Below are positions 1 through 64,000 of a stretch of 64,000 nucleotides of DNA, one piece after another (the stretch's first letter is position 1; every line of letters starts with the position of its first letter). The position numbers and the translations under genes were made by a program. The notes beneath the pieces were generated by a model. The model was not told the origin of the DNA and did no database searches. It worked only from the letters and a program-made list of their open reading frames with translations. This DNA comes from Pedosphaera parvula Ellin514 (GTDB taxonomy: Bacteria > Verrucomicrobiota > Verrucomicrobiia > Limisphaerales > Pedosphaeraceae): contig NZ_ABOX02000005.1 of the NCBI RefSeq assembly GCF_000172555.1, forward strand, positions 1 through 64,000. The letters are read 5' to 3'.

Positions 1-51
1 TGCTGGAATTATGCACTCGCCCTTCGCGATGCTGCCTGCTAAATTCGGGTT

Positions 52-1266
52 ATGAGTGCCATTGCCACTTCGTCGGTTCCTGATAAGCAGGGTCATTTCG
101 GTCCGTACGGCGGACGTTATGTGCCTGAGACTCTCATGCACCCGCTGCAGGAGTTGGAGGCGGAATATTTCCGCAGCCAGACTGATCCTGAATTTCAGAA
201 GGAACTGCAGTATTATCTGCGCGAATTCGTCGGCCGACCTACTCCGCTCTATCACGCGGAACGACTGACACGTGAGCTTGGCGGAGCGAAAATTTATTTG
301 AAGCGCGAGGATTTGCTGCACACCGGCGCTCATAAGATCAACAATGCGATGGGCCAGATCCTTTTGGCCAAGCGCATGGGCAAGACACGGATTATTGCCG
401 AGACCGGTGCGGGTCAGCATGGCGTCGCGACGGCCACGGTGAGCGCGATGTTCGGCATGAAGTGCGTCATTTACATGGGCGAAGTCGATTGCGAACGGCA
501 GATGTTGAATGTGTTTCGCATGAAGATGCTGGGCGCAGAAGTGGTGCCGGTGAAAGCCGGTCAGCGCACTTTAAAGGAGGCCGTTAATGAGGCCATGCGC
601 GACTGGGTGACCAACGTTCGCAACACGCATTATATTCTCGGCACGGCTTACGGAGCGCATCCCTATCCGTTGATGGTGCGTAATTTTCAACGTATTATCG
701 GCGATGAAGCGCGGCGTCAGATTCTTGAGCAGGAAGAACGGTTGCCGGATTTGCTCGTGGCTTGCGTGGGCGGAGGCTCGAATGCAATCGGTTTGTTTTA
801 TCCTTTCCTCGAAGATAGCTCAGTGAAGATGGTCGGCGTGGAAGCGGGCGGACTGGGCATCGAGCCGGAGAAACACGCGGCGCGTTTCCAAGGCGGGTCG
901 CTGGGCGTGTTGCAAGGCACGCGCTCTTATATTTTGCAGGATGAGCATGGCCAGATTCAATTGACTCACAGTGTTTCGGCGGGATTGGACTATGCGGCAG
1001 TGGGGCCGGAGCACGCGTGGTTGCGAGACCAAAAGCGTGTTGAATACAGCTATGCGACCGATGAGAAGGCGCTTGAAGCTTTCATGAAACTGGCGCGGTT
1101 GGAGGGAATCATTCCTGCGCTCGAGTCTTCGCACGCTATTGCCGAGGTCATCCAACGCGCGCCAAAAATGCGCAAGGATGAGATCATCATCGCGAACCTT
1201 TCAGGACGTGGCGACAAGGACGTGGCGCAGGTGGCGACGAAAGTTGGGTTGGAGATGCCCAAGTAA
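52..1266 (+). CDS. trpB: Tryptophan synthase beta chain
   Basis: PLP enzyme that condenses indole with L-serine to give tryptophan, the last step of tryptophan synthesis, normally as an alpha2beta2 complex with TrpA. At 404 residues it has the usual length. Visible motifs are the PLP lysine K95 in [11 protein letters not shown], the catalytic glutamate region ETGAGQHG (117-124) and the phosphate-binding loop GGGSNAIG (240-247), so it is the classic TrpB1 type. trpA is not the next gene downstream; anything upstream lies outside the window. Only 51 bases precede the start and no clear Shine-Dalgarno is visible. Identification is very secure. Confidence 0.97.
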
Positions 1267-1373
1267 ACGGCCCATGGGCATGGATGGTGCTTATTTTCAG
1301 GTTCCGGCCCGTTTGACAAAGCAAGCAAGCGTCTACAGAATGTGCCAATGATATATTCTATTCCAGCACCGTT

Positions 1374-1934
1374 ATGAACGGGATGCCGTATAGAATATCC
1401 ATCTGCGGCAAACAAGGGGTGGATAGTTTTTCCAGGCAGGGCGTTACACATTTGCTTTCCATTGAAGATCCGTCGGTTCCCAAGGATACGCCATCGTGGT
1501 TTTCAGGTCCGCATGAACAGGTGCGGTTTCATGATGTGGAAAGTGTGCGGGAGGCAGAGGCGATGAGAGCTGTGGCCCCGACAAAGGAAGATGTGGCGGC
1601 CATTTTAAATTTTGGAGAGGTCTGCTACAATGCTTCGGAAAACGGGAGAGTGCATTTGCTGATTCATTGCTTTGCCGGAGCATGTCGTTCGACAGCGGCG
1701 GCCTATGCGCTCATTTGCCAGGCGATGGGGCCGGGCTGTGCGAGGGAAGCATTGGAGCACGTCCTGAGCGTGCGACCGGAGGCATTTCCGAATTACCTGG
1801 TGGTAAAGCATGCGGACCTATCGTTGCAACGAGGGGGAGAAATGCTTCAGGCATTGGGACCGTTGAGATCGCAATTTAAAAAGATAGTAGACGAATGGGC
1901 TGAGGATCCGGATTTTGCAGGGGAGGAGAGTTAG
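1374..1934 (+). CDS. Small tyrosine/dual-specificity phosphatase-like protein
   Basis: A 186-residue cytoplasmic protein (no signal peptide or membrane segment). It contains the phosphatase loop HCFAGACRS with C99 and R105, which matches the CX5R signature of cysteine-dependent protein tyrosine phosphatases, followed by a Ser as usual. An Asp-rich stretch near residues 53-60 could supply the general acid, but this is a guess. Family members act on phosphotyrosine or related phosphoesters; the substrate here cannot be inferred. The 3' end overlaps the convergent M48 protease gene by 59 bases, so the two are not an operon. A second in-frame ATG follows nine bases after the chosen start. Confidence 0.75.
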   Translation: MNGMPYRISICGKQGVDSFSRQGVTHLLSIEDPSVPKDTPSWFSGPHEQVRFHDVESVREAEAMRAVAPTKEDVAAILNFGEVCYNASENGRVHLLIHCFAGACRSTAAAYALICQAMGPGCAREALEHVLSVRPEAFPNYLVVKHADLSLQRGGEMLQALGPLRSQFKKIVDEWAEDPDFAGEES

Positions 1935-3141
1935 TGTAACTTGTCGGAGCATTTGCAATGAGGGGCTTCCCGCCATGCAGCGACGGCAGGATGAAGTTTG
2001 CGGCAACCAGGAATCCGACTCCCATTGCCATTACCATACCCATCCGTGTTTGTTTGGCTGGAGCCTTCGGTCGCGGATAATCAGGGGTAACTCCGGCTGC
2101 GAGCAGACGGTCGTAGAGATGCGGGTGAGTCTGTTTATTTGTGGGATTGACTGCGGGTAAAAGGTTTTCACGATAAACCTTTTCCAATGCCTGCGCATAA
2201 GCACCATCGTCGAGCTCGTTTTCCTTGGCAATTTGGTCGGCGCGCTTCTCCATGCGTAACGAAAGCGATCGGGAAAATCGCAATACGACAAACATCAACA
2301 CCGCAATCAGCACCAGGCCAAAAAATCCCAGATAATTCATGGCCGGTTTGATAAGGAGCCAGGGAAAAATCGCCAGTGAGCCAAGAAGTCGGCCAGCGAG
2401 AGTGGTTTTGGATTCGGTCAGATGTCCCAGCTCATGGGCGCAAATCGAGGAAACTTCAGCGTCATCGCAGAGCTCAAGCAACCGGTTGCTAAATAAGAGA
2501 ACATTTGTCGTTGGAAACGCGTAGGCCTGTGCCATTGGACCTTCGAGCATCCAGACCTCTTTTACCTGAACCCGCATTTTGGAGGATGTTTGCTGAACAA
2601 TTTGGACCAGCCGGGGAGTGGCCGGCTTCAAGAGTTTTACCAGCCGAAGGAATTTTAAATTGAGCCCGTACTGCCAGAAGAAATGAAAGGCGAGAATGAT
2701 GATGATAATCGGCAAGGTAACCCAGCCAAATTCCTCAGGCATTAATGCAACGCCTCCCAGAAAAAACAGCCAGATGCCCAAGTGCAACACCCAAAATGCA
2801 GCCAGATGCTGCAGCAGCCTGCGAGAATCATAGCCTGCAAATATTTCCCGATTCATGGAAAGCGTGCCCAGGATGGCCCCCAACAGGGCCGCGACGACCA
2901 GGAGAAACCAAGCGCCGGCTGCTTGCGGATAACAGAGCTTAAGGGTCAGATAAAGTACCGCGGGAATGACCAGAGTATTGGATGTCGCTGAAACGCGAGC
3001 TGGCCAGAGCAACCTTGCCCGTTCTGTCCAATGTGCAGAGCCGGTGCGGCGCCAGGGTATCAGGGACAGCCAGTTCGTGGCGAACGCCAGAGCAAAAGCC
3101 CCCAGAAATAGCGCTGGTATCTGCCAAAGAAGTTGAGTCAT
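1876..3141 (-). CDS. M48-family integral membrane metalloprotease
   Basis: A 421-residue membrane protease of the M48 (HtpX/Ste24-like) family, which usually degrades or trims membrane proteins. Four or five hydrophobic helices occupy residues 1-155. The zinc site is HELGH at 236-240, with the third ligand probably E298 in MEKRADQIA, where D302 completes the ExxxD pattern. A further hydrophobic pair lies between about 255 and 290, and one helix near the C-terminus. An upstream in-frame start at 3231 exists, but the chosen ATG is preceded by GAAGGTG at good spacing and begins directly with a hydrophobic segment. It is divergent from the sensor kinase gene, with a 150-base shared upstream region. 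The substrate is unknown. Confidence 0.85.
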   Translation of the reverse strand: MTQLLWQIPALFLGAFALAFATNWLSLIPWRRTGSAHWTERARLLWPARVSATSNTLVIPAVLYLTLKLCYPQAAGAWFLLVVAALLGAILGTLSMNREIFAGYDSRRLLQHLAAFWVLHLGIWLFFLGGVALMPEEFGWVTLPIIIIILAFHFFWQYGLNLKFLRLVKLLKPATPRLVQIVQQTSSKMRVQVKEVWMLEGPMAQAYAFPTTNVLLFSNRLLELCDDAEVSSICAHELGHLTESKTTLAGRLLGSLAIFPWLLIKPAMNYLGFFGLVLIAVLMFVVLRFSRSLSLRMEKRADQIAKENELDDGAYAQALEKVYRENLLPAVNPTNKQTHPHLYDRLLAAGVTPDYPRPKAPAKQTRMGMVMAMGVGFLVAANFILPSLHGGKPLIANAPTSYTNSPPLQNPDPQPIRLLSF

Positions 3142-3291
3142 GGGTTCACCTTCATGTGCCGCATCATAGCAATCAGGAGCTACTTGACAATTCTGATCAA
3201 CCATCACGATGACAAACCCGGCGGATCGCACTGATTGTTTTTCAGAACTTCTGGGCTAGGTTGCCTTTGTCTTACTTCGAAGAATAATGAC

Positions 3292-5052
3292 ATGAAAAGG
3301 ACAGCAACCCGAGACTTGCGGCTTATCTGGATTCTTTGTTTATTGGCGGGGAGCTTCCTGGTAACGGCAATTGGCAATGCACAAACCAATCTGAATGTTT
3401 CAAAGCCGGTAAGGTTGAGCGAAGCTGAGAAAGCGTGGTTGCGGCAACACCCGGTGGTGTATTGGGGAGTCGATCCCCATTGGCCTCCATTTTCGAGCTT
3501 TGACAGGCAGGGACGAGCCTCGGGCATCAATGTGGAAATGGTTGAGCTCATCGCGAAGCGGGCGGGATTGAACATCAAGCTGGTGCAGACGCCTGCGTGG
3601 TCTGAAACACTTCGCAAAGCTGACACGCGTGAGATTGATTTTATAGGCGGAATTGCACGCACCGAAGAACGGGAGCGGCTGCACGGTTTAAAATTTACCG
3701 AAGCCTATTGTTCATTCCCGACAGCCATCATCACTCGCGAGAATACGCCGTTTTTTACCCCACTTGAGGAACTCATCAAGTCGCTGCGAATTGCCCTGCC
3801 ACGGAATTATGCCACCACGGAAGAGCTCCTGCGGGATTATTCTGGAGCGCGGGCGGTGCTCACAGATACCGAGGAAGAAAGCATGTTGGCCGTAGCCGGT
3901 AACAAGGCTGACGCCACCGTGCTGAACCTTGCCAGTGCCAGCTACATCGTGCATATGCGCGGGCTGGCCAATCTGAAGATCTCCGGTTTCACCGACCCTG
4001 AATTTTATCTGAGACTGGCAGTGCGCAACGATATGCCGGAACTTCATTCCATCCTGGAGAAAGGCCTGGCCACGATCGACAAGCGGGAAGCAGAAGCGAT
4101 ATATGCCAAGTATATTCTACCGGGAACGCTGGAGGAAATTAACTGGAGGACATGGCGTCGCCGGGTGATATATTTCATTTTAATTGGGGGGGCCGCACTG
4201 GTGGGGGCTCTGCTTTGGAACCGAAAACTGGCTGGTGAAATTCGCCGACGCGAGGCGGCAGAAATAGACTTGCGCCGGGTGCGAGACCAACTGGAGAAAC
4301 ATACCCGGGAACTCGATCGTCACGCCACTGAGATGCAGGGATTGAATGAGCGGTTGGTCAGCGCGAACAAGGATTTGGAGTCGTTCTCTTCTTCAGTATC
4401 ACACGATCTCAAGTCGCCACTGCGACGGCTCCGGAGCTTTGTTGATTTGTTGCAGGAGGACGCTGGTGATACGCTCAACGCCGAAGGTCGGGAGTGCCTG
4501 GCCATTATCAACCATGAGGCGCGTCGAATGGGGCAGTTGATCGAGGATCTGCTGGCCTTTTCGCGAGTCGGCCGTTCGGAAATGCACCTGGCACCTGTAA
4601 ACCTTGAGCAATTGGTGAACGAGGTGGTTCGCGATGTCCAGCTTGAAACCAAAGGGCGGGAAATCATCTGGCAGATTGAGCCTCTGCCTGAAGTGCGGGG
4701 AGACCGTGCGTTATTGCGTCAGGCTGTCGTAAATCTGATTGATAACGCCGTCAAGTTCACTCGCGGCCGCAGTCCGGCAAGGATCAACTTTGGTGTCCTG
4801 CCGGCTAAACCCGATGACAAAGAGGTGACGTTCTATATCCGGGACAACGGTTCGGGGTTCGATATGAATTATGCCTACGCCATATTCGAAGCTTTCCAAA
4901 GGCTGCATAGTCAGGAGGAATTTGAGGGCACGGGCATCGGGCTGGCCAATGTTCAGCGTATTATTCAGCGGCACGGAGGGCGTGTTTGGGCCGAGGGCGA
5001 GGTCAATAAAGGGGCGACCTTTTACTTTACCCTGCCTCGAAAGATGTCGTAG
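3292..5052 (+). CDS. Sensor histidine kinase with periplasmic SBP_bac_3 domain
   Basis: A 586-residue membrane sensor kinase. Order of parts: signal/anchor segment (10-28), periplasmic solute-binding family 3 domain (about 42-280), transmembrane helix (292-309), coiled coil (315-365), HisKA domain with phospho-acceptor H371 in SVSHDLKSPLRRL, and HATPase_c with N box NLIDNAVKFT (481-490), G1 DNGSGFD (518-524) and G2 GTGIGLANV (546-554). The layout resembles EvgS/BvgS-type sensing of small amino-acid-like ligands, but there is no receiver or HPt domain, and no response regulator gene is adjacent, so its partner must be encoded elsewhere. The start was moved 57 bases in from the longest frame because the signal segment begins there. 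Confidence 0.88.
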   Translation: MKRTATRDLRLIWILCLLAGSFLVTAIGNAQTNLNVSKPVRLSEAEKAWLRQHPVVYWGVDPHWPPFSSFDRQGRASGINVEMVELIAKRAGLNIKLVQTPAWSETLRKADTREIDFIGGIARTEERERLHGLKFTEAYCSFPTAIITRENTPFFTPLEELIKSLRIALPRNYATTEELLRDYSGARAVLTDTEEESMLAVAGNKADATVLNLASASYIVHMRGLANLKISGFTDPEFYLRLAVRNDMPELHSILEKGLATIDKREAEAIYAKYILPGTLEEINWRTWRRRVIYFILIGGAALVGALLWNRKLAGEIRRREAAEIDLRRVRDQLEKHTRELDRHATEMQGLNERLVSANKDLESFSSSVSHDLKSPLRRLRSFVDLLQEDAGDTLNAEGRECLAIINHEARRMGQLIEDLLAFSRVGRSEMHLAPVNLEQLVNEVVRDVQLETKGREIIWQIEPLPEVRGDRALLRQAVVNLIDNAVKFTRGRSPARINFGVLPAKPDDKEVTFYIRDNGSGFDMNYAYAIFEAFQRLHSQEEFEGTGIGLANVQRIIQRHGGRVWAEGEVNKGATFYFTLPRKMS

Positions 5053-5137
5053 CTGCTGTACGTGCCAGACGATTCGACTTATCCCCTCCAAAAAAGGTTG
5101 GCCTGCAAGACCGACTTACTTCATAGTTTCTTGACGA

Positions 5138-6019
5138 ATGAAATCAATGACGGGTTATGGGCGGGGTGAATGCGCCCAAAACGGCTTTAAAATCACCGTG
5201 GAACTGAGCTCTGTAAACCGGAAACAGAGCGAAATTTCGCTGGTGCTGCCACGCGAACTTGAAGTGCTCGAGGCGCAGGTCCGCGACGTGCTGAACAAGT
5301 CCATCGCGCGCGGCCGCCTGACGGTGCGCGTCACGCTCCATGCCGCCAATGGTCAGACCGCAAGCAAGGTGCGTTTGAACGTGCCGCTGGCCAAGGCTTA
5401 CGTGAAGGAATTGAATCGCCTGGCCAAGGACCTCAAATTGGTTGGACCCATCACCCTCGATTTGCTGGCCCGTGCCCCCGGAGTTTTTGAGACGGACAAC
5501 GAAATGGCGGATGCCGAGGATTTCTGGCCGGCGGTGGAAACGGCATTGAATAAAGCTCTCGCCACGTTGTTGAAGATGCGTGAACGGGAAGGCGCCCATC
5601 TGGCCAAGGATTTGGGGAATCGCATTGAGATCATGCGCAAGGCAGCGGTGCAGATACAAAAGCGGGCTCCTGAAGTGCAGAAGCGTTATCGCGAGCAACT
5701 CATCATGCGCATCAAGAGTGCCGGGGTGGAAGCGCCGGGGGTGGATGATGAACGTCTCCTGAAGGAGGTGGTTTATTTCGGCGATCGTTCGGATATTTCG
5801 GAAGAATTGACCCGGCTGCAAAGTCATTTCCAACAGTTCAGCGATTGCCAGACTTCAAAGGAACCGGTGGGGCGTACACTCGATTTTTTAGCGCAGGAAA
5901 TGAACCGCGAAATCAATACGATTGGTTCGAAGGCGAATGACAGTCTCATTTCCCATGCGGTGGTGACGTTGAAGGCGGAATTGGAAAAATTCCGCGAGCA
6001 GGCTCAAAACGTCGAATAA
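5138..6019 (+). CDS. yicC: YicC/YloC family endoribonuclease
   Basis: A 293-residue YicC-family protein, recognised from the N-terminal MKSMTGYGRGE, the VNRKQSEISLVLPREL stretch and the C-terminal block DFLAQEMNREINTIGSKAND. Family members are stress-induced endoribonucleases involved in RNA turnover, for example of the small RNA RyhB in E. coli. The gene lies 49 bases upstream of gmk on the same strand; the yicC-gmk order is widely conserved in bacteria and suggests an operon. No membrane segment. Length and both diagnostic blocks are normal. Confidence 0.93.
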   Translation: MKSMTGYGRGECAQNGFKITVELSSVNRKQSEISLVLPRELEVLEAQVRDVLNKSIARGRLTVRVTLHAANGQTASKVRLNVPLAKAYVKELNRLAKDLKLVGPITLDLLARAPGVFETDNEMADAEDFWPAVETALNKALATLLKMREREGAHLAKDLGNRIEIMRKAAVQIQKRAPEVQKRYREQLIMRIKSAGVEAPGVDDERLLKEVVYFGDRSDISEELTRLQSHFQQFSDCQTSKEPVGRTLDFLAQEMNREINTIGSKANDSLISHAVVTLKAELEKFREQAQNVE

Positions 6020-6068
6020 AATTTCAATCCACGGGTTTAGTGGCGGTTCGCAGGCGATTCAAATTTAC

Positions 6069-6713
6069 ATGTCAGAGTCCACATCCAATCCAACGACGAG
6101 CACGGGTCCGTTGCTGATCATCATTTCGGCGCCGTCCGGCGGTGGCAAGACCACGCTATGCCAGCAATTGCTCGCCACCTATCCCGGTTCGATGACCAGG
6201 GCAGTCACCTGCACGACTCGTGCGCCGCGCGAGGGAGAGAAGGACGGGGTGGATTATTATTTCATTGATGCCGGGTCGTTTCTCAAGCGCTTGCAGGCGG
6301 GTAATTTTCTCGAGCACGCGACGGTTTATGGGAACAGCTACGGCACCTTGAAGTCCGAGGTGTTGGGCAAGTTGCGGCAGGGGAAGGATGTGTTGCTGAG
6401 TGTGGATGTTCAGGGGGCCACGACGATTCGCAACCAGGCGGAAGATGAGCCGGAGTTGAAGAAGGCGATGATCCAGGTGTTCCTGACGCCGGTATCGCTG
6501 GCGGTGCTGGAAGAGCGCTTGAAGCGACGCAATGCGGATGCCTTGCCGGTGATTCAAAAACGATTGAGCGTGGCGCGGCAGGAGATTTCGCAATGGCGTC
6601 ATTTCGATTACCTGATCACGAGCACGACGATTGGGGAGGATTTGCGCCGGATGAAGGCCATCATTGAAGCGGAGAAGATGAGGATTACGCGGTCGCATCC
6701 GCCGGAGATGTAA
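6069..6713 (+). CDS. gmk: Guanylate kinase
   Basis: Catalyses ATP + GMP to ADP + GDP, an essential purine salvage and (p)ppGpp-pool enzyme. The 214-residue protein has the P-loop APSGGGKTT (21-29), the GMP-binding TRAPREGEKDGVDYYF block, and the lid and adenine-binding segments ERLKRRNAD and FDYLITS near the C-terminus. The N-terminus carries about 14 extra Ser/Thr-rich residues before the first beta strand. It follows yicC by 49 bases in a conserved pairing. rpoZ or coaBC, which often follow gmk, are not downstream here. Confidence 0.96.
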   Translation: MSESTSNPTTSTGPLLIIISAPSGGGKTTLCQQLLATYPGSMTRAVTCTTRAPREGEKDGVDYYFIDAGSFLKRLQAGNFLEHATVYGNSYGTLKSEVLGKLRQGKDVLLSVDVQGATTIRNQAEDEPELKKAMIQVFLTPVSLAVLEERLKRRNADALPVIQKRLSVARQEISQWRHFDYLITSTTIGEDLRRMKAIIEAEKMRITRSHPPEM

Positions 6714-6731
6714 CGGAAAAAAGGGAGCGGT

Positions 6732-6764
6732 AACCGCAGATTCACTCAGATGAACGCGGATGGG
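6732..6764 (+). repeat. Short dispersed repeat, copy 1
   Basis: A 33-base stretch just after gmk of the form CCGCAGAT-N-CTCAGAT-N-ACGCGGATGGG. It matches 9909-9943 at most positions. The element has the look of the CACAGAT/CACGGAT repeat class common in environmental genomes; its function is unknown. An open frame starting inside it at 6750 is treated as the artefactual upstream extension of the phosphatase gene. Confidence 0.5.
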
Positions 6765-6896
6765 GAGACGTCCGGACACGAGTGCAAGGATGGCTGCATG
6801 GAGGTGAAGGCGAGGGGGCTTAACCGGGAAACGGAGGGCTGGCTTTTTGGTATTCTTTCGTTATTGTTGCTGGCTAAATTAAACCGTTGTACTTTT

Positions 6897-7661
6897 ATGA
6901 ATTTTAAATCCAGATTTCATGGCTTGATGGCAAGGCAAGGTGCCCAGCGGCTCGGTGTGGCCTTGCTGATCCTCCTCTCGACCGTGGCGCCGGTTTTGGC
7001 TGAAGACCTTTACCTGGCTCCGGGCAAGCCGGATAGCATTGCGTTGTTGGGGCCGCCGCCGGTTTCGGGATCGGAAGAGCAGGCGGCTGATCTGGCGTTG
7101 TCCCAGTCGGTTTTTAAGGCACGGACGGAGGCGGAAACGGCTCATGCAACGAAGTCGGCCACGCTTTCGCTGTTCAACTTTGCGCCGGCGATCGGACCGT
7201 TCTTTCAACCGGGAAAATTTCCTAAGACGGAGGCTCTCTATGCCAAGGTGAAAAAGGAATTGCGCACGCCGATTGATACGCCAAAGAATCATTGGAAGCG
7301 TTTGCGTCCTTATCAGATTGACTCGGCTTTGGTTCTTGGTCGTGGGGAGCCGAGCGCCAGTTATCCGAGCGGCCACTCCACCTGCGGCACGGTTCAGGGT
7401 TTGATTCTGGCGGAAATATTTCCGGAAAAGCGGGAGGCCATCATGGAAGTCAGCCGTAATATCGGTTGGGACCGCGTGCTGACCGGCAAACATTTTATAT
7501 CGGATGTCCGTGCGGGTCGTGTGTTGGGACAAGCGATTGTTCGGGAGTTGCTGGCCAACCCCGCTTTCCAGCGTGACCTGGCTGAAGCGAAGGAAGAGGC
7601 GAAGGCGGTTCAGAGTCAGCAGACGCAGCCGGCGGAGGCGCTGGTTGGGGCGGGGAAATAA
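6897..7661 (+). CDS. Secreted class A-like (PAP2 superfamily) acid phosphatase
   Basis: A 254-residue exported protein: positively charged start, hydrophobic segment and likely signal-peptidase site before EDLYLAPG (about residue 36). The PAP2 signature of bacterial non-specific acid phosphatases is nearly complete: K130-x6-RP (KNHWKRLRP), PSGH at 157-160, and R193-x5-H199-x3-D203 in DRVLTGKHFISD. The Ser that normally precedes the Arg of the third motif is Asp192. Such enzymes release phosphate from organic phosphomonoesters in the periplasm. The start at 6897 was preferred over the longer frame because the upstream part lies in a repeat and would bury the signal peptide; an ATG 30 bases further in is also possible. 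Its stop is followed after six bases by the next gene, suggesting co-transcription. Confidence 0.85.
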   Translation: MNFKSRFHGLMARQGAQRLGVALLILLSTVAPVLAEDLYLAPGKPDSIALLGPPPVSGSEEQAADLALSQSVFKARTEAETAHATKSATLSLFNFAPAIGPFFQPGKFPKTEALYAKVKKELRTPIDTPKNHWKRLRPYQIDSALVLGRGEPSASYPSGHSTCGTVQGLILAEIFPEKREAIMEVSRNIGWDRVLTGKHFISDVRAGRVLGQAIVRELLANPAFQRDLAEAKEEAKAVQSQQTQPAEALVGAGK

Positions 7662-7667
7662 TTGTGC

Positions 7668-8723
7668 ATGAAAATTTGGTTGTTGGCTGTGCTGTTGTTC
7701 TGCTCCCAGCTCGTCCGGGCGGATAAGGTGGATGGTTATGTCCGGGAGCAGATGAAGAAGGGAAGCATCCCGGGTGTGGCAGTCACGGTGATCAAGGATG
7801 GGAAGCGGGTGAAGACGGGGTTGTATGGTTTCTCCAATCTGGAACTCAAAACGTCGGTGACGAAAGACAGTGTTTTTGAGATTGGGGCGCTGACGAAGCA
7901 GTTCACGGCAGCGGGGATTTTGTTGCTGGTGCAGGAGGGGAAAGTGTCGTTGGAGGCTCCGATCAGCCAGTATTTGACGAATACACCGGCTGCCTGGAGC
8001 AGTATCACCGTGCGTCATTTGCTGAATCATACTTCGGGTATCAAATCGTTTACGGATCAGCCGGGGTTCGAGTTGTCGAAGCATCTGACGCAGCAGCAGT
8101 TCCTGGAAAATTTGGCGATATTGCCGCTCGAATTTCGGCCGGGGGAACAGTTCAAGTATGGGAATACCGGGTTCATCCTGCTCGGTTACATCATCGAGAA
8201 TGTGAGCGGAAAGAGTTATTGGGAGTTCATGAACGAACGGTTGTTTGCACCGTTGAAGATGCGGACGACGACAAATCGGGAGCCGGCGACGGTGATGGCG
8301 GGGCGCGCGAATGGTTATGAGCGGAGCAAGAGCGGCGGGTTGGTGAATCGGGATTATAATCTTACGGAGTTGTTCAGCACGGGCGGGTTGGTTTCGACGT
8401 TGGAAGACATGGTGAAATGGGATGCGGCGTTGGCGGAGAACAAGGTGCTGAGTGCGGCGACGAAGGAGCTGATGTGGAATCCCACGCGGCTGAAGGATGG
8501 GACGATGAAGCATTATGGATTTGGCTGGGGGGTGGAAACGAATGGTCGGCGAAATGTGGGGCACAGTGGTTATACTTCAGGGTTCACGTCGAGTTATCAG
8601 TTATATCCGGATGACAAGTTGAGCATCATTGTGCTTTGCAATCTGGGTGAGGAGAGTCTGGCGACGATTTTGGCGGATGGGATTGCGAAGTTTTATTTGC
8701 CGGAGGTTAAGGTGGGTAAGTGA
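7668..8723 (+). CDS. Beta-lactamase-fold serine hydrolase homologue lacking the nucleophile
   Basis: A 351-residue secreted protein (signal peptide residues 1-18) of the class C beta-lactamase/esterase/D-aminopeptidase family (PF00144). Most family blocks are present: IPGVAVTVIKDGK, the LLNHTSGI block, the YxN motif Y164-G165-N166 and the third motif H299-S300-G301. The SxxK motif, however, reads A74-L-T-K77 in FEIGALTKQFTA: the codon for the expected nucleophilic serine is GCG (Ala). It is therefore predicted to be catalytically inactive as a serine acyl-enzyme, or to work differently. A TTG at 7662 is an alternative start; the ATG six bases on fits the signal peptide. It begins six bases after the phosphatase stop, so translational coupling is likely. 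Confidence 0.85.
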   Translation: MKIWLLAVLLFCSQLVRADKVDGYVREQMKKGSIPGVAVTVIKDGKRVKTGLYGFSNLELKTSVTKDSVFEIGALTKQFTAAGILLLVQEGKVSLEAPISQYLTNTPAAWSSITVRHLLNHTSGIKSFTDQPGFELSKHLTQQQFLENLAILPLEFRPGEQFKYGNTGFILLGYIIENVSGKSYWEFMNERLFAPLKMRTTTNREPATVMAGRANGYERSKSGGLVNRDYNLTELFSTGGLVSTLEDMVKWDAALAENKVLSAATKELMWNPTRLKDGTMKHYGFGWGVETNGRRNVGHSGYTSGFTSSYQLYPDDKLSIIVLCNLGEESLATILADGIAKFYLPEVKVGK

Positions 8724-8843
8724 GTGGCAACGTGGATGTTGGTTTTTGAAATATTAAGATGTGAGAGGACAGAATTGGGAGATTAGAGTCGCGGGAGATC
8801 CCCGCTGCAACGAAGGGTCTTGGCGCATCTTCCCTCATGCCGG

Positions 8844-8869
8844 CCTTCTCCCATAGCAAAGGGAGAAGG
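8844..8869. repeat. Short inverted repeat in intergenic spacer
   Basis: Nine-base perfect arms CCTTCTCCC and GGGAGAAGG separated by eight bases. It lies between two converging genes and could act as a weak bidirectional terminator or be a REP-like remnant. There is no strong U-tract on either side. The rest of 8724-8964 shows nothing coding. Confidence 0.45.
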
Positions 8870-8964
8870 TGACTACGGCTGGCGTCCCATAGTTAATTGG
8901 GCGTTGTGGCGTGGATTGCCATCATGGGTTCTTTTACGTTGGAGAGGTGAGGCGAATCGGCACC

Positions 8965-9615
8965 CTACTGAGCTGAGCTGAAGGAGAAGTCGTCGAAGAG
9001 GGTGACGCTGTCGGATTTGGTCCAGACGCCGACCTTGCCGGAATCCTTGATGGAGTCGTCCTGGACGTTGATGACCTGTTGGCCGTTGAAGGAGACGAGG
9101 AAGCGGTTGTCTTGGAAATCGACGCGGAGGGTATGCCATTTGTCGGGCAGGACTTTGACGTCGGCGGTTTTGAATTCTTCACGCTTGCCGCGGATGGTGT
9201 GGAAGATGACGACGCTGTCTTCCTTCGCATTGGCGCGGGCGACGTAGTAATTGTCCTTGTCTTTGCACCGCCAGATGACGCCGCCGGCCTGGTCTTCCTT
9301 GCCGCCCACGAGCTTGAATTTCACTTCGACAAAGCCGTTCTTGATATCGGTGTCCTGCTTGATGCAGATGGGGAATTCGGCTTCACCGGATTGTTTCAGA
9401 ACCTGATGCGGACTGGGTGCGGTGTCATCCTTTTCCACGCTCCATTTGGCGCTGCCGATGCCGGTTTCGGTGCCGAGCCAGTGGGGTGGGAGCTTGCCGG
9501 GTTTGATGTCATCGAAATGGATGGTTTCGGCGTGGGTGGTGAGGGTGAGGGAAAACAAGAGAGCGGACAGCAAGGCCGGGGCGAATAGAATTTGGAGAGT
9601 GCGAAGCGGTTGCAT
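8965..9615 (-). CDS. Secreted DUF1080-like jellyroll (glycan-binding/hydrolase-like) protein
   Basis: A 216-residue exported protein with a signal peptide (1-29, cleavage near THAET) followed by one concanavalin/laminin-G-like beta-sandwich. Diagnostic stretches are GGVIWRCKDKDNYYVARAN, the DKWHTLRVDFQDNRFLVSFNG block and KVGVWTKSDSVTLFDDF, which match the 3-keto-disaccharide hydrolase/DUF1080 type domain abundant in Verrucomicrobiota and Planctomycetota. Likely role is binding or processing of sugars outside the cytoplasm; no catalytic residues can be assigned with confidence. It stands alone on the minus strand. Confidence 0.7.
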   Translation of the reverse strand: MQPLRTLQILFAPALLSALLFSLTLTTHAETIHFDDIKPGKLPPHWLGTETGIGSAKWSVEKDDTAPSPHQVLKQSGEAEFPICIKQDTDIKNGFVEVKFKLVGGKEDQAGGVIWRCKDKDNYYVARANAKEDSVVIFHTIRGKREEFKTADVKVLPDKWHTLRVDFQDNRFLVSFNGQQVINVQDDSIKDSGKVGVWTKSDSVTLFDDFSFSSAQ

Positions 9616-10024
9616 TTGTCAAAAGGAGGAATACCGGAAAATGAGGGTGGTTGCAACCGTGGATAGGAGCGTCCGTCGAAACGAGTGTCGCGGGTCAGAA
9701 CAGCTTGATAACATTGATCTGGTTTCAGATTCACACTCACACCTTATACCAGAGACTGGAATGACGCTCGCCGTTTTCGGAAGTCGAATTGTTTTGGAGA
9801 CTAAGAAGGCAGGTTAACCACTGATGAACCTGAAGAGGCACGAATTGGGATGGGGTGTTCAGGCGGATGGCATTGATGTTGAGCGCGTGGAGAAGGAACT
9901 TTTATGTGGCCACAGATAAAACTCAGATTAAACACGGATGGGAGAAGCAAGCTGTGCTCGATGGTGTGTGCGTGACGGTGACGGGTTGCACGCCAAAATC
10001 GAAGGATGTGATTCCTAAAACGAC
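9616..10024. other. Non-coding spacer with a degenerate short repeat
   Basis: No convincing gene. At 9909-9943 is a second copy of the CACAGAT-N-CTCAGAT-N-ACGGATGGG repeat seen at 6732-6764. A stretch near 9816-9850 (ACCACTGATGAACCTGAAG, GCACGAATTGGGATGG) resembles the same class of text. The open frames across this spacer have no recognisable protein features. Confidence 0.5.
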
Positions 10025-12034
10025 TTATTTCGTGACCGGTTTTGCGGCTTTTGGAGGTTTGCTTACAAATTCAGCCGCGAGTTTCTTCCCCTCGGCAATT
10101 TGTTCAGGAGTAAGGATTGGAACCAAGGCTTGAAGGTTCACTTTGGCACTGCTTTGATTTTGAGCAACGGCGAGGGTGTACCATTTGTAGGCTTCGACCA
10201 GATCTGGAGTCACGCCGTTTCCGGTATCGTAGGCATAGCCCAATGAATTTTGAGCTGCAGCCACACCCTGTTCGGCTGCTTTGCGGAACCATTTCACTGC
10301 TTCGGCTGCGTTCGTAATGCCAAGCGAACCTTTGCTGTAGGCAAGGCCAAGGTTAAATTGAGCAACGGGGTTTCCGTGATCTGCTCCTTTGAGATACCAT
10401 TTTAGAGCCTCCCCGTTATTTTGCGGCACTCCTTTACCTTGTTCATAGAGGAACGCCATACTGCCTTCCGCCTCAGCCAGTCCCTGTTCCGCTGCCTTGC
10501 GCGTCCATCGGGCATCTTCAGCATAATCCTGGGGGACACCCAAACCTTTTGAATACAAAATGCCAAGCCAATACTGGGCTTGAGCGTTGCCACCTTCCGC
10601 GGCCTTAAGAAACCATTTGGCGGCCTCTGTATAGTTTTTATCCTTAATATGGCAATTACCGAGTTGTAGTTGAGCCATTACTTTCCCATGACTTGCGGCC
10701 AGATAAAACCAGTTAGTGGCAACTTTCAGATCTTTGGCAACACCTTCACCGATTAGGTATGCCACTCCGCATTTGTACTGGGCTTCAACGACTCCTTGTT
10801 GCCCGGCCTTTTCAAACCACTTAACCGCCAGAGTAAAGTTTGTTTGAACACCCAGCCCCAGGAGACAACAGGTTCCCAATTGGAATTGCGCCAGGGCATT
10901 TCCGGCTTCAGCTGATTTGTAATACCATTTGACCGCCTCACCGTAATCTACCGGTACACCGCGTCCAAGGGCGTAATCGTCCCCCAATTCCAATTGTGCA
11001 AGGACATGGTTTTGATCGGCCGCCCGTTTGTACCACTGGGCGGATTCGCTTTGGTTTTTGGGAACTCCTTTGCCGCTGAACAGGCAAATGGCATACATGT
11101 ATTGAGCCTCTGCCAATTCTTTTTCAGCAGCCATGCGGTACCACTTTGCGGCTTCGGCTTCATTTTTTTCGACTCCTTCACCACTTGCGTAATTAGATGC
11201 AAGTTGCAGTTGTGCGGATGACTCCCCCTGTTTTGCGGCCTTGCGGAACCAGCGTGAGCCTTCAACGGGATCCTTGGGTACCAGCTTTCCTTTGCAATAA
11301 CAGTCACCTAAAACGCACTGCGCCAGGGCGTAATCATTTTCAGCGGCACGACGAAACCAGTTTATTCCCTCAGAGGGATTATAATGTCCGGAGGTGGGAT
11401 CCACGCAAACAAGGCCCAGATCGAATTGTGACTGGACGGTTCCTTTTTCCGCCGACAAAGTGAGCAGGCGGACGCCTTCGTCCACGTTGGTTGCGACGCC
11501 GAGGCCTGCAACGTAGGCCATGCCGAGGTTGTGCATGGCTGGAACATAATTCTGGTCGACCGCTTTTTGATACCAGCCAATGCTCGCGGCCTGATCCTTT
11601 GCTATGCCGTCGCCGAAGGCATAGGCTCGACCGACAAGATATTGAGCTTCAGGCAGACTTTGTTCAGCGGCCTTGCGATACCAACGCAGGGCTTCAACGT
11701 TGTTGGTGGGGACACCAAAGCCGCGATCGTAGGCCGTTCCTAATTTATACTGAGCCACCCGATCTCCACGGTTGGCTGCAGTCATAAGTGATTTTATTTG
11801 CTTATCCCATTCGCTCGGTTGTCCATGTAATGAATTGATCTGCTTTAGGTCGGTAGATATGGAAAGGTCTTCCAGTTCCTTGAGGGAGGGTCGCGAGGTT
11901 GAATCGGGGATGTTGCCCAACACTGGCGTGCTCAAAGCAAAAAGCAAAATCAGGCCTGAGTGTGGGGCAACTTTTCTAAAGAGCCATTGTCTCCATGTTG
12001 ACTGTCTGATTTCAGTAAAAATTCTGGTAACCAT
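10025..12034 (-). CDS. Secreted Sel1-repeat protein (15 repeats)
   Basis: A 669-residue protein with an N-terminal signal/anchor (hydrophobic segment about residues 28-41) and 15 consecutive Sel1-like (SLR) repeats from roughly residue 83 to 630. Almost all are 36 residues with the pattern AQyxLGxxYxxGxGVxxdxxEAxkWyrkAAeq; the eleventh is a short 32-residue form. A C-terminal tail LVPILTPEQIAEGKKLAAEF is typical of this group. Sel1 proteins are solenoid adaptors that hold protein complexes together, often at the envelope; the partner is unknown. The frame stays open 99 codons further upstream, but that part overlaps a dispersed repeat and lacks a signal peptide, so the internal ATG at 12034 was chosen. 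Confidence 0.85.
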   Translation of the reverse strand: MVTRIFTEIRQSTWRQWLFRKVAPHSGLILLFALSTPVLGNIPDSTSRPSLKELEDLSISTDLKQINSLHGQPSEWDKQIKSLMTAANRGDRVAQYKLGTAYDRGFGVPTNNVEALRWYRKAAEQSLPEAQYLVGRAYAFGDGIAKDQAASIGWYQKAVDQNYVPAMHNLGMAYVAGLGVATNVDEGVRLLTLSAEKGTVQSQFDLGLVCVDPTSGHYNPSEGINWFRRAAENDYALAQCVLGDCYCKGKLVPKDPVEGSRWFRKAAKQGESSAQLQLASNYASGEGVEKNEAEAAKWYRMAAEKELAEAQYMYAICLFSGKGVPKNQSESAQWYKRAADQNHVLAQLELGDDYALGRGVPVDYGEAVKWYYKSAEAGNALAQFQLGTCCLLGLGVQTNFTLAVKWFEKAGQQGVVEAQYKCGVAYLIGEGVAKDLKVATNWFYLAASHGKVMAQLQLGNCHIKDKNYTEAAKWFLKAAEGGNAQAQYWLGILYSKGLGVPQDYAEDARWTRKAAEQGLAEAEGSMAFLYEQGKGVPQNNGEALKWYLKGADHGNPVAQFNLGLAYSKGSLGITNAAEAVKWFRKAAEQGVAAAQNSLGYAYDTGNGVTPDLVEAYKWYTLAVAQNQSSAKVNLQALVPILTPEQIAEGKKLAAEFVSKPPKAAKPVTK

Positions 12035-12189
12035 GTCGTTCGATCGGATCTGGTTTGTCGTTGGGCTTTTGCAAATTGTTTCGATACTTGCCAGGGAGTG
12101 TGCCATCCCGGTTAACCAACTAACGAGTAAAAAGTGGTAAGTGCTGCGGCAATCGCTAAAGCTTTGAAGATTGATGAGGAGGTGTGATT

Positions 12190-12300
12190 GAATTGTTGGC
12201 CGCGTCCGCGGATGGGCTCGATGGGCTGAATAAAGTCGCCGACGGGGTTTGAATTCCGGCGGAGCGTCATTCCACCGATTAATTGATGGCTGGCGCGGTG
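12190..12300. repeat. Dispersed GC-rich repeat, copy A
   Basis: About 110 bases built of GCCGCGTCCGCGGATGGGCT, a GTCGCCGACGGGGTTTGAAT block, TCATTCCACCGATTAATTGA and a terminal TGGCTGGCGCGGT. The same ordered blocks recur at 13250-13391, 16120-16245 and 59210-59325. The element is non-coding but gives open frames with misleading peptides on the minus strand. The core GCGTCCGCGG is nearly palindromic. Confidence 0.75.
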
Positions 12301-12337
12301 TCTTTGCAGCCCCGAGGCATCGACACGTCATATTGAA

Positions 12338-12589
12338 TTAGTAAGCCAGGTGCGGAGCGCCAGCAGCGAGGAAGGAAAGAATGACCAGGATTATTCCGAG
12401 GATTTTGGTTCGCGAATGAATGCTTGTAGAAATTGAAGCGAGGCATAATGCAAGCCCCAGCCACGGGCAGAGATCAATGGTTAATGTATCGTACACGTAA
12501 TGTGTGCGGTAACCATTCGAGCCGCTCCAGAAGACCAAAATCAGAACAATGATATTGGCGATGATCAACGCGCGATAAAATGCGCGCAT
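12338..12589 (-). CDS. Small hypothetical membrane protein
   Basis: An 83-residue protein with three hydrophobic stretches: ALIIANIIVLILVFW near the N-terminus, CPWLGLALCLASI in the middle and ILGIILVILSFLAAG near the C-terminus. I do not recognise a family. The chosen ATG is preceded, 12 bases upstream, by AAGGGG; longer starts at 12622 and 12658 add a polar segment. It lies between two repeat-rich stretches, so it may be a local accessory gene. Coding status rests on the hydrophobic pattern only. Confidence 0.45.
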   Translation of the reverse strand: MRAFYRALIIANIIVLILVFWSGSNGYRTHYVYDTLTIDLCPWLGLALCLASISTSIHSRTKILGIILVILSFLAAGAPHLAY

Positions 12590-12791
12590 GCAGGCAACAT
12601 TCCCCTTTGGTATGAACGGCATTCCTGTCTTATGCCTGTGGGTGTAGTTATATGTCAAACCAAAGCAATGATTGGGGCAGAGAAAGGTAATGGCTAATTG
12701 ATAATGGATAGTGGATCACGGGGAAAGGCGAGTCGGAGTTTGAGATGCTGGGCGGGATACGAGTCGACGGAATTTGGAATCGGATTGAGCC

Positions 12792-13189
12792 ATGTTTAAA
12801 CGGAAACGAATGATTTTAGGGATAGTGGTGGTCCTGTTGCTGGGAGCAATGGGGTATGGATGTTTTTCGCTTCTTCGTCTTCGAAGGTCAAGGTGTTTGG
12901 CAATCTGACAACCAAGGATGTGAAGGAGATTAAGGGTTTGGTGCAGCGGCAGATGAGGCGCAGCCGGTTGGAGCATGTGTGGGACATGCTTTGGGGTGGA
13001 GATTTCAAAGCGATACCTCAACGGTTTCGACTTGACGGAGTATTGGAGATAGAGCGTGTGGAAGCTTGCCCGAATGGGAAGGTTTTGGTTTCTGTGAGTA
13101 TGCCGCCCTGGATCGATGCTGGTTACACATATGCGCTGAACCGTACCAATGGTTGGCGGATTGTGGAGCGGAGAGAGCATTGGCCTTGA
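12792..13189 (+). pseudogene. Frameshifted small lipoprotein/membrane-anchored protein
   Basis: From ATG 12792 a Lys/Arg-rich start and a strong hydrophobic helix (MILGIVVVLLLGAMGYGC) are read, but this frame stops soon after. The body of about 105 residues (KVFGNLTTKDVKEIKGLVQ through GWRIVERREHW) lies in a second frame that opens at 12860. The frames switch at a run of five T (12863-12867); one extra T would fuse them cleanly into a protein of about 132 residues with a lipobox-like GYGC. Either a real single-base loss, a sequencing error or a phase-variable tract explains this. The body shares its general layout (anchor plus C-terminal WRIVERRE-like strand) with the protein at 13681. Confidence 0.6.
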
Positions 13190-13249
13190 GGGGGAGTTTT
13201 TCTGATGGGGCGGCGGAGCAGCCCGCTGAGAGTTGCGGCAGTTTGACGG

Positions 13250-13627
13250 ATTGAACGGCGGACCGCGTCCGCGGGTTGGCTCGATGGGCTGAGTTGAGTC
13301 ACCGACGGGATTAGAATTCCGGGGTCCGGACTGGCACCATTCCACACGGGCATCAGCGTCATTCCACCATTTCAGTGGTTGCTGGCGCAGAAGGTTTTGG
13401 AGTGTTTGGCCGCCTACGCGATTGGCACGATGAATTGGATTATGTCGTGAGGGAGGTCAGGGATCGCGGCGCAACGCGTCCTTACCCCATATTGATTGCT
13501 GGCGCGGTATATGGAGTTGTGGGTCGCGTACGCGATTTAGGCAAGAGAGTGATTATAATCCTTGGCCATGTCAGTGCGGCGCCCAAGGGACTGGATCGCC
13601 CTACCTACGATTGCTGGCGCAGATGGT
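13250..13627. repeat. Dispersed GC-rich repeats, copies B and C in tandem
   Basis: Copy B (13250-13391) repeats the order of copy A, with an extra block of about 30 bases before TCATTCCACC. Copy C (13392-13627) contains CGCCTACGCGATTGGCACGA, a GTGAGGGAGGTCAGGGA block, GATTGCTGGCGCGGTAT, GGGTCGCGTACGCGA and a final GATTGCTGGCGCAGATGGTA. Copy C's first 75 bases match 59107-59182 closely. The stretch extends the apparent open frame of the following gene upstream, but it is not part of it. Confidence 0.7.
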
Positions 13628-13680
13628 ATATCGCTGGTGGAATTCTAAAGAGTTGTTTAAATAGTTGCGTGCAATCTGAG

Positions 13681-14178
13681 ATGAAGAGCCATCTGAAGCG
13701 AGCGGGGATTTATTGCCTGCTGGTGTTGGTGGTTTTCTGGTTGGGGTTTCGGTTGATTTGTGAGTTTTGGCCGGTGCCGGTGTTTGTGGTGAAGGAGCGG
13801 GTGTTGCGGGCTGAGGAGATTACGGCAACCGCCAAGGCTTTTAACATTGATGAGGCGCATGTTTCCAAGACGACGAGGGATGCGACGGCTTGGCGGGATG
13901 CAAAAGAGAAGCCAGTAAGTGCTGGGGATCTGCGGCGGATACGGGCGAAGTTGGCTTGGGGGTGGAGTGGTTATTTGCCCACTAGAATTGGGGTGGTGGA
14001 TTCCAATTCGGTGGAGGTTTTGGCAACGGTTGGCAAGTATTATAAGAAATGTACTGTGGTGAGACGCGAAGGGCGTTGGGTGGTGAGCTCGGAGGCGTCG
14101 GGGATGTATTGCCTGGATAGTAGAAGCATCATGGATCGCGTGGTTGATTGGTTGGGTTCAGTGATGCTGGGGGATTAG
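13681..14178 (+). CDS. Hypothetical membrane-anchored protein
   Basis: A 165-residue protein with one N-terminal hydrophobic helix (IYCLLVLVVFWLGFRLIC) followed by a soluble domain. No family recognised. The C-terminal half contains a strand-rich pattern (SVEVLATVGKYYKKCTVVR, GRWVVSSEASG) reminiscent of small secreted immunity or accessory domains, which is only an impression. The frame opens 102 codons further upstream, but that part is dispersed repeat, so the ATG directly before the hydrophobic helix was taken. The next gene starts 51 bases downstream on the same strand. Confidence 0.55.
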   Translation: MKSHLKRAGIYCLLVLVVFWLGFRLICEFWPVPVFVVKERVLRAEEITATAKAFNIDEAHVSKTTRDATAWRDAKEKPVSAGDLRRIRAKLAWGWSGYLPTRIGVVDSNSVEVLATVGKYYKKCTVVRREGRWVVSSEASGMYCLDSRSIMDRVVDWLGSVMLGD

Positions 14179-14228
14179 AACCACACAATTTGGTCGTTTT
14201 TGAATGGACGAGGATTTATGATTTGCGC

Positions 14229-15131
14229 ATGGCCAAACAGGTTTTTCTGAAGCGATGGATTTTGATCGGGGTGCTGACCATTCTGGCTGCGATTGCGGTT
14301 GGGTATTGGAGGAAGCAGACTTACAAGGGGAAGTTGATTTCAACATGGTTCAAGGAGTGCTATAGTTTGGATGAAGTTGTTAGTGATCGGGCAAGGCAAG
14401 CGGTTTATGATATGGGTGTGCGGAGCGTGCCGGTGATAATGGAGCTGTTGCAAGCCCGTGATTCGCGTTTCAAGCAGCAAACAATTGATTGGACTCAAGA
14501 ACATTTGCCCGTGCGTCTGTGGTTTCGTCGTGACGAGGAGAAACAAAGCAATGGACGCGATGCAATCGGGTTTCTCAATCCAGAAGCGAGGCGGGTGTTG
14601 GCCCCGGAGTTGAATCAAATACTGTATGATACAAATCATTGCAAGATTGCGGCACGTGCCCTGGCTGTTGTTGGAGTGGAAGGCATTCCGCACCTGAATG
14701 TAGCGCTCACCAATGCGGATGAGTCGATTCGCCTTCAGGCTGTTGACGCGTTGGCAAATTATCTATCCTGCACAGGGCGGGTAACGGAAATCGTCGTGCC
14801 GAATTTATGCGCAAATGCGCTGAACACAAATCAAGATTTCATAGTTCAATATTTTGCAGCGTACGCGCTGAGAAATATTAACAAGCGAGCGGACATAACT
14901 GTGCCGACTCTACTCCAGGCGGTTCGTAATTTTAGAAACTATGACCCCGCAACCTCTATGTATATGGCAGAGATCATGGAGGGAGTTGCTCAATTTGGAA
15001 CGAATGCGCGTGTGGCAATTCCGGATTTCGTAAAGGCTCTTGAAGATACAGACTTCAGCATTCGAGGTGAGGCTACCAACTGTCTTAAACGAATTGATCC
15101 GGAAATGGCGGCGAAGATGGGAATACAGTAG
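14229..15131 (+). CDS. Membrane-anchored HEAT-repeat protein
   Basis: A 300-residue protein: N-terminal anchor (ILIGVLTILAAIAVGYW, residues about 11-27) and then a helical HEAT-like solenoid. A YKGKLISTWFKE motif directly follows the anchor; the equivalent YHGRKLSAWMED occurs at the same place in the protein at 58276-59052, so the two are probably paralogues. HEAT-type blocks include RSVPVIMELLQARDSRFKQQ, GIPHLNVALTNADESIRLQA and AIPDFVKALEDTDFSIRGEA. Such repeats scaffold protein complexes; the partner is unknown. The start at 14229 replaces a longer frame beginning inside the preceding gene. Confidence 0.7.
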   Translation: MAKQVFLKRWILIGVLTILAAIAVGYWRKQTYKGKLISTWFKECYSLDEVVSDRARQAVYDMGVRSVPVIMELLQARDSRFKQQTIDWTQEHLPVRLWFRRDEEKQSNGRDAIGFLNPEARRVLAPELNQILYDTNHCKIAARALAVVGVEGIPHLNVALTNADESIRLQAVDALANYLSCTGRVTEIVVPNLCANALNTNQDFIVQYFAAYALRNINKRADITVPTLLQAVRNFRNYDPATSMYMAEIMEGVAQFGTNARVAIPDFVKALEDTDFSIRGEATNCLKRIDPEMAAKMGIQ

Positions 15132-15226
15132 ATGGAGGCACGCGGATTCCCATCGTCCAAATCTTCTCCATTCTTCAGCGCGGTATGATGAGGGAGCATT
15201 TAGTCATTATTTTTCGTCTATTAAAT

Positions 15227-15991
15227 ATGAAACAATTCAAACTGTGCCTTGTCGCGATTTTCCTTGTCATCTCGACAGGCGTTGCCATGGCGCGCGCGGT
15301 TCGGACTTGGACTTATCAAGAGTTGTTGGATAAGGCTGACCTTGTGGCCATCGCAACTCCCACGGCCACTGATGACACCAAGGAGCATATTAATCTGCCG
15401 GGCTTCGATGGCCAGCGGGTCATTGGTGTTGAAACCAAATTTAAGGTCGCTGCGGTCCTGAAGGGGGATAAGGCGCTAAAGGATTTTGTTCTTCACTACT
15501 ACCGGCCCGGGCCCGATGGCATGGTGGTTGATAACGGTCCGACTTTTATCTCTTTTCCCATTTCAAAGAAACCGACAGATCGCACAAGGACCTATATTCT
15601 TTTCCTTCTTCGAGAAGCTGATGGTCGCTATGCGTCAGTCGTCGGCCAGTCGGACCCAGGATTGGGCATCAGGGAACTTGAGGGGGTGTACAGCAGCGCG
15701 GTTGTTGAAACCCAGACTAAGCTGGGTATCGACGTTGGGAACGTTCTTAGGGAGTGCCAGACTATCAAACCCGGGATGACACGTGCGGAGCTTTCCAAGG
15801 TTTTCAGCACAGAAGAGGGTGGTCTTTCGACTGCCAAACATCGGACATATGTTTTTCACGATTGCCCCTACGTGAAGGTGGACGTTGATTTTAATCTTTC
15901 AGACCCGAAGCAGGATGTGCTTGATGAGCGTCCGACGGATACAATTGCCAAGATTTCCAAACCTTATCTCGAGTGGGGTGTTAATGATTGA
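15227..15991 (+). CDS. Secreted hypothetical protein
   Basis: A 254-residue protein with a signal peptide (KLCLVAIFLVISTGVAMA, probable cleavage after residue 22). The mature part begins VRTWTYQELLDKADLVAIA, a pattern found in secreted Verrucomicrobial proteins of unknown function. A CQTIKPGMTRAELSKVF stretch near residues 182-199 resembles a SmpA/OmlA-type KxGMTxxEV motif, which would fit an envelope protein. No catalytic site is visible. The start was moved 42 bases inward, to the ATG just before the signal peptide. Confidence 0.6.
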   Translation: MKQFKLCLVAIFLVISTGVAMARAVRTWTYQELLDKADLVAIATPTATDDTKEHINLPGFDGQRVIGVETKFKVAAVLKGDKALKDFVLHYYRPGPDGMVVDNGPTFISFPISKKPTDRTRTYILFLLREADGRYASVVGQSDPGLGIRELEGVYSSAVVETQTKLGIDVGNVLRECQTIKPGMTRAELSKVFSTEEGGLSTAKHRTYVFHDCPYVKVDVDFNLSDPKQDVLDERPTDTIAKISKPYLEWGVND

Positions 15992-16049
15992 GAAGGGGTA
16001 CGTTTGGTGGATGTCTGAATTTGGGATGCGATGGCCAGCGTATGCGAGT

Positions 16050-16245
16050 TGAGGGAAAGAAAAGTTAGATCCCGCTCACACGGAGATGCTACCCATGAAA
16101 CGATTGATGTTGGCAGGTTTGAGTCGTGGGGCGCGTGCGCGGGTGGGCGGACCGGGTTCGGCAGAATCACAGACGATGTCAGAATTCGAGTCTTTCCAGA
16201 CGGGCACCAGTCTCATTCCACCGATTAATTGATTGCTGGCGAAAT
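16050..16245. repeat. Dispersed repeat, copy D (composite, near full length)
   Basis: About 195 bases that join both block types: GATCCCGCTCACACGGAGAT-GCTAC (16068-16092, one mismatch to the RAYT flank at 61356), then GTGGGGCGCGTGCGCGGGTG, and finally TCATTCCACCGATTAATTGA-TTGCTGGCG. It links the repeat modules around the transposase at 60.7 kb to those at 12-13 kb and 59 kb, which suggests one repeat family. Confidence 0.7.
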
Positions 16246-16310
16246 GAAAAAGGGGGCGGCGTCTCGTGGAGACACCGCCCCGGCCCACCTCCTGGGTCTT
16301 GTTTCCCGCT

Positions 16311-18149
16311 TTACGAAGTCGCAGTTGTGGTTGTGCTCGGCGGTGCGACGGACTTATCGCCGACCTGGTTGCGGAGCATGAGGCCGATCATGCTGTCGAC
16401 GAGGCCGTTGCTGGCGCCGGCGTTGTTGACGGCGACGTCGGGCGTGATGCGGACGTTGCGTTCGCCCACGATTTGCATGAGTTGCATGACCGTGTAACCC
16501 TGCGTGCCGATGGCGTCGACACCAGCGCGATAGGCTTCGGCCTTGGCGTTACCGGTGGCGCGAATGGCTTCGGCTTCACCGAGGGCGCGGAGGCGGATGG
16601 ATTCGGCTTCGCCACTGGCCTGCTTGATGTGCGCGTTGGCCTGGAGTTCGGCGATGTTGACGCCTTGCTCGGCGCTGACGACTTGTTGCTGGATGTCGGC
16701 CAGCGAGGTTTGGCGGACGAGTTGTTGGCGCTGTTTTTGTGCCGCTTCCTGGGTCTCGTACGTCTTCCGTTGTTCCTCCGCGATTTTGCGGTCGGTTTGC
16801 GTGGCCATCAGGGTGGCGGGCGGATTGATGTCGCCGATGAGCGTATCGATGGCTTGGACGTCGTAGGCGCCGATGGCGACGCGGATGTGTTCCGCGGCGT
16901 CGGTCTGGCGTTCGCTGCGTGCGCTGAGGAAATCGAGCACGGTGAAGTTCTGCGCCGAGTTGCGGAAGTAATTGCCGACAATCGGTTGCAGCACGTGATC
17001 GACGAGGTTTTGCATCGAGCCGACACGCGAGATGACCTTGGGGGCATCGAGCGCGCCGACGTGGATGATTTGCGAGACGTCGAGGTTGAAGGCAAAGCCA
17101 TCGCGCGAACGCACGGTGATGGAGCTGAGTTTGGCATCGTAATTATGCGACTCGGTGCGATTGGCCCAGTTGAGGACGATGTTCGTGGTGGGCACGAGTT
17201 CGACCTTCATGATGCGAGTGTTGATGGGATGTTTGCCCGGATAGAGCGGCGAGACCCAAACGCCTTTGTGGCCAGGATTGACGAGGTCGCCATGTTTGAA
17301 GTCGACGCCGCTGACATCTTCGTGGGCTTTGCCGACGAAGGAGATAACCACGCCGACGTGGCCGATGGGGATTTGCAGCATCGGGACTTGTTCGACGTGC
17401 GCGAACCAGGGGTTGAGATTCCAGGTGCCCGACAGGAGAATTTGCTCCTGCAAGCCGCGTCGACCGCCGCCATTCAAGAAAGCCTGGGCGTTCTGGAAGT
17501 TGTCGTGATCGGCAATGATTGGGCCGGCGATTTCACTTTGCTCGATTGGACGACCATCGAGTGTGGTGACAATGCCGACTTTATCCGGCTCGACGTGGCG
17601 GAGTTGGAGATCGTGGGACATCATGCCGTGCTCCTGGGCGTTGTACGAGGTGATGACCGTGAACAGCGCGGTATTAATGCGGTACGTGCCGGCAGTAAGG
17701 ATGCCGAGTTGACGGCCTTTCTCGCCGCCGTAGACGAGGAATTTGCGCGCGTCCTGGAAGTTGTCGCTATCGACGACTTTGGCCAGAATGCGTTCCGAGG
17801 GAATCGGCATGCCGTCGGCCGCGACGACGAGGGCGATTTCGCCTTGTGGCACGATGGTGACGGGGACTTTGATGATGCGATATTGCCAGCGCCAGAATCC
17901 GAAATGGAGACCGGGCGCAAGAGTATCGGCCTGATAACCGGCTTCGCCATTGAGGGCGAGGAGTTGGCCGGGTGGCAGGGATTTGCCGGGCGAGAATCGT
18001 TTGATGACCACGCCGACCTGACGTTCGTGGATGAGAACCGTCCCGAAAATCAGCGGACCTGCGAAGAGCAAGGCGCCGAGGATGACTGCCGCGACGCCAA
18101 TGAGGGCGCTGGGGAACACCTGGCCGAGGATAAGAGTATTGGCCATCAT
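16311..18149 (-). CDS. SPFH/Band-7 (flotillin-like) membrane protein
   Basis: A 612-residue protein with an N-terminal hydrophobic segment (about 13-40), a long prohibitin-homology region to about residue 440, a coiled coil rich in Gln, Glu and Ala (about 455-550, with AEAIRATGNAKAEAYRAG typical of flotillins), and a Ser/Thr/Pro tail. Residues 103-165 and 189-252 look like an internal duplication (both contain a DNFQ-A-FL block followed by a G-rich turn). SPFH proteins oligomerise on membranes and organise microdomains or protease complexes. Its upstream region carries a c-di-AMP riboswitch, so its level probably responds to that messenger. AAGG precedes two adjacent ATGs; the first is reported. 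Confidence 0.85.
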   Translation of the reverse strand: MMANTLILGQVFPSALIGVAAVILGALLFAGPLIFGTVLIHERQVGVVIKRFSPGKSLPPGQLLALNGEAGYQADTLAPGLHFGFWRWQYRIIKVPVTIVPQGEIALVVAADGMPIPSERILAKVVDSDNFQDARKFLVYGGEKGRQLGILTAGTYRINTALFTVITSYNAQEHGMMSHDLQLRHVEPDKVGIVTTLDGRPIEQSEIAGPIIADHDNFQNAQAFLNGGGRRGLQEQILLSGTWNLNPWFAHVEQVPMLQIPIGHVGVVISFVGKAHEDVSGVDFKHGDLVNPGHKGVWVSPLYPGKHPINTRIMKVELVPTTNIVLNWANRTESHNYDAKLSSITVRSRDGFAFNLDVSQIIHVGALDAPKVISRVGSMQNLVDHVLQPIVGNYFRNSAQNFTVLDFLSARSERQTDAAEHIRVAIGAYDVQAIDTLIGDINPPATLMATQTDRKIAEEQRKTYETQEAAQKQRQQLVRQTSLADIQQQVVSAEQGVNIAELQANAHIKQASGEAESIRLRALGEAEAIRATGNAKAEAYRAGVDAIGTQGYTVMQLMQIVGERNVRITPDVAVNNAGASNGLVDSMIGLMLRNQVGDKSVAPPSTTTTATS

Positions 18150-18324
18150 AACAACCTTCTACTGAGGTTGCGCACCGCGCGTTTGTTTGCCGCCGGGTCT
18201 GCGGCTGGTCGCCGGCCTGCATGTTTGCGACAGGCCATGGCGATCAGTGATCGCTTTCCCGGTTGCCGCGCGATGCGACAACGCATTTTTTGTGGGGAGA
18301 CCGTGAGAGCCGCGACATGCGGCC

Positions 18325-18480
18325 TTAGAGGATCGCCCTTCCAATTGCCGACGAGGTTAGCTGACGGGCTCGGTCCTGGAAGTGACCTTGATCGCGGTTA
18401 CCCGCAATCTTACGCCCCATCCTCAAATTGCTTTGAGGAACCTGGTTCCCCCGCGTTGACCTTCAGGAAGGAAGGCCAAC
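18325..18480 (-). promoter_or_regulatory. Cyclic di-AMP riboswitch (ydaO/yuaA type)
   Basis: Read on the minus strand, this segment holds the conserved ydaO/yuaA elements in order: AACGCGGGGGAACC (about 18457-18444), AUGGGGCGUA (about 18420-18411) and the hallmark GACCGAGCCCGUCAGCUAAC-CUCG (about 18375-18352). Candidate outer pairing is CCUUCC on the 5' side with GGAAGG on the 3' side. The aptamer lies about 175 bases upstream of the SPFH gene on the same strand. This RNA class binds c-di-AMP and usually turns off osmolyte, potassium or cell-wall genes. I see no strong U-tract terminator between aptamer and gene, so the expression platform is unclear; a GCCGC-GCGGC stem lies at about 18308-18322. 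Confidence 0.9.
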
Positions 18481-18737
18481 TTAGGCTGCTTCATAACTAC
18501 ACACGACCCATTCGCTCTTTTAAGAAAAAATGTCAATTGCGATCGGGAGGTGCGGAGGGTAAGTTATTGATGCAGAGGCTAATCCTACGGTTCGATGTTT
18601 TGGCTCCGGAGCAGAAGAAAGCTTCAAGTGGACTGAAATTGATTCTGAGAAGGGTTGATTGCAACACGGGATTAGGCATTGGAACAACTTGGACGATTCC
18701 ATATGCTCGGAAGAATATTGGGGAAAGAAAAATCGAA

Positions 18738-19787
18738 ATGAAACACGAGGTCAGTGACCAATCTGCAGGACCGTTGACAGCTAGGCCGACTAATTCCGGA
18801 GAACGCAAGCCGATTGATATGCACGTGCATATCGTGGGTAATGGCGCGGGAGGATCGGGATGCCGATTGCATTTGAGTGGATGGCACAAGCCGCTGGCGT
18901 CGATGATGCTGAAGGGGATTGGCTTGCCGAAAGAGGCGTTGACCGGCGATCTTGAGGGCTTGTATGTGGCGAAGTTATTGGAGTGGGTGCGTGGATCATC
19001 GTTGGGAGCGATTGTGATTTTGGCGCAGGATGAAGTGCGCAACGAAAAGGGAGAGGTGATGCATGGTGTGGGTTCGTTCTACGTGCCGAATGATTATGTG
19101 CTGAAGCTGGCGCGAGAGAATGCGGAGTTCCTGCCAGCCGTTTCGATACATCCAGCACGGCCTGATGCGATGGAGGAATTGGAGCGTTGCCTGGCAGAAG
19201 GTGCGGTGATGATGAAGTGTTTGCCGAATTGTCAGAATATTAATTGCGGCGACAAAAAGTTTACAAAGTTTTGGGAACGGATGGCGGAGGCGAAGTTGCC
19301 ATTGCTTGCGCATACGGGAGGTGAGCACACGGTGCCGGTGGTGCGCAAAGAATTTGCGAACCCGAGAATATTGGAGTTGCCGTTGAGATGCGGAGTGACG
19401 GTGATTGCGGCGCATTGTGCGACGAAAAGTGGTTTGACTGATCCGGAGTATTTTTACGATTTCGCGAAGATGACGGAGGAGTTTCCGAACTTATATGGGG
19501 ATACCAGCGCGTTCAACGTGCCTCTGCGCGGGCGGCATATTGATAAATGCGTATTGCGGCCGCTGGTGGAACGGATGGTGCATGGCAGTGATGTTCCGGT
19601 GCCGGTGAGCGGGATCTGGGCGTGGATGCGCGGCTATCTGGATTGGGATAGTTTACAAAAATGGGGTGAGAACCCCAATGTGCTGGAAAGAGATTATCAG
19701 CTCAAACTCGCCATGGGGTTTCCTATGGAATGCTTTACCCGGATTCACGACATCATGAGGCCCGTTGGGAAGAATTCTCCAAAGTAG
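18738..19787 (+). CDS. Amidohydrolase-2 family metal-dependent hydrolase
   Basis: A 349-residue cytoplasmic TIM-barrel protein. The metal-binding strand-1 motif is DMHVHIV (H29, H31); further candidate ligands are in LLAHTGG (mid-protein), AAHCATKSG and the strand-8 aspartate in HGSDVPVPVS. This order fits the COG2159 amidohydrolase group (decarboxylases and hydrolases such as ACMSD relatives); the substrate is unknown. The annotated frame extends much further upstream, but that part is antisense to the SPFH gene and riboswitch. The ATG at 18738 has GGGGAAAG about ten bases upstream and gives a normal family length. Confidence 0.8.
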   Translation: MKHEVSDQSAGPLTARPTNSGERKPIDMHVHIVGNGAGGSGCRLHLSGWHKPLASMMLKGIGLPKEALTGDLEGLYVAKLLEWVRGSSLGAIVILAQDEVRNEKGEVMHGVGSFYVPNDYVLKLARENAEFLPAVSIHPARPDAMEELERCLAEGAVMMKCLPNCQNINCGDKKFTKFWERMAEAKLPLLAHTGGEHTVPVVRKEFANPRILELPLRCGVTVIAAHCATKSGLTDPEYFYDFAKMTEEFPNLYGDTSAFNVPLRGRHIDKCVLRPLVERMVHGSDVPVPVSGIWAWMRGYLDWDSLQKWGENPNVLERDYQLKLAMGFPMECFTRIHDIMRPVGKNSPK

Positions 19788-19874
19788 CAATTCATGGGGT
19801 TTCCTTCTGCTTTTCCTTGAGGTTCAGGAGCTTGTAGAAAATTGCTCATAGGCTGTGGAATCGAAGCCGTTTAT

Positions 19875-20056
19875 AAAAATAAAAACCGGGCTAGTCAGTC
19901 AGGGGGTGACCGAAGAGCCCGGGGAATTTTCGAATTAGTACAACAGTAGGATTACGTAGACAATCGATCCTAGCCTGTACCAAGCCAAGACCGAAACTCT
20001 TAAAGGGCTATACAAAGAACAATTTTATCGTAGCCCGAAATTCAATGCGTAATCTT
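19875..20056 (-). ncRNA. Candidate structured small RNA of about 180 nt
   Basis: Minus-strand interval with no open frame, bounded upstream by a promoter-like TTGACA box (20091-20086) and downstream by a strong intrinsic terminator. Within it GATTACG (20054-20048) can pair with CGTAATC (19956-19950), enclosing a GGGCTA/TAGCCC hairpin near 20035-20005. Length, isolation and own signals resemble a 6S-type or other regulatory RNA, but I cannot assign a family from sequence. It lies divergently upstream of glnB. Confidence 0.4.
19886..19922 (-). terminator. Intrinsic terminator of the candidate small RNA
   Basis: Stem CCGGGCT/AGCCCGG with a nested GTCA/TGAC pair, followed on the minus strand by TTTTTATTTTT. 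On the plus strand only GGAATTTT follows, so it may also weakly terminate the amidohydrolase transcript. Confidence 0.65.
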
Positions 20057-20061
20057 ATGGC

Positions 20062-20091
20062 TATCTAATCACGAGACCTTGGTCATGTCAA
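20062..20091 (-). promoter_or_regulatory. Promoter-like boxes for the candidate small RNA
   Basis: On the minus strand a perfect TTGACA (20091-20086) is followed after 18 bases by TAGATA (20067-20062), a weak -10. Perfect seven-base inverted arms ACCTTGG (20076-20082) and CCAAGGT (20100-20106) straddle the -35 box and may be an operator. Confidence 0.4.
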
Positions 20092-20213
20092 CACCCGACC
20101 CAAGGTATTAGTTGCGCTTTCCATCATCATTAGGCTTTAGCCTTATGAGCCATCTTGAGCGTAAAACAAGCTAACATCGCAATTGGGCATGGGCAAATTT
20201 TTCAATGAAATAA

Positions 20214-20630
<417 letters not shown>

Positions 20631-20645
20631 TATTTTTTTCAATTT

Positions 20646-20673
20646 CCCCGTTCTAATCAGAACGGGGTTTTTT
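20646..20673 (+). terminator. Intrinsic terminator/attenuator between glnB and glnA
   Basis: Perfect nine-base stem CCCCGTTCT/AGAACGGGG with loop AATC and six T immediately after. Placed in the 69-base gap between glnB and glnA, it probably lowers read-through so that glnA is partly independent. Confidence 0.85.
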
Positions 20674-20699
20674 GTGACTGAACCTAAATAACAACAAGA

Positions 20700-22112
20700 A
20701 TGAGCACACCTAAGAATGTGATTGATATGGCCAAGAAGCAGGGGGCCAAAATGGTGGACATTAAATTTGTCGACACCTTTGGAACCTGGCAGCACTTCAC
20801 CGTGCCTGTGGCCGAGTTAACCGAAGAAGTTTTTGAAGAAGGATTTGGATTTGATGGTTCCTCCATCCGCGGTTGGAAGAGCATCGAAGCTTCAGACATG
20901 CTGGCCATGCCTGATCCCAATACTGCCTTCATCGATCCATTCTGCGCAGCGCCCACTCTGAGCCTGACCTGCACCATCGCGGAAACCGGCACCAAGGAAG
21001 CCTATAACCGTGATCCTCGCGGTATCGCGCAACGCGGTGAAAAATATCTCACCTCCACCGGTGTTGCCGACACGGCCGTATTCGGCCCGGAAGCTGAGTT
21101 CTTCATTTTCGACAACGTGCAATATGATCACAAGCCCAACGGCACGTTCTACAGCATCGATTCCGAAGAAGGCATTTGGAACAGCGGCCGCGATGAGATG
21201 CCAAACCTTGGTTATAAGGTCCGCTATAAAGAAGGTTATTTCCCGGTAGCTCCCACCGATACCCAGCAGGATATCCGCACCGAAATGGTATTGGTGATGG
21301 AACAATTGGGCATCAAGGTGGAGCGCCAACATCACGAAGTGGCGACTGCCGGCCAGGCTGAAATCGATTTCCGCTTTGATACGCTGGTCAAGACTGCCGA
21401 CACGATGATGTTGTATAAGTACATCATTAAAAATGTGGCTCGTCGCCATGGCAAAACCGTTACTTTCATGCCGAAGCCTCTGTTCGGTGACAACGGTTCC
21501 GGCATGCACACTCATCAATCCTTGTGGAAAAAGGGCAAGCCTTTGTTCTTCGGCAAGGAATATGCCGCTTTATCCGAAATGGCGCTGCATTACATTGGCG
21601 GTATTTTGAAGCATGCCAAGGCACTCTGCGCCATTTGTAATCCAACCACCAACAGCTATAAGCGTTTGGTGCCAGGTTATGAAGCTCCGGTGAATTTGGC
21701 TTACAGCGCCAGCAATCGCTCGGCGGCAATTCGTATCCCTTCCTTCAGCAATAATCCGAAAGCGAAACGCATCGAGTATCGCCCGCCGGATCCGGCAGCT
21801 AATCCTTACCTCGCCTACACTGCATTGCTCATGGCTGGTCTGGATGGCGTGATTAACAAGATTGATCCCGGCGAACCGCTCGATAAAAACATCTATGAGC
21901 TGCCACCCGAAGAATTGGCCAAAGTGCCAAACGTTCCCGGCAGCCTGGGTGAAGCCTTGGATCATCTGGAAAAAGATCACGAATTCCTGCTCAAGGGCGA
22001 CGTGTTCACCAAGGATTTCCTTGAAATGTGGGTTGCCAACAAGCGCAAGGAACATGATGCATTGCGCCTGCGCCCGCATCCCTACGAATTCTTCCTCTAT
22101 TACGACGTGTAG
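20700..22112 (+). CDS. glnA: Glutamine synthetase type I
   Basis: ATP-dependent synthesis of glutamine from glutamate and ammonium, a dodecameric cytoplasmic enzyme. The 470-residue protein carries the signature FDGSSIRGW (51-59), metal-binding EAEFF (131-135), [12 protein letters not shown] (263-274) and the Glu-loop region [18 protein letters not shown]399 in NIYELPPEE corresponds to the adenylylated tyrosine of the GSI-beta subtype, so control by GlnE together with the adjacent PII is plausible. Length is normal. Confidence 0.97.
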
Positions 22113-22131
22113 TTCGTGAATAAGTGTTCGA

Positions 22132-22161
22132 GGGCACCCCGCTCGCGGGGTGCCCTTTTTT
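22132..22161 (+). terminator. Intrinsic terminator after glnA
   Basis: Stem GGGCACCCC/GGGGTGCCC capped by GCTCGC and followed by six T, starting 20 bases after the glnA stop. Confidence 0.9.
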
Positions 22162-22516
22162 GACCTCAGAAGTTAAAAAGCCCTTGATTTTATTAGGCGA
22201 ACGTCGGTTGTGAATAACTCGTGAATAAAAGTTAATATGTTGTCCTCGTAACTCTGGTGGGATTGGAATAGAACATCCCCCGCACAACCGATTCAGAAAG
22301 TTGGGCCGACGGTCGAGAAGTAGTAATCAGGGTTTCTTTTGAGATTTTTGTTTGTAAGTGGTTGCAGTAGTAAAACTTACGCATTCAATTCGGGAAAACA
22401 TTAGACAAGATGATTGGGGCAATAAAAAAAACGGTGAATGCGAATGTTATTAGTCCTTGTAACCAGTGCAATGAAGGTGTGTTACGGGCGCGTTACGGGG
22501 CTAGGTGAATAAAATC
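22162..22516 (+). promoter_or_regulatory. Upstream region of dnaA with DnaA-box-like sites
   Basis: A 355-base non-coding spacer that is AT-rich toward dnaA. TGTGAATAA (22209-22217, the complement of TTATTCACA) and CGTGAATAA (22220-22228) are close to the DnaA box consensus TTATCCACA; a third CGTGAATAA sits at 22115-22123 before the terminator. CGTTACGGG-type text is repeated just before the gene. These sites could serve dnaA autoregulation or mark an origin, but the number of good boxes is too low to call oriC. Confidence 0.3.
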
Positions 22517-23905
22517 ATGGAAAATGGGGCATTTGGGACTATAAACATGCAAATTTCTGCGGAACATATCTGGACTGCTGCGCAAGAAAAACTGCGTGCG
22601 ATGTTGAACGGTGACACTTTTAATCTGTGGTTTGCACCGTTGCGTCCGCAAGCCATCCATGGAGACTGCATCGTCTTGGAGGTGGCAAACGATTTTTGCG
22701 AGGTATGGCTTAAGGATAACTACATTGGACTGCTTCAAGAGGTTTTGACCATCACGTCCAAACGTCCCTTACAGGTAAAGTTTGTCGTGGCCACCCAGAC
22801 GGCTTCGACCACACCTGCTGGCCTGGACATTCCGGAAAAAGTTAAGGTGGTTGAAGCCACCGCACCAGAGCGTTCCTCGGGCGAAGCGGCGTTCAATCCT
22901 AAAAATACTTTTGAAACGTTCGTTGTGGGTGGCAACAATAACTTTGCTCATGCGGCGGCTCAGGCGGTCGCTCAAGCTCCCGGGAAGTCCTACAACCCGC
23001 TCTTCCTTTACGGCGGTGTGGGTCTGGGCAAAACCCATTTGTTGCACGCGATCGGTCACCATGTCCTCAGCCATAAGAAAGGTGCGCGCGTGGCCTATGT
23101 GTCCTCGGAAAAATTTACCAACGAATACATTGATGCGATTCAGAACAACCAGATCGCAAAGTTTCGCAAAAAATATCGGCAGACCGATGTGCTGCTGATC
23201 GATGATATTCAGTTTTTAGCGGGCAAGGAGCGTATTCAGGAGGAATTTTTCCATACCTTCAACGCCCTGCACGAAGCGCACAAACAGATTGTTTTGACGT
23301 GCGACCGTCCTGCGAGCGAAATCCAGAACTTGGAGCATCGCCTCGTCTCTCGTTTTGAATGGGGTTTGGTGACCGACCTGCAACCGCCGGATATTGAGAC
23401 CCGCATGGCGATTTTGCGCAAAAAGGCTGCATCGATGGGTGTGGAACTACCCGAGGACATTTTGAATTTCCTTGCGAATCGCATTCGTGCGAACATTCGC
23501 CGGTTGGAAGGTGCATTGATTCGTGTCGCTTCCTACGCGTCGCTGACCGGCAAGAAACTCACCATTGAAGTGGTGGAAGGTCTGTTGCGCGAAGTGCTGC
23601 ACGAAGAAGGGCGCTATTCGATCAATATCGAAACCATCCAGAAAAAGGTGGCGGAGCATTTTGACATTCGTCTGGCTGACATGACCAGCAAGCGGCGGCC
23701 GGAAAACATTGCGTTTCCCAGGCAGATCGCCATGTTCCTTTCCCGCCAACTCACGGAAGGGTCGCTGAACTCCATCGGTGAAGCATTCGGCGGGCGCGAT
23801 CATGGAACGGTATTGCATGCGTGCCGGTTGGTGAAGGACCGCATGGAAGTGGACCCCAGTGTGCGGCAGGTCGTAAGTTACCTTGAAAAGCAGTTGCTGC
23901 GTTGA
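22517..23905 (+). CDS. dnaA: Chromosomal replication initiator DnaA
   Basis: AAA+ initiator that binds DnaA boxes and opens the origin. The 462-residue protein has domain I (about 12-85), a short linker, Walker A GGVGLGKT (166-173), Walker B LLIDDIQF (226-233), sensor and arginine-finger region (to about 340), and the domain IV DNA-binding signature FGGRDHGTVLHACRLV (424-439). Three starts compete: GTG 22505, ATG 22517 and ATG 22547. ATG 22517 is chosen because AGGTGA lies eight bases upstream. dnaN is not next to it; an ABC ATPase gene follows after 35 bases. Confidence 0.97.
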   Translation: MENGAFGTINMQISAEHIWTAAQEKLRAMLNGDTFNLWFAPLRPQAIHGDCIVLEVANDFCEVWLKDNYIGLLQEVLTITSKRPLQVKFVVATQTASTTPAGLDIPEKVKVVEATAPERSSGEAAFNPKNTFETFVVGGNNNFAHAAAQAVAQAPGKSYNPLFLYGGVGLGKTHLLHAIGHHVLSHKKGARVAYVSSEKFTNEYIDAIQNNQIAKFRKKYRQTDVLLIDDIQFLAGKERIQEEFFHTFNALHEAHKQIVLTCDRPASEIQNLEHRLVSRFEWGLVTDLQPPDIETRMAILRKKAASMGVELPEDILNFLANRIRANIRRLEGALIRVASYASLTGKKLTIEVVEGLLREVLHEEGRYSINIETIQKKVAEHFDIRLADMTSKRRPENIAFPRQIAMFLSRQLTEGSLNSIGEAFGGRDHGTVLHACRLVKDRMEVDPSVRQVVSYLEKQLLR

Positions 23906-23940
23906 CAAACGCCAATCTGCCCGCAGATTAGTGCCCAACC

Positions 23941-24948
23941 TTGCAAGGGCTGCCAACAGTTTCCAGCAACGCACCGGTGATCCAGGTCAAAGGCCTCACC
24001 AAGGCGTTTCGCACGTACAAAAAGCAGCCAGGATTCGGCGGCGCAATTAAAGGTCTGTTCAATCGTAAATACGAACAGACTTTCGCGGTGAAGGATGTGA
24101 ATTTCTCGGTGGAGGAGGGCGAACTGGTTGGTTTTCTTGGGCCAAATGGAGCGGGCAAAACCACCACTCTCAAAATGCTGGCGGGATTGCTTTATCCGAC
24201 CACTGGTTCCGCGCAGGTGCTCGGTTATGTTCCCTGGCAGAGAGATGATGGCTATCGGCGGCAGTTTGCCCTGCTGTTGGGGCAGAAGAACCAGCTTTGG
24301 TGGGATTTGCCAGCCTTGGAATCACTGGAATTGAACGCCAGGATTTACGGCATTTCACGGGAATCACTTCAGAAGACCGTGGACGAAATGACTTCGTTAC
24401 TCGACGTGAAAGACAAGCTCAACGTGATGGTGCGCGAGTTGTCTCTCGGGGAGCGAATGAAGATGGAGTTGATTGCCTCGCTGTTGCATAAACCCAAAGT
24501 GCTCTACCTGGATGAGCCGACGATTGGCCTGGATGTGATTTCGCAAAAGACGGTGCGGGAATTTCTGCGGGAGTACAACGCGAAGCAGAAGACCACCATT
24601 CTGTTGACCAGCCATTACATGGCAGACATTCAGGAACTCTGCAAGCGAGTCATTATCATTGATCACGGAACCATATTTTTCGACGGCAAGCTAAGTGAAA
24701 TCATCGATCGCTTTGCCGATTCCAAACTCATAACCATCCAGTGCGAAGGGGGAAAGCAGTCTCCCTCCGAACACCTGCAGAAATACGGACAGGTCCTGGA
24801 ACAAAATGCAACCGAGATCAAATTGAAGGTGAAGCGGGAGCGCGTTATTGCCGTTTGCAAGGCTTTGCTGGATGAGTTGCCCGTGAGCGATATAGATATC
24901 CAGGAAGTGCCGATTGAAGACGTGATTCGGCAAATTTTCGCGAGATAA
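23941..24948 (+). CDS. ABC-2 type transporter ATP-binding protein (orphan)
   Basis: A 335-residue ATPase subunit with Walker A GPNGAGKTT (67-75), Q-loop region GQKNQLWW, signature LSLGE (167-171), Walker B VLYLDEPTIGLD with D191/E192 and the H-loop TSHYM. The N-terminal insert KKQPGFGGAIKGLFNRKYEQ and the C-terminal extension are typical of the COG4586 group, whose members pair with two ABC-2 permeases encoded next door. No permease is present here: the next gene is convergent. The likely start is TTG; no in-frame ATG fits before the first strand. A TTGACA box lies at 23902-23907 in the end of dnaA. Confidence 0.85.
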   Translation: MQGLPTVSSNAPVIQVKGLTKAFRTYKKQPGFGGAIKGLFNRKYEQTFAVKDVNFSVEEGELVGFLGPNGAGKTTTLKMLAGLLYPTTGSAQVLGYVPWQRDDGYRRQFALLLGQKNQLWWDLPALESLELNARIYGISRESLQKTVDEMTSLLDVKDKLNVMVRELSLGERMKMELIASLLHKPKVLYLDEPTIGLDVISQKTVREFLREYNAKQKTTILLTSHYMADIQELCKRVIIIDHGTIFFDGKLSEIIDRFADSKLITIQCEGGKQSPSEHLQKYGQVLEQNATEIKLKVKRERVIAVCKALLDELPVSDIDIQEVPIEDVIRQIFAR

Positions 24949-25184
24949 GGCGTTTTTGGGCGATTGTGCAAGCGAGGTTCCGGCCATCAAATTACCCTGT
25001 GCGGCGTAAAGCACACCTATTCCCACAAAATTTTTCTTGAACTGAGCTTGAAGATGATATGAGATGGCGCCGACATGGGTAGTTATTCTCACCAGCTTTT
25101 AAGCAGACGCCAAGGAGGTGCGGTTGGGCAGGCCAGGTGCCAACTTCCCACTAATCTGATTCCGTAAATGGTGCGAAGTTTGTG

Positions 25185-27221
25185 TCAGGATTTTGTTCGT
25201 AACATCTTTTCGGCCGCTTCCAATTGTTCGCGATTTCCTAAAAGAAGCACCTGATCGCCAGCGACGATTTCATGGTCTGGTCCCGGATTCACAATGGCCT
25301 CACGATTTCGCTCAACAGCTACGAGATTCGCCCCAGTATGGGTTCGGAGTTTGAGTTGATCGATTCGCTTTCCAGCAGCGCCCGATCCCGGTTCGATGAC
25401 AACTGTTAGCAATTCAGCATGAGCAAGAATTCCCTGGCGCGAAGGTGCTGCCTGATCCTGCCGGGGAACGGGAGGTTGCGCGAATGTTTCCTGCAAAGCG
25501 ATCTGTGCCTTGGAATAAAGTTTGATGAAGGAACGCCACAGGAACACCGTGACCAGGGCGACAATGAGCAAAAGTGCGCCCAACACTTCAATCGGGGGCA
25601 GCAGGGTCGAACTCAAGGCGACAACAAAAAAACCAAGACCCACGACTCCGGCAAGGGGAATGATCTGGGATATGACCGCGCGAATGCTGTCAGTTCGGTC
25701 GCCAGCAGTGGCGCGTTTGACACTGAGTTCGGCAATCAACAATCCGAGAGCCTGCAGTTTTCGAAAAGTGGCAATTAAAAGCGGCAAGCTGCAGAGGACG
25801 GCGGCCAGCCACAAAATGGATTTGAGCTCGGCATCTCCACGGGCACGCTTTGGCAGCCATTCGGGCTGACGGCGCGCCAGATAGGCGTCGGCAATAAATA
25901 TTGCGGAAATTAGGGCGAGATTTAAGCCAATTTGCCAAAACCACCTACGGATGAGCTTGCCGGAGGTCGCCTTGGAACTGGAGTTGCCTAATTGACCAAC
26001 CCAGCGGGTATACACCGCCAGATAACCAATGATCGAAGGTGGCGCAAATCGGTCAATAAGCGTGACCACTCCATCGGCGCCCTTGATTAAATAGGGTGTA
26101 AACAAAGTCGTGATGGCGGAAACTGTCACGGCGATGGGGTAAAGGAATTTGCTGGTAACGCCCAGAGTCAGTCCCAGCGAGGCGATGATGAATGAAAATT
26201 CGCCTATTTGCGCCAGTCCCATTCCCACCCGCAGTGAAGTGCGAGTGTCGTTGCCGGCCAGAAAAGTGCCGAACGAACAACTTAATATCTTGCCCACCAC
26301 CACCGCCACGGTGATCACAACAATGGGCAGTGCGTACTCAACGAGCAGCCCAGGTTCAATCAGCAGCCCAATCGATACAAAGAAAATGGCGCTAAACATG
26401 TCACGAATTGGTTCCATGAGATGTTCGATCTTTTTGAGTTCTCTCGCCTCGGCGATGACCGCGCCGATGATGAAGGCTCCCAAAGCCACGCTGTAGCCGA
26501 GTTTAACCGCCAGCAGGCATACGCCGAAGCAAAGACCCAGAATCGTGATGAGCAGGACTTCGTTACTCCTGAACCGGGCCACATATCCAATCAACCGGGG
26601 AAGAGCCAGCAAACCCACAATCAGCACAACCACCAGGAAGATGCCTAGGCGTTCGACCGTTGAGACGACCTCTGCCAGCTTCAGTGAGCCGCTCATGGCA
26701 ATACCCGAGAGCAGGGCGATCATCACGATGGCCATGATATCTTCGACGATCAGGATGCCGAAGATGAGTTCGGCAAACCTCTCCTTCGATTTGCCCAAAT
26801 CATTCAACGCCTTGATGATGATAGTGGTTGAGGAAATCGAAAGCATGGCTCCCAGAAAGAGACTGTCCATGTTGTTCCAGCCGAAGAGCCGGCCAATTTC
26901 GTATCCCGCCCATCCCATGAGCAGGATTTCAGAGGATGCGGCGATGAAGGCAGTGGCTCCAACTTGCTTCAGTTTTCTCAAACTGAACTCAAGGCCGAGT
27001 GAAAACATCAGGAAAATGACGCCAAGTTCGGAAAGGGTTTTGATGGTCTCCTCATCCCTGATCAAGGGGAAAGGAGGTGTGTGCGGACCAATGATCACTC
27101 CCGCGATGATATATCCGAGGACGACTGGTTGCTTGAGACGATGAAAAATCACCGTGACTACTCCCGCAACGAGCATCACCACCGCCAAATCTTGAAGGAA
27201 TATAACCGCGTGCGAACCCAT
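25185..27221 (-). CDS. CPA2 cation/proton antiporter (KefB-like) with RCK_C domain
   Basis: A 678-residue inner-membrane protein. Residues 1-400 form the Na+/H+ exchanger core (12 or so helices; family blocks GYIIAGVIIGP and GAMLSISSTTIII, and ILIVEDIMAIVMI containing the ED pair). A second group of helices lies at about 430-560. The C-terminus (about 595-675) is an RCK_C/TrkA_C ligand-binding domain (GKRIDQLKLRTHTGANLVAV, GDQVLLLGNREQLE). There is no RCK_N domain. Homologues export K+ or Na+, and RCK_C domains in some antiporters bind c-di-AMP; a c-di-AMP riboswitch occurs 9 kb away, which makes that ligand worth considering. Gene stands alone. Confidence 0.9.
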   Translation of the reverse strand: MGSHAVIFLQDLAVVMLVAGVVTVIFHRLKQPVVLGYIIAGVIIGPHTPPFPLIRDEETIKTLSELGVIFLMFSLGLEFSLRKLKQVGATAFIAASSEILLMGWAGYEIGRLFGWNNMDSLFLGAMLSISSTTIIIKALNDLGKSKERFAELIFGILIVEDIMAIVMIALLSGIAMSGSLKLAEVVSTVERLGIFLVVVLIVGLLALPRLIGYVARFRSNEVLLITILGLCFGVCLLAVKLGYSVALGAFIIGAVIAEARELKKIEHLMEPIRDMFSAIFFVSIGLLIEPGLLVEYALPIVVITVAVVVGKILSCSFGTFLAGNDTRTSLRVGMGLAQIGEFSFIIASLGLTLGVTSKFLYPIAVTVSAITTLFTPYLIKGADGVVTLIDRFAPPSIIGYLAVYTRWVGQLGNSSSKATSGKLIRRWFWQIGLNLALISAIFIADAYLARRQPEWLPKRARGDAELKSILWLAAVLCSLPLLIATFRKLQALGLLIAELSVKRATAGDRTDSIRAVISQIIPLAGVVGLGFFVVALSSTLLPPIEVLGALLLIVALVTVFLWRSFIKLYSKAQIALQETFAQPPVPRQDQAAPSRQGILAHAELLTVVIEPGSGAAGKRIDQLKLRTHTGANLVAVERNREAIVNPGPDHEIVAGDQVLLLGNREQLEAAEKMLRTKS

Positions 27222-27840
27222 GAGCTTTCAAAGTACGCTCTGGAGTCGCGTTGCGTCAATGCTGGCTGGTTAAGGCAGCAGGGCAGGCATCTCAATGCCA
27301 CCGCAATCCGGTGGAAAAACAATTGATTTTGCGAATTGGCGCAGCTCCGAAGTCCTGCTACGGCTAATGCGTCATGAATTGAGACGCCCCAGCCACCATA
27401 TTCCAGACGAACCAGCCGTAACGTAAACTACCCGCATTGGAAGCAGGCAATGCGGGTAGTTTAAAAATGATCTGATTTCGTGTCGAGAAAAATGGTGTGG
27501 CGGCAAAAACTCTGGGGCAGAACCCATTTAAGTAGGTGGCAAGATGTTCGATCATATTTCCGAAATCGCCGAGTCAAAGAAACCCTTTATTGTCACGGTT
27601 TTCGTCGCTCGAGGTGCATGATTTGTGACCGAATTTTTTGCCGACTACTTAGATACGTCTGCCCTAGATGAAGCAGGATTGGCGACAAGCTTTGTGTTTA
27701 AGCCCGAGTTTATTGGCAACACAGTCCAATTACCTCCGATCGCAGGATTAGAGTGCGCGCGACCATCGGTGCAAATGGCGCATTGGAGCGGGGCAGGGCG
27801 GTAACAGATTTCGTTCAATAACCACTGCGCCATACCGGGT
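27222..27840. other. 619-base spacer with one strong hairpin
   Basis: No gene recognised on either strand; the short open frames have no protein-like features. The spacer holds the hairpin listed separately at 27425-27462 and a CCACCG/CGGTGG pair near 27297-27314 close to the antiporter start. Confidence 0.5.
27425..27462. terminator. Long perfect inverted repeat, probable bidirectional terminator
   Basis: Fifteen-base perfect arms AAACTACCCGCATTG and CAATGCGGGTAGTTT with an eight-base loop. The A/T ends of the arms provide a short U-tract in both directions. It sits downstream of the PEP-utilising enzyme gene (minus strand) and upstream of the antiporter. Confidence 0.6.
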
Positions 27841-30348
27841 CTAAAGCAACCAGACCTTGCCTTGTGTGCCATCGACACGGACATGCTGACCGCTCTTAAG
27901 GTGGGTGAGGGATTGCTTGACTGACATCACGGCTGGTATGCGCATTTCGCGTGCGGTCACTGCCCCATGTGAAAGCGGGCCACCACTTTCAGTGATCACG
28001 GCTGCAGCGGTGTAAAACAACGGCGTCCAGGTGGGATTGGTTGTCCGCGCCACGAGCACCGCCCCTTTGGGGAACCGGGCGAAGTCTTCCGGTCCCAGCA
28101 CAATGAAGACCGGTCCCTCTGCCTGGCCGGAACTGCCGGCCAACCCAGAGAGAACAACGCCTTCAAAAGTTTCCTTCTGCTTTTTCTCACCTAAAATCCA
28201 TTCGGGCTGGCAGGCTTTATCCTGCAGGCAAGCGGCCTTCTGCTGGCGGACGAGCGTCGAAAACTCCTTCCACCCAGTCTCATTGTCGATATCAATGGCA
28301 TGGCTGATCTGTTCGATTCGCGCAAAGAACAAGTCCATGGAGTCGGAAAGAATACCCTGCCTCACCAAACGCTCTCCCATTTCCCGCAACCCGCGACGCA
28401 ACAAGGGAGTGAGCCGGGTGGTTTGGTAATGTTCCAAATCATCCAACGAGGTATACAGACGGGCAAGGCGAATGAGTTCTGCGAAAAAGAAGTGCAGGTC
28501 CCTGGGAATTTTTTGGTAGAGTTCAATTTCGGCTTCCAACATGCGATTCTTCAAATCGCGTTCCTTGTCTGTCGGGGATTGAGTGGTCGGTGACTGGAGT
28601 GCCAGCCGAATGTTATCGAGAACAACCCAGGGCATTTCGATCCAGGTAGGCGAGTAGGCATCGAAATCCATCTCACGGTGCCCGTGGTCGTGAAGGAACT
28701 TCTGAAAACGATCATTGAACTCCGGGAATCGTTGCAGAGTATGATTTGCGATTACTTCCTGCGAGCTGCATTGTTGCAACAGGACTTCCAGGCCCGGTTG
28801 GGAGCGGACCATGGAGGCAAGTTCAAACAGCTCTTTATTGATAATACCGGTTTTGGTTTCGCAGAAAGCCATCAGGCGGTCGAACAGGGAGTTGGCCGTT
28901 TCCGAATCAAAGTTCATCGCCAGCAGCCGTTGCAGCAGTCGATGAAGCGTGCTGTGAGTGATGGAAATGGCGATGTTGGGCTGGAAATATTCGGCGCCGT
29001 GTTCGTTCACGGCGAGCACGTGTTTCCACACCTCACGCAAACTTTTATCTTTCAGCGATGCGGATTGGAATGCGCCAATACGGATGAGATGTTGATCCAG
29101 ATCGCGCAGCCATCGCGAAGGCAGTTCCTGAACCCAGCGAAATTCCTGCCGAATGGCGGGAATGGCGGCGACGAGTTCCTCAACGTTGCGCACGGAGAAG
29201 GGTGTTCGACGGCAGTAGAGTTCAACAATCGCCTGGTTGCCGTAAATATAATGATTGTGCATTTCAAACCACTTGCCGTGATAGGCGGGAAAGCCCATCA
29301 ACTGAAATGAAAAGCTCAGCGACCGATGGAAACCGTGCTCGACGAAATCCCAGGTCAGGGGAGTGAGGGCGTTGGGAAATCTTTCGGCCGATTCATCGCG
29401 AGTCCAGCGAGGCGGAATGGTCGTGACCGGGCGCGATTGCATCAAATACAAGGTTTCATCGGCAAATCCCCACTCGATATCCTGGGGAAACCGGTAGCTG
29501 GCTTCGACTTGAAGCAGCAGTGCAGCCAGTTGTTCCAGTTGTGTTTTGTTCAGGCATGGTTTGCCTGCTTCTTCGGACTCGAGATGCACTTCCCGTATTC
29601 CGCTGGAAGAGCTGATGACCTTTCTCGATTTGCAGGCAATTTGCGCAGAGCGAAGAGCGCGGGTGGATTTATCGATGATGTACTGGTCGACCTCCCCTTC
29701 GCCGCTGACAACCGATTCGCCGAGGCCGAAATTTGCGTTCAGAATCATTTCGCTCAAATCCCCGGTCACTGGGTTAATACTGAATCCGACGCCGGCCACT
29801 TCGCAGTCGATCATCTGCTGAACCACGACCGCCATGACGGCCTGAGCGTGGTCAAAATGTTTTTGGTGGCGATAGGCGATGGCGCGGTCGGACCAGAGCG
29901 AAAGAAAGCAGGCTTTGATCTTTTCCAGGATCAGCTCCGGCGTGGAGCAATTGAGAAAGGTTTCATGTTGTCCGGCGAACGCTGCTCCAGCCAGATCCTC
30001 AAGAGTAGAGGAGGAGCGGACAGAAAAGCTTTGTGCCACAGGGAATTTGGCGAGCTGCGCGTGCACCTCGCTGACCAATTGCTGAGGCAACGGTATTTTG
30101 GCGAGATCGCAACGCAGCTCTTCGCTTTCCGTGCGCAACCGTGCGGGAATGGTAAAAGAGAATCCATTTACTCGCTGCATCAAATCTCCCTGGCTGGAGA
30201 TAAAATCCTTGTAGGCTTGTGTGCTGACCACAAAGCAGGGTGGAACTGGAAAGCCGCGTTGGGTGAGGATGGCGAGGTTGGAACCTTTACCGCCGGCGAA
30301 TTCCGGTTTGGCCGCCAGGGAATCATCAATCGTGAGAGTGTAGTTCAT
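27841..30348 (-). CDS. PEP-utilising enzyme, rifampicin phosphotransferase-like
   Basis: An 835-residue three-part enzyme: N-terminal PPDK-type ATP-grasp domain (about 1-310; FAGGKGSNLAIL, FSVRSSSTLEDL, GVGFSINPVTGD, EWGFADETLYLMQSRPVT), a central helical domain (about 320-730; HGHREMDFDAYSPTW) and a C-terminal phosphohistidine swivel domain with GGPLSHGAVTARE (catalytic His near 793). Order and length match rifampicin phosphotransferase better than PEP synthase, which has its PEP-binding barrel at the C-terminus. The predicted chemistry is ATP-dependent phosphoryl transfer via His to a substrate held by the central domain. Its ATG overlaps the preceding stop as ATGA, so it is the last gene of a coupled three-gene operon with two lipid-type membrane enzymes; the natural substrate may be lipid-related. 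Confidence 0.8.
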   Translation of the reverse strand: MNYTLTIDDSLAAKPEFAGGKGSNLAILTQRGFPVPPCFVVSTQAYKDFISSQGDLMQRVNGFSFTIPARLRTESEELRCDLAKIPLPQQLVSEVHAQLAKFPVAQSFSVRSSSTLEDLAGAAFAGQHETFLNCSTPELILEKIKACFLSLWSDRAIAYRHQKHFDHAQAVMAVVVQQMIDCEVAGVGFSINPVTGDLSEMILNANFGLGESVVSGEGEVDQYIIDKSTRALRSAQIACKSRKVISSSSGIREVHLESEEAGKPCLNKTQLEQLAALLLQVEASYRFPQDIEWGFADETLYLMQSRPVTTIPPRWTRDESAERFPNALTPLTWDFVEHGFHRSLSFSFQLMGFPAYHGKWFEMHNHYIYGNQAIVELYCRRTPFSVRNVEELVAAIPAIRQEFRWVQELPSRWLRDLDQHLIRIGAFQSASLKDKSLREVWKHVLAVNEHGAEYFQPNIAISITHSTLHRLLQRLLAMNFDSETANSLFDRLMAFCETKTGIINKELFELASMVRSQPGLEVLLQQCSSQEVIANHTLQRFPEFNDRFQKFLHDHGHREMDFDAYSPTWIEMPWVVLDNIRLALQSPTTQSPTDKERDLKNRMLEAEIELYQKIPRDLHFFFAELIRLARLYTSLDDLEHYQTTRLTPLLRRGLREMGERLVRQGILSDSMDLFFARIEQISHAIDIDNETGWKEFSTLVRQQKAACLQDKACQPEWILGEKKQKETFEGVVLSGLAGSSGQAEGPVFIVLGPEDFARFPKGAVLVARTTNPTWTPLFYTAAAVITESGGPLSHGAVTAREMRIPAVMSVKQSLTHLKSGQHVRVDGTQGKVWLL

Positions 30349-31259
30349 AAGTTTTTGGTGTTGAGTGCAGTCACAGGTAAATCGGCGGCGCTTTGCGCAG
30401 GATGGGTTGTTGTGCTTTTGAGCGGAAACTTGTTGGCGAGCCAGAGAGCGAATCCGGCCAGGGCGAAGCCACACAATACGTCGATGGTGTAATGATAGCG
30501 GAGATAAATGGTCGATAGCCAAAGGCCCAGGCAGGGAATAAGAAGACATTTAAATCTCTTGGGACAATGACGACGATCAAAAAAGAGCAGGAAAGCCGTG
30601 ACCGCACAATGCAGGCTGGGGAAAACATCGACGCCATTACTCCCATGCACCACCAAAGCAGCATTCCATTTGGTGAAGCACCAGCCGGTCAGTGGAATGG
30701 TAAAACGATCTGCCATTGCAATGTGCGGTCCGCTGGCGGGCAGGAGTGAGTAACCGAGGAAGCCAAGGCCGTAGATCGTAAAAAGTCCGACAAAGAATTT
30801 TTTCAACACGTCGAGATTGCCGAGAAAATAGGTAATCAAGCTGAAGGCCAGATAAGGAAAGAAAAGGAGATAACAGAAACTGAAGAGTTCCGTGAAAACC
30901 GGGTGCACAAAAGCTTGCCAACGGAGGCTGAGACTGCCGCCCAGGAGAAGATCATCCATTCGTTGCAGCAGGGTATCCATGTGCGCCGGTTGGATTTGTG
31001 GTATGGCGATGCTCATGTGGGCATAAATGAGGTTCATCGCCACAGGATAGAACAAAAGCCGAAGCCGCCAGCGTGTGGGAGTTTCATGACGAAGACAAAA
31101 GCCGACTACCACGAGGTTGAGAGCGAGGACGGAAGAGTAAAGCAATGCTGATGGACTAGATAGACCAGTCGCGAACACCAGCCGCAGCCACGTGATGACG
31201 AGGAAGCATCCAAAGAAAAGCTCGTGCGGCAGCAGTGAGATGTTTTTATTCAGCTTCAT
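30345..31259 (-). CDS. PAP2-like membrane protein (IPC synthase/AUR1-like)
   Basis: A 304-residue polytopic membrane protein with about six or seven helices. Two conserved blocks, VDVFPSLHCAVTAF and YLRYHYTIDVLCG, form the PAP2_3 active site (His in SLH, and H with D in RYHYTIDV). Relatives include fungal inositol phosphorylceramide synthase and bacterial phosphatidyl-headgroup transferases or lipid phosphatases. Its start overlaps the upstream acyltransferase stop by 14 bases and its stop overlaps the downstream start by four, so the three proteins are probably made together. Role: phosphoryl or headgroup transfer on a membrane lipid, inferred only. Confidence 0.8.
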   Translation of the reverse strand: MKLNKNISLLPHELFFGCFLVITWLRLVFATGLSSPSALLYSSVLALNLVVVGFCLRHETPTRWRLRLLFYPVAMNLIYAHMSIAIPQIQPAHMDTLLQRMDDLLLGGSLSLRWQAFVHPVFTELFSFCYLLFFPYLAFSLITYFLGNLDVLKKFFVGLFTIYGLGFLGYSLLPASGPHIAMADRFTIPLTGWCFTKWNAALVVHGSNGVDVFPSLHCAVTAFLLFFDRRHCPKRFKCLLIPCLGLWLSTIYLRYHYTIDVLCGFALAGFALWLANKFPLKSTTTHPAQSAADLPVTALNTKNL

Positions 31260-32526
31260 TGGGCAATGAACTGAGTAACGATTTATGGCGGGCGAGCATG
31301 GGAGCGCGAAGTTCCGGATAGCGCATCTGGTTATGAAGAGCGACGGTTAGCTTCTTCGTAAGAGGATACAACTTCAGGCCTGCCCAGGTGAACGCAACAT
31401 ACCCCAGCAGGAGTAGCGGTTGCCCGAACAGGATCGCTACCAAAGACACTATTCCAATCCAGAGCACAAAAATGGGGAAGCCCACGAGGATGCGCCAAAG
31501 GGTGATGACGTTACGATCATCCGCCAACCTCTGTCCGGCAAACCAACCAGCAAGAAACGGTGGCAAATTTAAAAGGATGGCAGCACTTACAATTGGCGAT
31601 GCCAACAGCAGTCCCAAGACATATAAAGCGACTGAGCCTGAAGGAAAGAGCGGGACACCCTGGTGAAGCAGCAGCTTTCTGGCAGTTAATTCGGGCTTCA
31701 ATTTATTCCAAGCCGTGAACTCAGCCTCGGTTTTGGATTTTTCCAAAGACTTGAGGGTTTTGAAATAGGATCGAGAAGTTCCGAGGCTGGCTGCGTATGC
31801 CAAGCGTTGAATGATCTCCTGATGCTCAGCACTGCAAACATTGATCCCGACTGTTTCCAAAGCCGTTTGCACGCGACGTTTCATTCCGCGCAACTGTTCA
31901 AACTGGCTGTGGTCTGCCGGCAACTCGGTGGAGATTGGCTCGCCGACGACGACCTCAACCCGGCTGCGAAAACCCCAGGGACATTCATAGTGAATGCCGA
32001 GCGGAATGACCTGCAGCGCCGGGCCGCCCGCGCGAAGGTAATCGAGCAACAGCCAGATGGCGCCGCTCTTAAAGGGCAGGTGGCTCGGTCCCAGCGAACT
32101 TGTGCCTTCGGGAAAAATGAATAATTCGCCTCCTGCCTGCAAATGTGACAGACATTGTTTGAGAGCAGTCTCGTTGAGGCTGCGGTTGCCTTCATCTTTC
32201 AGGCGATTCACCGCGATGCCATGAAAGAAAAGACGAGCAAACCAATTTTTGCGAAGTTGGGTTGAAATGAGAAACGTCGGTCGGCGCAAAACCCGGCGGT
32301 AAACGAAGCCATCTACAGCACCATTACGATGTAAACCCAAATAAAGAACCGGACCAGTTTGCGGCAACCGCTCCGGGTGAATGACCTTAATGCGCGAGAA
32401 GTACAGCCTGACAACCCAACGGTTTAGCAAGGCATACCAAATGGCGGACAAGGACTTAGTCCCCTCATTCTGCCGGGCAGCAGAACCGGCAACCGAACTC
32501 AATTCCATTGAACCCACAACTCTCAT
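31246..32526 (-). CDS. PlsC-like acyltransferase with C-terminal membrane domain
   Basis: A 426-residue protein. The N-terminal half is a lysophospholipid acyltransferase domain: YLGLHRNGAVDG (motif I), RKNWFARLFFHGIAVNR (motif II region), LFIFPEGTSSLG (motif III) and VIPLGIHYE (motif IV). Motif I is HX5D instead of the usual HX4D. The C-terminal half (about 285-390) has four hydrophobic helices. Such enzymes acylate glycerol- or amino-lipids. First gene of the operon with the PAP2 and RPH-like genes. Start is uncertain: GTG 32535, ATG 32526 and ATG 32508 are all possible, and none has a clear Shine-Dalgarno. Confidence 0.8.
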   Translation of the reverse strand: MRVVGSMELSSVAGSAARQNEGTKSLSAIWYALLNRWVVRLYFSRIKVIHPERLPQTGPVLYLGLHRNGAVDGFVYRRVLRRPTFLISTQLRKNWFARLFFHGIAVNRLKDEGNRSLNETALKQCLSHLQAGGELFIFPEGTSSLGPSHLPFKSGAIWLLLDYLRAGGPALQVIPLGIHYECPWGFRSRVEVVVGEPISTELPADHSQFEQLRGMKRRVQTALETVGINVCSAEHQEIIQRLAYAASLGTSRSYFKTLKSLEKSKTEAEFTAWNKLKPELTARKLLLHQGVPLFPSGSVALYVLGLLLASPIVSAAILLNLPPFLAGWFAGQRLADDRNVITLWRILVGFPIFVLWIGIVSLVAILFGQPLLLLGYVAFTWAGLKLYPLTKKLTVALHNQMRYPELRAPMLARHKSLLSSLPNEAE

Positions 32527-32583
32527 TGGCAACACAGTGCATCAGAATGAAGGGGCTGTGTTAATTGATAAAAAACAGGGTTT

Positions 32584-32598
32584 ATCGATTAAATCGAT
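32584..32598. promoter_or_regulatory. Palindrome upstream of the acyltransferase operon
   Basis: ATCGATTAAATCGAT, seven-base perfect arms around one base, 58 bases upstream of the ATG at 32526. A 12-base palindrome CTGGCATGCCAG follows at 32612-32623. Either could be an operator for the operon. Confidence 0.35.
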
Positions 32599-32676
32599 GG
32601 TTGTCCGATGCCTGGCATGCCAGCCGCAAAAATATCAAACCGGAGGGATTTTAGAAATCGGAAGGATGAGCTGAAG

Positions 32677-33969
32677 CTAACTTCCTGGACTACTTTCAGG
32701 TTGGGTCTGCAATGTTTCGGCGTTTGGTGTTTCTGGCAGTGGAGTGGAGAATTCGTGACCGATGACGGCGAGAACGGCAATGGAGCCGACAGCGTAAATG
32801 GAGGCGGTGGCAAAGATGGTTGTGCGCATGCCAATCCAATCGGCGAGGCTGGTGACAAGCAAGGTAGCAATGGGAAACAGTCCAAAAAGACAGATACCAG
32901 CGACGGCAGATACCCGGCCACGCAGGTGATCCGGCGCGCGCTCCTGCACTATTATGTTCGCCAGACCGATGCAGGTGGAGGCTCCAATGGAAAGGAGAAT
33001 GAGGCATCCTGCAGCAATCCAAACGCGATGCGTCCAGGCCATTCCCATCAAGGCGATCGTGACGGCGATGATTGCCAGCGCGAGACGAGCCCGCCTGCCG
33101 CTGCGGGAGACACCCAGTAGCGTGATGGAACCGGTGAGCGAGCCGATGCTGGAAATGGACATCAAAATGCCGAGTTGTCTGGCTTCGACATGCAAAATAT
33201 CCCGAGCATAGAGCGGCATCATTACGATCATGACCGGCACGACAAAGAAAGTGGCAATGCAGCCCAGCAGCAACATGGCCCAGGTTGGTTTGTCGGAGCG
33301 AACATGTTTAAAGCCTGCCTTCATGCTGCCTGAGCGTTTTTCCTTTTCTTCCTCTGAATGAGGCGCCCTGCGTGGAATGGTCAGCAGGGCGATGATCAAG
33401 GCTACAAAGCTGATGGCATTCACGAAAAAGGCGGAGGAGGTGCCCCAGAAACCGATGAGAAAACCGGCTGCGGAAGGGCCGATTAAACGTGTGGCATGAA
33501 AGACCGAGCGGTCAATGGCAACCGCAGTGGCAATGTCGCATTTCTCAACCAGTTCCGGGACCATGGCGGAGGCGGCAGGCATTTCGAAGGAATTGGAAAT
33601 GCCAAGAACCACGGCGACAACCAGGATATGCCAGATTTGAATCTGGTTTTTAGCGACGAGGAAACCGACGGCGACGGCGAGAATGATTTGAACCACCTGG
33701 GTGATGAGGAGGATGGTGCGTTTGTTATGGCGATCAGCAAATTTGCCTCCCACCATCGTCAGCAACAGCATGGGTATGCCGGAAGCGAGTTGGATTTTGG
33801 CCAGATCGACGGCTTTGACCGTGAGCGATGTCATCACCCACATTTGGGCCATCGCCTGCATCCAGGTGCCGGTCATGGAAATAGCTTCGCCCGTCATGTA
33901 GCGGCTGAACGCTCCCCGGCGTAACAGCCCCATGGCTTTGGCGAAAGTAGGTCTGGGCTCACTGCTCAT
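32677..33969 (-). CDS. MFS transporter, EntS-like exporter
   Basis: A 430-residue 12-helix major facilitator of the MFS_3 (enterobactin exporter/macrolide efflux) type. Visible blocks: FSRYMTGEAISMTGTWMQAMAQMWV in helix 1 (family hallmark W-Q), the loop GGKFADRHNKRTIL between helices 2 and 3, AMVPELVEKCDIATAVAI, and the pseudo-repeat loop GVSRSGRRARLAL in the second half. Substrates of relatives are siderophores, drugs or lipids. It lies 150 bases upstream of the acyltransferase operon on the same strand. The 78-codon upstream extension of the frame was rejected because MSSEPRPTFAKAMGLLRRGA is the normal N-terminus. Confidence 0.85.
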   Translation of the reverse strand: MSSEPRPTFAKAMGLLRRGAFSRYMTGEAISMTGTWMQAMAQMWVMTSLTVKAVDLAKIQLASGIPMLLLTMVGGKFADRHNKRTILLITQVVQIILAVAVGFLVAKNQIQIWHILVVAVVLGISNSFEMPAASAMVPELVEKCDIATAVAIDRSVFHATRLIGPSAAGFLIGFWGTSSAFFVNAISFVALIIALLTIPRRAPHSEEEKEKRSGSMKAGFKHVRSDKPTWAMLLLGCIATFFVVPVMIVMMPLYARDILHVEARQLGILMSISSIGSLTGSITLLGVSRSGRRARLALAIIAVTIALMGMAWTHRVWIAAGCLILLSIGASTCIGLANIIVQERAPDHLRGRVSAVAGICLFGLFPIATLLVTSLADWIGMRTTIFATASIYAVGSIAVLAVIGHEFSTPLPETPNAETLQTQPESSPGS

Positions 33970-34090
33970 TCTCAATTTAGCGACCGGACAAGGGAACGTA
34001 TAAAGGGCAACATGGCAAATCAATTCGGCTGCCCGGGTGCAACGAGTTTTATGCTCGCTACGGCAGGCAGAGTGAATAACATCGAGAAAA

Positions 34091-34957
34091 ATGATCCGAA
34101 GGTGTTTTTGGCAATATGTACTTGGTGCATTGTTCCTTTTTGCTGTGCAGGCAAAGCTTTTGGCGCATGGGGACTTACATGGACGGATCGCAGCGCTAAC
34201 CATCCAGATAAATGCGGAGACGAATAATCCGCAACTCTATCTCGAGCGCGGGGAGTTGCATCGATTGCATGAGGAATGGGAGGGGGCGCTGGCCGATTTC
34301 AACCGGGCTGCAGCACTTGATCCAACCTCAAAACTGGCCGAGTTGGGTCGTGGCAGAGCTCTGCTGGGGGCCGGGAATCCAAAAGAGGCTTTGCTGGCTT
34401 TGGAGATTTTTCTTAAGGCCTTTCCGCATCACATTGAAGCCCGCCTGACCTATGCCCGCGCACTCTCGCGCTTGAATCGGCCTGCGGAGGCGGCTGAGAA
34501 CTTCAGCCAGGTAATCCAACTCACGCCTGATCCCATGCCGGACTATTATCTCGAACGTGCACGCATGTTGGTTTTGGCAAACCGTTTGGACGAAGCATTG
34601 AACGGCCTGGATGAAGGCATCAAAAGAACGAAGGCTGTGGCCTCTTTGCAACTGCCGGCAATCGATTTGGAAATTCAGCAAAAGCATTTCGATGAGGCTT
34701 TATCCCGACTGGATCAATTGTCAGCCCTGGCTCCCCGAAAGGAAGCCTGGGCGGCGCGACGTGGAGAAATTCTGGAACTGGCCGATCGAACGACGGAGGC
34801 GCGAGCGGCTTACATGTCAGGATTAGCATGGCTGCAAGATTTGGCGCCGGCACGACGCCAGACACGCATGATGGTGGAGCTGGACCACCGGTTGCGTGAA
34901 GGATTGGAACGGTCGGAAACAAAAGAATTCCAGTTGAGAGCAGAGGTAAAAAAGTGA
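34091..34957 (+). CDS. Secreted TPR-repeat protein
   Basis: A 288-residue exported protein: signal peptide (WQYVLGALFLFAVQAKLLA, cleavage near residue 25) and then about five to six tetratricopeptide repeats, e.g. PQLYLERGELHRLHEEWEGA, YYLERARMLVLANRLDEAL and EAWAARRGEILELADRTTEA. TPR solenoids mediate protein contacts. Its stop overlaps the start of the purple acid phosphatase gene (GTGA), so the two are translated in a coupled manner and may act together at the envelope. Confidence 0.8.
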   Translation: MIRRCFWQYVLGALFLFAVQAKLLAHGDLHGRIAALTIQINAETNNPQLYLERGELHRLHEEWEGALADFNRAAALDPTSKLAELGRGRALLGAGNPKEALLALEIFLKAFPHHIEARLTYARALSRLNRPAEAAENFSQVIQLTPDPMPDYYLERARMLVLANRLDEALNGLDEGIKRTKAVASLQLPAIDLEIQQKHFDEALSRLDQLSALAPRKEAWAARRGEILELADRTTEARAAYMSGLAWLQDLAPARRQTRMMVELDHRLREGLERSETKEFQLRAEVKK

Positions 34958-36960
34958 GAATGCCGATGTATGCCAAATCGAAAAACTTCGAGCGCCTCGT
35001 GATGATTTTCAGCCTGCTGCTGGTGGTTGTGGTGGCCCAAGCCACTACCGTAACCCGCGGGCCGTACCTGCAAATGGGGACATCGAGCGGAATAATAGTT
35101 CGCTGGCGTACGGATGCCACTAACGAGAGCAGCGTGATTTACGGCACTAATCTCGCAGCGCTCAATTTCACAAACGCTGACTCAACGCCAACAACCGAGC
35201 ACGAAGTCAAGCTCACCGGTTTGTCTCCCGATACGCGGTATTACTACGCGATTGGCGATGCGATCGGAGTCCTGGCGGGAAATGATACAAATACTTTTTT
35301 TGTAACGGCGCCGCTCGCCGGAGTGGCGCGGCCGACGCGCATTTGGGTGATTGGCGATGGAGGTTGGGCCAACGGGGATCAGGCGGCAGTGCGGGAGGCC
35401 TACTACAATTTTACCGGTACGAACCATACGCATCTTTGGCTGCTGTTGGGAGACAATGCCTATTACACCGGCACCGATGCGGAGTACCAGAGCGCCGTAT
35501 TTGACTCGTATAACAGTATGTTGCGAAAATCCGTGGTTTGGCCCACCTTGGGAAATCACGATTCCGCCTTCTCCACCGAATTTACCACCAACTATCCTTA
35601 CTTCTCGATCTTCACCCTTCCAGCCAATGGGGAAGCTGGGGGCGTTGCTTCCGGCACAGAACATTATTACTCATACGATTATGGGAATATCCATTTCGTT
35701 TGTCTTGATTCCATGACAGCCGATCGTTCATCGAATGGAGCGATGGCCAATTGGTTGAGGACTGATCTGGCGGCGAACACCAACACCTGGCTCATAGCCT
35801 TTTGGCATCATCCACCTTATACGAAGGGATCGCATGATTCTGATACTGAAATTGAACTGATGCAGATGCGGCAGAATTTTGTGCCCATCCTGGAGGATGC
35901 GGGTGTGGATTTGATTCTGTCGGGACACAGCCATGATTATGAGCGGTCCTATTTCATGGACGGCAATTACGGGCCATCCTCTGCCCTCAACACCAATACC
36001 ATGTTCATCAATGGCGGTAGCGGTCGCGAGACGAACGGTGTCGGTGCCTACATGAAACTTGAGGGTGGTCCGATTGGACATCAAGGGGCCGTGTATGTGG
36101 TGGCAGGATGTTCAAGTTCCATGGAGGGAGGGCCGTTGAACCATAATGCAATGTATGTTTCGTTGAATTCGTTGGGCTCGGTCGTGATTGACGTTGCCAG
36201 CAACCGTTTGGACGCGCTCTTTCTGAGGGAGACGGGGGAAACGAATGATTGGTTTAGCATTGTGAAGGACAGTTACGGTCCCCTGGCAGGCAATCTGGTG
36301 GTTCGCGCTGATTCCTCAACGAATTTGTTATTCCAGGCGGGAAACACCAATCAACATGGTTCGTGGTATGCGTTAACCAGCGCGCCCACCAACGGGTTGA
36401 TAAGAAACTTCAACCCTCCGACAGGGACGTTCACTTATACCCCCGTGCGCGGATCAACCAACGGCGACTCGTTTCAATTTGCCGTTACGGATGGGCAAAC
36501 CAGCAGCCCTCCCGCGCTGGTGAACATTGCGGTGCAATCATTGAGTGACACCAATCACAACGGGATGGATGATGCCTGGGAGCGTCTTTACGGAGTGAGC
36601 GATCCGAATGGTGATCCTGATCAGGATGGCATGACAAATTTGCAGGAATACCTGGCGGGAACCAACCCGCAGGATGGTAATTCCTGGCTGCGCGTGGGCA
36701 AGATAGTAGGAGATGCCAGCCAGCATATGATTTTAACCTGGCCCTCCATAGGCGGAGTGCGTTACCGGGTTCTTTACAGCAACGGAGACGCAAATGGAAA
36801 TTTCAACGGGACGTTTGTGCCGATCGTGCGGTCAGTAGAGTCGGAAATGGCCGCAGGCGCGGTGGGCTCACCGTCGAGCCTGAGTTTTACCGATGATTTT
36901 TCTTTGACTGGCGCATCGGTAAATGGGAAGCGGTTTTACCGCATCCAGGTTGTGCGCTGA
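34954..36960 (+). CDS. Secreted purple acid phosphatase-like metallophosphoesterase
   Basis: A 668-residue exported enzyme: signal segment (about 14-30), N-terminal fibronectin-III-like domain (about 33-110), metallophosphoesterase domain with all five blocks (IGDGGWANGD, LLGDNAYYTG, TLGNHDS, FWHHPPYTKG, SGHSHDYERS), an Ig-like segment (about 430-525), a calcium-binding type 3 repeat (DTNHNGMDDAWERLYG, DPNGDPDQDGMTNLQEY) and a final beta domain. Family members hydrolyse phosphomonoesters with an Fe-Zn or Fe-Mn centre; the C-terminal parts probably attach or sort the protein outside the cell. GTG 34954 is preferred because GAGG lies seven bases upstream; ATG 34960 is the alternative. Confidence 0.88.
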   Translation: MRMPMYAKSKNFERLVMIFSLLLVVVVAQATTVTRGPYLQMGTSSGIIVRWRTDATNESSVIYGTNLAALNFTNADSTPTTEHEVKLTGLSPDTRYYYAIGDAIGVLAGNDTNTFFVTAPLAGVARPTRIWVIGDGGWANGDQAAVREAYYNFTGTNHTHLWLLLGDNAYYTGTDAEYQSAVFDSYNSMLRKSVVWPTLGNHDSAFSTEFTTNYPYFSIFTLPANGEAGGVASGTEHYYSYDYGNIHFVCLDSMTADRSSNGAMANWLRTDLAANTNTWLIAFWHHPPYTKGSHDSDTEIELMQMRQNFVPILEDAGVDLILSGHSHDYERSYFMDGNYGPSSALNTNTMFINGGSGRETNGVGAYMKLEGGPIGHQGAVYVVAGCSSSMEGGPLNHNAMYVSLNSLGSVVIDVASNRLDALFLRETGETNDWFSIVKDSYGPLAGNLVVRADSSTNLLFQAGNTNQHGSWYALTSAPTNGLIRNFNPPTGTFTYTPVRGSTNGDSFQFAVTDGQTSSPPALVNIAVQSLSDTNHNGMDDAWERLYGVSDPNGDPDQDGMTNLQEYLAGTNPQDGNSWLRVGKIVGDASQHMILTWPSIGGVRYRVLYSNGDANGNFNGTFVPIVRSVESEMAAGAVGSPSSLSFTDDFSLTGASVNGKRFYRIQVVR

Positions 36961-37261
36961 GTTTGAACGGGCCAGGGCAGGTTCCACGAACCCATTTCCT
37001 TCAACCCTGCGATTCGTTTCAAGTATTGCAGGTTGCTTAGGCTTCAGCGGCTCGAAAAATCCAGACCTTTCAGATCAACCATGTAAGCACAAGAGTAACT
37101 AAGGTATGCATTCGAGGGCATCCGCGGAATGACTTTTAGAAAGTCAGAGTGTCTCGAATTGGGACGTGGTCAAGGACGGGTGGAGGGCGGCACTGGGTTT
37201 GTTGCGTTGAAATCAAAGGGTGGACTTTAAAATTGCGTACAAACATGTAGGTGCTTTGGCA
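36961..37261. other. Non-coding spacer
   Basis: About 300 bases between two plus-strand genes. I see no gene, strong hairpin or repeat. AGGTG at about 37249 serves the following gene. Confidence 0.5.
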
Positions 37262-40207
37262 ATGGTCTGGGTTTTGCTTAAGAACAATCCGCCGATAACG
37301 ATTTGTAAACAAATGAACTCCGAGGCAAAGCTATTTGGATTGCCGCTGCGAACTTTTTCCAAGATTGCGGCTGGAATGGTGGCTTTTCTTGGGACATTCG
37401 TCCTGATTGGCTGGGCAGCAGACTTCAAATTCCTGCTTCAAATCATTCCCGGGATGCCGGCCATGAATCCGTTGACGGCCGTCTGCTTCATTCTGGCCGC
37501 CATTTCCCTGATTTGTTCACAGCAGACTCCGGGGACAGCTCCTGACCCGCTCCTGGTGTACATCGGCCGCACCTGCGCTGCATTTATAGGCCTGGCAGCG
37601 CTCCTGAAACTTGCAAGCTCGTTGACAGGCTGGGGTTTTCAAGTGGATCAACTGCTCTTTCGTCACGAGTTGGCTGCTCAATCGGTTCATTTTCCCAGGG
37701 CCATGTCGCCTAACACGGCCATCAATCTGTTCTGCTGTGCGGCGGGACTGGTCACCCTGGACAAGCGGACGAAGCGTGGTCAATGGCCGGCTCAATATCT
37801 GGCCATCTGGACAATGCTGTGGGCCTGGCTGACACTGGTCAGTTACCTTTTTGATTCCCGATCCTTTTATTCCACGACGAGCTATGTGCCGATGGCGTTG
37901 CATACCTGCGCAGCCTTTGTGGTGTTAACTTTGGGCATGCTGACTGCAAGGCCGGAGCATGGTATTATCGCAACACTCTGCAGCATGGAAGTGGGAGGCA
38001 AGATCACGCGCCGGTTGATGCCGTTGGCCATTTTCATTCCTTCCCTGTTGGGCGGGTTGAAGATGATCAATCATGGGACCAGTTTGTTCGCGGCCGATTT
38101 CAGTGTGTCCATGGTGGTGATAGCGAGCATTGTCATTTCCATGGCAATTATTTGCGGCATTGGAGCGGCGTTGAATGATTCAGCGAGAGAGCGGCGGAGA
38201 GTGCAGCGCGGATTGCGCGACTCGCAGCGGCGGTTCCGATCCATCTGGGAGCATTCAGCGGATGGAATGCGGTTGACCGATGGGGAGGGAACGATGATCG
38301 ACGTCAATCCGGCGTTTTGTGACATGGTGGGTATCAGGGCGGAGGAACTCCTGAACAAACCGATTTCCGAGCTCTTCGCGGATGATGAGGATCCCAGGCG
38401 GAGTCTGCAAAAATATAAGGAACGTTTTCGGGCTGGGATGATTGATCAAAACCTGGAAAAACAGATTAAATTCCGTTCAGGCAGGGTGGCAGATGTGGAA
38501 GTTTCCGTATCGTATGTGGAATTGGAGGGTGGGAAGCCTTTGTTGCTCTCCATATTCCGGGACATTAGTGAGCGCAAGATCGCCGAGACGCAGATTAGGG
38601 AATTGAACGAGGTGTTGGAGCGGAGAGTAGCTGAGCGCACTGCAGAATTGGAAGCAAGCGAGCAACGCTATCTATTTTTGGCAGATTCCATGCCCCATAT
38701 TATTTGGACAGCGAAGCCGGATGGCAGCCTCGATTATTTTAACCAAAGGTGGGTTGAACACACCGGCCTGAATCTCGAAGAGGCGAAAGATTGGGGTTGG
38801 CAGGCGGCCATTCATCCGGAGGATCTGGAAAGCTGCATGGCACGATGGAGCCAGGCTTGTGAGACGGGTGAGAGCTTTGAGACAGAATACCGGCTTAGAC
38901 AGGGCTCTGATGAGGTTTACCGCTGGCATTTGGGACGGGCTCTGCCACTCCGGGATGAAAAAGGTGACATTGTCCAATGGGTTGGAACGTGCACGGATAT
39001 TAATGATTTAAAGCAGGTGCAGGATGAGTTTAAGCGCCTCAACGCGGATTTGGAGAAAAGGGTTGAGGACAGGACCAATGCCTTAACGAAAGCGAACCTG
39101 GCGCTGGAGAAGGATCTGGATAAGCGCAAGCTGGTCGAAGCTTCCCTGGCGAGGGTTAAAGCCAAACTGGAAGCCATTTTGGATGCGGCCACACAGGTGG
39201 CGATCATCGCGACTGATACAAACGGGATCATCACCATGTTCAATCCAGGCGCGGAGCGCATTTTGGGTTATACCAAAGAGGAAATGGTCGGGAAGGTCAC
39301 GCCTGAGAGGTATCATGTTCCGAATGAAGTGGAGAGTTACGGTGCGCAACTGAGTGAAGAATTTGACCGGACGATTGCCGGATTCAGTGTTCTCGTGGAG
39401 CAGGCACGGCATGTTGGCTATGAAGAGCGGGAATGGACCTACGTACGGAAAGACGGCCTATTGATACCCGTAAGCGTGGTCGTTACGGCCTTGCGGGAGG
39501 CAGATGGCAAAATGGTTGGATTCCTGGCAATCGTCAGGGACGTTTCCCGGCGGAAGGAAGCAGAAGCGGAATTGCGGGCCAGCGAAGCGCGTTTCCGTGC
39601 GCTGTCAGCGTCATCGCCCATTGGAATTTTTCAAACTGATCTGGCCGGGAATTGCCTTTATGCAAATGCCCAATGGTTGCGTCTGGCTGGCTTGAGATCG
39701 GATGAAGTGACGGGCCTGGGCTGGACAAATGCGATTTATCCACCGGAGCGTGATGAGGTGATGAAAGAAATGGCCGCCTGTTCCAAAGAAGGCAGGGAAT
39801 TTACGCGAGAATTTCGGGTGCAAACACCGGAAGGAATCGTGCGCTGGGTACGTTCGCGGGCAGCCACCATCATGGCCCAGGGCAAAGCGGTGGGATACGT
39901 TGGCACGACGGAGGATATTACTGAGCGCCGAGCCGCGGAGGAGCAATTGCGCCGCTTCGCCGCCGATGTGGAGAACACCAACAGCGAATTGAAGGAGGCA
40001 CTCGCGAAAGTGAAAACGTTGCGGGGCCTGCTGCCGATCTGCTCTGGTTGTAAAAAGATTCGGGACGACAAGGGGTATTGGAATCAGATTGAGTTTTTCA
40101 TCCGTGACCATTCTGATGCCAACTTCAGCCACGGAATGTGCCCGGAATGCGCGAAGCAATTTTTCCCGGGGTTCGTGGCCGTCTCCGGTAGAACTCAAGG
40201 GCGGTGA
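37262..40207 (+). CDS. Multi-PAS membrane sensor with C-terminal CxxC/CPEC module
   Basis: A 981-residue protein without a kinase, cyclase or GGDEF/EAL output. Residues about 30-300 contain seven or eight membrane helices (MASE-like sensor). Four PAS domains follow (about 320-440, 475-615, 660-780, 785-905), linked by coiled coils (e.g. NEVLERRVAERTAELEAS). The C-terminus is LKEALAKVKTLRGLLPICSG with C927/C930, DDKGYWNQIEFF and C960/C963 in CPEC, a module that recurs at the end of PAS and response-regulator proteins in several phyla and looks metal-binding. The start ATG 37262 has AGGTG eight bases upstream; GTG 37220 and ATG 37313 are alternatives. Confidence 0.8.
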   Translation: MVWVLLKNNPPITICKQMNSEAKLFGLPLRTFSKIAAGMVAFLGTFVLIGWAADFKFLLQIIPGMPAMNPLTAVCFILAAISLICSQQTPGTAPDPLLVYIGRTCAAFIGLAALLKLASSLTGWGFQVDQLLFRHELAAQSVHFPRAMSPNTAINLFCCAAGLVTLDKRTKRGQWPAQYLAIWTMLWAWLTLVSYLFDSRSFYSTTSYVPMALHTCAAFVVLTLGMLTARPEHGIIATLCSMEVGGKITRRLMPLAIFIPSLLGGLKMINHGTSLFAADFSVSMVVIASIVISMAIICGIGAALNDSARERRRVQRGLRDSQRRFRSIWEHSADGMRLTDGEGTMIDVNPAFCDMVGIRAEELLNKPISELFADDEDPRRSLQKYKERFRAGMIDQNLEKQIKFRSGRVADVEVSVSYVELEGGKPLLLSIFRDISERKIAETQIRELNEVLERRVAERTAELEASEQRYLFLADSMPHIIWTAKPDGSLDYFNQRWVEHTGLNLEEAKDWGWQAAIHPEDLESCMARWSQACETGESFETEYRLRQGSDEVYRWHLGRALPLRDEKGDIVQWVGTCTDINDLKQVQDEFKRLNADLEKRVEDRTNALTKANLALEKDLDKRKLVEASLARVKAKLEAILDAATQVAIIATDTNGIITMFNPGAERILGYTKEEMVGKVTPERYHVPNEVESYGAQLSEEFDRTIAGFSVLVEQARHVGYEEREWTYVRKDGLLIPVSVVVTALREADGKMVGFLAIVRDVSRRKEAEAELRASEARFRALSASSPIGIFQTDLAGNCLYANAQWLRLAGLRSDEVTGLGWTNAIYPPERDEVMKEMAACSKEGREFTREFRVQTPEGIVRWVRSRAATIMAQGKAVGYVGTTEDITERRAAEEQLRRFAADVENTNSELKEALAKVKTLRGLLPICSGCKKIRDDKGYWNQIEFFIRDHSDANFSHGMCPECAKQFFPGFVAVSGRTQGR

Positions 40208-40537
40208 GGCCCAGGGACAGGCGGACTGAACAAGAGCGATGAATATTCTTTCATACATGCTTTCTGAGAAGTCGGTGCGATACTTCCAGCGGAAGCCGGG
40301 GGAATTCGATGCTTTTGGATCGTGCGTCTGAGGCTTGCGAACAGGCTAGGGATGCGGAACCTGGCTTTTCTTTCACCGGAGTATCTGGGGGGGGGCGGGT
40401 TGACGTAACAAGGCGGGAGCGGAAGTTGTAATCCACCGTTGCCTGTTCTCTCCATTTGCGCAAAGGCGAATAATAATAGAGATTATTTTAAACGCGCTAT
40501 ATGACGCGAATGAAAACTCAGATAATCTTTTTACTCC
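40208..40537. other. Non-coding spacer with a G-run
   Basis: About 330 bases; no gene recognised. Contains a run of nine or so G near 40387-40396, liable to sequencing error, and AT-rich text just before the next gene. Confidence 0.5.
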
Positions 40538-40963
40538 ATGACTTCGCAACCTGATTCCCCATCGCCATCAAACGCCGACCAGCCTCGGCAGAACTTGCAA
40601 GCCCTGCGCCAAAGCATCCTGGATTTGCACAAGACATTGATCGATTCCGAAAAGGTTGGATACGAGCAGACTTTCGGCCCGATTGAATCGCAAAACAAAT
40701 TTCTGCAATTGCTGATCAGCGACCCGTGGTTCGCCTGGTTGCATCCGTTGTCTGAGTTGGTGGTCGTGATGGATGAGACTTTGGATGGCGAGGAGCCGGT
40801 GACAGCCGAGATCGTCAAGCGCTTTGCGGCAGAGACCAAAGCTTTATTAAAAGCTTCCGAGGAAGGCGAGGGATTCGAGCGGAGCTACTTTGAGGCGTTG
40901 CAGCGCGAGCCGGATGTGGTGATGGCGCATGCTGAAGTGGCCAAAAGGCTGAATGTCAACTGA
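40538..40963 (+). CDS. Conserved hypothetical protein
   Basis: A 141-residue soluble protein with a Ser/Pro/Gln-rich start and a helical body: LQALRQSILDLHKTLIDSEK, FLQLLISDPWFAWLHPLSEL, LVVVMDETLDGEEPVTAEIV. The pattern resembles small cytoplasmic helical proteins found in many proteobacteria and Verrucomicrobiota, but no function is known to me. It stands between two spacers with its own start and no clear Shine-Dalgarno. Confidence 0.65.
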   Translation: MTSQPDSPSPSNADQPRQNLQALRQSILDLHKTLIDSEKVGYEQTFGPIESQNKFLQLLISDPWFAWLHPLSELVVVMDETLDGEEPVTAEIVKRFAAETKALLKASEEGEGFERSYFEALQREPDVVMAHAEVAKRLNVN

Positions 40964-41013
40964 GTTGCCTTGGGCATTGGAAATCAGGAAAGTTTTCTGT
41001 ATTTAGTCGTCGC

Positions 41014-41115
41014 ATGAGAACAAAGGTTAAGCCCATTCCGGACGTAGCTCCGCAAGAGATGCAAAAGCGATTGGCAGATTTTTATGCGAGGATGGCGTTG
41101 CAAAAAGGCGCGTGA
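41014..41115 (+). CDS. Possible 33-residue small protein
   Basis: A short frame starting ATGAGAACAAAGG and ending in TGA just before the YdeI-like gene. It encodes a basic, partly helical peptide (MRTKVKPIPDVAPQ, then QKRLADFYARMALQK). No Shine-Dalgarno stands out. It could be a small gene or an N-terminal remnant. Kept because it fills the gap and is rich in charged helix-forming residues. Confidence 0.3.
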   Translation: MRTKVKPIPDVAPQEMQKRLADFYARMALQKGA

Positions 41116-41136
41116 GAAAACCTGTTGCACGATTCA

Positions 41137-41712
41137 ATGGAGATTATTTGTTTCACCTCGGCTGCGGATTTCCGGCAATGGCTGAAAACGAACGGTGGTA
41201 AAGCCACCGAGGTCGTGGTCGGCTTTTATAAAAAGGATTCAGGCAAAAATGGCATCACCTATGCGGAAGCTTTGGATGAGGTGCTTTGCTTTGGCTGGAT
41301 AGATGGCGTGCGGAAGCGGATTGACGGGTTGAGTTACATGATTCGGTTTACGCCACGAAAGCCGAAGAGCATCTGGAGCAAGGTAAACATCAAACGGGTA
41401 GAGGCCTTGAAGGAACTGGGACGCATGCAGGCGACGGGTTTACAGGCATTTGCGAGACGTGATCCGGCGAGGTCGGGCATTTACTCATTCGAGAATGCGG
41501 AGCGAAAGCTGGAGGCCGCTGCGGAGAAGCGGTTCAAAGCGAATAGGAAGGCGTGGGAATTCTTCCGGGCGCAGGCACCGTGGTATCAGCGGACAGCCAG
41601 TTGGTGGGTGATGAGCGCGAAAAGGGAGGAGACGAAGTCAAGACGGTTGGAACAATTGATTCAGGATTCGGAAAAGGGGCAAAGGCTGGCTCATCTGGCC
41701 AGGAAGGTCTGA
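41137..41712 (+). CDS. YdeI/OmpD-associated family protein
   Basis: A 191-residue soluble protein of the YdeI type (bacteriocin-protection/OmdA family). Diagnostic text is FRQWLKTNGGKATEVVVGFY near the start, EALDEVLCFGWIDGVRKRID, the MIRFTPRKPKSIWSKVNIKR block and the C-terminal helix ending RRLEQLIQDSEKGQRL. Members have been linked to polymyxin and bacteriocin tolerance in enterics; the molecular activity is unknown. A TTG start 12 bases upstream is possible. It converges with the SNF2 gene, 55 bases away. Confidence 0.85.
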   Translation: MEIICFTSAADFRQWLKTNGGKATEVVVGFYKKDSGKNGITYAEALDEVLCFGWIDGVRKRIDGLSYMIRFTPRKPKSIWSKVNIKRVEALKELGRMQATGLQAFARRDPARSGIYSFENAERKLEAAAEKRFKANRKAWEFFRAQAPWYQRTASWWVMSAKREETKSRRLEQLIQDSEKGQRLAHLARKV

Positions 41713-41767
41713 GCTTTCAATGGGCGGGAGTGCAGCAGAGACGGGCTGCCTTCGTCACGCTGGTCGC

Positions 41768-44700
41768 TCATGGAGCATCACTCAGGAGAAACTCCAGATC
41801 CTGCATGGTGAGGCTTTGGGCAAACTTTTCTTCACCGAGAACATCGTCAGCGAGGGAGGATTTCTGCTTCTGCAGTTGCCGGATTTTTTCTTCAATGCTC
41901 TCCTTGATCAGCAGTCGATAGGCAATGACATTGCGTGACTGGCCGATGCGGTGGGTGCGGTCGATGGCCTGGTTTTCCACGGCCGGATTCCACCAGGGAT
42001 CAAAAAGGACGACGTAGCTGGCGGCGGTCAGGTTGAGGCCGAAGCCGCCGGCCTTGAGCGAAATGAGAAAGACTGCCGCACCTTCAGTTGCCTGAAACCG
42101 TTGTACCAACTCGCCGCGGTTTTCGGTGTCGCCTGCCAGGTAAAATAAGGGCCAGCCTTTGGCTTCGATGTCGGTTCGCAGGATGTCGAGCATGTCCACG
42201 AACTGGGAAAAGACGAGGACTTTTTGGCCTTCCTCCACCAAGGGTTCGAGTTGTTCGAACAAGGCGTCCACTTTGGCGCTGCTGGCGCGGGATTCCGGTT
42301 TGACCAGCCGGGGATGGCAGGAAATCTGACGGAGACGCAGCAGCGAGGTGAGAAAATGAAAGCGCTCTTTAGCGAACTCCTTTTGGGTTTTGACTCGCAG
42401 GAGCATTTGCTGCGCACGTTTCAATTCAGCGCGGTAAAGCGTTTTTTGTTCCCCTTCCATTTCGCAGTACAAATCCTCTTCGATGCGGTCGGGCAGATCC
42501 TTGGCGACTTGGGACTTGGTGCGTCGCAGGAGAAAAGGGCGGACACGCGCAGAGAGGCGACGCCGGGCAAAGGGATCCTCTTTCGCATCATACAGACGGG
42601 CAAACTGAGTGCGGCTGCCGAGAATGCCAGGCATGGCGAAGTTCATGAGGCTCCATAAATCGAGCAGGCGGTTTTCGATGGGAGTTCCGGAAAGAACGAG
42701 CCGGTGTTGCGCCTTCAAGGCGCGTGCCACCTGGGCCGTCTGAGAATTCGGATTTTTGATATATTGCCCTTCATCCAGAATCACGGCCAGCCAGTTCACG
42801 GGTGCGAGCGATTCACCAATGAGGCGGAGCTGGCTGTAATTCATCACGTGCAGATCGGCTTCATTCAGCGACCGGAGAAGCTGGTCGAGGCTGCTGGCCG
42901 TCCAGACCTTGACTTTCAAACCGGGGGCAAAACGAGCGGCTTCGGCGCACCAATTGTCCATCACGCTCTTGGGACATACGACCAGCGAAGGGGTGATTTG
43001 CGCCTTGCCCGAGCCGCGCAACCATTGCAGCCAGGAGAGGGTTTGCAACGTCTTGCCCAGCCCCATGTCGTCGGCAAGAATGCCGCCGAAACGATTCTCC
43101 GCGAGATAGGCCAAAAAATGAAAGCCTTCCTGCTGATAGGGGCGGAGCGTGGCTTGAATCGATTCGGGAAGAGCCAGGGTGACGCGTGCCTTGATTTCCC
43201 CGGCCCGGCGTTGAACGTTCTCGAACTGTTCTTCCGGGAGAAATTTTTTCGCGGAATGCTCCGCTAATTGAAGAGCGTGGAGCCGTTGCGGCGCGGCGGT
43301 CAGTTCGCGGGGATTCAATCCCAGTCGGGCGAGTTGTTCATCCTCTTCGGCGTCCAGGTTGAAGTGGAGTTTGCGCCAGCCCTTGCCTTGCAGCCGCACA
43401 TAGCCGCCACGGGCGTTGAGCAGCAGGTTGAGTTCCTCCTGAGTAAGCGTGGTGTCGGTGACATCAAGAACAACCCGCAAATCGAACCAATCCATTTCCG
43501 CTTCGGCAACATCCAGCCGGACGCGACCGGCGATGGCATCCTGGGCGAGAGAGGCGAGCTCGCCTTTTAATTCAATTTTAATCTCGGACGGCAGTGATTT
43601 GAGCCAGACGGCAAATTGTTCCGGAAATTTTTTGGTGACCCGGATGGACCACAGGCCGGCGTAGCTTTCCCAGCGGGCATCGAAAGCGGTCAAAAGGGAA
43701 GAAGCGTCGTAGAGAGAACTCCGGTCGAAAAGCGTAATGGCCTCATTCTTCGCTTTCTTTGAAGAATGCAACACTTGCGACTGGGCATTAAGCCACGAAT
43801 TTCCATTCCAGATTTCCACAGCTTTGCCATCCGGGGATTGAGCCTGAATTTGAATCGTGCAGATTTCACTATTGCTTCCGGGATAACTTTCCGCGAGCGC
43901 ACAGGTGATGGCCAGATGCAAAGGAATCGTGCGCACACGCTCGCGAAGGCGCGGCGGCATTTCCAGGTTGAGAGAATGAAGGAGCATCGCGCCGGAACGG
44001 CTCTCCAGAGCGGGGGCGGGAATTAAATTATCGCGATTGGGCGCCAAGATGTCGCTCTCGGTTGAAGGTCCGCGGAAAACGGCGGCGCGGGTGACGAAGA
44101 GCGCCGGGCGGCCCTCGATCTCGCAGAGAACCGGAGGCATCGGCAAGCCATCTGTGCGTTCCAAATAAAACCGGTAATCGCCGGATGTGTCCGCCGGGGA
44201 ATCAAATCGCCAGCGGAGGGTGGCATCCGGTCGCTCGAAAGGCTGGCCTTCAGTATTGACGAGCAAGTCGTTGAATTCGGGCATGCGGAAGAGGCGCCCC
44301 AATTTTTTAAGCGGGGAGGCATCCGAGTAAGGCAGTTCGGGACGGCTGCCAAAATCCAGGCGCGAAGAAAACGTCTCCCACAACCATTCCAATTCAGGAG
44401 CGAGCACGGTACGGCCATTTTGCAACTCGCCTTGTAATGTCCTGGCCTGGGCTGCCTTGACGGCTTCGAAGTTTTCGCGGCCCGGAAGCTTCCATTCCAG
44501 GACGGCAGCTTGTTCAGTGAAGCGGACACGCAACTGGCATGGATTGGTTTTTGTGGCAACTGCTGGCGCGGACCAGGACAGGGATTGATCGAGGGTTTGT
44601 TTCCATTGCTCGATCTCCTGCTCACGCCGCCAGGATTGCAATTTTTGCCTGATCTCGTCCAGGTTGGTTACAGGTTGCAGGAATGCGGGCACAGAGGAGC

Positions 44701-45322
44701 CTTGTTCCTGAACTGCGTTGGCCACATATAACCAGAATTCCCGCAATGTATTTGGAAACGAAGGCCAGATGTGCAAGGGGCCCCAACCGTTCACTTTCAG
44801 CTTTAGCCCAAGCTGTTCAAAATGCCATTGGCTGATGTTGCCGTAGCGAGTGCATTCTTTGTAGATGCGATCGAGCCTTTTAAGAAATGACTTTTCTTCG
44901 GCCTTCAGCGCCCGATTGAGCGCTCGTTTTACATCGTCGGCAAAATTTCCCGAGGAGGGTTTTGGTTTGGAGGAGGGTTTACTGGCGGTTGAAGGGGCTG
45001 ATCCATCACTCAATTGGTGCATGGAGGGGGAACTGTATTCCGCCAATAAGGCTCTCATGGCTGCATAGATATGTTTGCAGTCAAAGCCGATGGGGCAAGA
45101 ACAGTCGGCATCCCAGCCGGCTTGAGCGTCGAACCAGAGAGTCACCCTGTAAATTTGAGAGCCTTCAATCGTTGCGGAAAATTCATTCGGGGAAGTTTGC
45201 CGAATTGCAGGAATGCGGTCCTGAACGAAATATCTTTCACCACGCGCCTGCGCGTTGGAGGGCAATGAGTGCATGAACTCACTGGCTTGCACTGCTGTGG
45301 AAGGCAAAACGAGCGTCGGCAT
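41768..45322 (-). CDS. SNF2-family helicase-like ATPase with SWIM zinc finger
   Basis: A 1184-residue DNA-translocase-like protein. Order: SWIM zinc finger near the N-terminus (C74-x-C76 ... C82-x-H84 in CSCPIGFDCKH), a long middle region (about 130-690) of the bacterial SNF2 type, SNF2 ATPase core with Walker A DDMGLGKTLQT (about 747) and Walker B ILDEGQ (about 849; the usual DEAH is DEGQ), and HELICc with VLVFSQFVDMLDIL, GGFGLNLTAASYVVLFDPWW and DRTHRIGQ. These proteins remodel nucleoprotein or act in DNA repair, and some belong to defence loci; no defence partner genes are adjacent here. A solitary gene. Confidence 0.92.
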   Translation of the reverse strand: MPTLVLPSTAVQASEFMHSLPSNAQARGERYFVQDRIPAIRQTSPNEFSATIEGSQIYRVTLWFDAQAGWDADCSCPIGFDCKHIYAAMRALLAEYSSPSMHQLSDGSAPSTASKPSSKPKPSSGNFADDVKRALNRALKAEEKSFLKRLDRIYKECTRYGNISQWHFEQLGLKLKVNGWGPLHIWPSFPNTLREFWLYVANAVQEQGSSVPAFLQPVTNLDEIRQKLQSWRREQEIEQWKQTLDQSLSWSAPAVATKTNPCQLRVRFTEQAAVLEWKLPGRENFEAVKAAQARTLQGELQNGRTVLAPELEWLWETFSSRLDFGSRPELPYSDASPLKKLGRLFRMPEFNDLLVNTEGQPFERPDATLRWRFDSPADTSGDYRFYLERTDGLPMPPVLCEIEGRPALFVTRAAVFRGPSTESDILAPNRDNLIPAPALESRSGAMLLHSLNLEMPPRLRERVRTIPLHLAITCALAESYPGSNSEICTIQIQAQSPDGKAVEIWNGNSWLNAQSQVLHSSKKAKNEAITLFDRSSLYDASSLLTAFDARWESYAGLWSIRVTKKFPEQFAVWLKSLPSEIKIELKGELASLAQDAIAGRVRLDVAEAEMDWFDLRVVLDVTDTTLTQEELNLLLNARGGYVRLQGKGWRKLHFNLDAEEDEQLARLGLNPRELTAAPQRLHALQLAEHSAKKFLPEEQFENVQRRAGEIKARVTLALPESIQATLRPYQQEGFHFLAYLAENRFGGILADDMGLGKTLQTLSWLQWLRGSGKAQITPSLVVCPKSVMDNWCAEAARFAPGLKVKVWTASSLDQLLRSLNEADLHVMNYSQLRLIGESLAPVNWLAVILDEGQYIKNPNSQTAQVARALKAQHRLVLSGTPIENRLLDLWSLMNFAMPGILGSRTQFARLYDAKEDPFARRRLSARVRPFLLRRTKSQVAKDLPDRIEEDLYCEMEGEQKTLYRAELKRAQQMLLRVKTQKEFAKERFHFLTSLLRLRQISCHPRLVKPESRASSAKVDALFEQLEPLVEEGQKVLVFSQFVDMLDILRTDIEAKGWPLFYLAGDTENRGELVQRFQATEGAAVFLISLKAGGFGLNLTAASYVVLFDPWWNPAVENQAIDRTHRIGQSRNVIAYRLLIKESIEEKIRQLQKQKSSLADDVLGEEKFAQSLTMQDLEFLLSDAP

Positions 45323-45524
45323 CTTTAATAAAAGCCTACGGCAAACATGGCCTGCCGCAAGTCAACAAACAGAAAACGACGGCCTTCGAACCTCGAAGAA
45401 TGAGCGGATGGAAAAAAGAAGGTTTATCAGCCAATAGCACGCAGCAGGCGCACATCAGGGAAAATTGAAGCCGGAAGCTGGGGCTTGAGCGACAATGAAT
45501 TGGATGGCTGAGTCTGGGTTTTCT

Positions 45525-46889
45525 TTATTTACTGGCCAGGCTTTTTTCCACGCCAGCTTTCCATTCGTCGCCGAGTTCCTGGAGGGTTTCGCCGGTATAT
45601 TGTTTCCAGAGATCCTCGGTGTATTTGCCATCACGAATGGCGGCATTCATTTTTTGAATGAGATTCTTGTCATATTTTTCAACGACATAATTAAGGAAAT
45701 TGGCGGTGATGCGATAGCTGGCATCGTAACGGGCGCGGGAAAGATTCCGCTTCGTGATTTCACACCCGTGGCTCTCGGGTTCGTACTTATACCAGCGGAT
45801 GTAATCAGGAATGCCTTCGACCATCCAGCCAGGGGGGCGCGTGGCACCGGGGAACTTGCGTGGTGCGTAACCGTACTGCTGGATAACATGCACTTCCTCG
45901 TGCAAAAGCGAACCGATCGCCTCGCCTTTAAGTTCATTCTTGAGCCAGTCTGAGTTGGCGGTCACACGTGTGCCGCCCGTGGCGGCAACGCCCTTGCCGG
46001 GCCGGATGGAAATGCTGAATTTTTCGGGAGCGGTGTAGCCTTCACTTGGAAGCATGGAGACAATTTTTGGATACCATTCAGCGAGAACGGGGGCGAGTTG
46101 CTTTTCTGCCCAATCTTTTAGTTCCGGAGCGCCCGAGGAATCAATGGAAATGACGCATTTGCCATCGGTGGACTTGATAACAAAAGCGCTCACAGCGCTA
46201 TCAGCTGCCGAATCAGTCTTGGCGTCCTTGTCCAGGACATCGATTTCACTATAGAAGGTATTGCCAAAGGCGTCCTCAGCTTCAGTTTGCGAACAGGCGA
46301 AAAGAAGATAGCGGTAATTGCCGATGGTGCCTTCGGAATCGGAGATGCTGACGCCATATTGCCCGCCTTTCTCACCTTCCTTTGGGCGGGTATCCACGTT
46401 GGCGATCAATTTCCAGCCGCACTTTTCAGGGTCAGTGTCCTTTTTAGGCTTCTCCTGGAAATCCTTGGCGGTGCCGTCGCTGCCGTAGAGCTTGTAAACC
46501 TGCGGTGCCCGGGAATCTGTGTGCCAGGAATAGGTGTTGATTTGTTTGATGTTGATGGTGCTGTTGAGATCCATGAGGAGCCGCCCGCCATCGGTGCCGA
46601 CCATGAAGAAAAAGTTTTCGCCGGGCTCATCAGCATCGGTGGGAACCCTGCCGTCATTAAGCTTGCTGATGTCCCCGCCTGCGGGGTCCCGTTCCCCATC
46701 GATGACCGTAATATTCGCCTGCTTGCCGGCATCTCTGCGTGAAGGTTTGGGAACATTCTTGAATTTGAAGCCCGCGGCCGCCTGTTCATTGTCATTATGA
46801 TCGACAATCGTTTTAACTTCGCCAAACGAAGCCATGCAAGAGGTCAGGATAGTTGTAACTCCCAAAAGTAACACGCTGCAATTTTTCAT
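45525..46889 (-). CDS. Secreted discoidin-BSP metallopeptidase
   Basis: A 454-residue exported protein with a signal peptide/lipobox-like N-terminus (LLLGVTTILTSC, Cys18), an N-terminal discoidin-like carbohydrate/ligand-binding domain (about 55-225; GGRLLMDLNSTINIKQINTY, APQVYKLYGSDG), and a C-terminal basic secretory protein (BSP, PF04450) metallopeptidase domain with HEEVH at 330-334 and the following RPPGWMVEGIPDYIRWYKYE. BSP enzymes are best known from plants (aminopeptidase-like) and occur in Bacteroidota and Verrucomicrobiota. Probable role: extracellular or envelope proteolysis. It stands alone, with a long untranslated spacer upstream. Confidence 0.85.
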   Translation of the reverse strand: MKNCSVLLLGVTTILTSCMASFGEVKTIVDHNDNEQAAAGFKFKNVPKPSRRDAGKQANITVIDGERDPAGGDISKLNDGRVPTDADEPGENFFFMVGTDGGRLLMDLNSTINIKQINTYSWHTDSRAPQVYKLYGSDGTAKDFQEKPKKDTDPEKCGWKLIANVDTRPKEGEKGGQYGVSISDSEGTIGNYRYLLFACSQTEAEDAFGNTFYSEIDVLDKDAKTDSAADSAVSAFVIKSTDGKCVISIDSSGAPELKDWAEKQLAPVLAEWYPKIVSMLPSEGYTAPEKFSISIRPGKGVAATGGTRVTANSDWLKNELKGEAIGSLLHEEVHVIQQYGYAPRKFPGATRPPGWMVEGIPDYIRWYKYEPESHGCEITKRNLSRARYDASYRITANFLNYVVEKYDKNLIQKMNAAIRDGKYTEDLWKQYTGETLQELGDEWKAGVEKSLASK

Positions 46890-47370
46890 AAGATTGTCGG
46901 CTGTTTAAGGACAAGAATATGTTACTCAGTTAGCTCTCCGTGTAAATGTGAAAACTGACTCGATCAATACCGAATGCCAAGGTTAATTTCCGAAATTGGG
47001 AAAAGAAACAGAATGAACGAAGGAAATAAATTTGAGGAATGGAAACTGAAAAGTCATGGCTTTGGGGACCAGGAAATTCATTAGTCATGGTGAGCAGGGT
47101 GCTTTTGATTTGAGGCGGCGTTGTCGGCCTGGTCGCTATCTACGGATAGCGCCTGCGGGCTCCGCCTTGCCTCAAACCAAAATCCCTCCTGCCATTCGCA
47201 AATTTCTTTTGGCATTCGGTATACGCGTGGGGATAGATTGTAAGCTTTGGGAATGTCGAGGAACAGGTGGTGGGCAGAAAGGGAAGGTCGAGCAAAATGG
47301 TCGCAATTCACCAAGGAGGCGAGAAGCGATGCAGGCCGTTGATACTCCTTTTTGTAACTGACCGGTGGTA
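46890..47370. other. 481-base spacer with a composite hairpin
   Basis: No gene supported; the short frames across it are not protein-like. The segment contains the hairpin listed at 47103-47182. Nothing else stands out. Confidence 0.5.
47103..47182. repeat. Nested hairpin element
   Basis: Outer arms TTTTGATTTGAGGC (47103-47116) and GCCTCAAACCAAAA (47169-47182) pair with one mismatch. Inside, CGCTATC and GATAGCG form a stem with a four-base TACG loop at about 47134-47151, next to GCCTGCGGGCTCCGCC. The layout suggests a small miniature element or a structured RNA; no coding sequence. Confidence 0.45.
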
Positions 47371-49221
47371 ATGATAAGTTACTGCATGCAAAAGGGTAGG
47401 CACAGAGATTCGGATGAGCATTATAAACCTATCGAGTGTTATGGTGCCATTGGTGATTTGTATACCGTGGCCCTGGTGGCAATGGACGGGTCGATTGATT
47501 TCATGTGTTATCCGGAATTCGGGTGTCCTTCCATTTTCGGGGCGCTGTTGGATTACCGAAAAGGAGGCAGTTTCAAGCTGGCTCCCATCATGGAGGAGGT
47601 GGAGCACAAGCAACAATACATTCCGGACACGAACATCCTGCTCACACGATTCCTGGCGGAGGAGGGGATGTCGGAGGTTTCTGATTTCATGCCGATCATG
47701 GAATTGGGCCACGCCCATAACCTGGTGCGACGGGCGAAGACCATTCGCGGAGACATACGGTATCGGATGATTTGTGATCCGCGCTTTGATTATGGGCGGG
47801 CGGAGCATCGGGTGGAGAAGAAAAGGGATGGCGTGCTTTTTATCAGCAAGGGTGAGGACAGGACTGTGTTGCGATTGCGCAGCACGGTTCCGTTAAAAAT
47901 TGTCAATGGTGCAGCCATGGCTGAGTTCAAGTTGCGTTCCGGCGAAACGGCTTCATTTGTGCTGGAGGACGGACGGCATAAAGGGCCATCGCCCTCGGCA
48001 GCGCCGCATTACGTGGCGGATTCGTTCAAACAGACGATGAACTTCTGGCAGGATTGGATCAAGAAATCGAAGTATCGCGGGCGGTGGCGGGAAATGGTGA
48101 ATCGATCGGCGCTGGTGTTAAAGCTGTTGACTTCCTCCCGTTATGGCTCGGTGATCGCAGCACCCACGTTTGGGTTGCCGGAGGAGATTGGTGGAGTACG
48201 CAACTGGGATTATCGGTATACCTGGATTCGGGATGCTTCTTTCTCACTGTACGCGCTGATGCGACTGGGTTACACGGGCGAGGCCATGGCGTTCATGCAT
48301 TGGATTGAAGACCGGTCCGCCGAACTGGAGCCAGGCAAGCCGTTGCAGGTGATGTATGGAATCGATGGACACAAGGAACTGACCGAATGCGTGCTGGAGC
48401 ATTTTGAAGGTTATCGGAAATCACGTCCGGTGCGCATCGGGAATGAGGCCTACAAACAACTTCAACTCGACATTTATGGGGAGCTGCTGGATTCGGTTTA
48501 TATCTACAGTAAGTTCGGTGAGACGATCTCATATGAATTGTGGAAGCATTTGACGCAATTGATCAACTGGGTGTGCGTGAACTGGCAGCAGCCGGACGAA
48601 GGCATTTGGGAAGTGCGAGGCGGAACGCGGGAGTTCCTTTATTCCCGCGTGATGTGCTGGGTGGCGGTTGACCGTGGCATTCGGTTGGCGCGGAAGTGTT
48701 CGCTGCCCGCGCCCATGGTGGAATGGCTGAAAATCCGGGATGATATTTACCGGGATGTTTATGAGAATTTCTGGGATCGCGACCTAAAAACCTTCGTGCA
48801 ATACAAAGGGGCGAAAACGGTGGATGCGGCGGCACTGCTGATGCCGCTGGTGAAGTTTATTGGGCCGACCGATCCACGCTGGCTTTCCACGCTGGAGGTG
48901 ATCCAGAGGGAACTACTCGAAGATTCGCTCGTCTATCGCTACTGCGTTTTGAAAGGAGCGGATACAGGTGTTCCGGGCCGGGAAGGAACGTTTTCCATGT
49001 GCTCCTTCTGGAATGTGGAATGTCTGGCGCGCGCGGGCGATCTCAAGCTGGCGCGTTTTTATTTTGAAAAGACGCTCGGATATGCCAATCACCTGGGATT
49101 GTATTCCGAGGAGCTGGGTTTGAGTGGTGAACATCTGGGGAATTTCCCGCAGGCTTTCACGCACCTGGGATTAATTAGTGCGGCATATGATCTGGATCGA
49201 AAGCTGGACGAAGCGCAATGA
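47371..49221 (+). CDS. GH15-family glycoside hydrolase (glucoamylase/trehalase-like)
   Basis: A 616-residue cytoplasmic enzyme: N-terminal beta domain starting YKPIECYGAIGDLYTVALVA, then an (alpha/alpha)6 barrel with the family blocks FGLPEEIGGVRNWDYRYTWI, WQQPDEGIWEVRGG (general acid Glu) and [20 protein letters not shown] (general base Glu). Members hydrolyse alpha-glucosidic links of starch, trehalose or dextrin from the end. A copy of the last 75 or so residues lies as a fragment at 56430-56667. Starts GTG 47365, ATG 47371 and ATG 47386 are all possible. Confidence 0.9.
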   Translation: MISYCMQKGRHRDSDEHYKPIECYGAIGDLYTVALVAMDGSIDFMCYPEFGCPSIFGALLDYRKGGSFKLAPIMEEVEHKQQYIPDTNILLTRFLAEEGMSEVSDFMPIMELGHAHNLVRRAKTIRGDIRYRMICDPRFDYGRAEHRVEKKRDGVLFISKGEDRTVLRLRSTVPLKIVNGAAMAEFKLRSGETASFVLEDGRHKGPSPSAAPHYVADSFKQTMNFWQDWIKKSKYRGRWREMVNRSALVLKLLTSSRYGSVIAAPTFGLPEEIGGVRNWDYRYTWIRDASFSLYALMRLGYTGEAMAFMHWIEDRSAELEPGKPLQVMYGIDGHKELTECVLEHFEGYRKSRPVRIGNEAYKQLQLDIYGELLDSVYIYSKFGETISYELWKHLTQLINWVCVNWQQPDEGIWEVRGGTREFLYSRVMCWVAVDRGIRLARKCSLPAPMVEWLKIRDDIYRDVYENFWDRDLKTFVQYKGAKTVDAAALLMPLVKFIGPTDPRWLSTLEVIQRELLEDSLVYRYCVLKGADTGVPGREGTFSMCSFWNVECLARAGDLKLARFYFEKTLGYANHLGLYSEELGLSGEHLGNFPQAFTHLGLISAAYDLDRKLDEAQ

Positions 49222-49478
49222 AGCAAATGCGCTCATTATTGACCTGGTTTTTGTTGGACCAAAGTTGTTGTCGTAGAATTGCGAGCCCTTTTTCGAGGGT
49301 GGGATCCTGTTCCGTATACGCGGATGGAGGCTCGTGCACCTGCACATCGGGTGGAATGCCGCGGGCTCCGCGAGTGGAAATGCCGACGGTGGTGACCTGC
49401 GGGAGACATCTCATCATTGTCACAAAACCTTCGCCGCTGCTGACGGCACCGGGGTCTATGAGACAGACAACCCGACCA
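49175..49478 (-). pseudogene. S41 peptidase (tail-specific protease) remnant
   Basis: Minus-strand frame with the S41 active-site block DPGAVSSGEGF, then RCLPQVTTVGISTRGARG and, after an apparent internal deletion, PPDVQVHEPPSAYTEQDPTL-EKGLAIL typical of the extreme C-terminus. No PDZ domain or N-terminus is present. It overlaps the end of the GH15 gene and abuts another remnant at 49478, so it is a decayed gene. Confidence 0.6.
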
Positions 49479-49722
49479 AACGAATGGTTTCGGTTCGATC
49501 ATGAGATTGGTGGTGCCGGCTCTGACGTTGGAGAGTTCCAGTGATTGTTTCAGGAATGTGGCGGCGATGTGATAATCGCCTGGCGGGACGTAGATTTCGA
49601 AGTCGCCGCCTTTTTCGGTCACATAATACTCGTCGAAGTTTGTGCCGGCAATCTTAAGAAGATACGGCGTTTCCTTCAGAGCGGGAGTGGCTTCCAGTTC
49701 AGCTTTCGAGAGGGCGTTTTAC
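49479..49722 (-). pseudogene. Remnant of a secreted carboxypeptidase-regulatory-like domain
   Basis: Frame beginning after a stop near 49722 and reading LSKAELEATPALKETPYLLK, then TEKGGDFEIYVPPGDYHIAA and LSNVRAGTTNLMIEPKPFVW before running out of sense. The beta-strand pattern and YVPPGDY are typical of carboxypeptidase D regulatory-like domains in secreted proteins. No start, signal or remaining domains. It joins the S41 remnant directly. Confidence 0.45.
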
Positions 49723-49920
49723 AATGACGGGCATTACATGAACATGTGCTTGCGCGGCTCCTGAGTGAGTTGTATTACTGGGGGCAATACCACCTGCGTT
49801 TTGAACCGGCCATGGTTTTCGAATCGTCGCACGCTTTTCGCTGCCTCAAATCATGGAGCCAACAGTTTTAATATTTCGATCCGTACAGACAAAACCCCAC
49901 AACCAACAGGAGCAAATCCA

Positions 49921-51444
49921 ATGAAAAAATCCATCCTCAACATTGCCGTTTCCGCCCTGCAACGGGTGGCGATCAGCGGTGCCGTATTGGCGCTGGCTTT
50001 TGTGCCCGGACGTGCGCTGGCGCAGCGTCCGGTAGGCGTTGATGTATCGTCGTATCAGGGCTCGATCAACTGGACGAGCGTCCGGAACTCCGGCATCACG
50101 TATGCCTGGGCTAAAGCCACGGAAGGTGTGACTGTCAACGACGGATATTTCGTCGGCAATGAAAACAACGGCAAGGCTGCGGGCGTTTACATGGGGGCTT
50201 ATCATTTTGCACGTCCGAACCTGAACAGCCCAGCTGCCGAGGCGAGCCACTTCTGGGGTGTCGCAGGCCCATATATCAAGGCCGATGGCAAGAGCTTCAT
50301 GCCGATGCTTGACTTCGAGGTTTTTAGCGGCGTGGTCGGGGCGAGCAGTTACTCGGACTGGGCCAACCAATGGTGCAACGCGATCGTGAGCGATGCGTCC
50401 GCCGCGGGGACAGTGGTCAAACCGGTGCTGTATACCAGCGCGTGCAGCGCCTGCAACTTTAACAGCAGTGTGGCGCAGTGGATTTCCTGGATCGCCGATT
50501 ACAACGGACAGAATCCTCAAACTGGCACGCCGTGGAGTGTTTGCGGAAGTTGTGATGTTTGGGGTGGGGGCTCGTGGAGCCTGTGGCAGTTCAGCAGCAG
50601 CGGTTCGGTGTCTGGCATCGCGGGCAATGTGGATATGGACGTGTTCAACGGCAATGATGCCGGCCTGGTGGTGGTGGGAACGGGTCCAACCTATCTGACA
50701 AACCGGGTAGGAATGGCTCGCAGCGCCAGCGGTGCGGGTTATTGGATTGCGGCTTCGGATGGCGGAGTCTTTTCTTTTGGCGACGCTCATTTTTATGGTT
50801 CGATGGGCGGTCAACATCTGAATGCGGCAGTAGTGGGAATTGCCGCCCGTCCTCAAGGGGATGGTTATTGGCTCGTGGGCGCGGATGGCGGCATTTTTAG
50901 CTTCGGCAACGCCGGCTTCCACGGTTCGATGGGTGGGCAACATCTGAATGCGCCAGTCGTTGGCATGAGCGCCACTCCTTCGGGCAATGGTTACTGGCTG
51001 GTGGGTTCAGATGGCGGGATCTTTGGCTTTGGAGATGCGGGCTTCCACGGTTCGATGGGTGGGCAACATCTGAATGCGCCAGTCGTTGGCATGAGCGCCA
51101 CTCCTTCGGGCAATGGTTACTGGCTGGTGGGTTCGGATGGCGGGATATTTGCCTTTGGCGACGCCGGTTTTCATGGCTCGATGGGCGGACAACATCTGAA
51201 TGCCCCGGTGGTGGGCATGGCTTCAAATCCTGCCGGAACTGGCTATTGGTTGGTGGGAGCGGACGGCGGCATCTTTGGTTTTAACGTCGGCTATTATGGC
51301 TCGGAAGGTGGCCAGCGCCTGGCTGCACCAATCGTTGGGATGTCCAGCTCCGTGGATGGCTCCGGATATTGGCTCGTTGGCAAGGATGGCGGTATCTTCA
51401 GCTTTGGCGATGCCCCCTTTGAAGGGAGTGCCGTGTTTCATTGA
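49921..51444 (+). CDS. Secreted GH25 lysozyme with C-terminal 42-residue repeats
   Basis: A 507-residue exported protein. Signal peptide 1-38 (cleavage near GRALAQRP), GH25 muramidase domain about 40-245 (GVDVSSYQGSINW, YAWAKATEGV, MPMLDFEVF with the catalytic D-x-E, and SLWQFSSSGSVSGIAGNVDM), then five tandem 42-residue (one 41-residue) repeats and a sixth partial, of the form GYWLVGSDGGIFSFGDAxFh-GSMGGQHLNAPVVGM. These repeats, often placed after peptidoglycan hydrolases or in actinobacterial surface proteins, probably form a beta-propeller-like binding module. AGGAGC precedes the ATG by eight bases. Role: peptidoglycan cleavage outside the cytoplasm. Confidence 0.9.
   Translation: MKKSILNIAVSALQRVAISGAVLALAFVPGRALAQRPVGVDVSSYQGSINWTSVRNSGITYAWAKATEGVTVNDGYFVGNENNGKAAGVYMGAYHFARPNLNSPAAEASHFWGVAGPYIKADGKSFMPMLDFEVFSGVVGASSYSDWANQWCNAIVSDASAAGTVVKPVLYTSACSACNFNSSVAQWISWIADYNGQNPQTGTPWSVCGSCDVWGGGSWSLWQFSSSGSVSGIAGNVDMDVFNGNDAGLVVVGTGPTYLTNRVGMARSASGAGYWIAASDGGVFSFGDAHFYGSMGGQHLNAAVVGIAARPQGDGYWLVGADGGIFSFGNAGFHGSMGGQHLNAPVVGMSATPSGNGYWLVGSDGGIFGFGDAGFHGSMGGQHLNAPVVGMSATPSGNGYWLVGSDGGIFAFGDAGFHGSMGGQHLNAPVVGMASNPAGTGYWLVGADGGIFGFNVGYYGSEGGQRLAAPIVGMSSSVDGSGYWLVGKDGGIFSFGDAPFEGSAVFH
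50737..51441 (+). repeat. Tandem 126-bp coding repeats in the GH25 gene
   Basis: Five full units and a partial one. Units starting at about 50914 and 51040 are identical over about 105 bases apart from one base, so they come from a recent duplication, whereas the outer units have diverged. Confidence 0.85.
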
Positions 51445-51456
51445 TTGGCATTTGTG

Positions 51457-51488
51457 AGCGGGAGGCTTTCGAGCTTCCCGCTGTTTTA
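51457..51488 (+). terminator. Intrinsic terminator after the GH25 gene
   Basis: Stem AGCGGGAGGCT/AGCTTCCCGCT (one G-T pair) with a TTCG loop, then GTTTTATT. Starts 13 bases after the stop codon. Confidence 0.8.
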
Positions 51489-51785
51489 TTGGATTCGCAT
51501 GAATGAAGCATTCCGCTGCGGCGAAAAGAGATTGACGGTTTGAATAGGTTAAGGCATAAACTTCTTCGAGTTTCCCGACCTGCAGGCATTTTACCAAAGT
51601 TGGGCGTTGTTCCTAAAAGGAAGATTTTCCAGAAGCAGAAGTGGTTTGAATTATTGTGTCGTCCTGTGATTTCGAATAATGCCGATATGACTCCGGACCT
51701 ACGCCAAATTATTTTCATTCAGAAAACAAACTTCGAAGATTTCCTGACCCGTAAAACCTCAAATAACCCTAATCAAAACAGTCCT

Positions 51786-54700
51786 ATGAAAAAACTCTTA
51801 CTATTGTGTTCTTGTCTATGTTTGTTGATCTTTGCCAGTAATGCCAGGGCGGTCGTTACCTATTGGGATCCGATAGGCACTACTGGAGCCAATCCTTATT
51901 TGGGCGACTTGTCGGGCTCATGGGAAGCTGCTTCCTGGAGCACTTCTGGCACCGGTCAAGCCACCCCGGTAGCCTGGGTGGATAATTCCGCCGCGTGCTT
52001 TGCCGTTCACAGCGGCACTGGTACTCCGCTTTTCACGGTCACTGCGAATGCCAATCATAACATAGCGGGCTTTTTCGATGGGCCGCTCACCCCGAATCCT
52101 TGTCCTGTGCTTGTTACCGGTACTGGCGTATTCACCTTGGTGGCCGGCCTTGATGCTTTTGACGTCACCAGCAACGCCGGTGACCCTGGCAGTGTAACAA
52201 TCAATAACGCGATGACTGGCCCCGGCACAGTCACGCCTGAAGGCAGCGGCCAGATCTTTCTGCATGGCACAAATTCTTATACTGGCGGTGTTTCCTTTGG
52301 TTACGCGGGCGCCAGTTTTATCGGCATTTTAAACTTTAGTAACAGCGTTGCCCTTGGCACCGGCAACATTGGGATCTCAAATTCTCCCGGAGGCGCGCTC
52401 GTTCTCGAAGGCAGTTCTGCCATGACCATTACAAACACCGTCTCTGGTGGAATCGTTAGCAGCCTTAATATTGTGGCGAATCCTGCCGGTTTGACATTTA
52501 CCGCCCCTTGGACTTTGGGGGGTGTCCCACTGTCCATCGGCGCGGGTGGCAGCGGAAATTTGGTTACCATCTCCGGTCCAATTGATGGCTATGGCGGCAT
52601 GAAAAAATTTAACGCCAGCACCCTGATGTTATCCGGGGCCAATACCATTAGCGGGAACACGTTTTTAAGCAATGGTGTTGTCCGACTGGGCAACCCCGCA
52701 GCGCTGGGATCGTCCCTTGTCACTGTTATCAACGACGTCACGTCGGGCACGCTGGATTTGAACGGCATCGCAGGTATTAATACCGCCCTCGTCCTGAACG
52801 GTACGGGGTTTGGCGGCGCCGGGGCGTTGATTAACAGCAACACCAGCACAACGGCGACACTTATCGGCAATGGGACCGTGGCGGCTGCCACGGTCACTGC
52901 CGCCGCGAATGACATTACCTCGCCGGCAACGATAACTTTTTCCGGTGGTGGCGGCAGTGGCGCCGTTGCCACGCCGAGTCTGGGTGTGACTGCCTCGAGC
53001 TTTACCATTAATGCCGGCACACAAAAGTACACGGCGGTCCCGACTGTCGTAATCAGCGGTGGCGGCGGAAAATTTGCGTATGGCACATGCGTCCTTGCTG
53101 GTACTTCTCCCAGCGTGATCAGCACCACCATCACCATCGTAACTCCGGGTTATGGTTACACCAGCGCTCCGACCATCACCTTCACCGGTGGCACCCTTAG
53201 CGGAACGGGCACGGCTCCGACCGGAACCGGTAATGCAACGCACTTTGCATTGGTGGGCGCGCGTATCACTCAAAGAGGCAGCAATTATACTTCTGCGCCG
53301 ACTTTGACGCTCAGCAGCGGGAGCGCCACCGCCGTCGCACAACTCGCTTCTGTGAATCTAACCAGCAGCAGCAGTGTGGGCGGTCCTGGAAACATTACCA
53401 TCAATGATAGCATCACCGACTCGGGCACCTTCAGCGGATTGACCAAGGTTGGAGCGGGCACTGTGACCCTCACCGCGGCGAACACCTATACTGGCCCCAC
53501 TGAAGTGAACGGCGGCACGCTTGCTTTGACCGGCAGCGGCTCGTTGCTTTCGTCCAGCATCACGGTTGACCCGGGAGCCACATTTGATGTGTCGGGTCTG
53601 GGCTCGCTCAGTCAGATTGGTGTCACTACCATCAATGGCGATATCAGCGGCACTGTCGCCCTCGGTACAGCCTCACAGCCTGTCGCGCTCACTTTCACAC
53701 CCACGGCATTCACGGGCGATATGGCAAATCCTGCTCTGTTTGTTTCTGCCAGCGTGCTTTCACTCAGTAACAACGTGTTTTTTGTCAATAACGCTGCCGG
53801 GTCACCCTTGGGTGCGGGGATTTACAATTTGATCCAGGTGGGCGACGGCACCACGGGAACCATCATCGGCTCTCCCAACGGTGTCGCCTTCGTCGGCGGG
53901 GCCGGGTTGGCTTCGGGCGATGTGGCCTCCGTTTCGGTCGTCGGCTCGACCGTGGTTCTGACTGTGACAGCTGCCACTCACGCAACCACAACCGCGCTCT
54001 CTGCCACTTCGCCCCTCACCTACGGGCAGTCCACCACCTTTACCGCGACTGTTGCTCCCGTTCCTACCGGTGGCGATGTGCAATTCTATGTCAATGGAAT
54101 GCCATTGGGCGTTCCAGTGCCGGTCAGTTCGATTAATGGCACTGCCACTTCCATCGGCACCAGCACGTCCCTCGCGGCAGGCAGCCCATCGATCACTGCC
54201 CAGTATAGCGGGTCCACTAACAGTGCTTATTCGCCGAGTTCCGCCAGCGCTGTTACCCAGGTGGTGAATCCGGCGTCGTTGACGGTGACGGCGAACAACC
54301 AGACGGTCAATTATGGCACTGCCATTGCCCTCACTGGCAGCACGCAATTTACCAGCAGCGGGTTGGTGAACGGTGAAACGATCGGGTCGGTATCAATGGC
54401 GGTGAGCGGCGGCGGTGCAAACAGCGAAAGCATTGGAACTTACTCCATTACCCCAAGCGCGGCGACGGGCGGCTCGTTCAACGCGGCCAATTACAACATT
54501 ACCTATGTTGGCGCTTCGACAGGTTTGACGGTGAATCCGAAGCCCCTGACCATCACGGCGTCGGCGCAGAGCAAGGCATATGGGACGACGCTTACCCTCG
54601 GCACCACGCAATTCACCAGCAGCGGCCTGGTTCTTGGCCAAACGATTGGTGGAGTGACGCTCAGCGCCAGCGGTGGCACGGCGGCAACGGACCCGGCGGG

Positions 54701-55541
54701 AACGTATACGCTGACCCCGAGCGTAGCGACAGGCGGCACGTTCATCCCGGCCAACTACACCATCACCTACGCCACTGGCGTTCTGACGGTCACCAAGGTG
54801 GCGATTACAGTTACCGCCACTGCTGAAACCAAGACTTATGGTCAGGTTGTCACTTTTGGAAGTGGCAGCACGCTGTTTACGGTCACCGGCCTTGTGAATG
54901 GTGAAACAATTGGCACGGTTACCCTGGCCTGCACCGGCGGGACGGCGAACGCGGCTGTATCTGGTTCGCCCTACACCATCACCCCGAGCGTGGCGACGGG
55001 CGGCACGTTCACCGCAGCCAACTACACCATCACCTATGCGACCACCGGCAAACTGACGGTCAGCGCGCTGCCAGTCGCGCTCAGCGGCACGCGGTTATTT
55101 GACGGCACCGCAACTGCGGCGGCGGCGATCCTGTCGGTGACCAATAAAGTTGGCGCCGATGTGGTGACCGTGGGCGGCGGCAGCGCCACGCTGGCCAGCA
55201 CGAATGCCGGTCCAGAGGCGATCACCTCGTTCGCGACATTGACCCTGGGTGGCGCAGCGGCGGCGAACTATACGCTGACCGGAGCCAGCGGCACGGTGCT
55301 CATTACGTCGCCATCGATCACGATCAGCTCCGAATTCGTTGACTCGACCGGAACCAACTTCGTCATCACCTGGGCCTCTTCGGCTGGCGTGGTGTATCAT
55401 GTGATTGGCACGAACAATGTGGCGGCACCTCAAGCCTCCTGGCCAACCGTGGCTGGTCCGATCACTGCTACCGGCGCCTCCACCTCCGTTACCAATGCGA
55501 TGAGCACACCGATGGAGTTCTTCCAGGTGGTCAGCCCGTAA
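51786..55541 (+). CDS. Giant autotransporter-repeat/MBG surface protein
   Basis: A 1251-residue exported protein: signal peptide 1-22 (LLLLCSCLCLLIFASNARA), several autotransporter-associated beta-strand repeats (about 40-640; e.g. YTGPTEVNGGTLALTGSGSL), a bacterial Ig-like segment (TTALSATSPLTYGQSTTFTA, about 735-815), three MBG repeats (about 820-1085; each begins LTVTANNQTVNYGT-like), a YDG-like domain (about 1090-1165) and a final beta domain. Extracellular repeat proteins of this kind act as adhesins or polysaccharide-associated surface layers; no enzymatic motif and no autotransporter barrel are present. It follows the GH25 gene but has its own start, and is followed by a strong terminator. 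Confidence 0.85.
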   Translation: MKKLLLLCSCLCLLIFASNARAVVTYWDPIGTTGANPYLGDLSGSWEAASWSTSGTGQATPVAWVDNSAACFAVHSGTGTPLFTVTANANHNIAGFFDGPLTPNPCPVLVTGTGVFTLVAGLDAFDVTSNAGDPGSVTINNAMTGPGTVTPEGSGQIFLHGTNSYTGGVSFGYAGASFIGILNFSNSVALGTGNIGISNSPGGALVLEGSSAMTITNTVSGGIVSSLNIVANPAGLTFTAPWTLGGVPLSIGAGGSGNLVTISGPIDGYGGMKKFNASTLMLSGANTISGNTFLSNGVVRLGNPAALGSSLVTVINDVTSGTLDLNGIAGINTALVLNGTGFGGAGALINSNTSTTATLIGNGTVAAATVTAAANDITSPATITFSGGGGSGAVATPSLGVTASSFTINAGTQKYTAVPTVVISGGGGKFAYGTCVLAGTSPSVISTTITIVTPGYGYTSAPTITFTGGTLSGTGTAPTGTGNATHFALVGARITQRGSNYTSAPTLTLSSGSATAVAQLASVNLTSSSSVGGPGNITINDSITDSGTFSGLTKVGAGTVTLTAANTYTGPTEVNGGTLALTGSGSLLSSSITVDPGATFDVSGLGSLSQIGVTTINGDISGTVALGTASQPVALTFTPTAFTGDMANPALFVSASVLSLSNNVFFVNNAAGSPLGAGIYNLIQVGDGTTGTIIGSPNGVAFVGGAGLASGDVASVSVVGSTVVLTVTAATHATTTALSATSPLTYGQSTTFTATVAPVPTGGDVQFYVNGMPLGVPVPVSSINGTATSIGTSTSLAAGSPSITAQYSGSTNSAYSPSSASAVTQVVNPASLTVTANNQTVNYGTAIALTGSTQFTSSGLVNGETIGSVSMAVSGGGANSESIGTYSITPSAATGGSFNAANYNITYVGASTGLTVNPKPLTITASAQSKAYGTTLTLGTTQFTSSGLVLGQTIGGVTLSASGGTAATDPAGTYTLTPSVATGGTFIPANYTITYATGVLTVTKVAITVTATAETKTYGQVVTFGSGSTLFTVTGLVNGETIGTVTLACTGGTANAAVSGSPYTITPSVATGGTFTAANYTITYATTGKLTVSALPVALSGTRLFDGTATAAAAILSVTNKVGADVVTVGGGSATLASTNAGPEAITSFATLTLGGAAAANYTLTGASGTVLITSPSITISSEFVDSTGTNFVITWASSAGVVYHVIGTNNVAAPQASWPTVAGPITATGASTSVTNAMSTPMEFFQVVSP

Positions 55542-55568
55542 TTGGCAGAGACGATTGACTTGATTCAG

Positions 55569-55602
55569 CCCGCCGCCGGATTTTCCGGCGGCGGGTTTTT
55601 TT
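55569..55602 (+). terminator. Intrinsic terminator after the surface protein gene
   Basis: Perfect 12-base stem CCCGCCGCCGGA/TCCGGCGGCGGG with a three-base loop and seven T. Confidence 0.92.
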
Positions 55603-55701
55603 GTTTGCAAGTCCTCAGCTTGCGGGAATGCAATCCTGCGGTATGGTTTGCCGCCAATTCGTTCAAGGCAGAAATAAGCGCAAACAAACTCAGGAGCTAA
55701 C

Positions 55702-56346
55702 ATGAATATTGCAATGATAGGTGCAGGGAATGTCGGCGGCACACTCGGAAGTCGCTGGGCAAAAAATGGTCATAAAGTCACTTTTGGCGTTCGCAATCTG
55801 GGTGATGCCAAGGTGCAAAAGGCGGTCGGCGCGGGCGGGGCGAATGCCAAGGCGGCTTCGATTGCTGATGCAGTGAAAGGTTCGGAGGTTGTCGTGCTGA
55901 CAGTGCCGTGGGAGGGGACGCAAGCGGCCATTCAATCTGCGGGCAATCTCAATGGAAAAATTCTGATTGATTGCACGAACCCGGTGATCATGGGTGCGGA
56001 GGGACTTCAAAAAGGCCTGGTGCTGGGGCACACTACTTCGGCTGGAGAGCAGGTCGCCGATTGGGCCAAAGGGGCGAAGGTCGTCAAAGCGTTCAACACA
56101 ACAGGCGCGGGCAATATGGCGAATCCGAATTATGGTTCGCAGAAAGCCACGATGTTCATTTGCGGTGATGATGCTTCGGCGAAAGCCACCGTGAAGCAGC
56201 TCTCGGATGAACTTGGCTTTGATACCATCGATGCTGGTCCGCTCACGGCAGCGCGGTTGCTGGAACCGACTGCGATGCTTTGGATGCATCTCGCGTTTGC
56301 GTGTGGGATGGGGATGAATTTTGCGTTTAAGGTTTTGAAGAGGTGA
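55702..56346 (+). CDS. F420-dependent NADP reductase-like oxidoreductase
   Basis: A 214-residue Rossmann protein with MIGAGNVGGTLGSRWA at the N-terminus, an Arg soon after (GVRNLGD) suited to NADPH, ILIDCTNPV, KVVKAFNTTGAGNMANP and a C-terminal helix. This pattern defines the NPFR/NAD(P)-binding family, whose members transfer hydride between F420 and NADP or work as generic NADPH reductases; F420 use in this organism is not shown. AGGAG precedes the ATG. Directly downstream lies a GH15 gene fragment. Confidence 0.8.
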   Translation: MNIAMIGAGNVGGTLGSRWAKNGHKVTFGVRNLGDAKVQKAVGAGGANAKAASIADAVKGSEVVVLTVPWEGTQAAIQSAGNLNGKILIDCTNPVIMGAEGLQKGLVLGHTTSAGEQVADWAKGAKVVKAFNTTGAGNMANPNYGSQKATMFICGDDASAKATVKQLSDELGFDTIDAGPLTAARLLEPTAMLWMHLAFACGMGMNFAFKVLKR

Positions 56347-56429
56347 TTTGGGGAAAACCACGGTTGAAGTCATTCAGTTCAACCACGAATGGGCACGAAT
56401 AAAAGACTGCTTTCCGGGCGATGGTGATC

Positions 56430-56667
56430 CCGAATTGTTGCTGATGTGTTCGTTCTGGAACGTGGAATGCCTGGCGCGCGCGGAGACTTGAAGCTGGCAC
56501 AGTATTATTTCGAGAAGACGCTGGGGTATGCCAATCATCTGGGATTGTATTCCGAGGAACTCGGTTTGAGTGGTGAGCATCTGGGAAATTTCCCGCAGGC
56601 ATTCACGCATCTGGGCTTGATCAGCGCGGCGTATTATCTGGATCGGAAGTTGGATGATGAGGCGTAA
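56430..56667 (+). pseudogene. GH15 C-terminal gene fragment with frameshift
   Basis: About 235 bases matching the last 75 codons of the GH15 gene at 47371. The text [13 protein letters not shown] is read in one frame and [20 protein letters not shown] onward in another, with one base missing in the CGCGCGCGG tract near 56472-56480. The catalytic [20 protein letters not shown] block is intact. It has no start or N-terminal parts. Either a second GH15 gene decayed here, or the 3' end of the 47371 gene was copied. Confidence 0.8.
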
Positions 56668-56695
56668 CGAAATGGGTGCTGGCATGGCTTCAACT

Positions 56696-57748
56696 TCAGG
56701 ACGAAGCGCCAGCCATGGCGGAATCACCTGAGACCAGGGCGAGAGCTTGTTCAGGATTATATGCAGAAGCGTCTGCTCCAAACTTCTTCCAAAGGTCCGG
56801 ACAAAGGTTAAAGGGTCGTCCTCCGATCAACACTTTCGGTTGGTTTTGTTTTGAGGTCTCCCGTATGAGCTTCACGACCGCTTCCAATTCCGGCAGATGG
56901 TAGGCCATGGTGACGGAAAGACCGATGACATCCGGTTTCCATAATTCCAATATGGATGGAACATTATTTCTGGGAACATTCGCGCCTAAAGGAACGACAT
57001 CCCAGCCTTCGATTTCAAAGAAATCACCGAGGATGCGGATGCCTAACTCGTGACGCTCGTTAGCGACACAGAATCCCACAAACACGCGGCGCTGCTTGAT
57101 GCCTTTGAAGAAGGCGGCGATTATGGACATCGTTGTTTCAATGACCTGCGCGCAAAAATGTTCCTGAGCTTCATTGATTTGCGCAGTTTGCCACAGCCGG
57201 CCGATTTCATAGAGGCAGGGTCCGAACACGTGTTGATAAATCATGGCTGGCGCGGTGCCTGACCTGGCTGCCGAGAAGACGAGCCGGCTGGCGGCGGCTT
57301 TTTGGTTATCAAGCAGGGCGTTGAGAAAGTTCCGCGTGAGATCGGCCAATGGCGCCGTGGGGTCCAAATACGACGGCGGATCAACCGGGAAGGTTGAAAA
57401 CTCGTGAAGCGTGCTGGTAACGAGGTCGGAGGCAATGGCGCTGCAGTCCGCAGGTAGATTTTCCTTCAGCACAGTTAACAGAATTTCGAGATTGCGCTTC
57501 AAATCCGACTCGGGTGTGCCGCGGGAAACTGAAACTACTTTTATCCACGCAACATAATCGCGGAACAATTGGGGCGCCTCATAAGCCAAAGCCTCGGCCA
57601 GGTAGGCAAAATGGAGCTGATTGTCCTCCAAGTACTTCTCGCGCGGATGCCGCTGCTCCAAATCAGGAGCCAGGGCGAGCTGCCGGGCCAGAAGTTGTCC
57701 GGCCAGCATTTCCCGCTGCTCGCGGATAAGATATCCCGCATTCTTCAT
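56696..57748 (-). CDS. Cobalamin-binding sensor protein, CarH-like without DNA-binding domain
   Basis: A 350-residue soluble protein in three parts: a helical N-terminal sensor domain (about 1-125), a four-helix bundle (about 130-215) and a B12-binding Rossmann domain (about 220-345). In the bundle W186 and E196-H197 form the W-X9-EH motif that surrounds adenosylcobalamin in the light sensor CarH. The B12 domain carries E231-R-H233-E-L-G236 (the DxHxxG lower-ligand motif with Glu for Asp), LGANVP and GGRPF. There is no MerR/HTH domain, so it probably signals through protein contacts. Likely function: light- or cobalamin-dependent regulator. Its partner is not adjacent. Confidence 0.8.
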   Translation of the reverse strand: MKNAGYLIREQREMLAGQLLARQLALAPDLEQRHPREKYLEDNQLHFAYLAEALAYEAPQLFRDYVAWIKVVSVSRGTPESDLKRNLEILLTVLKENLPADCSAIASDLVTSTLHEFSTFPVDPPSYLDPTAPLADLTRNFLNALLDNQKAAASRLVFSAARSGTAPAMIYQHVFGPCLYEIGRLWQTAQINEAQEHFCAQVIETTMSIIAAFFKGIKQRRVFVGFCVANERHELGIRILGDFFEIEGWDVVPLGANVPRNNVPSILELWKPDVIGLSVTMAYHLPELEAVVKLIRETSKQNQPKVLIGGRPFNLCPDLWKKFGADASAYNPEQALALVSGDSAMAGASS

Positions 57749-57861
57749 GTCACGTATTCTGTGTCCAGAAAAGCATTCGAAATCCTCTTTGAAAATCTTC
57801 CCTCGAACATAACTTCAATAAGCCATGTCCTTGGAATTTATCAATGGAAGCAATTTAATTG

Positions 57862-58254
57862 CTACCCATGTTTAGGCGGTTGGCTGGAGTAGTAGCCGAA
57901 TTTCGTCGTAGGAGTGTCGCCGAAGAGTGAACGGGCGTGGTTGGTGTAGCTGGTGGCATCCTTGAAAAGCCAGATGTTGATGGTCTCGGGCGGGTCGTTG
58001 GTGAAGTAAAGTTGTTTGAGTTGATCGACGGCGAATTTGACGGTGCGGGTGGCGTGGAGTTGGACTTCAGCGGGTGATTCATCGCCGAGGACGACGAAGG
58101 GTGGTTGGATGATGGCGGTGAAGTCGGGTGGGTGTTTGAGTTGGGAGAGGTGATGGGTGAGGCTGGAGGAGTTGGTGGCGGCGTGGGCGGGAGAATTCGA
58201 GGCCAGCCAAATTAAGATTGCCAATATTGTTATCCTCCCATGGTCCTTAATCAT
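57862..58254 (-). pseudogene. Truncated secreted metallopeptidase-like protein
   Basis: A 130-residue frame with a signal peptide (ILAILIWLASNSPAHA) and a domain with VVLGDESPAEVQLHATRTVK, NIWLFKDATSYTNHARSLFG and KFGYYSSQPPKHG before the stop. Longer relatives continue beyond the FGYYS region into a zinc-protease domain; here no HExxH is present. It therefore looks like a 3'-truncated gene, though a short stand-alone protein cannot be excluded. The HEAT gene begins upstream, 21 bases away on the same strand. Confidence 0.55.
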
Positions 58255-58275
58255 ATTACTTGCTTTGTTGTGTTT

Positions 58276-59052
58276 TCATCGCGGTATTTGGAAGCCTTCG
58301 GGAACAGCGACTGGTGGACGGTTTGTTAGAGCTGAGGGCCAGCGTGAAGCGGGTTGGTTGGTGTGCGTCGCGCGGTATTGCTCGAAGGCGGACGTAAGGA
58401 CCAGTCGATTGAACTCGCAGTTCCGCTGCTGATAATCTTCGCTGTTAGGGATGGGGTTGGTTTTTGATTCGAGGATTTTGAGGGCAATCTTTGCGCACTG
58501 CGCGACGCCGCGATTGGGGTTATTGAGGGCAGCTCTCAGCGGGGGAATTACTTTGGGGCCGCCGATACATGTCAGGACGTAAGCAGCGGTTGGATCGGAT
58601 TTCGCGGCATTTAACGAATTGGAAAGAGCGGGGATGGCTCCCTGGGCTGCGGGGCCGAGGATGTCGCAAGCTTCATAGGCGAGGAGTCGCGGATGGTATG
58701 AGGGAGTAAAGTGGAATTGGATCAGGGTTTGTTTCTCCGCCAGCTGTTTCAGGCGGTTTTTAAGAGGGGAGTCTTGGGCTTGGGCGTAATTGATTATGAG
58801 TGGAACGGCTTTGGTGCCGATGTTGCGTATGGCAGCCTTGGCGGCGGATTTGGTTTCGGGTTGTTCGGCCTGCAGGTCTTCCATCCATGCGCTGAGTTTT
58901 CGACCGTGATAGGACGGTTCGCGAGAGAAGAAAAAGAGGAAATAAATTCCGACTCCGAGAAGGAGCGATGCGATTAGAATTCCCTTGGCCCAATTTTTGT
59001 TCAGAAGGGCAGTATGGGGGATGCGGAGAGAAAGGCAAGATTGGAGGATCAT
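58276..59052 (-). CDS. Membrane-anchored HEAT-repeat protein
   Basis: A 258-residue protein: N-terminal anchor (ILIASLLLGVGIYFLFFF) and then YHGRKLSAWMEDLQAEQPET, the same motif placement as YKGKLISTWFKE in the protein at 14229. HEAT-like blocks are AAIRNIGTKAVPLIINYAQA, GAIPALSNSLNAAKSDPTAA and KVIPPLRAALNNPNRGVAQC. Probably a paralogue. The frame reaches 59103, but the first 17 codons overlap the dispersed repeat at 59.1 kb; the ATG at 59052 is the more likely start. Confidence 0.65.
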   Translation of the reverse strand: MILQSCLSLRIPHTALLNKNWAKGILIASLLLGVGIYFLFFFSREPSYHGRKLSAWMEDLQAEQPETKSAAKAAIRNIGTKAVPLIINYAQAQDSPLKNRLKQLAEKQTLIQFHFTPSYHPRLLAYEACDILGPAAQGAIPALSNSLNAAKSDPTAAYVLTCIGGPKVIPPLRAALNNPNRGVAQCAKIALKILESKTNPIPNSEDYQQRNCEFNRLVLTSAFEQYRATHTNQPASRWPSALTNRPPVAVPEGFQIPR

Positions 59053-59099
59053 GAGGCGCGCACAGGAGCGGGGAGCCTTGCTTGGACAGTTGGATTGAA

Positions 59100-59475
59100 T
59101 CACTGATCGCCTACGCGATGACCACGATGAATTGGATTGGAGTGTGAGGGAGGTCAGGGAAGCGGCGCAGCGCGTTCCCTACCAACGCAATAATTGTTGC
59201 CTTGCGGTGGGATTGGGTCGTGGGCCGCGTCCGCGGATGGGCTCGATGGGTGTTGGCAGGGTCACCGACGAGGTTTGAATTCGGGCGAAGCCTCATTCCA
59301 CCGTTTAGTTGATTGCTGGCGCTAGGATTCAGATCGTAGGCCGCATCCGCGGGAACGGGTGAGGGCAGGATTGGATCGTGGGCATTGTCAGGGAGCGAGC
59401 GGCAGCTCATTCATACCGGCGCAAGGGAACGTGCCTGGCGGTGGGATTGTGTCGTGGGTCGCGTGCTCGAGTGGA
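59100..59475. repeat. Dispersed GC-rich repeats, copies E and F in tandem
   Basis: Copy E (59100-59330): CGCCTACGCGATGACCACGA, GTGAGGGAGGTCAGGGA (both shared with 13410-13484), GTGGGCCGCGTCCGCGGATG, TTGAATTC and TCATTCCACCGTTTAGTTGA. Copy F (59331-59475): GGCCGCATCCGCGGGAACGG, GAACGTGCCTGGCGGTGGGA (shared with the RAYT flanks) and GTCGTGGGTCGCGTGCTCGA. The joint occurrence ties this stretch to the repeat family around the transposase 1.1 kb away. Confidence 0.7.
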
Positions 59476-59554
59476 AGCAGCTGGGGAGATGGAAATGCGG
59501 GCAAAGTTAGGGCCTCTCGGAGCCTGGAGTGATTGGTGGTTCGTTGACGGCAAA

Positions 59555-59594
59555 GCAGGTTGAAAACCTGCGATACGGCAGATTTTAAATCTGC
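59555..59594. repeat. Two tandem hairpins with covarying arms
   Basis: GCAGGTTGAAAACCTGC (59555-59571), spacer GATACG, then GCAGATTTTAAATCTGC (59578-59594) followed by GCTACA. Each unit is a hairpin whose arm bases differ between units but remain paired. It lies 18 bases after the stop of the methyltransferase gene (minus strand). Confidence 0.6.
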
Positions 59595-59611
59595 GCTACA
59601 AGGATTGGCTG

Positions 59612-60427
59612 CTATTGCGATGGTTTCTGGAGGGTGAAGGAGAGGTAGCGGGTTTCGCGGGTCTTGAAGGCGTTGTGGATCTTGGAGCCGGTGACGCCGG
59701 CGAATTCGCTGAAGGAGGAGCGGAACGGGGCGGGGATGCTGCGGCGGATGTGCTCAAGTTTGGTGGCGGTGTCGGCATCCATGGCGGCGAGGACGCGTGG
59801 GGTGATGTCGCGGAAGCTTAGTTGCTTGAGGCCGGAGGTGGCGACTTGTTGGTGGAGGAGCGGGAGTTGGGTGGCATCGCGGAAGTCGGCGCAGAGGAAG
59901 TGTCCACCGGGTTTCAATACGCGCGCGGCTTCGGCGAGGAATTTTTCCATGGAGGGATAGCAGTGGGAGGATTCGACGTTGATGATGCAATCGAAGCGGT
60001 TGTTGTCAAAGGGGAGGGCTTCGGCGTCGCCTGGTTGGAATTGGATTTTTTGGCCGGTGTATTTGCGGCGGCAGAGTTGGATGACTTTGGCGGAGAAGTC
60101 GACGCCGACGGTTTCGGCGGGTTGATGGTAGCGGTGGATGTAGCTGAGGCCGCCGCCGCGTCCGCAGCCGACTTCCAAGATGCTCTTTCCGTGGGGCGAG
60201 GCTGATTGGAGGAGGTGATGGTAGAGGCCGATTTGGAGGCGGTTGAATTCGTCGGCGGGGGTGAGTTGGGTGGGGGCGGGTTCATCGAGGCCCGGGAGGT
60301 AGCCGTAGTTCATGAATTGCCAGTCGAAGCCGGGGTTGCGCATGGCGAGGAGTTGGTAGAGGCCGCGCCAGAGGAGTTTTTTCATGGTGGCGTTGCGGCA
60401 GAGCCAGGCAAAGGTTGAACTGAGCAT
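59612..60427 (-). CDS. Class I SAM-dependent methyltransferase
   Basis: A 271-residue soluble protein with a helical N-terminus (1-75) and a Rossmann methyltransferase core: motif I ILEVGCGRGGGLSYI, motif II ETVGVDFS, motif III QPGDAEALPF, motif IV DCIINVESSHCY and ARVLKPGGHFLCADF. The layout, including WQFMNYGYLPG before the core, resembles phthiotriol/demethylmenaquinone-type methyltransferases acting on small lipophilic acceptors; the substrate is unknown. The frame extends upstream into the repeat, so the ATG at 60427 is chosen. Confidence 0.8.
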   Translation of the reverse strand: MLSSTFAWLCRNATMKKLLWRGLYQLLAMRNPGFDWQFMNYGYLPGLDEPAPTQLTPADEFNRLQIGLYHHLLQSASPHGKSILEVGCGRGGGLSYIHRYHQPAETVGVDFSAKVIQLCRRKYTGQKIQFQPGDAEALPFDNNRFDCIINVESSHCYPSMEKFLAEAARVLKPGGHFLCADFRDATQLPLLHQQVATSGLKQLSFRDITPRVLAAMDADTATKLEHIRRSIPAPFRSSFSEFAGVTGSKIHNAFKTRETRYLSFTLQKPSQ

Positions 60428-60535
60428 GGGGAGAGGGTAGCGGGAAATTTTTGATTTGCGATTTTGGATTTTTGATTGGAGATGGAAACTGGCATCGGCT
60501 CGTGCGTCGCGCACGCGCCCAAGGTCATCCAATCC

Positions 60536-60583
60536 AACCGCCAGGCACGTTCACTTGCGTAGCATCTCCGCGTGAGCGGGATC
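60536..60583. repeat. RAYT-flanking repeat, left copy
   Basis: A 48-base unit whose reverse complement is split into two exact parts at the right side of the transposase gene: 60536-60569 matches 61443-61476 over 34/34 bases, and 60558-60583 matches 61356-61381 over 26/26. Confidence 0.85.
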
Positions 60584-60690
60584 TAACTTTTCTTTTTCCT
60601 CACCGACAATTAATAAATAAGAACATGATTCCACTCACCTCGAATGCCATCCCCTGCTCTTCGTGAGCCAACTCCAAAATCCCCTCGATC

Positions 60691-61296
60691 ATGCCAGACT
60701 CTGAAAATCCCAATCCACTGCGAGGCCAAGGCACCAACCGCAAATTCTCCCTCCCGCGCCTTCCACGTGAATACTATCAGGCCGATGCCGTTGTGCACTG
60801 GACCCTGCCCATCGCGATGCGCCGGATTGGATGGCTGACTGAAACTTTCCATTCAGCTTTTCGCGAAATCATGCTCCACGCCGCCGCCCGCGAAGGCTTA
60901 TTCTGCCCAACTTACTGCCTCATGCCCGATCATCTGCACTTGGTCTGGATGGGGCTGCGTCTCGATTCTGATCAGCAACTCGCCATGAAATTCCTGCGTG
61001 AGCATCTGGGCCCGGCTTTGCGTCCCAACAAATTTCAACACCTACCCCACGATCATGTCCTCCGTGAAGAAGACCGCAAGCACAACGCCTTTGCCAAGGT
61101 GTGCCAATACATCATAGAAAACCCGCTCCGTGCCGAACTGGTTAAGCACCCGAACGAATGGTCATTTATAAGTTCCGTCGTGCCCGGTTATCCAACCCTG
61201 CATCCACTGGATGACGATTTCTGGCCGACCTTCTGGAAGGTTTATACTGCAAAACGCTCTCCAGACGCTGGCAACTTGAAGAGGCCTCCTCTCTGA
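60691..61296 (+). CDS. REP-associated tyrosine transposase (RAYT)
   Basis: A 201-residue Y1/HUH transposase-like protein: RKFSLPRLPREYYQADAVVH near the N-terminus, the metal-binding H-x-H in CLMPDHLHLVW (H81, H83), and the tyrosine Y140 in CQYIIENPLRAELV. RAYTs nick single-stranded DNA at REP sequences; most are domesticated, acting on dispersed repeats rather than moving themselves. The gene lies between inverted repeat copies, as expected for this group. The ATG chosen begins 108 bases after the left repeat. Confidence 0.9.
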   Translation: MPDSENPNPLRGQGTNRKFSLPRLPREYYQADAVVHWTLPIAMRRIGWLTETFHSAFREIMLHAAAREGLFCPTYCLMPDHLHLVWMGLRLDSDQQLAMKFLREHLGPALRPNKFQHLPHDHVLREEDRKHNAFAKVCQYIIENPLRAELVKHPNEWSFISSVVPGYPTLHPLDDDFWPTFWKVYTAKRSPDAGNLKRPPL

Positions 61297-61355
61297 CCTG
61301 GCTGTTCCAAGTGAATTGATTCCAACCTTTGATCTCATTGCCCAGGAAAATAAAT

Positions 61356-61476
61356 GATCCCGCTCACGCGGAGATGCTACGTGAGGGTTGATTGCTGGCG
61401 CGCGGTATGGCGTCCCGAGTGGTGTAAGAGAGGTTGAGGAGTGGAGATGCTACGCAAGTGAACGTGCCTGGCGGTT
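61356..61476. repeat. RAYT-flanking repeat, right copy (split)
   Basis: GATCCCGCTCACGCGGAGAT-GCTACG (61356-61381), then an insert of 61 bases containing GATTGCTGGCGCGCGGTATG, then GGAGATGCTACGCAAGTGAA-CGTGCCTGGCGGTT (61443-61476). The two outer parts together equal the complement of the left copy; the insert is itself one of the dispersed modules. Text after it (GGCCGCATTCGCGAAGG) matches copy F. Confidence 0.85.
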
Positions 61477-61517
61477 AGGTTGAGATCCTCGGCCGCATTC
61501 GCGAAGGAACAAGCGGT

Positions 61518-63056
61518 TTAGCGGCCAAGAAGAGAATCGATCTTTGCTTTGATGGCGGGGTCCATTTGGATGAGGGGGGGCCAGGGGCGTTTGAAGCCTT
61601 CGCCGGGGAGTTTTTTGGTGGCATCGATGCCGAGTTTGGTGCCGATGGCGATGTCGGTGGTGGCATGGTCGAGGACGTCAGCGGGGCCGCGGGTGAAGAT
61701 GGAGTCGCGCTGGGGGTCGGTGTTGGCGCAGAGGTGGAAGAGGACTTCGCTGGTGTTATGGACGTTGACGTCGGCATCGACGATGACCATGTATTTGGTG
61801 AACATCATCTGGCCCATGCCCCAGAGGCCGTGCATGATTTTATAGGCTTGCATGGGGTAGGTTTTTTTGATGCTGACAAAGACGAGGTTGTGGAAGACGC
61901 CTTCGGCGGGGAGGGCGATGTCGACAATCTCGGGAAAGTTCATCTTAAAGATGGGGAGGAACAGTTTCACGCTGGCACCGCCGATGTAGAAGTCTTCCAT
62001 GGGCGGGATGCCGACGATGGTGCAGGGATAAACGGCATCCTTGCGATGGGTGATGGCGGTGATGTGAAAGACGGGATACGGCTCGGGCAGGGTGTAGTAG
62101 CCGGTGTGATCGCCGAAGGGGCCTTCCATGCGGAGCGGTTCCTGGGGATCGATGTAACCTTCGATGACAAAGTCGGAATTGGCGGGGACCATGAGGTCGT
62201 TGGTCTCGCATTTGACGAGTTCGACAGATTTTTTGCGGAGATAACCGGCGAGGAGGAATTCGTCGAGGCCATCGGGCAGTGGGGCGGTGGCGCAGAAGGT
62301 AAATACGGGGTCGCCACCGATGAAGATCGAGACGGGCATGCGTTGGCCGGATTCGTAGTAGCGGCGTCCGTGGCGGGCGGCGACTTTTTGAAGTTGCCAG
62401 TGCATGCCGGTGGTTTGGGCGTCGTAAATCTGGATGCGATACATGCCGACGTTGCGGTCGCCAGTGTCGGGATCCTGGGTGACGACGCAGGGGAGGGTGA
62501 TGAAGCGGCCGCCGTCGTGGGGCCAGCATTTGAGGATGGGCAAGTCGAGGAGAGACGGAGTTGTTGCGTGTTGCGTGTTGCGTGTTGCGGGCTCGGAGAT
62601 CATCGGAGCATCAGGCCAGTGGGCGGTGCGGGTGGCGGGGGCGTCGTAGCGGTGGATGACGTCCTTGCACGGGCCGGAGCGGACGGTTTTGGGTTTGGCG
62701 TGGCGAAGGTCGAGGGCGGTGCTGAGGAGTTTCAGGGCTTCGCGCAGGCCGGTGGGAGGCTTGGCCTTCATGAGAGCGCCGAGTTCGGCGGCGGCGGCAT
62801 CGATGGATTCGGCGCCGATGCTCATGGCCATGCGGCGATGGGAGCCGAGGGTGTTGATGGCGACGGGGAATGGGGAGAGTTGCCCATTCACGGTCGGTTT
62901 TTCGATGAGGAGCGCCTTGCCGCCACCGGGGGATTTCATTTCGCGATCGGCGAGCTCGGTGATTTCGAGCTCGGTGGCAATGGGTTGGGAGATGCGCTTG
63001 AGTTCACCCGATTGCTCGAGTGTGTGGAGGAAGTCGCGAAAGGAATCGAACGCCAT
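61518..63056 (-). CDS. UbiD-family decarboxylase
   Basis: A 512-residue prenyl-FMN-dependent decarboxylase-like protein. Visible blocks: FRDFLHTLEQSGELKRI, GGGKALLIEKP, RFITLPCVVTQDPDTGDRN, YRIQIYDAQTTGMHWQ, FIGGDPVFTFCATAPLP, EGPFGDHTGYYTLPEPYP and the C-terminal VVDADVNVHN-like segment. Members decarboxylate aromatic or alpha,beta-unsaturated acids and include enzymes of ubiquinone/menaquinone pathways. A 28-base tandem repeat adds a short loop (NTQHATT) near residues 157-164. No ubiX-like gene is adjacent. Length normal. Confidence 0.88.
   Translation of the reverse strand: MAFDSFRDFLHTLEQSGELKRISQPIATELEITELADREMKSPGGGKALLIEKPTVNGQLSPFPVAINTLGSHRRMAMSIGAESIDAAAAELGALMKAKPPTGLREALKLLSTALDLRHAKPKTVRSGPCKDVIHRYDAPATRTAHWPDAPMISEPATRNTQHATTPSLLDLPILKCWPHDGGRFITLPCVVTQDPDTGDRNVGMYRIQIYDAQTTGMHWQLQKVAARHGRRYYESGQRMPVSIFIGGDPVFTFCATAPLPDGLDEFLLAGYLRKKSVELVKCETNDLMVPANSDFVIEGYIDPQEPLRMEGPFGDHTGYYTLPEPYPVFHITAITHRKDAVYPCTIVGIPPMEDFYIGGASVKLFLPIFKMNFPEIVDIALPAEGVFHNLVFVSIKKTYPMQAYKIMHGLWGMGQMMFTKYMVIVDADVNVHNTSEVLFHLCANTDPQRDSIFTRGPADVLDHATTDIAIGTKLGIDATKKLPGEGFKRPWPPLIQMDPAIKAKIDSLLGR
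62563..62590 (+). repeat. Heptamer tandem repeat inside the UbiD gene
   Basis: Four units of GTTGCGT (the last GTTGCGG) lying in a surface-loop part of the UbiD coding sequence. Four heptamers add 28 bases, so changes by single units would shift the frame. Confidence 0.7.
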
Positions 63057-63371
63057 ACGAGGGAAAGGCTAGCAGAGGGGTAGGGACAAGGCAAAGCAAA
63101 GGGGCAAGGATGGAGGATGGCAAAAATTGAAACATCCAACGCTGAACTTGCAACATCGAACATCGAAAGGGGAAAAATGGAAGGCGCGGGAAATTCACGC
63201 GGAATGCGTGAGGATGCTCACGTGCAGGGGTTTTAAGCGCGAGAAATGTTGGGAAATCGGGTAAAAGTTGGATTGGCATGGGTGATGCAGTAGAGAGCAA
63301 TCAAATCAGGTTGACACTGGAACTGAATTTAAAATAAAGTTTGCAGACTGTTACCCAACACGAAACAAAGT
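63057..63371. other. Non-coding spacer with short repeated text
   Basis: Contains GCAACATCGAACATCGAAAG, a small direct repeat of the AACATCGA type, and AT-rich text before the pseudopilin gene. No gene recognised. Confidence 0.5.
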
Positions 63372-64000
63372 ATGAATAAAATGCGAAAACTCAAAACTGG
63401 GGCTTTCACTCTAATCGAGCTGTTAGTCGTCATCGCCATTATTGCCATTTTGGCCGGCCTCTTGCTGCCTGCGTTGGCGAAGGCCAAACAGAAGGCGCAA
63501 CAGATCAATTGCGTTAACAACCTGAAGCAAGTGGGACTTTCCTACCGCATGTGGGGTGGCGATAACGGAGATAAATATGATTATGCCGTCAGCACTGCGG
63601 CGGGTGGTGTCTCGGAATTGTTTCCTGATCCGGGTACCCCAAATGCAGATCCTAATGTTTACCGCGCTTTCCAGTGCATGTCGAATGAGTTGAGCACTCC
63701 GAAGGTGGTGATGTGCCCATCAGACGAACGCGTTGCTTGCACCAACTTTGCCCAAATGAATGCTGCGGTTAATACTACTGCCAACGGCGGAAATTTTGGA
63801 GTTTCCTACTTTGTAGGCATCCATGCCGATGAAACACAGCCGCAGGCATTGTTGAGCGGTGATCGTAACCTGGGTGCATGGTCTGGCGGCACCGCTCCGA
63901 ATTACACCACTCCTCCCATAGGATTTGGATATGACAACTCTACTACCGCAGCCGGTGCTTTCATGTATTTGACTACCAATGGAACAGCCGTTGCTGGTTG
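63372..64000 (+). CDS. Type II secretion pseudopilin-like protein, start only
   Basis: The frame runs from ATG 63372 off the right edge (at least 209 residues). The N-terminus has a short basic leader, [20 protein letters not shown] at residues 11-30 (prepilin peptidase signal with E16 and a hydrophobic helix) and then [20 protein letters not shown], the typical continuation of the PVC-type pseudopilin/DUF1559-like family. The residue before Phe is Ala rather than Gly, as often in this phylum. Downstream [13 protein letters not shown] and MCPSDERV belong to the same family. These proteins are abundant and probably surface-exposed or secreted through a T2SS-like machinery. Confidence 0.85.

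What the first reader, a model, noticed from the sequence alone, without database searches (positions are those of the whole stretch)
18325..18480. c-di-AMP riboswitch controlling a flotillin-like SPFH gene
The conserved ydaO/yuaA elements GCGGGGGAACC, AUGGGGCG and GAGCCCGUCAGCUAAC-CUCG occur in order on the strand of the SPFH gene, 175 bases upstream. This riboswitch class normally controls potassium uptake, osmolyte or cell-wall hydrolase genes. A flotillin-like target would link c-di-AMP to membrane organisation.
Basis: partly seen in the sequence, partly recalled or inferred. Interest (0 to 1): 0.75.

Follow-up and report, generated by a model that had tools for sequence, protein, structure and literature searches.

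The report
c-di-AMP switch on vault-like SPFH gene
Bacteria of the phylum Verrucomicrobiota place a known RNA sensor of the signal molecule c-di-AMP, usually found before potassium-uptake genes, in front of a gene for a membrane-anchored, cage-type protein, which suggests that this protein belongs to their potassium and osmotic response.

Summary
Rfam RF00379 matches 18497..18331 on the minus strand at 60.5 bits (cut-off 38), 181 bases before the ATG of a 612-residue SPFH gene (18149..16311). A TTGACA box lies 33 bases before the aptamer and an intrinsic terminator follows the gene, so the RNA probably leads that gene's transcript. The pairing is conserved: 45 matches in 29 of 58 genomes precede 14 orthologues of this gene, 3 genes of a second SPFH family, 25 transporter genes and 3 unassigned stretches. 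Of 80 named-genome loci with close homologues, 45 carry the RNA, among them all 43 with Verrucomicrobiota labels; the cyanobacterial, Chloroflexota and Acidobacteriota ones do not. A protein tree needs one change. A conserved hairpin-like element without U-tract follows the aptamer and resembles that of Kup, KimA and TrkH leaders. The protein model best matches major vault protein and prohibitin, not flotillin in particular. Most likely it is an OFF switch that yields SPFH protein when c-di-AMP is low. Ligand binding, sign and protein function are untested. The aptamer class is known; this target was not found in the papers searched, whose key tables could not be read.

The parts
18531..18536 (-). 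TTGACA, -35-like box directly upstream of the riboswitch; the hexamer 17 bases on, GAATGG, is a poor -10, and the consensus promoter scan did not report this site
   Evidence: sequence; TTGAC lies 20-50 bases before the aptamer in 39 of 43 leaders (2 of the 45 left out), 200 shuffles mean 1.1, max 5; scan negative on this strand
18331..18497 (-). c-di-AMP riboswitch aptamer, RF00379
   Evidence: cmscan 60.5 bits, cut-off 38, full model
18464..18471 (-). loop of the first aptamer hairpin, CCUUCCUG; contains CUUCC, complementary to the 3' tail GGAAG (candidate alternative pairing)
   Evidence: sequence; CUUCC in this loop and GGAAG/GGGAG in the tail: 27 both, 13 neither, 3 tail only, 0 loop only, of 43
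18375..18383 (-). aptamer loop ACUUCCAGG; its CUUCCA can pair with UGGAAG at 18343..18338 (the aptamer pseudoknot)
   Evidence: sequence; an aptamer pseudoknot of this class is mentioned in PMC9337991 (passage)
18338..18343 (-). 3' tail UGGAAG, pseudoknot strand
   Evidence: sequence
18295..18338 (-). conserved element just 3' of the aptamer (proposed expression platform): outer helix GGG-GAUC (18338..18331) with GGUC-CCC (18302..18295), enclosing a small hairpin (18323..18309); no U-tract
   Evidence: alignment A5; 94.8% of cells paired against 39.5-68.6% when slid, covariation modest; arm-swap test 0 of 500; RNAalifold did not find it; model search of the own genome reports only the two SPFH leaders
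18262..18282 (-). second hairpin in the leader (GUUGUCGC/GCGGCAAC); its UUGUCG could pair with CGGCAA of the aptamer's P1 3' strand
   Evidence: sequence only; similar letters in some relatives' leaders by eye; no statistic
16311..18149 (-). SPFH1 gene, 612 aa, including stop: N-terminal helix 12-35, beta-repeats to about 256, SPFH domain, long helices 445-563
   Evidence: ORF, Band_7 3.9e-27, AlphaFold2 model pLDDT 80.8, Foldseek/VIA-align
16253..16281 (-). intrinsic terminator after the SPFH1 stop codon: 13-pair stem, tail CTTTTT
   Evidence: by eye U-tailed hairpins also follow SPFH1 in L035, L041, L042 and L049

Best explanation
A stand-alone transcription unit: an RNA whose first ~170 bases are a c-di-AMP aptamer, followed by a conserved hairpin-like element and one SPFH gene, closed by a terminator. 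When c-di-AMP is high (enough K+), the bound aptamer, with its 3' tail held in the pseudoknot, sets the downstream element so that little SPFH protein is made; when c-di-AMP falls (low K+ or osmotic stress) the protein is made together with the K+ importers (Kup, KimA, TrkH) that carry the same aptamer and a similar element in related genomes. The protein is a membrane-anchored SPFH subunit with vault-like repeats, likely to form a ring or cage in the membrane that organises or restrains transporters during the osmotic response. Shown by computation: the aptamer, its place ahead of the gene, the conserved pairing, the conserved downstream element, the predicted fold. Inferred: transcript start, ligand binding, OFF sign, how the element acts (no U-tract, so Rho-dependent termination or control of translation rather than an ordinary terminator), and the job of the cage.
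For: RF00379 60.5 bits. Diadenylate cyclase PF02457 in the own genome and in 54 of 58 genomes. 45 matches in 29 of 58 genomes, 2 of the 45 below the cut-off; genes after them: SPFH1 14, SPFH2 3, Kup 11, KimA-type 6, APC permease with Usp domain 7, TrkH 1, unassigned 3. SPFH1 occurs in 15 of 58 genomes at E 1e-30; 14 have the RNA in front, the 15th is a fragment cut by a contig end. SPFH2 occurs in 4 of 58; 3 have the RNA, the 4th starts 6 bases into its contig. 80 loci of named genomes (best 80 of 319): 45 RNA-positive, 35 negative (of the positives 22 seen by Rfam by the core motif only). Tree of 86 proteins needs one change between positive and negative (support 94), 0 of 500 label shuffles as low. 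TTGAC in 39 of 43 leaders. Similar downstream element before SPFH, Kup, KimA and TrkH genes. OFF sign reported for class members: PMC6488665 and PMC9337991 (passages). Fold; nearest solved sequence QmcA 4.2e-8.
Against: The consensus scan reported no promoter on this strand and no intrinsic terminator between aptamer and ATG, so the best-studied mechanism of the class does not apply as such. A hairpin over the Shine-Dalgarno of the window gene (GCAACCU/AGGUUGU) is weak or missing in the other leaders I read by eye. RNAalifold on A5 found 2 pairs and not the outer helix. On A5 covariation is modest: 2 of 7 pairs change on both sides (73 of 500 shuffles as high), 4 cells (2 of 500), further pair types 57 of 500; one pair is broken in 14 of 56 rows and 6 more cells are unpaired elsewhere. 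In the 5 SPFH1 regions I listed, neighbours differ except glnA-type and ABC genes near both the window and its close relative L042, so context names no partner. SPFH1 occurs outside the phylum at about 70% identity without the RNA, a 49% paralogue in G047 lacks it, and 7 of 9 further homologues sampled from the phylum lack it.
Confidence: 0.75

Rival explanations
1. Same RNA and gene, but an ON switch: c-di-AMP binding raises SPFH expression, so the cage would act when K+ is plentiful.
For: No terminator is visible, so the sign cannot be read from the platform.
Against: A similar downstream element follows the aptamer in Kup, KimA and TrkH leaders, where switching off at high c-di-AMP is the sensible direction; class members tested in PMC6488665 and PMC9337991 are OFF (passages).
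Confidence: 0.13
2. How it acts, first option inside the main reading: control of translation. The element, or the hairpin over the Shine-Dalgarno, blocks ribosomes rather than stopping transcription.
For: Window leader can pair GCAACCU with AGGUUGU over the AAGG Shine-Dalgarno; no U-tailed hairpin in the leader on this strand.
Against: That hairpin is weak or absent in the other leaders read by eye; the element lies at varying distance from the start codon.
Confidence: 0.3
3. How it acts, second option inside the main reading: Rho-dependent termination in the stretch between element and ATG is what the aptamer controls.
For: Rho is present in the own genome (2 matches of PF07497); an untranslated stretch follows the element without terminator.
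Against: No test of Rho sites was made; an untranslated leader is not specific evidence.
Confidence: 0.35
4. The aptamer has drifted to another ligand or is a non-functional relic.
For: Some SPFH1 leaders score low (37.9 bits, just under the cut-off, in G047).
Against: Many core positions are invariant across the 31 of 43 leaders aligned, which serve SPFH, Kup, KimA and TrkH genes alike; no loss among the 43 Verrucomicrobiota-labelled loci sampled; the ligand-making enzyme is present.
Confidence: 0.04

Closest known systems
c-di-AMP riboswitch, RF00379 (ydaO/yuaA)
   Same: Scores above the gathering cut-off over the full model; core motifs; loop and tail able to form a pseudoknot; linked in related genomes to Kup, KimA-type and TrkH genes.
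   Different: Target is an SPFH gene; the element after the aptamer is a conserved hairpin-like stretch without U-tract instead of a visible intrinsic terminator; first hairpin carries a CUUCC loop in 27 of 43 leaders and 35 of 37 of the named set.
E. coli QmcA (SPFH protein, 8z5g)
   Same: Only solved sequence matched by the family profile at E 0.001 (4.2e-8, profile 339-552); SPFH domain followed by a long helix.
   Different: QmcA chain is 305 residues and matches only the C-terminal half; the repeat region of SPFH1 (about residues 38-256) has no counterpart in that alignment.
Major vault protein
   Same: First six Foldseek rows, 646-691 alignment columns with gaps, E down to 1.6e-12; VIA-align Z 10.5, 414 residues aligned, model 34-567: beta-repeats, then SPFH-like shoulder, then long helix.
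   Different: TM-scores are low and rmsd high (42.4 in that row), so the parts sit differently; human vault protein has nine repeats (PMC13347060, passage), SPFH1 about three or four by my reading of the model; SPFH1 has a predicted N-terminal membrane helix; identity 10-13%; no Vault family of Pfam reported.
Prohibitin / erlin / stomatin / HflK-HflC
   Same: Best VIA-align scores (PHB1/2 Z 16.3, 196 residues, rmsd 5.1, model 257-490); ring or dome-forming membrane proteins.
   Different: The alignments cover the SPFH domain and helix, not the repeat region before residue about 200-257.
Flotillin
   Same: SPFH domain; structural matches at Z 11.5-11.7.
   Different: No Flotillin (PF15975) match in the window protein at E up to 5; flotillin ranks below prohibitin and erlin.

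Membership tests
c-di-AMP riboswitch RF00379 | covariance-model score at or above the gathering score over the whole model | tested here: met
   60.5 bits against 38, positions 1-134
c-di-AMP riboswitch RF00379 | conserved core sequences and P1 closing stem | tested here: met
   cmscan alignment, one non-standard pair in P1 marked; many core columns invariant in 31 of 43 leaders aligned
c-di-AMP riboswitch RF00379 | loop-tail pseudoknot | tested here: met
   CUUCCA 18382..18377 complementary to UGGAAG 18343..18338; complementarity in other leaders seen by eye, no statistic
c-di-AMP riboswitch RF00379 | binds c-di-AMP and changes gene expression | not testable with these tools
   needs bench work
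SPFH / Band 7 superfamily | Band_7 domain | tested here: met
   PF01145 3.9e-27, residues 258-471
Flotillin | C-terminal Flotillin domain PF15975 | tested here: not met
   no match at E up to 5 in the window protein (HMMER's filters drop many weak matches); the Nostoc homologue L144 has a sub-threshold match, 18.3 bits against 27
Major vault protein | tandem vault repeats plus shoulder plus cap helix (by fold) | tested here: inconclusive
   Foldseek rows and Z about 10; two internal repeats align with each other, 111 against 23.6 shuffled (R2-R3); no Pfam vault family
Prohibitin/HflK/QmcA type SPFH ring | oligomeric ring or cage in the membrane | not testable with these tools
   only the monomer was modelled

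The most novel reading that the evidence does not exclude
Verrucomicrobiota use c-di-AMP to set the amount of a membrane-anchored, vault-like SPFH cage (and, in some lineages, a second SPFH subunit in the same regulon, once adjacent in the same direction) that encloses or gates K+ importers, so that K+ homeostasis is controlled both by making transporters and by caging them; the RNA does this with a lineage-specific platform in which the aptamer's 3' tail changes pairing partner between two aptamer loops.
Probability: 0.2. Interest if true: 0.85.

Novelty: new variant of a known kind. Interest (0 to 1): 0.62.

Why it matters
c-di-AMP riboswitches point to genes of the K+ and osmotic response. 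In the 29 riboswitch-bearing genomes examined, SPFH genes (two families pooled) are 17 of 42 assigned targets, next to 25 transporter genes, and the link held in all 43 Verrucomicrobiota-labelled loci among the 80 closest homologues. That gives an uncharacterised SPFH family a signal, a likely physiological setting and a simple assay, and ties bacterial SPFH proteins to osmotic control, as recently proposed for human stomatin with aquaporin-1 and UT-B (PMC12407830, abstract read). It also offers a c-di-AMP platform of an unfamiliar build to dissect.

Tried and rejected
Rejected or weak: (1) An anti-aptamer pairing of GUUCUCCCC in the downstream element with GGGGGAAC of the aptamer fits many leaders by eye but does not track changes between them (read); dropped. 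(2) Shine-Dalgarno hairpin of the window gene as the general mechanism: weak or missing in the other leaders read by eye. (3) The first arm-pairing script failed and its first repair used only 12 of 43 leaders because of a faulty pattern; on all 43 replaces both. In one search the 7 permease-Usp leaders, which have a different element, are in 'all' and left out in 'group A'; both gave 0 of 500 swaps as high. In the subset with a 5' arm other than GAUC the result was weaker: 8 of 17 paired fully against a mean of 3.4, 4 of 1000 as high; in group A 6 of 10 against 2.8, 12 of 1000 as high. That search takes the best partner in a window, and for some rows picked another site than the one in the alignment. 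(4) A5 was trimmed at a 3' arm chosen by a pattern: of 45 leaders 13 were left out beforehand (1 contig end, 1 weak hit, 7 permease-Usp leaders, 4 Kup leaders with divergent letters there: L048, L054, L064, L073), 3 had no such end (L060, L066, L069), 29 went in; of 38 motif-bearing named loci 27 went in, the rest being letter-identical to rows already in; row L128 is cut before its 3' arm. So counts on A5 lean towards the helix. (5) A1 holds 31 of 43 leaders, chosen by me; the permease-Usp and most divergent ones were left out. (6) The first AlphaFold2 job with 12 similar rows was useless (pLDDT 34); the second with 43 rows worked. (7) The repeat test used overlapping segments, so its R1-R2 and R3-R4 scores are artefacts; R2-R3 counts, R1-R3 and R2-R4 are weak. 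(8) Phylum sample: SPFH1-like proteins at E 1e-60 in 10 of 194 genomes; besides the window, L174 and the distant L182 carry the RNA, L175-L181 do not within the flanks held: the link is with the close orthologues, not with every SPFH homologue. (9) Of 35 negatives, L145 has only 154 bases upstream and L172 was tested with the motif only; the 80 loci are the best of 319, so less similar relatives were not seen. (10) The tree is a quick one, with 29 of 83 inner branches under 80 support; the dividing branch has 94. (11) The own-genome search with the element model scored 150 of 1689 first-look candidates, so a weak stray copy could be missed. (12) Absence from print rests (and 83, 92 for vault-like bacterial proteins); the two papers most likely to list gene associations (Nelson 2013, Block 2010) are not held, so an entry such as 'band 7 protein' in their tables is possible. 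One search listed 20 of 237 papers and 20 of 42. Of the 10 papers with c-di-AMP and flotillin only the listing was seen.

Full report
What is there. Rfam RF00379 matches window 18497..18331 on the minus strand with 60.5 bits (gathering 38), end to end. Reading on in the same direction, 181 bases separate it from the ATG of a 612-codon ORF, 18149..16311, whose residues 258-471 are a Band_7/SPFH domain (E 3.9e-27). NCBIfam gives no name at E 0.1. A TTGACA box lies at 18536..18531, 33 bases before the aptamer; among 43 leaders examined (2 of 45 left out) TTGAC lies 20-50 bases upstream in 39, against a shuffled mean of 1.1 and maximum of 5 in 200 shuffles. The -10 is poor, and the consensus promoter scan reported nothing on this strand. 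After the stop codon comes a 13-pair hairpin with CTTTTT at 16281..16253, and no terminator-like site was found on that strand between aptamer and ATG. The gene upstream (18741-19787, plus strand, Amidohydro_2) is divergent.

The ligand is available. The genome has one match to the diadenylate cyclase domain (PF02457, E 3.3e-39); 54 of 58 genomes (own included) have it.

The pairing is conserved. Of 58 genomes (own and relatives), 29 have RF00379 matches. I took all 45 matches (two of them below the cut-off, 37.9 and 29.3 bits) and asked by tblastn which gene follows: SPFH1 (orthologue of the window gene) 14, Kup 11, APC permease with Usp domain 7, KimA-type 6, SPFH2 3, TrkH 1, none assigned 3, of which L043 is cut by a contig end 15 bases after the aptamer, L055 has only 636 bases left on its contig, and L074 is the 29.3-bit match. 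Names rest on Pfam for one to three members of each type, on NCBIfam for Kup, and on the solved KimA structure 6s3k (3.9e-63) for the KimA type; the permease-Usp protein has no solved relative at E 1e-5. SPFH1 was found in 15 of 58 genomes; 14 have the RNA in front, and the 15th match begins at residue 378 at the end of a contig. A 49% identical paralogue in G047 has no RNA. SPFH2, a second Band_7 protein only distantly similar (24.8% over 238 residues), was found in 4 of 58 genomes; 3 have the RNA and the 4th starts 6 bases into its contig. In one named genome (L117) the order is riboswitch, SPFH2, SPFH1, with 61 bases between the two genes; SPFH2 was found in only that 1 of the 80 loci. In G039 a riboswitch-KimA unit is followed by a riboswitch-SPFH2 unit.

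Across phyla. A search of named genomes with the SPFH1 alignment gave 80 loci (best 80 of 319 relatives). 45 have the RNA upstream: 38 by the core motif and 7 more by Rfam; Rfam was also run on 15 of the 38 and confirmed all 15; the other 23 rest on the motif. By record title, 43 of the 45 are Verrucomicrobiota, including Pedosphaera, Opitutae, Methylacidiphilales and two Verrucomicrobium records not marked as metagenome-assembled; one is 'bacterium RI_55' and one is labelled Bacteroidetes (L137), which the tree puts with two Verrucomicrobiota rows (support 100). The 35 without are 28 cyanobacteria, 6 Chloroflexota and 1 Acidobacteriota by title; L145 has only 154 bases upstream and L172 was tested by motif only. 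No Verrucomicrobiota-labelled locus among the 80 lacks the RNA. In a tree of 86 proteins the 47 RNA-positive rows are one side of one branch (support 94), 0 of 500 label shuffles as low. More distant homologues in the phylum mostly lack it: of nine sampled beyond the window, L174 (73% identity) and L182 (41%, 131 bases upstream of the ORF) have it and seven do not.

The element after the aptamer. The 17 SPFH leaders of the relatives continue with GGAAGGGCGAUCCUCU or a variant of it, a small variable hairpin, then mostly CA-N-GNUC-N-CCCC; Kup, KimA and TrkH leaders have similar but more varied letters; in the named set the 5' part was recognised in 33 of 45, six of the others not having been read because the motif did not place them. 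GGG-GAUC can pair with GRUC-CCC around a one-base mismatch; where the 3' arm reads GUUC one pair is lost. On 56 trimmed sequences 94.8% of cells pair, against 39.5-68.6% when the partner is slid; changes on both sides are few (4 cells, 2 of 500 shuffles as high; 2 pairs, 73 of 500), and RNAalifold did not find the helix. On 43 untrimmed leaders, dealing the 5' arms out anew never reached the observed pairing in 500 trials. A model of the element reported only the two SPFH leaders in the own genome, 150 of 1689 candidates scored; the third riboswitch, before the permease-Usp gene, has another downstream sequence. The tail GGAAG is complementary both to the aptamer loop of the pseudoknot and to the CUUCC loop of the first aptamer hairpin; loop CUUCC and tail GGAAG/GGGAG occur together in 27, neither in 13, tail alone in 3, loop alone in 0 of 43 leaders; in the named set, with GGAAG counted strictly, 32 both, 3 loop only, 2 tail only of 37. 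Relatedness can produce such an association, so a partner swap is a hypothesis only.

The protein. With 43 diverse sequences the model has mean pLDDT 80.8 and pTM 0.62: a helix 12-35, beta-repeats, an SPFH domain and long helices 445-563. Foldseek's first six rows are major vault protein chains (646-691 columns with gaps, E down to 1.6e-12, low TM-score), followed by prohibitin, erlin, stomatin, HflK/C and flotillin among the rows. VIA-align ranks prohibitin first (Z 16.3, 196 residues, rmsd 5.1) and its best vault row has Z 10.5 (414 residues, rmsd 42.4). A middling Z with high rmsd supports a shared arrangement, not descent. By sequence profile the only solved relative is QmcA. Two internal repeats align clearly (R2-R3).

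How it most likely works. In the class, c-di-AMP binding lowers expression in the cases I read: PMC6488665 and PMC9337991 (passages). Because the SPFH leaders share the aptamer and a similar downstream element with leaders of K+ importers in the same order of bacteria, I infer the same sign: SPFH made when c-di-AMP is low. The absence of a U-tract, where the same gene ends in a U-tailed terminator, points to Rho (present) or translation. The cage role is inferred from fold and from co-regulation; human stomatin with aquaporin-1 and a urea transporter (PMC12407830, abstract) is an analogy.

What is known. PMC6488665 states that c-di-AMP riboswitches before ktr, trk, kdp and kup transcripts have been predicted in several phyla including Verrucomicrobia (passage); PMC7266159 lists K+ and amino acid transporters, cell-wall and osmotic proteins as targets (passage). 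No paper in the held library joins ydaO with SPFH or 'c-di-AMP riboswitch' with flotillin. The original gene-association tables could not be read.

Noticed in passing
window 16266-19787, plus strand: A 1173-codon open frame runs antisense through the whole SPFH gene and the riboswitch into the amidohydrolase gene; an automatic caller could take it for one gene.
   Followed up: no
L056 (G039:C57) 3807-3972 and 6398-6560, minus strand: Two c-di-AMP riboswitches in a row: one before a KimA-type importer, the next before SPFH2.
   Followed up: partly
L034, L038, L040, L044, L046, L068, L071: A conserved APC permease with a C-terminal Usp domain (Pfam on L034 only) is a further riboswitch target; its leaders have a different downstream sequence.
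   Followed up: partly
L182 3491-3672, minus strand: A distant SPFH homologue (41% identity) has a c-di-AMP riboswitch (42 bits) 131 bases upstream of its ORF, perhaps an independent gain.
   Followed up: partly
L117 2173-5806: Riboswitch, SPFH2 and SPFH1 in a row on one strand, hinting at a two-subunit SPFH complex.
   Followed up: partly
L136, L142-L144, L146, L148-L153 and other cyanobacterial loci: SPFH1 is about 70% identical in Nostocales and Chloroflexota, without the riboswitch: high conservation between phyla, perhaps by transfer.
   Followed up: partly
window 20646-20673, plus strand: U-tailed hairpin after a P-II-like ORF, next to glnA-like and dnaA-like ORFs (gene names by eye).
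   Followed up: no
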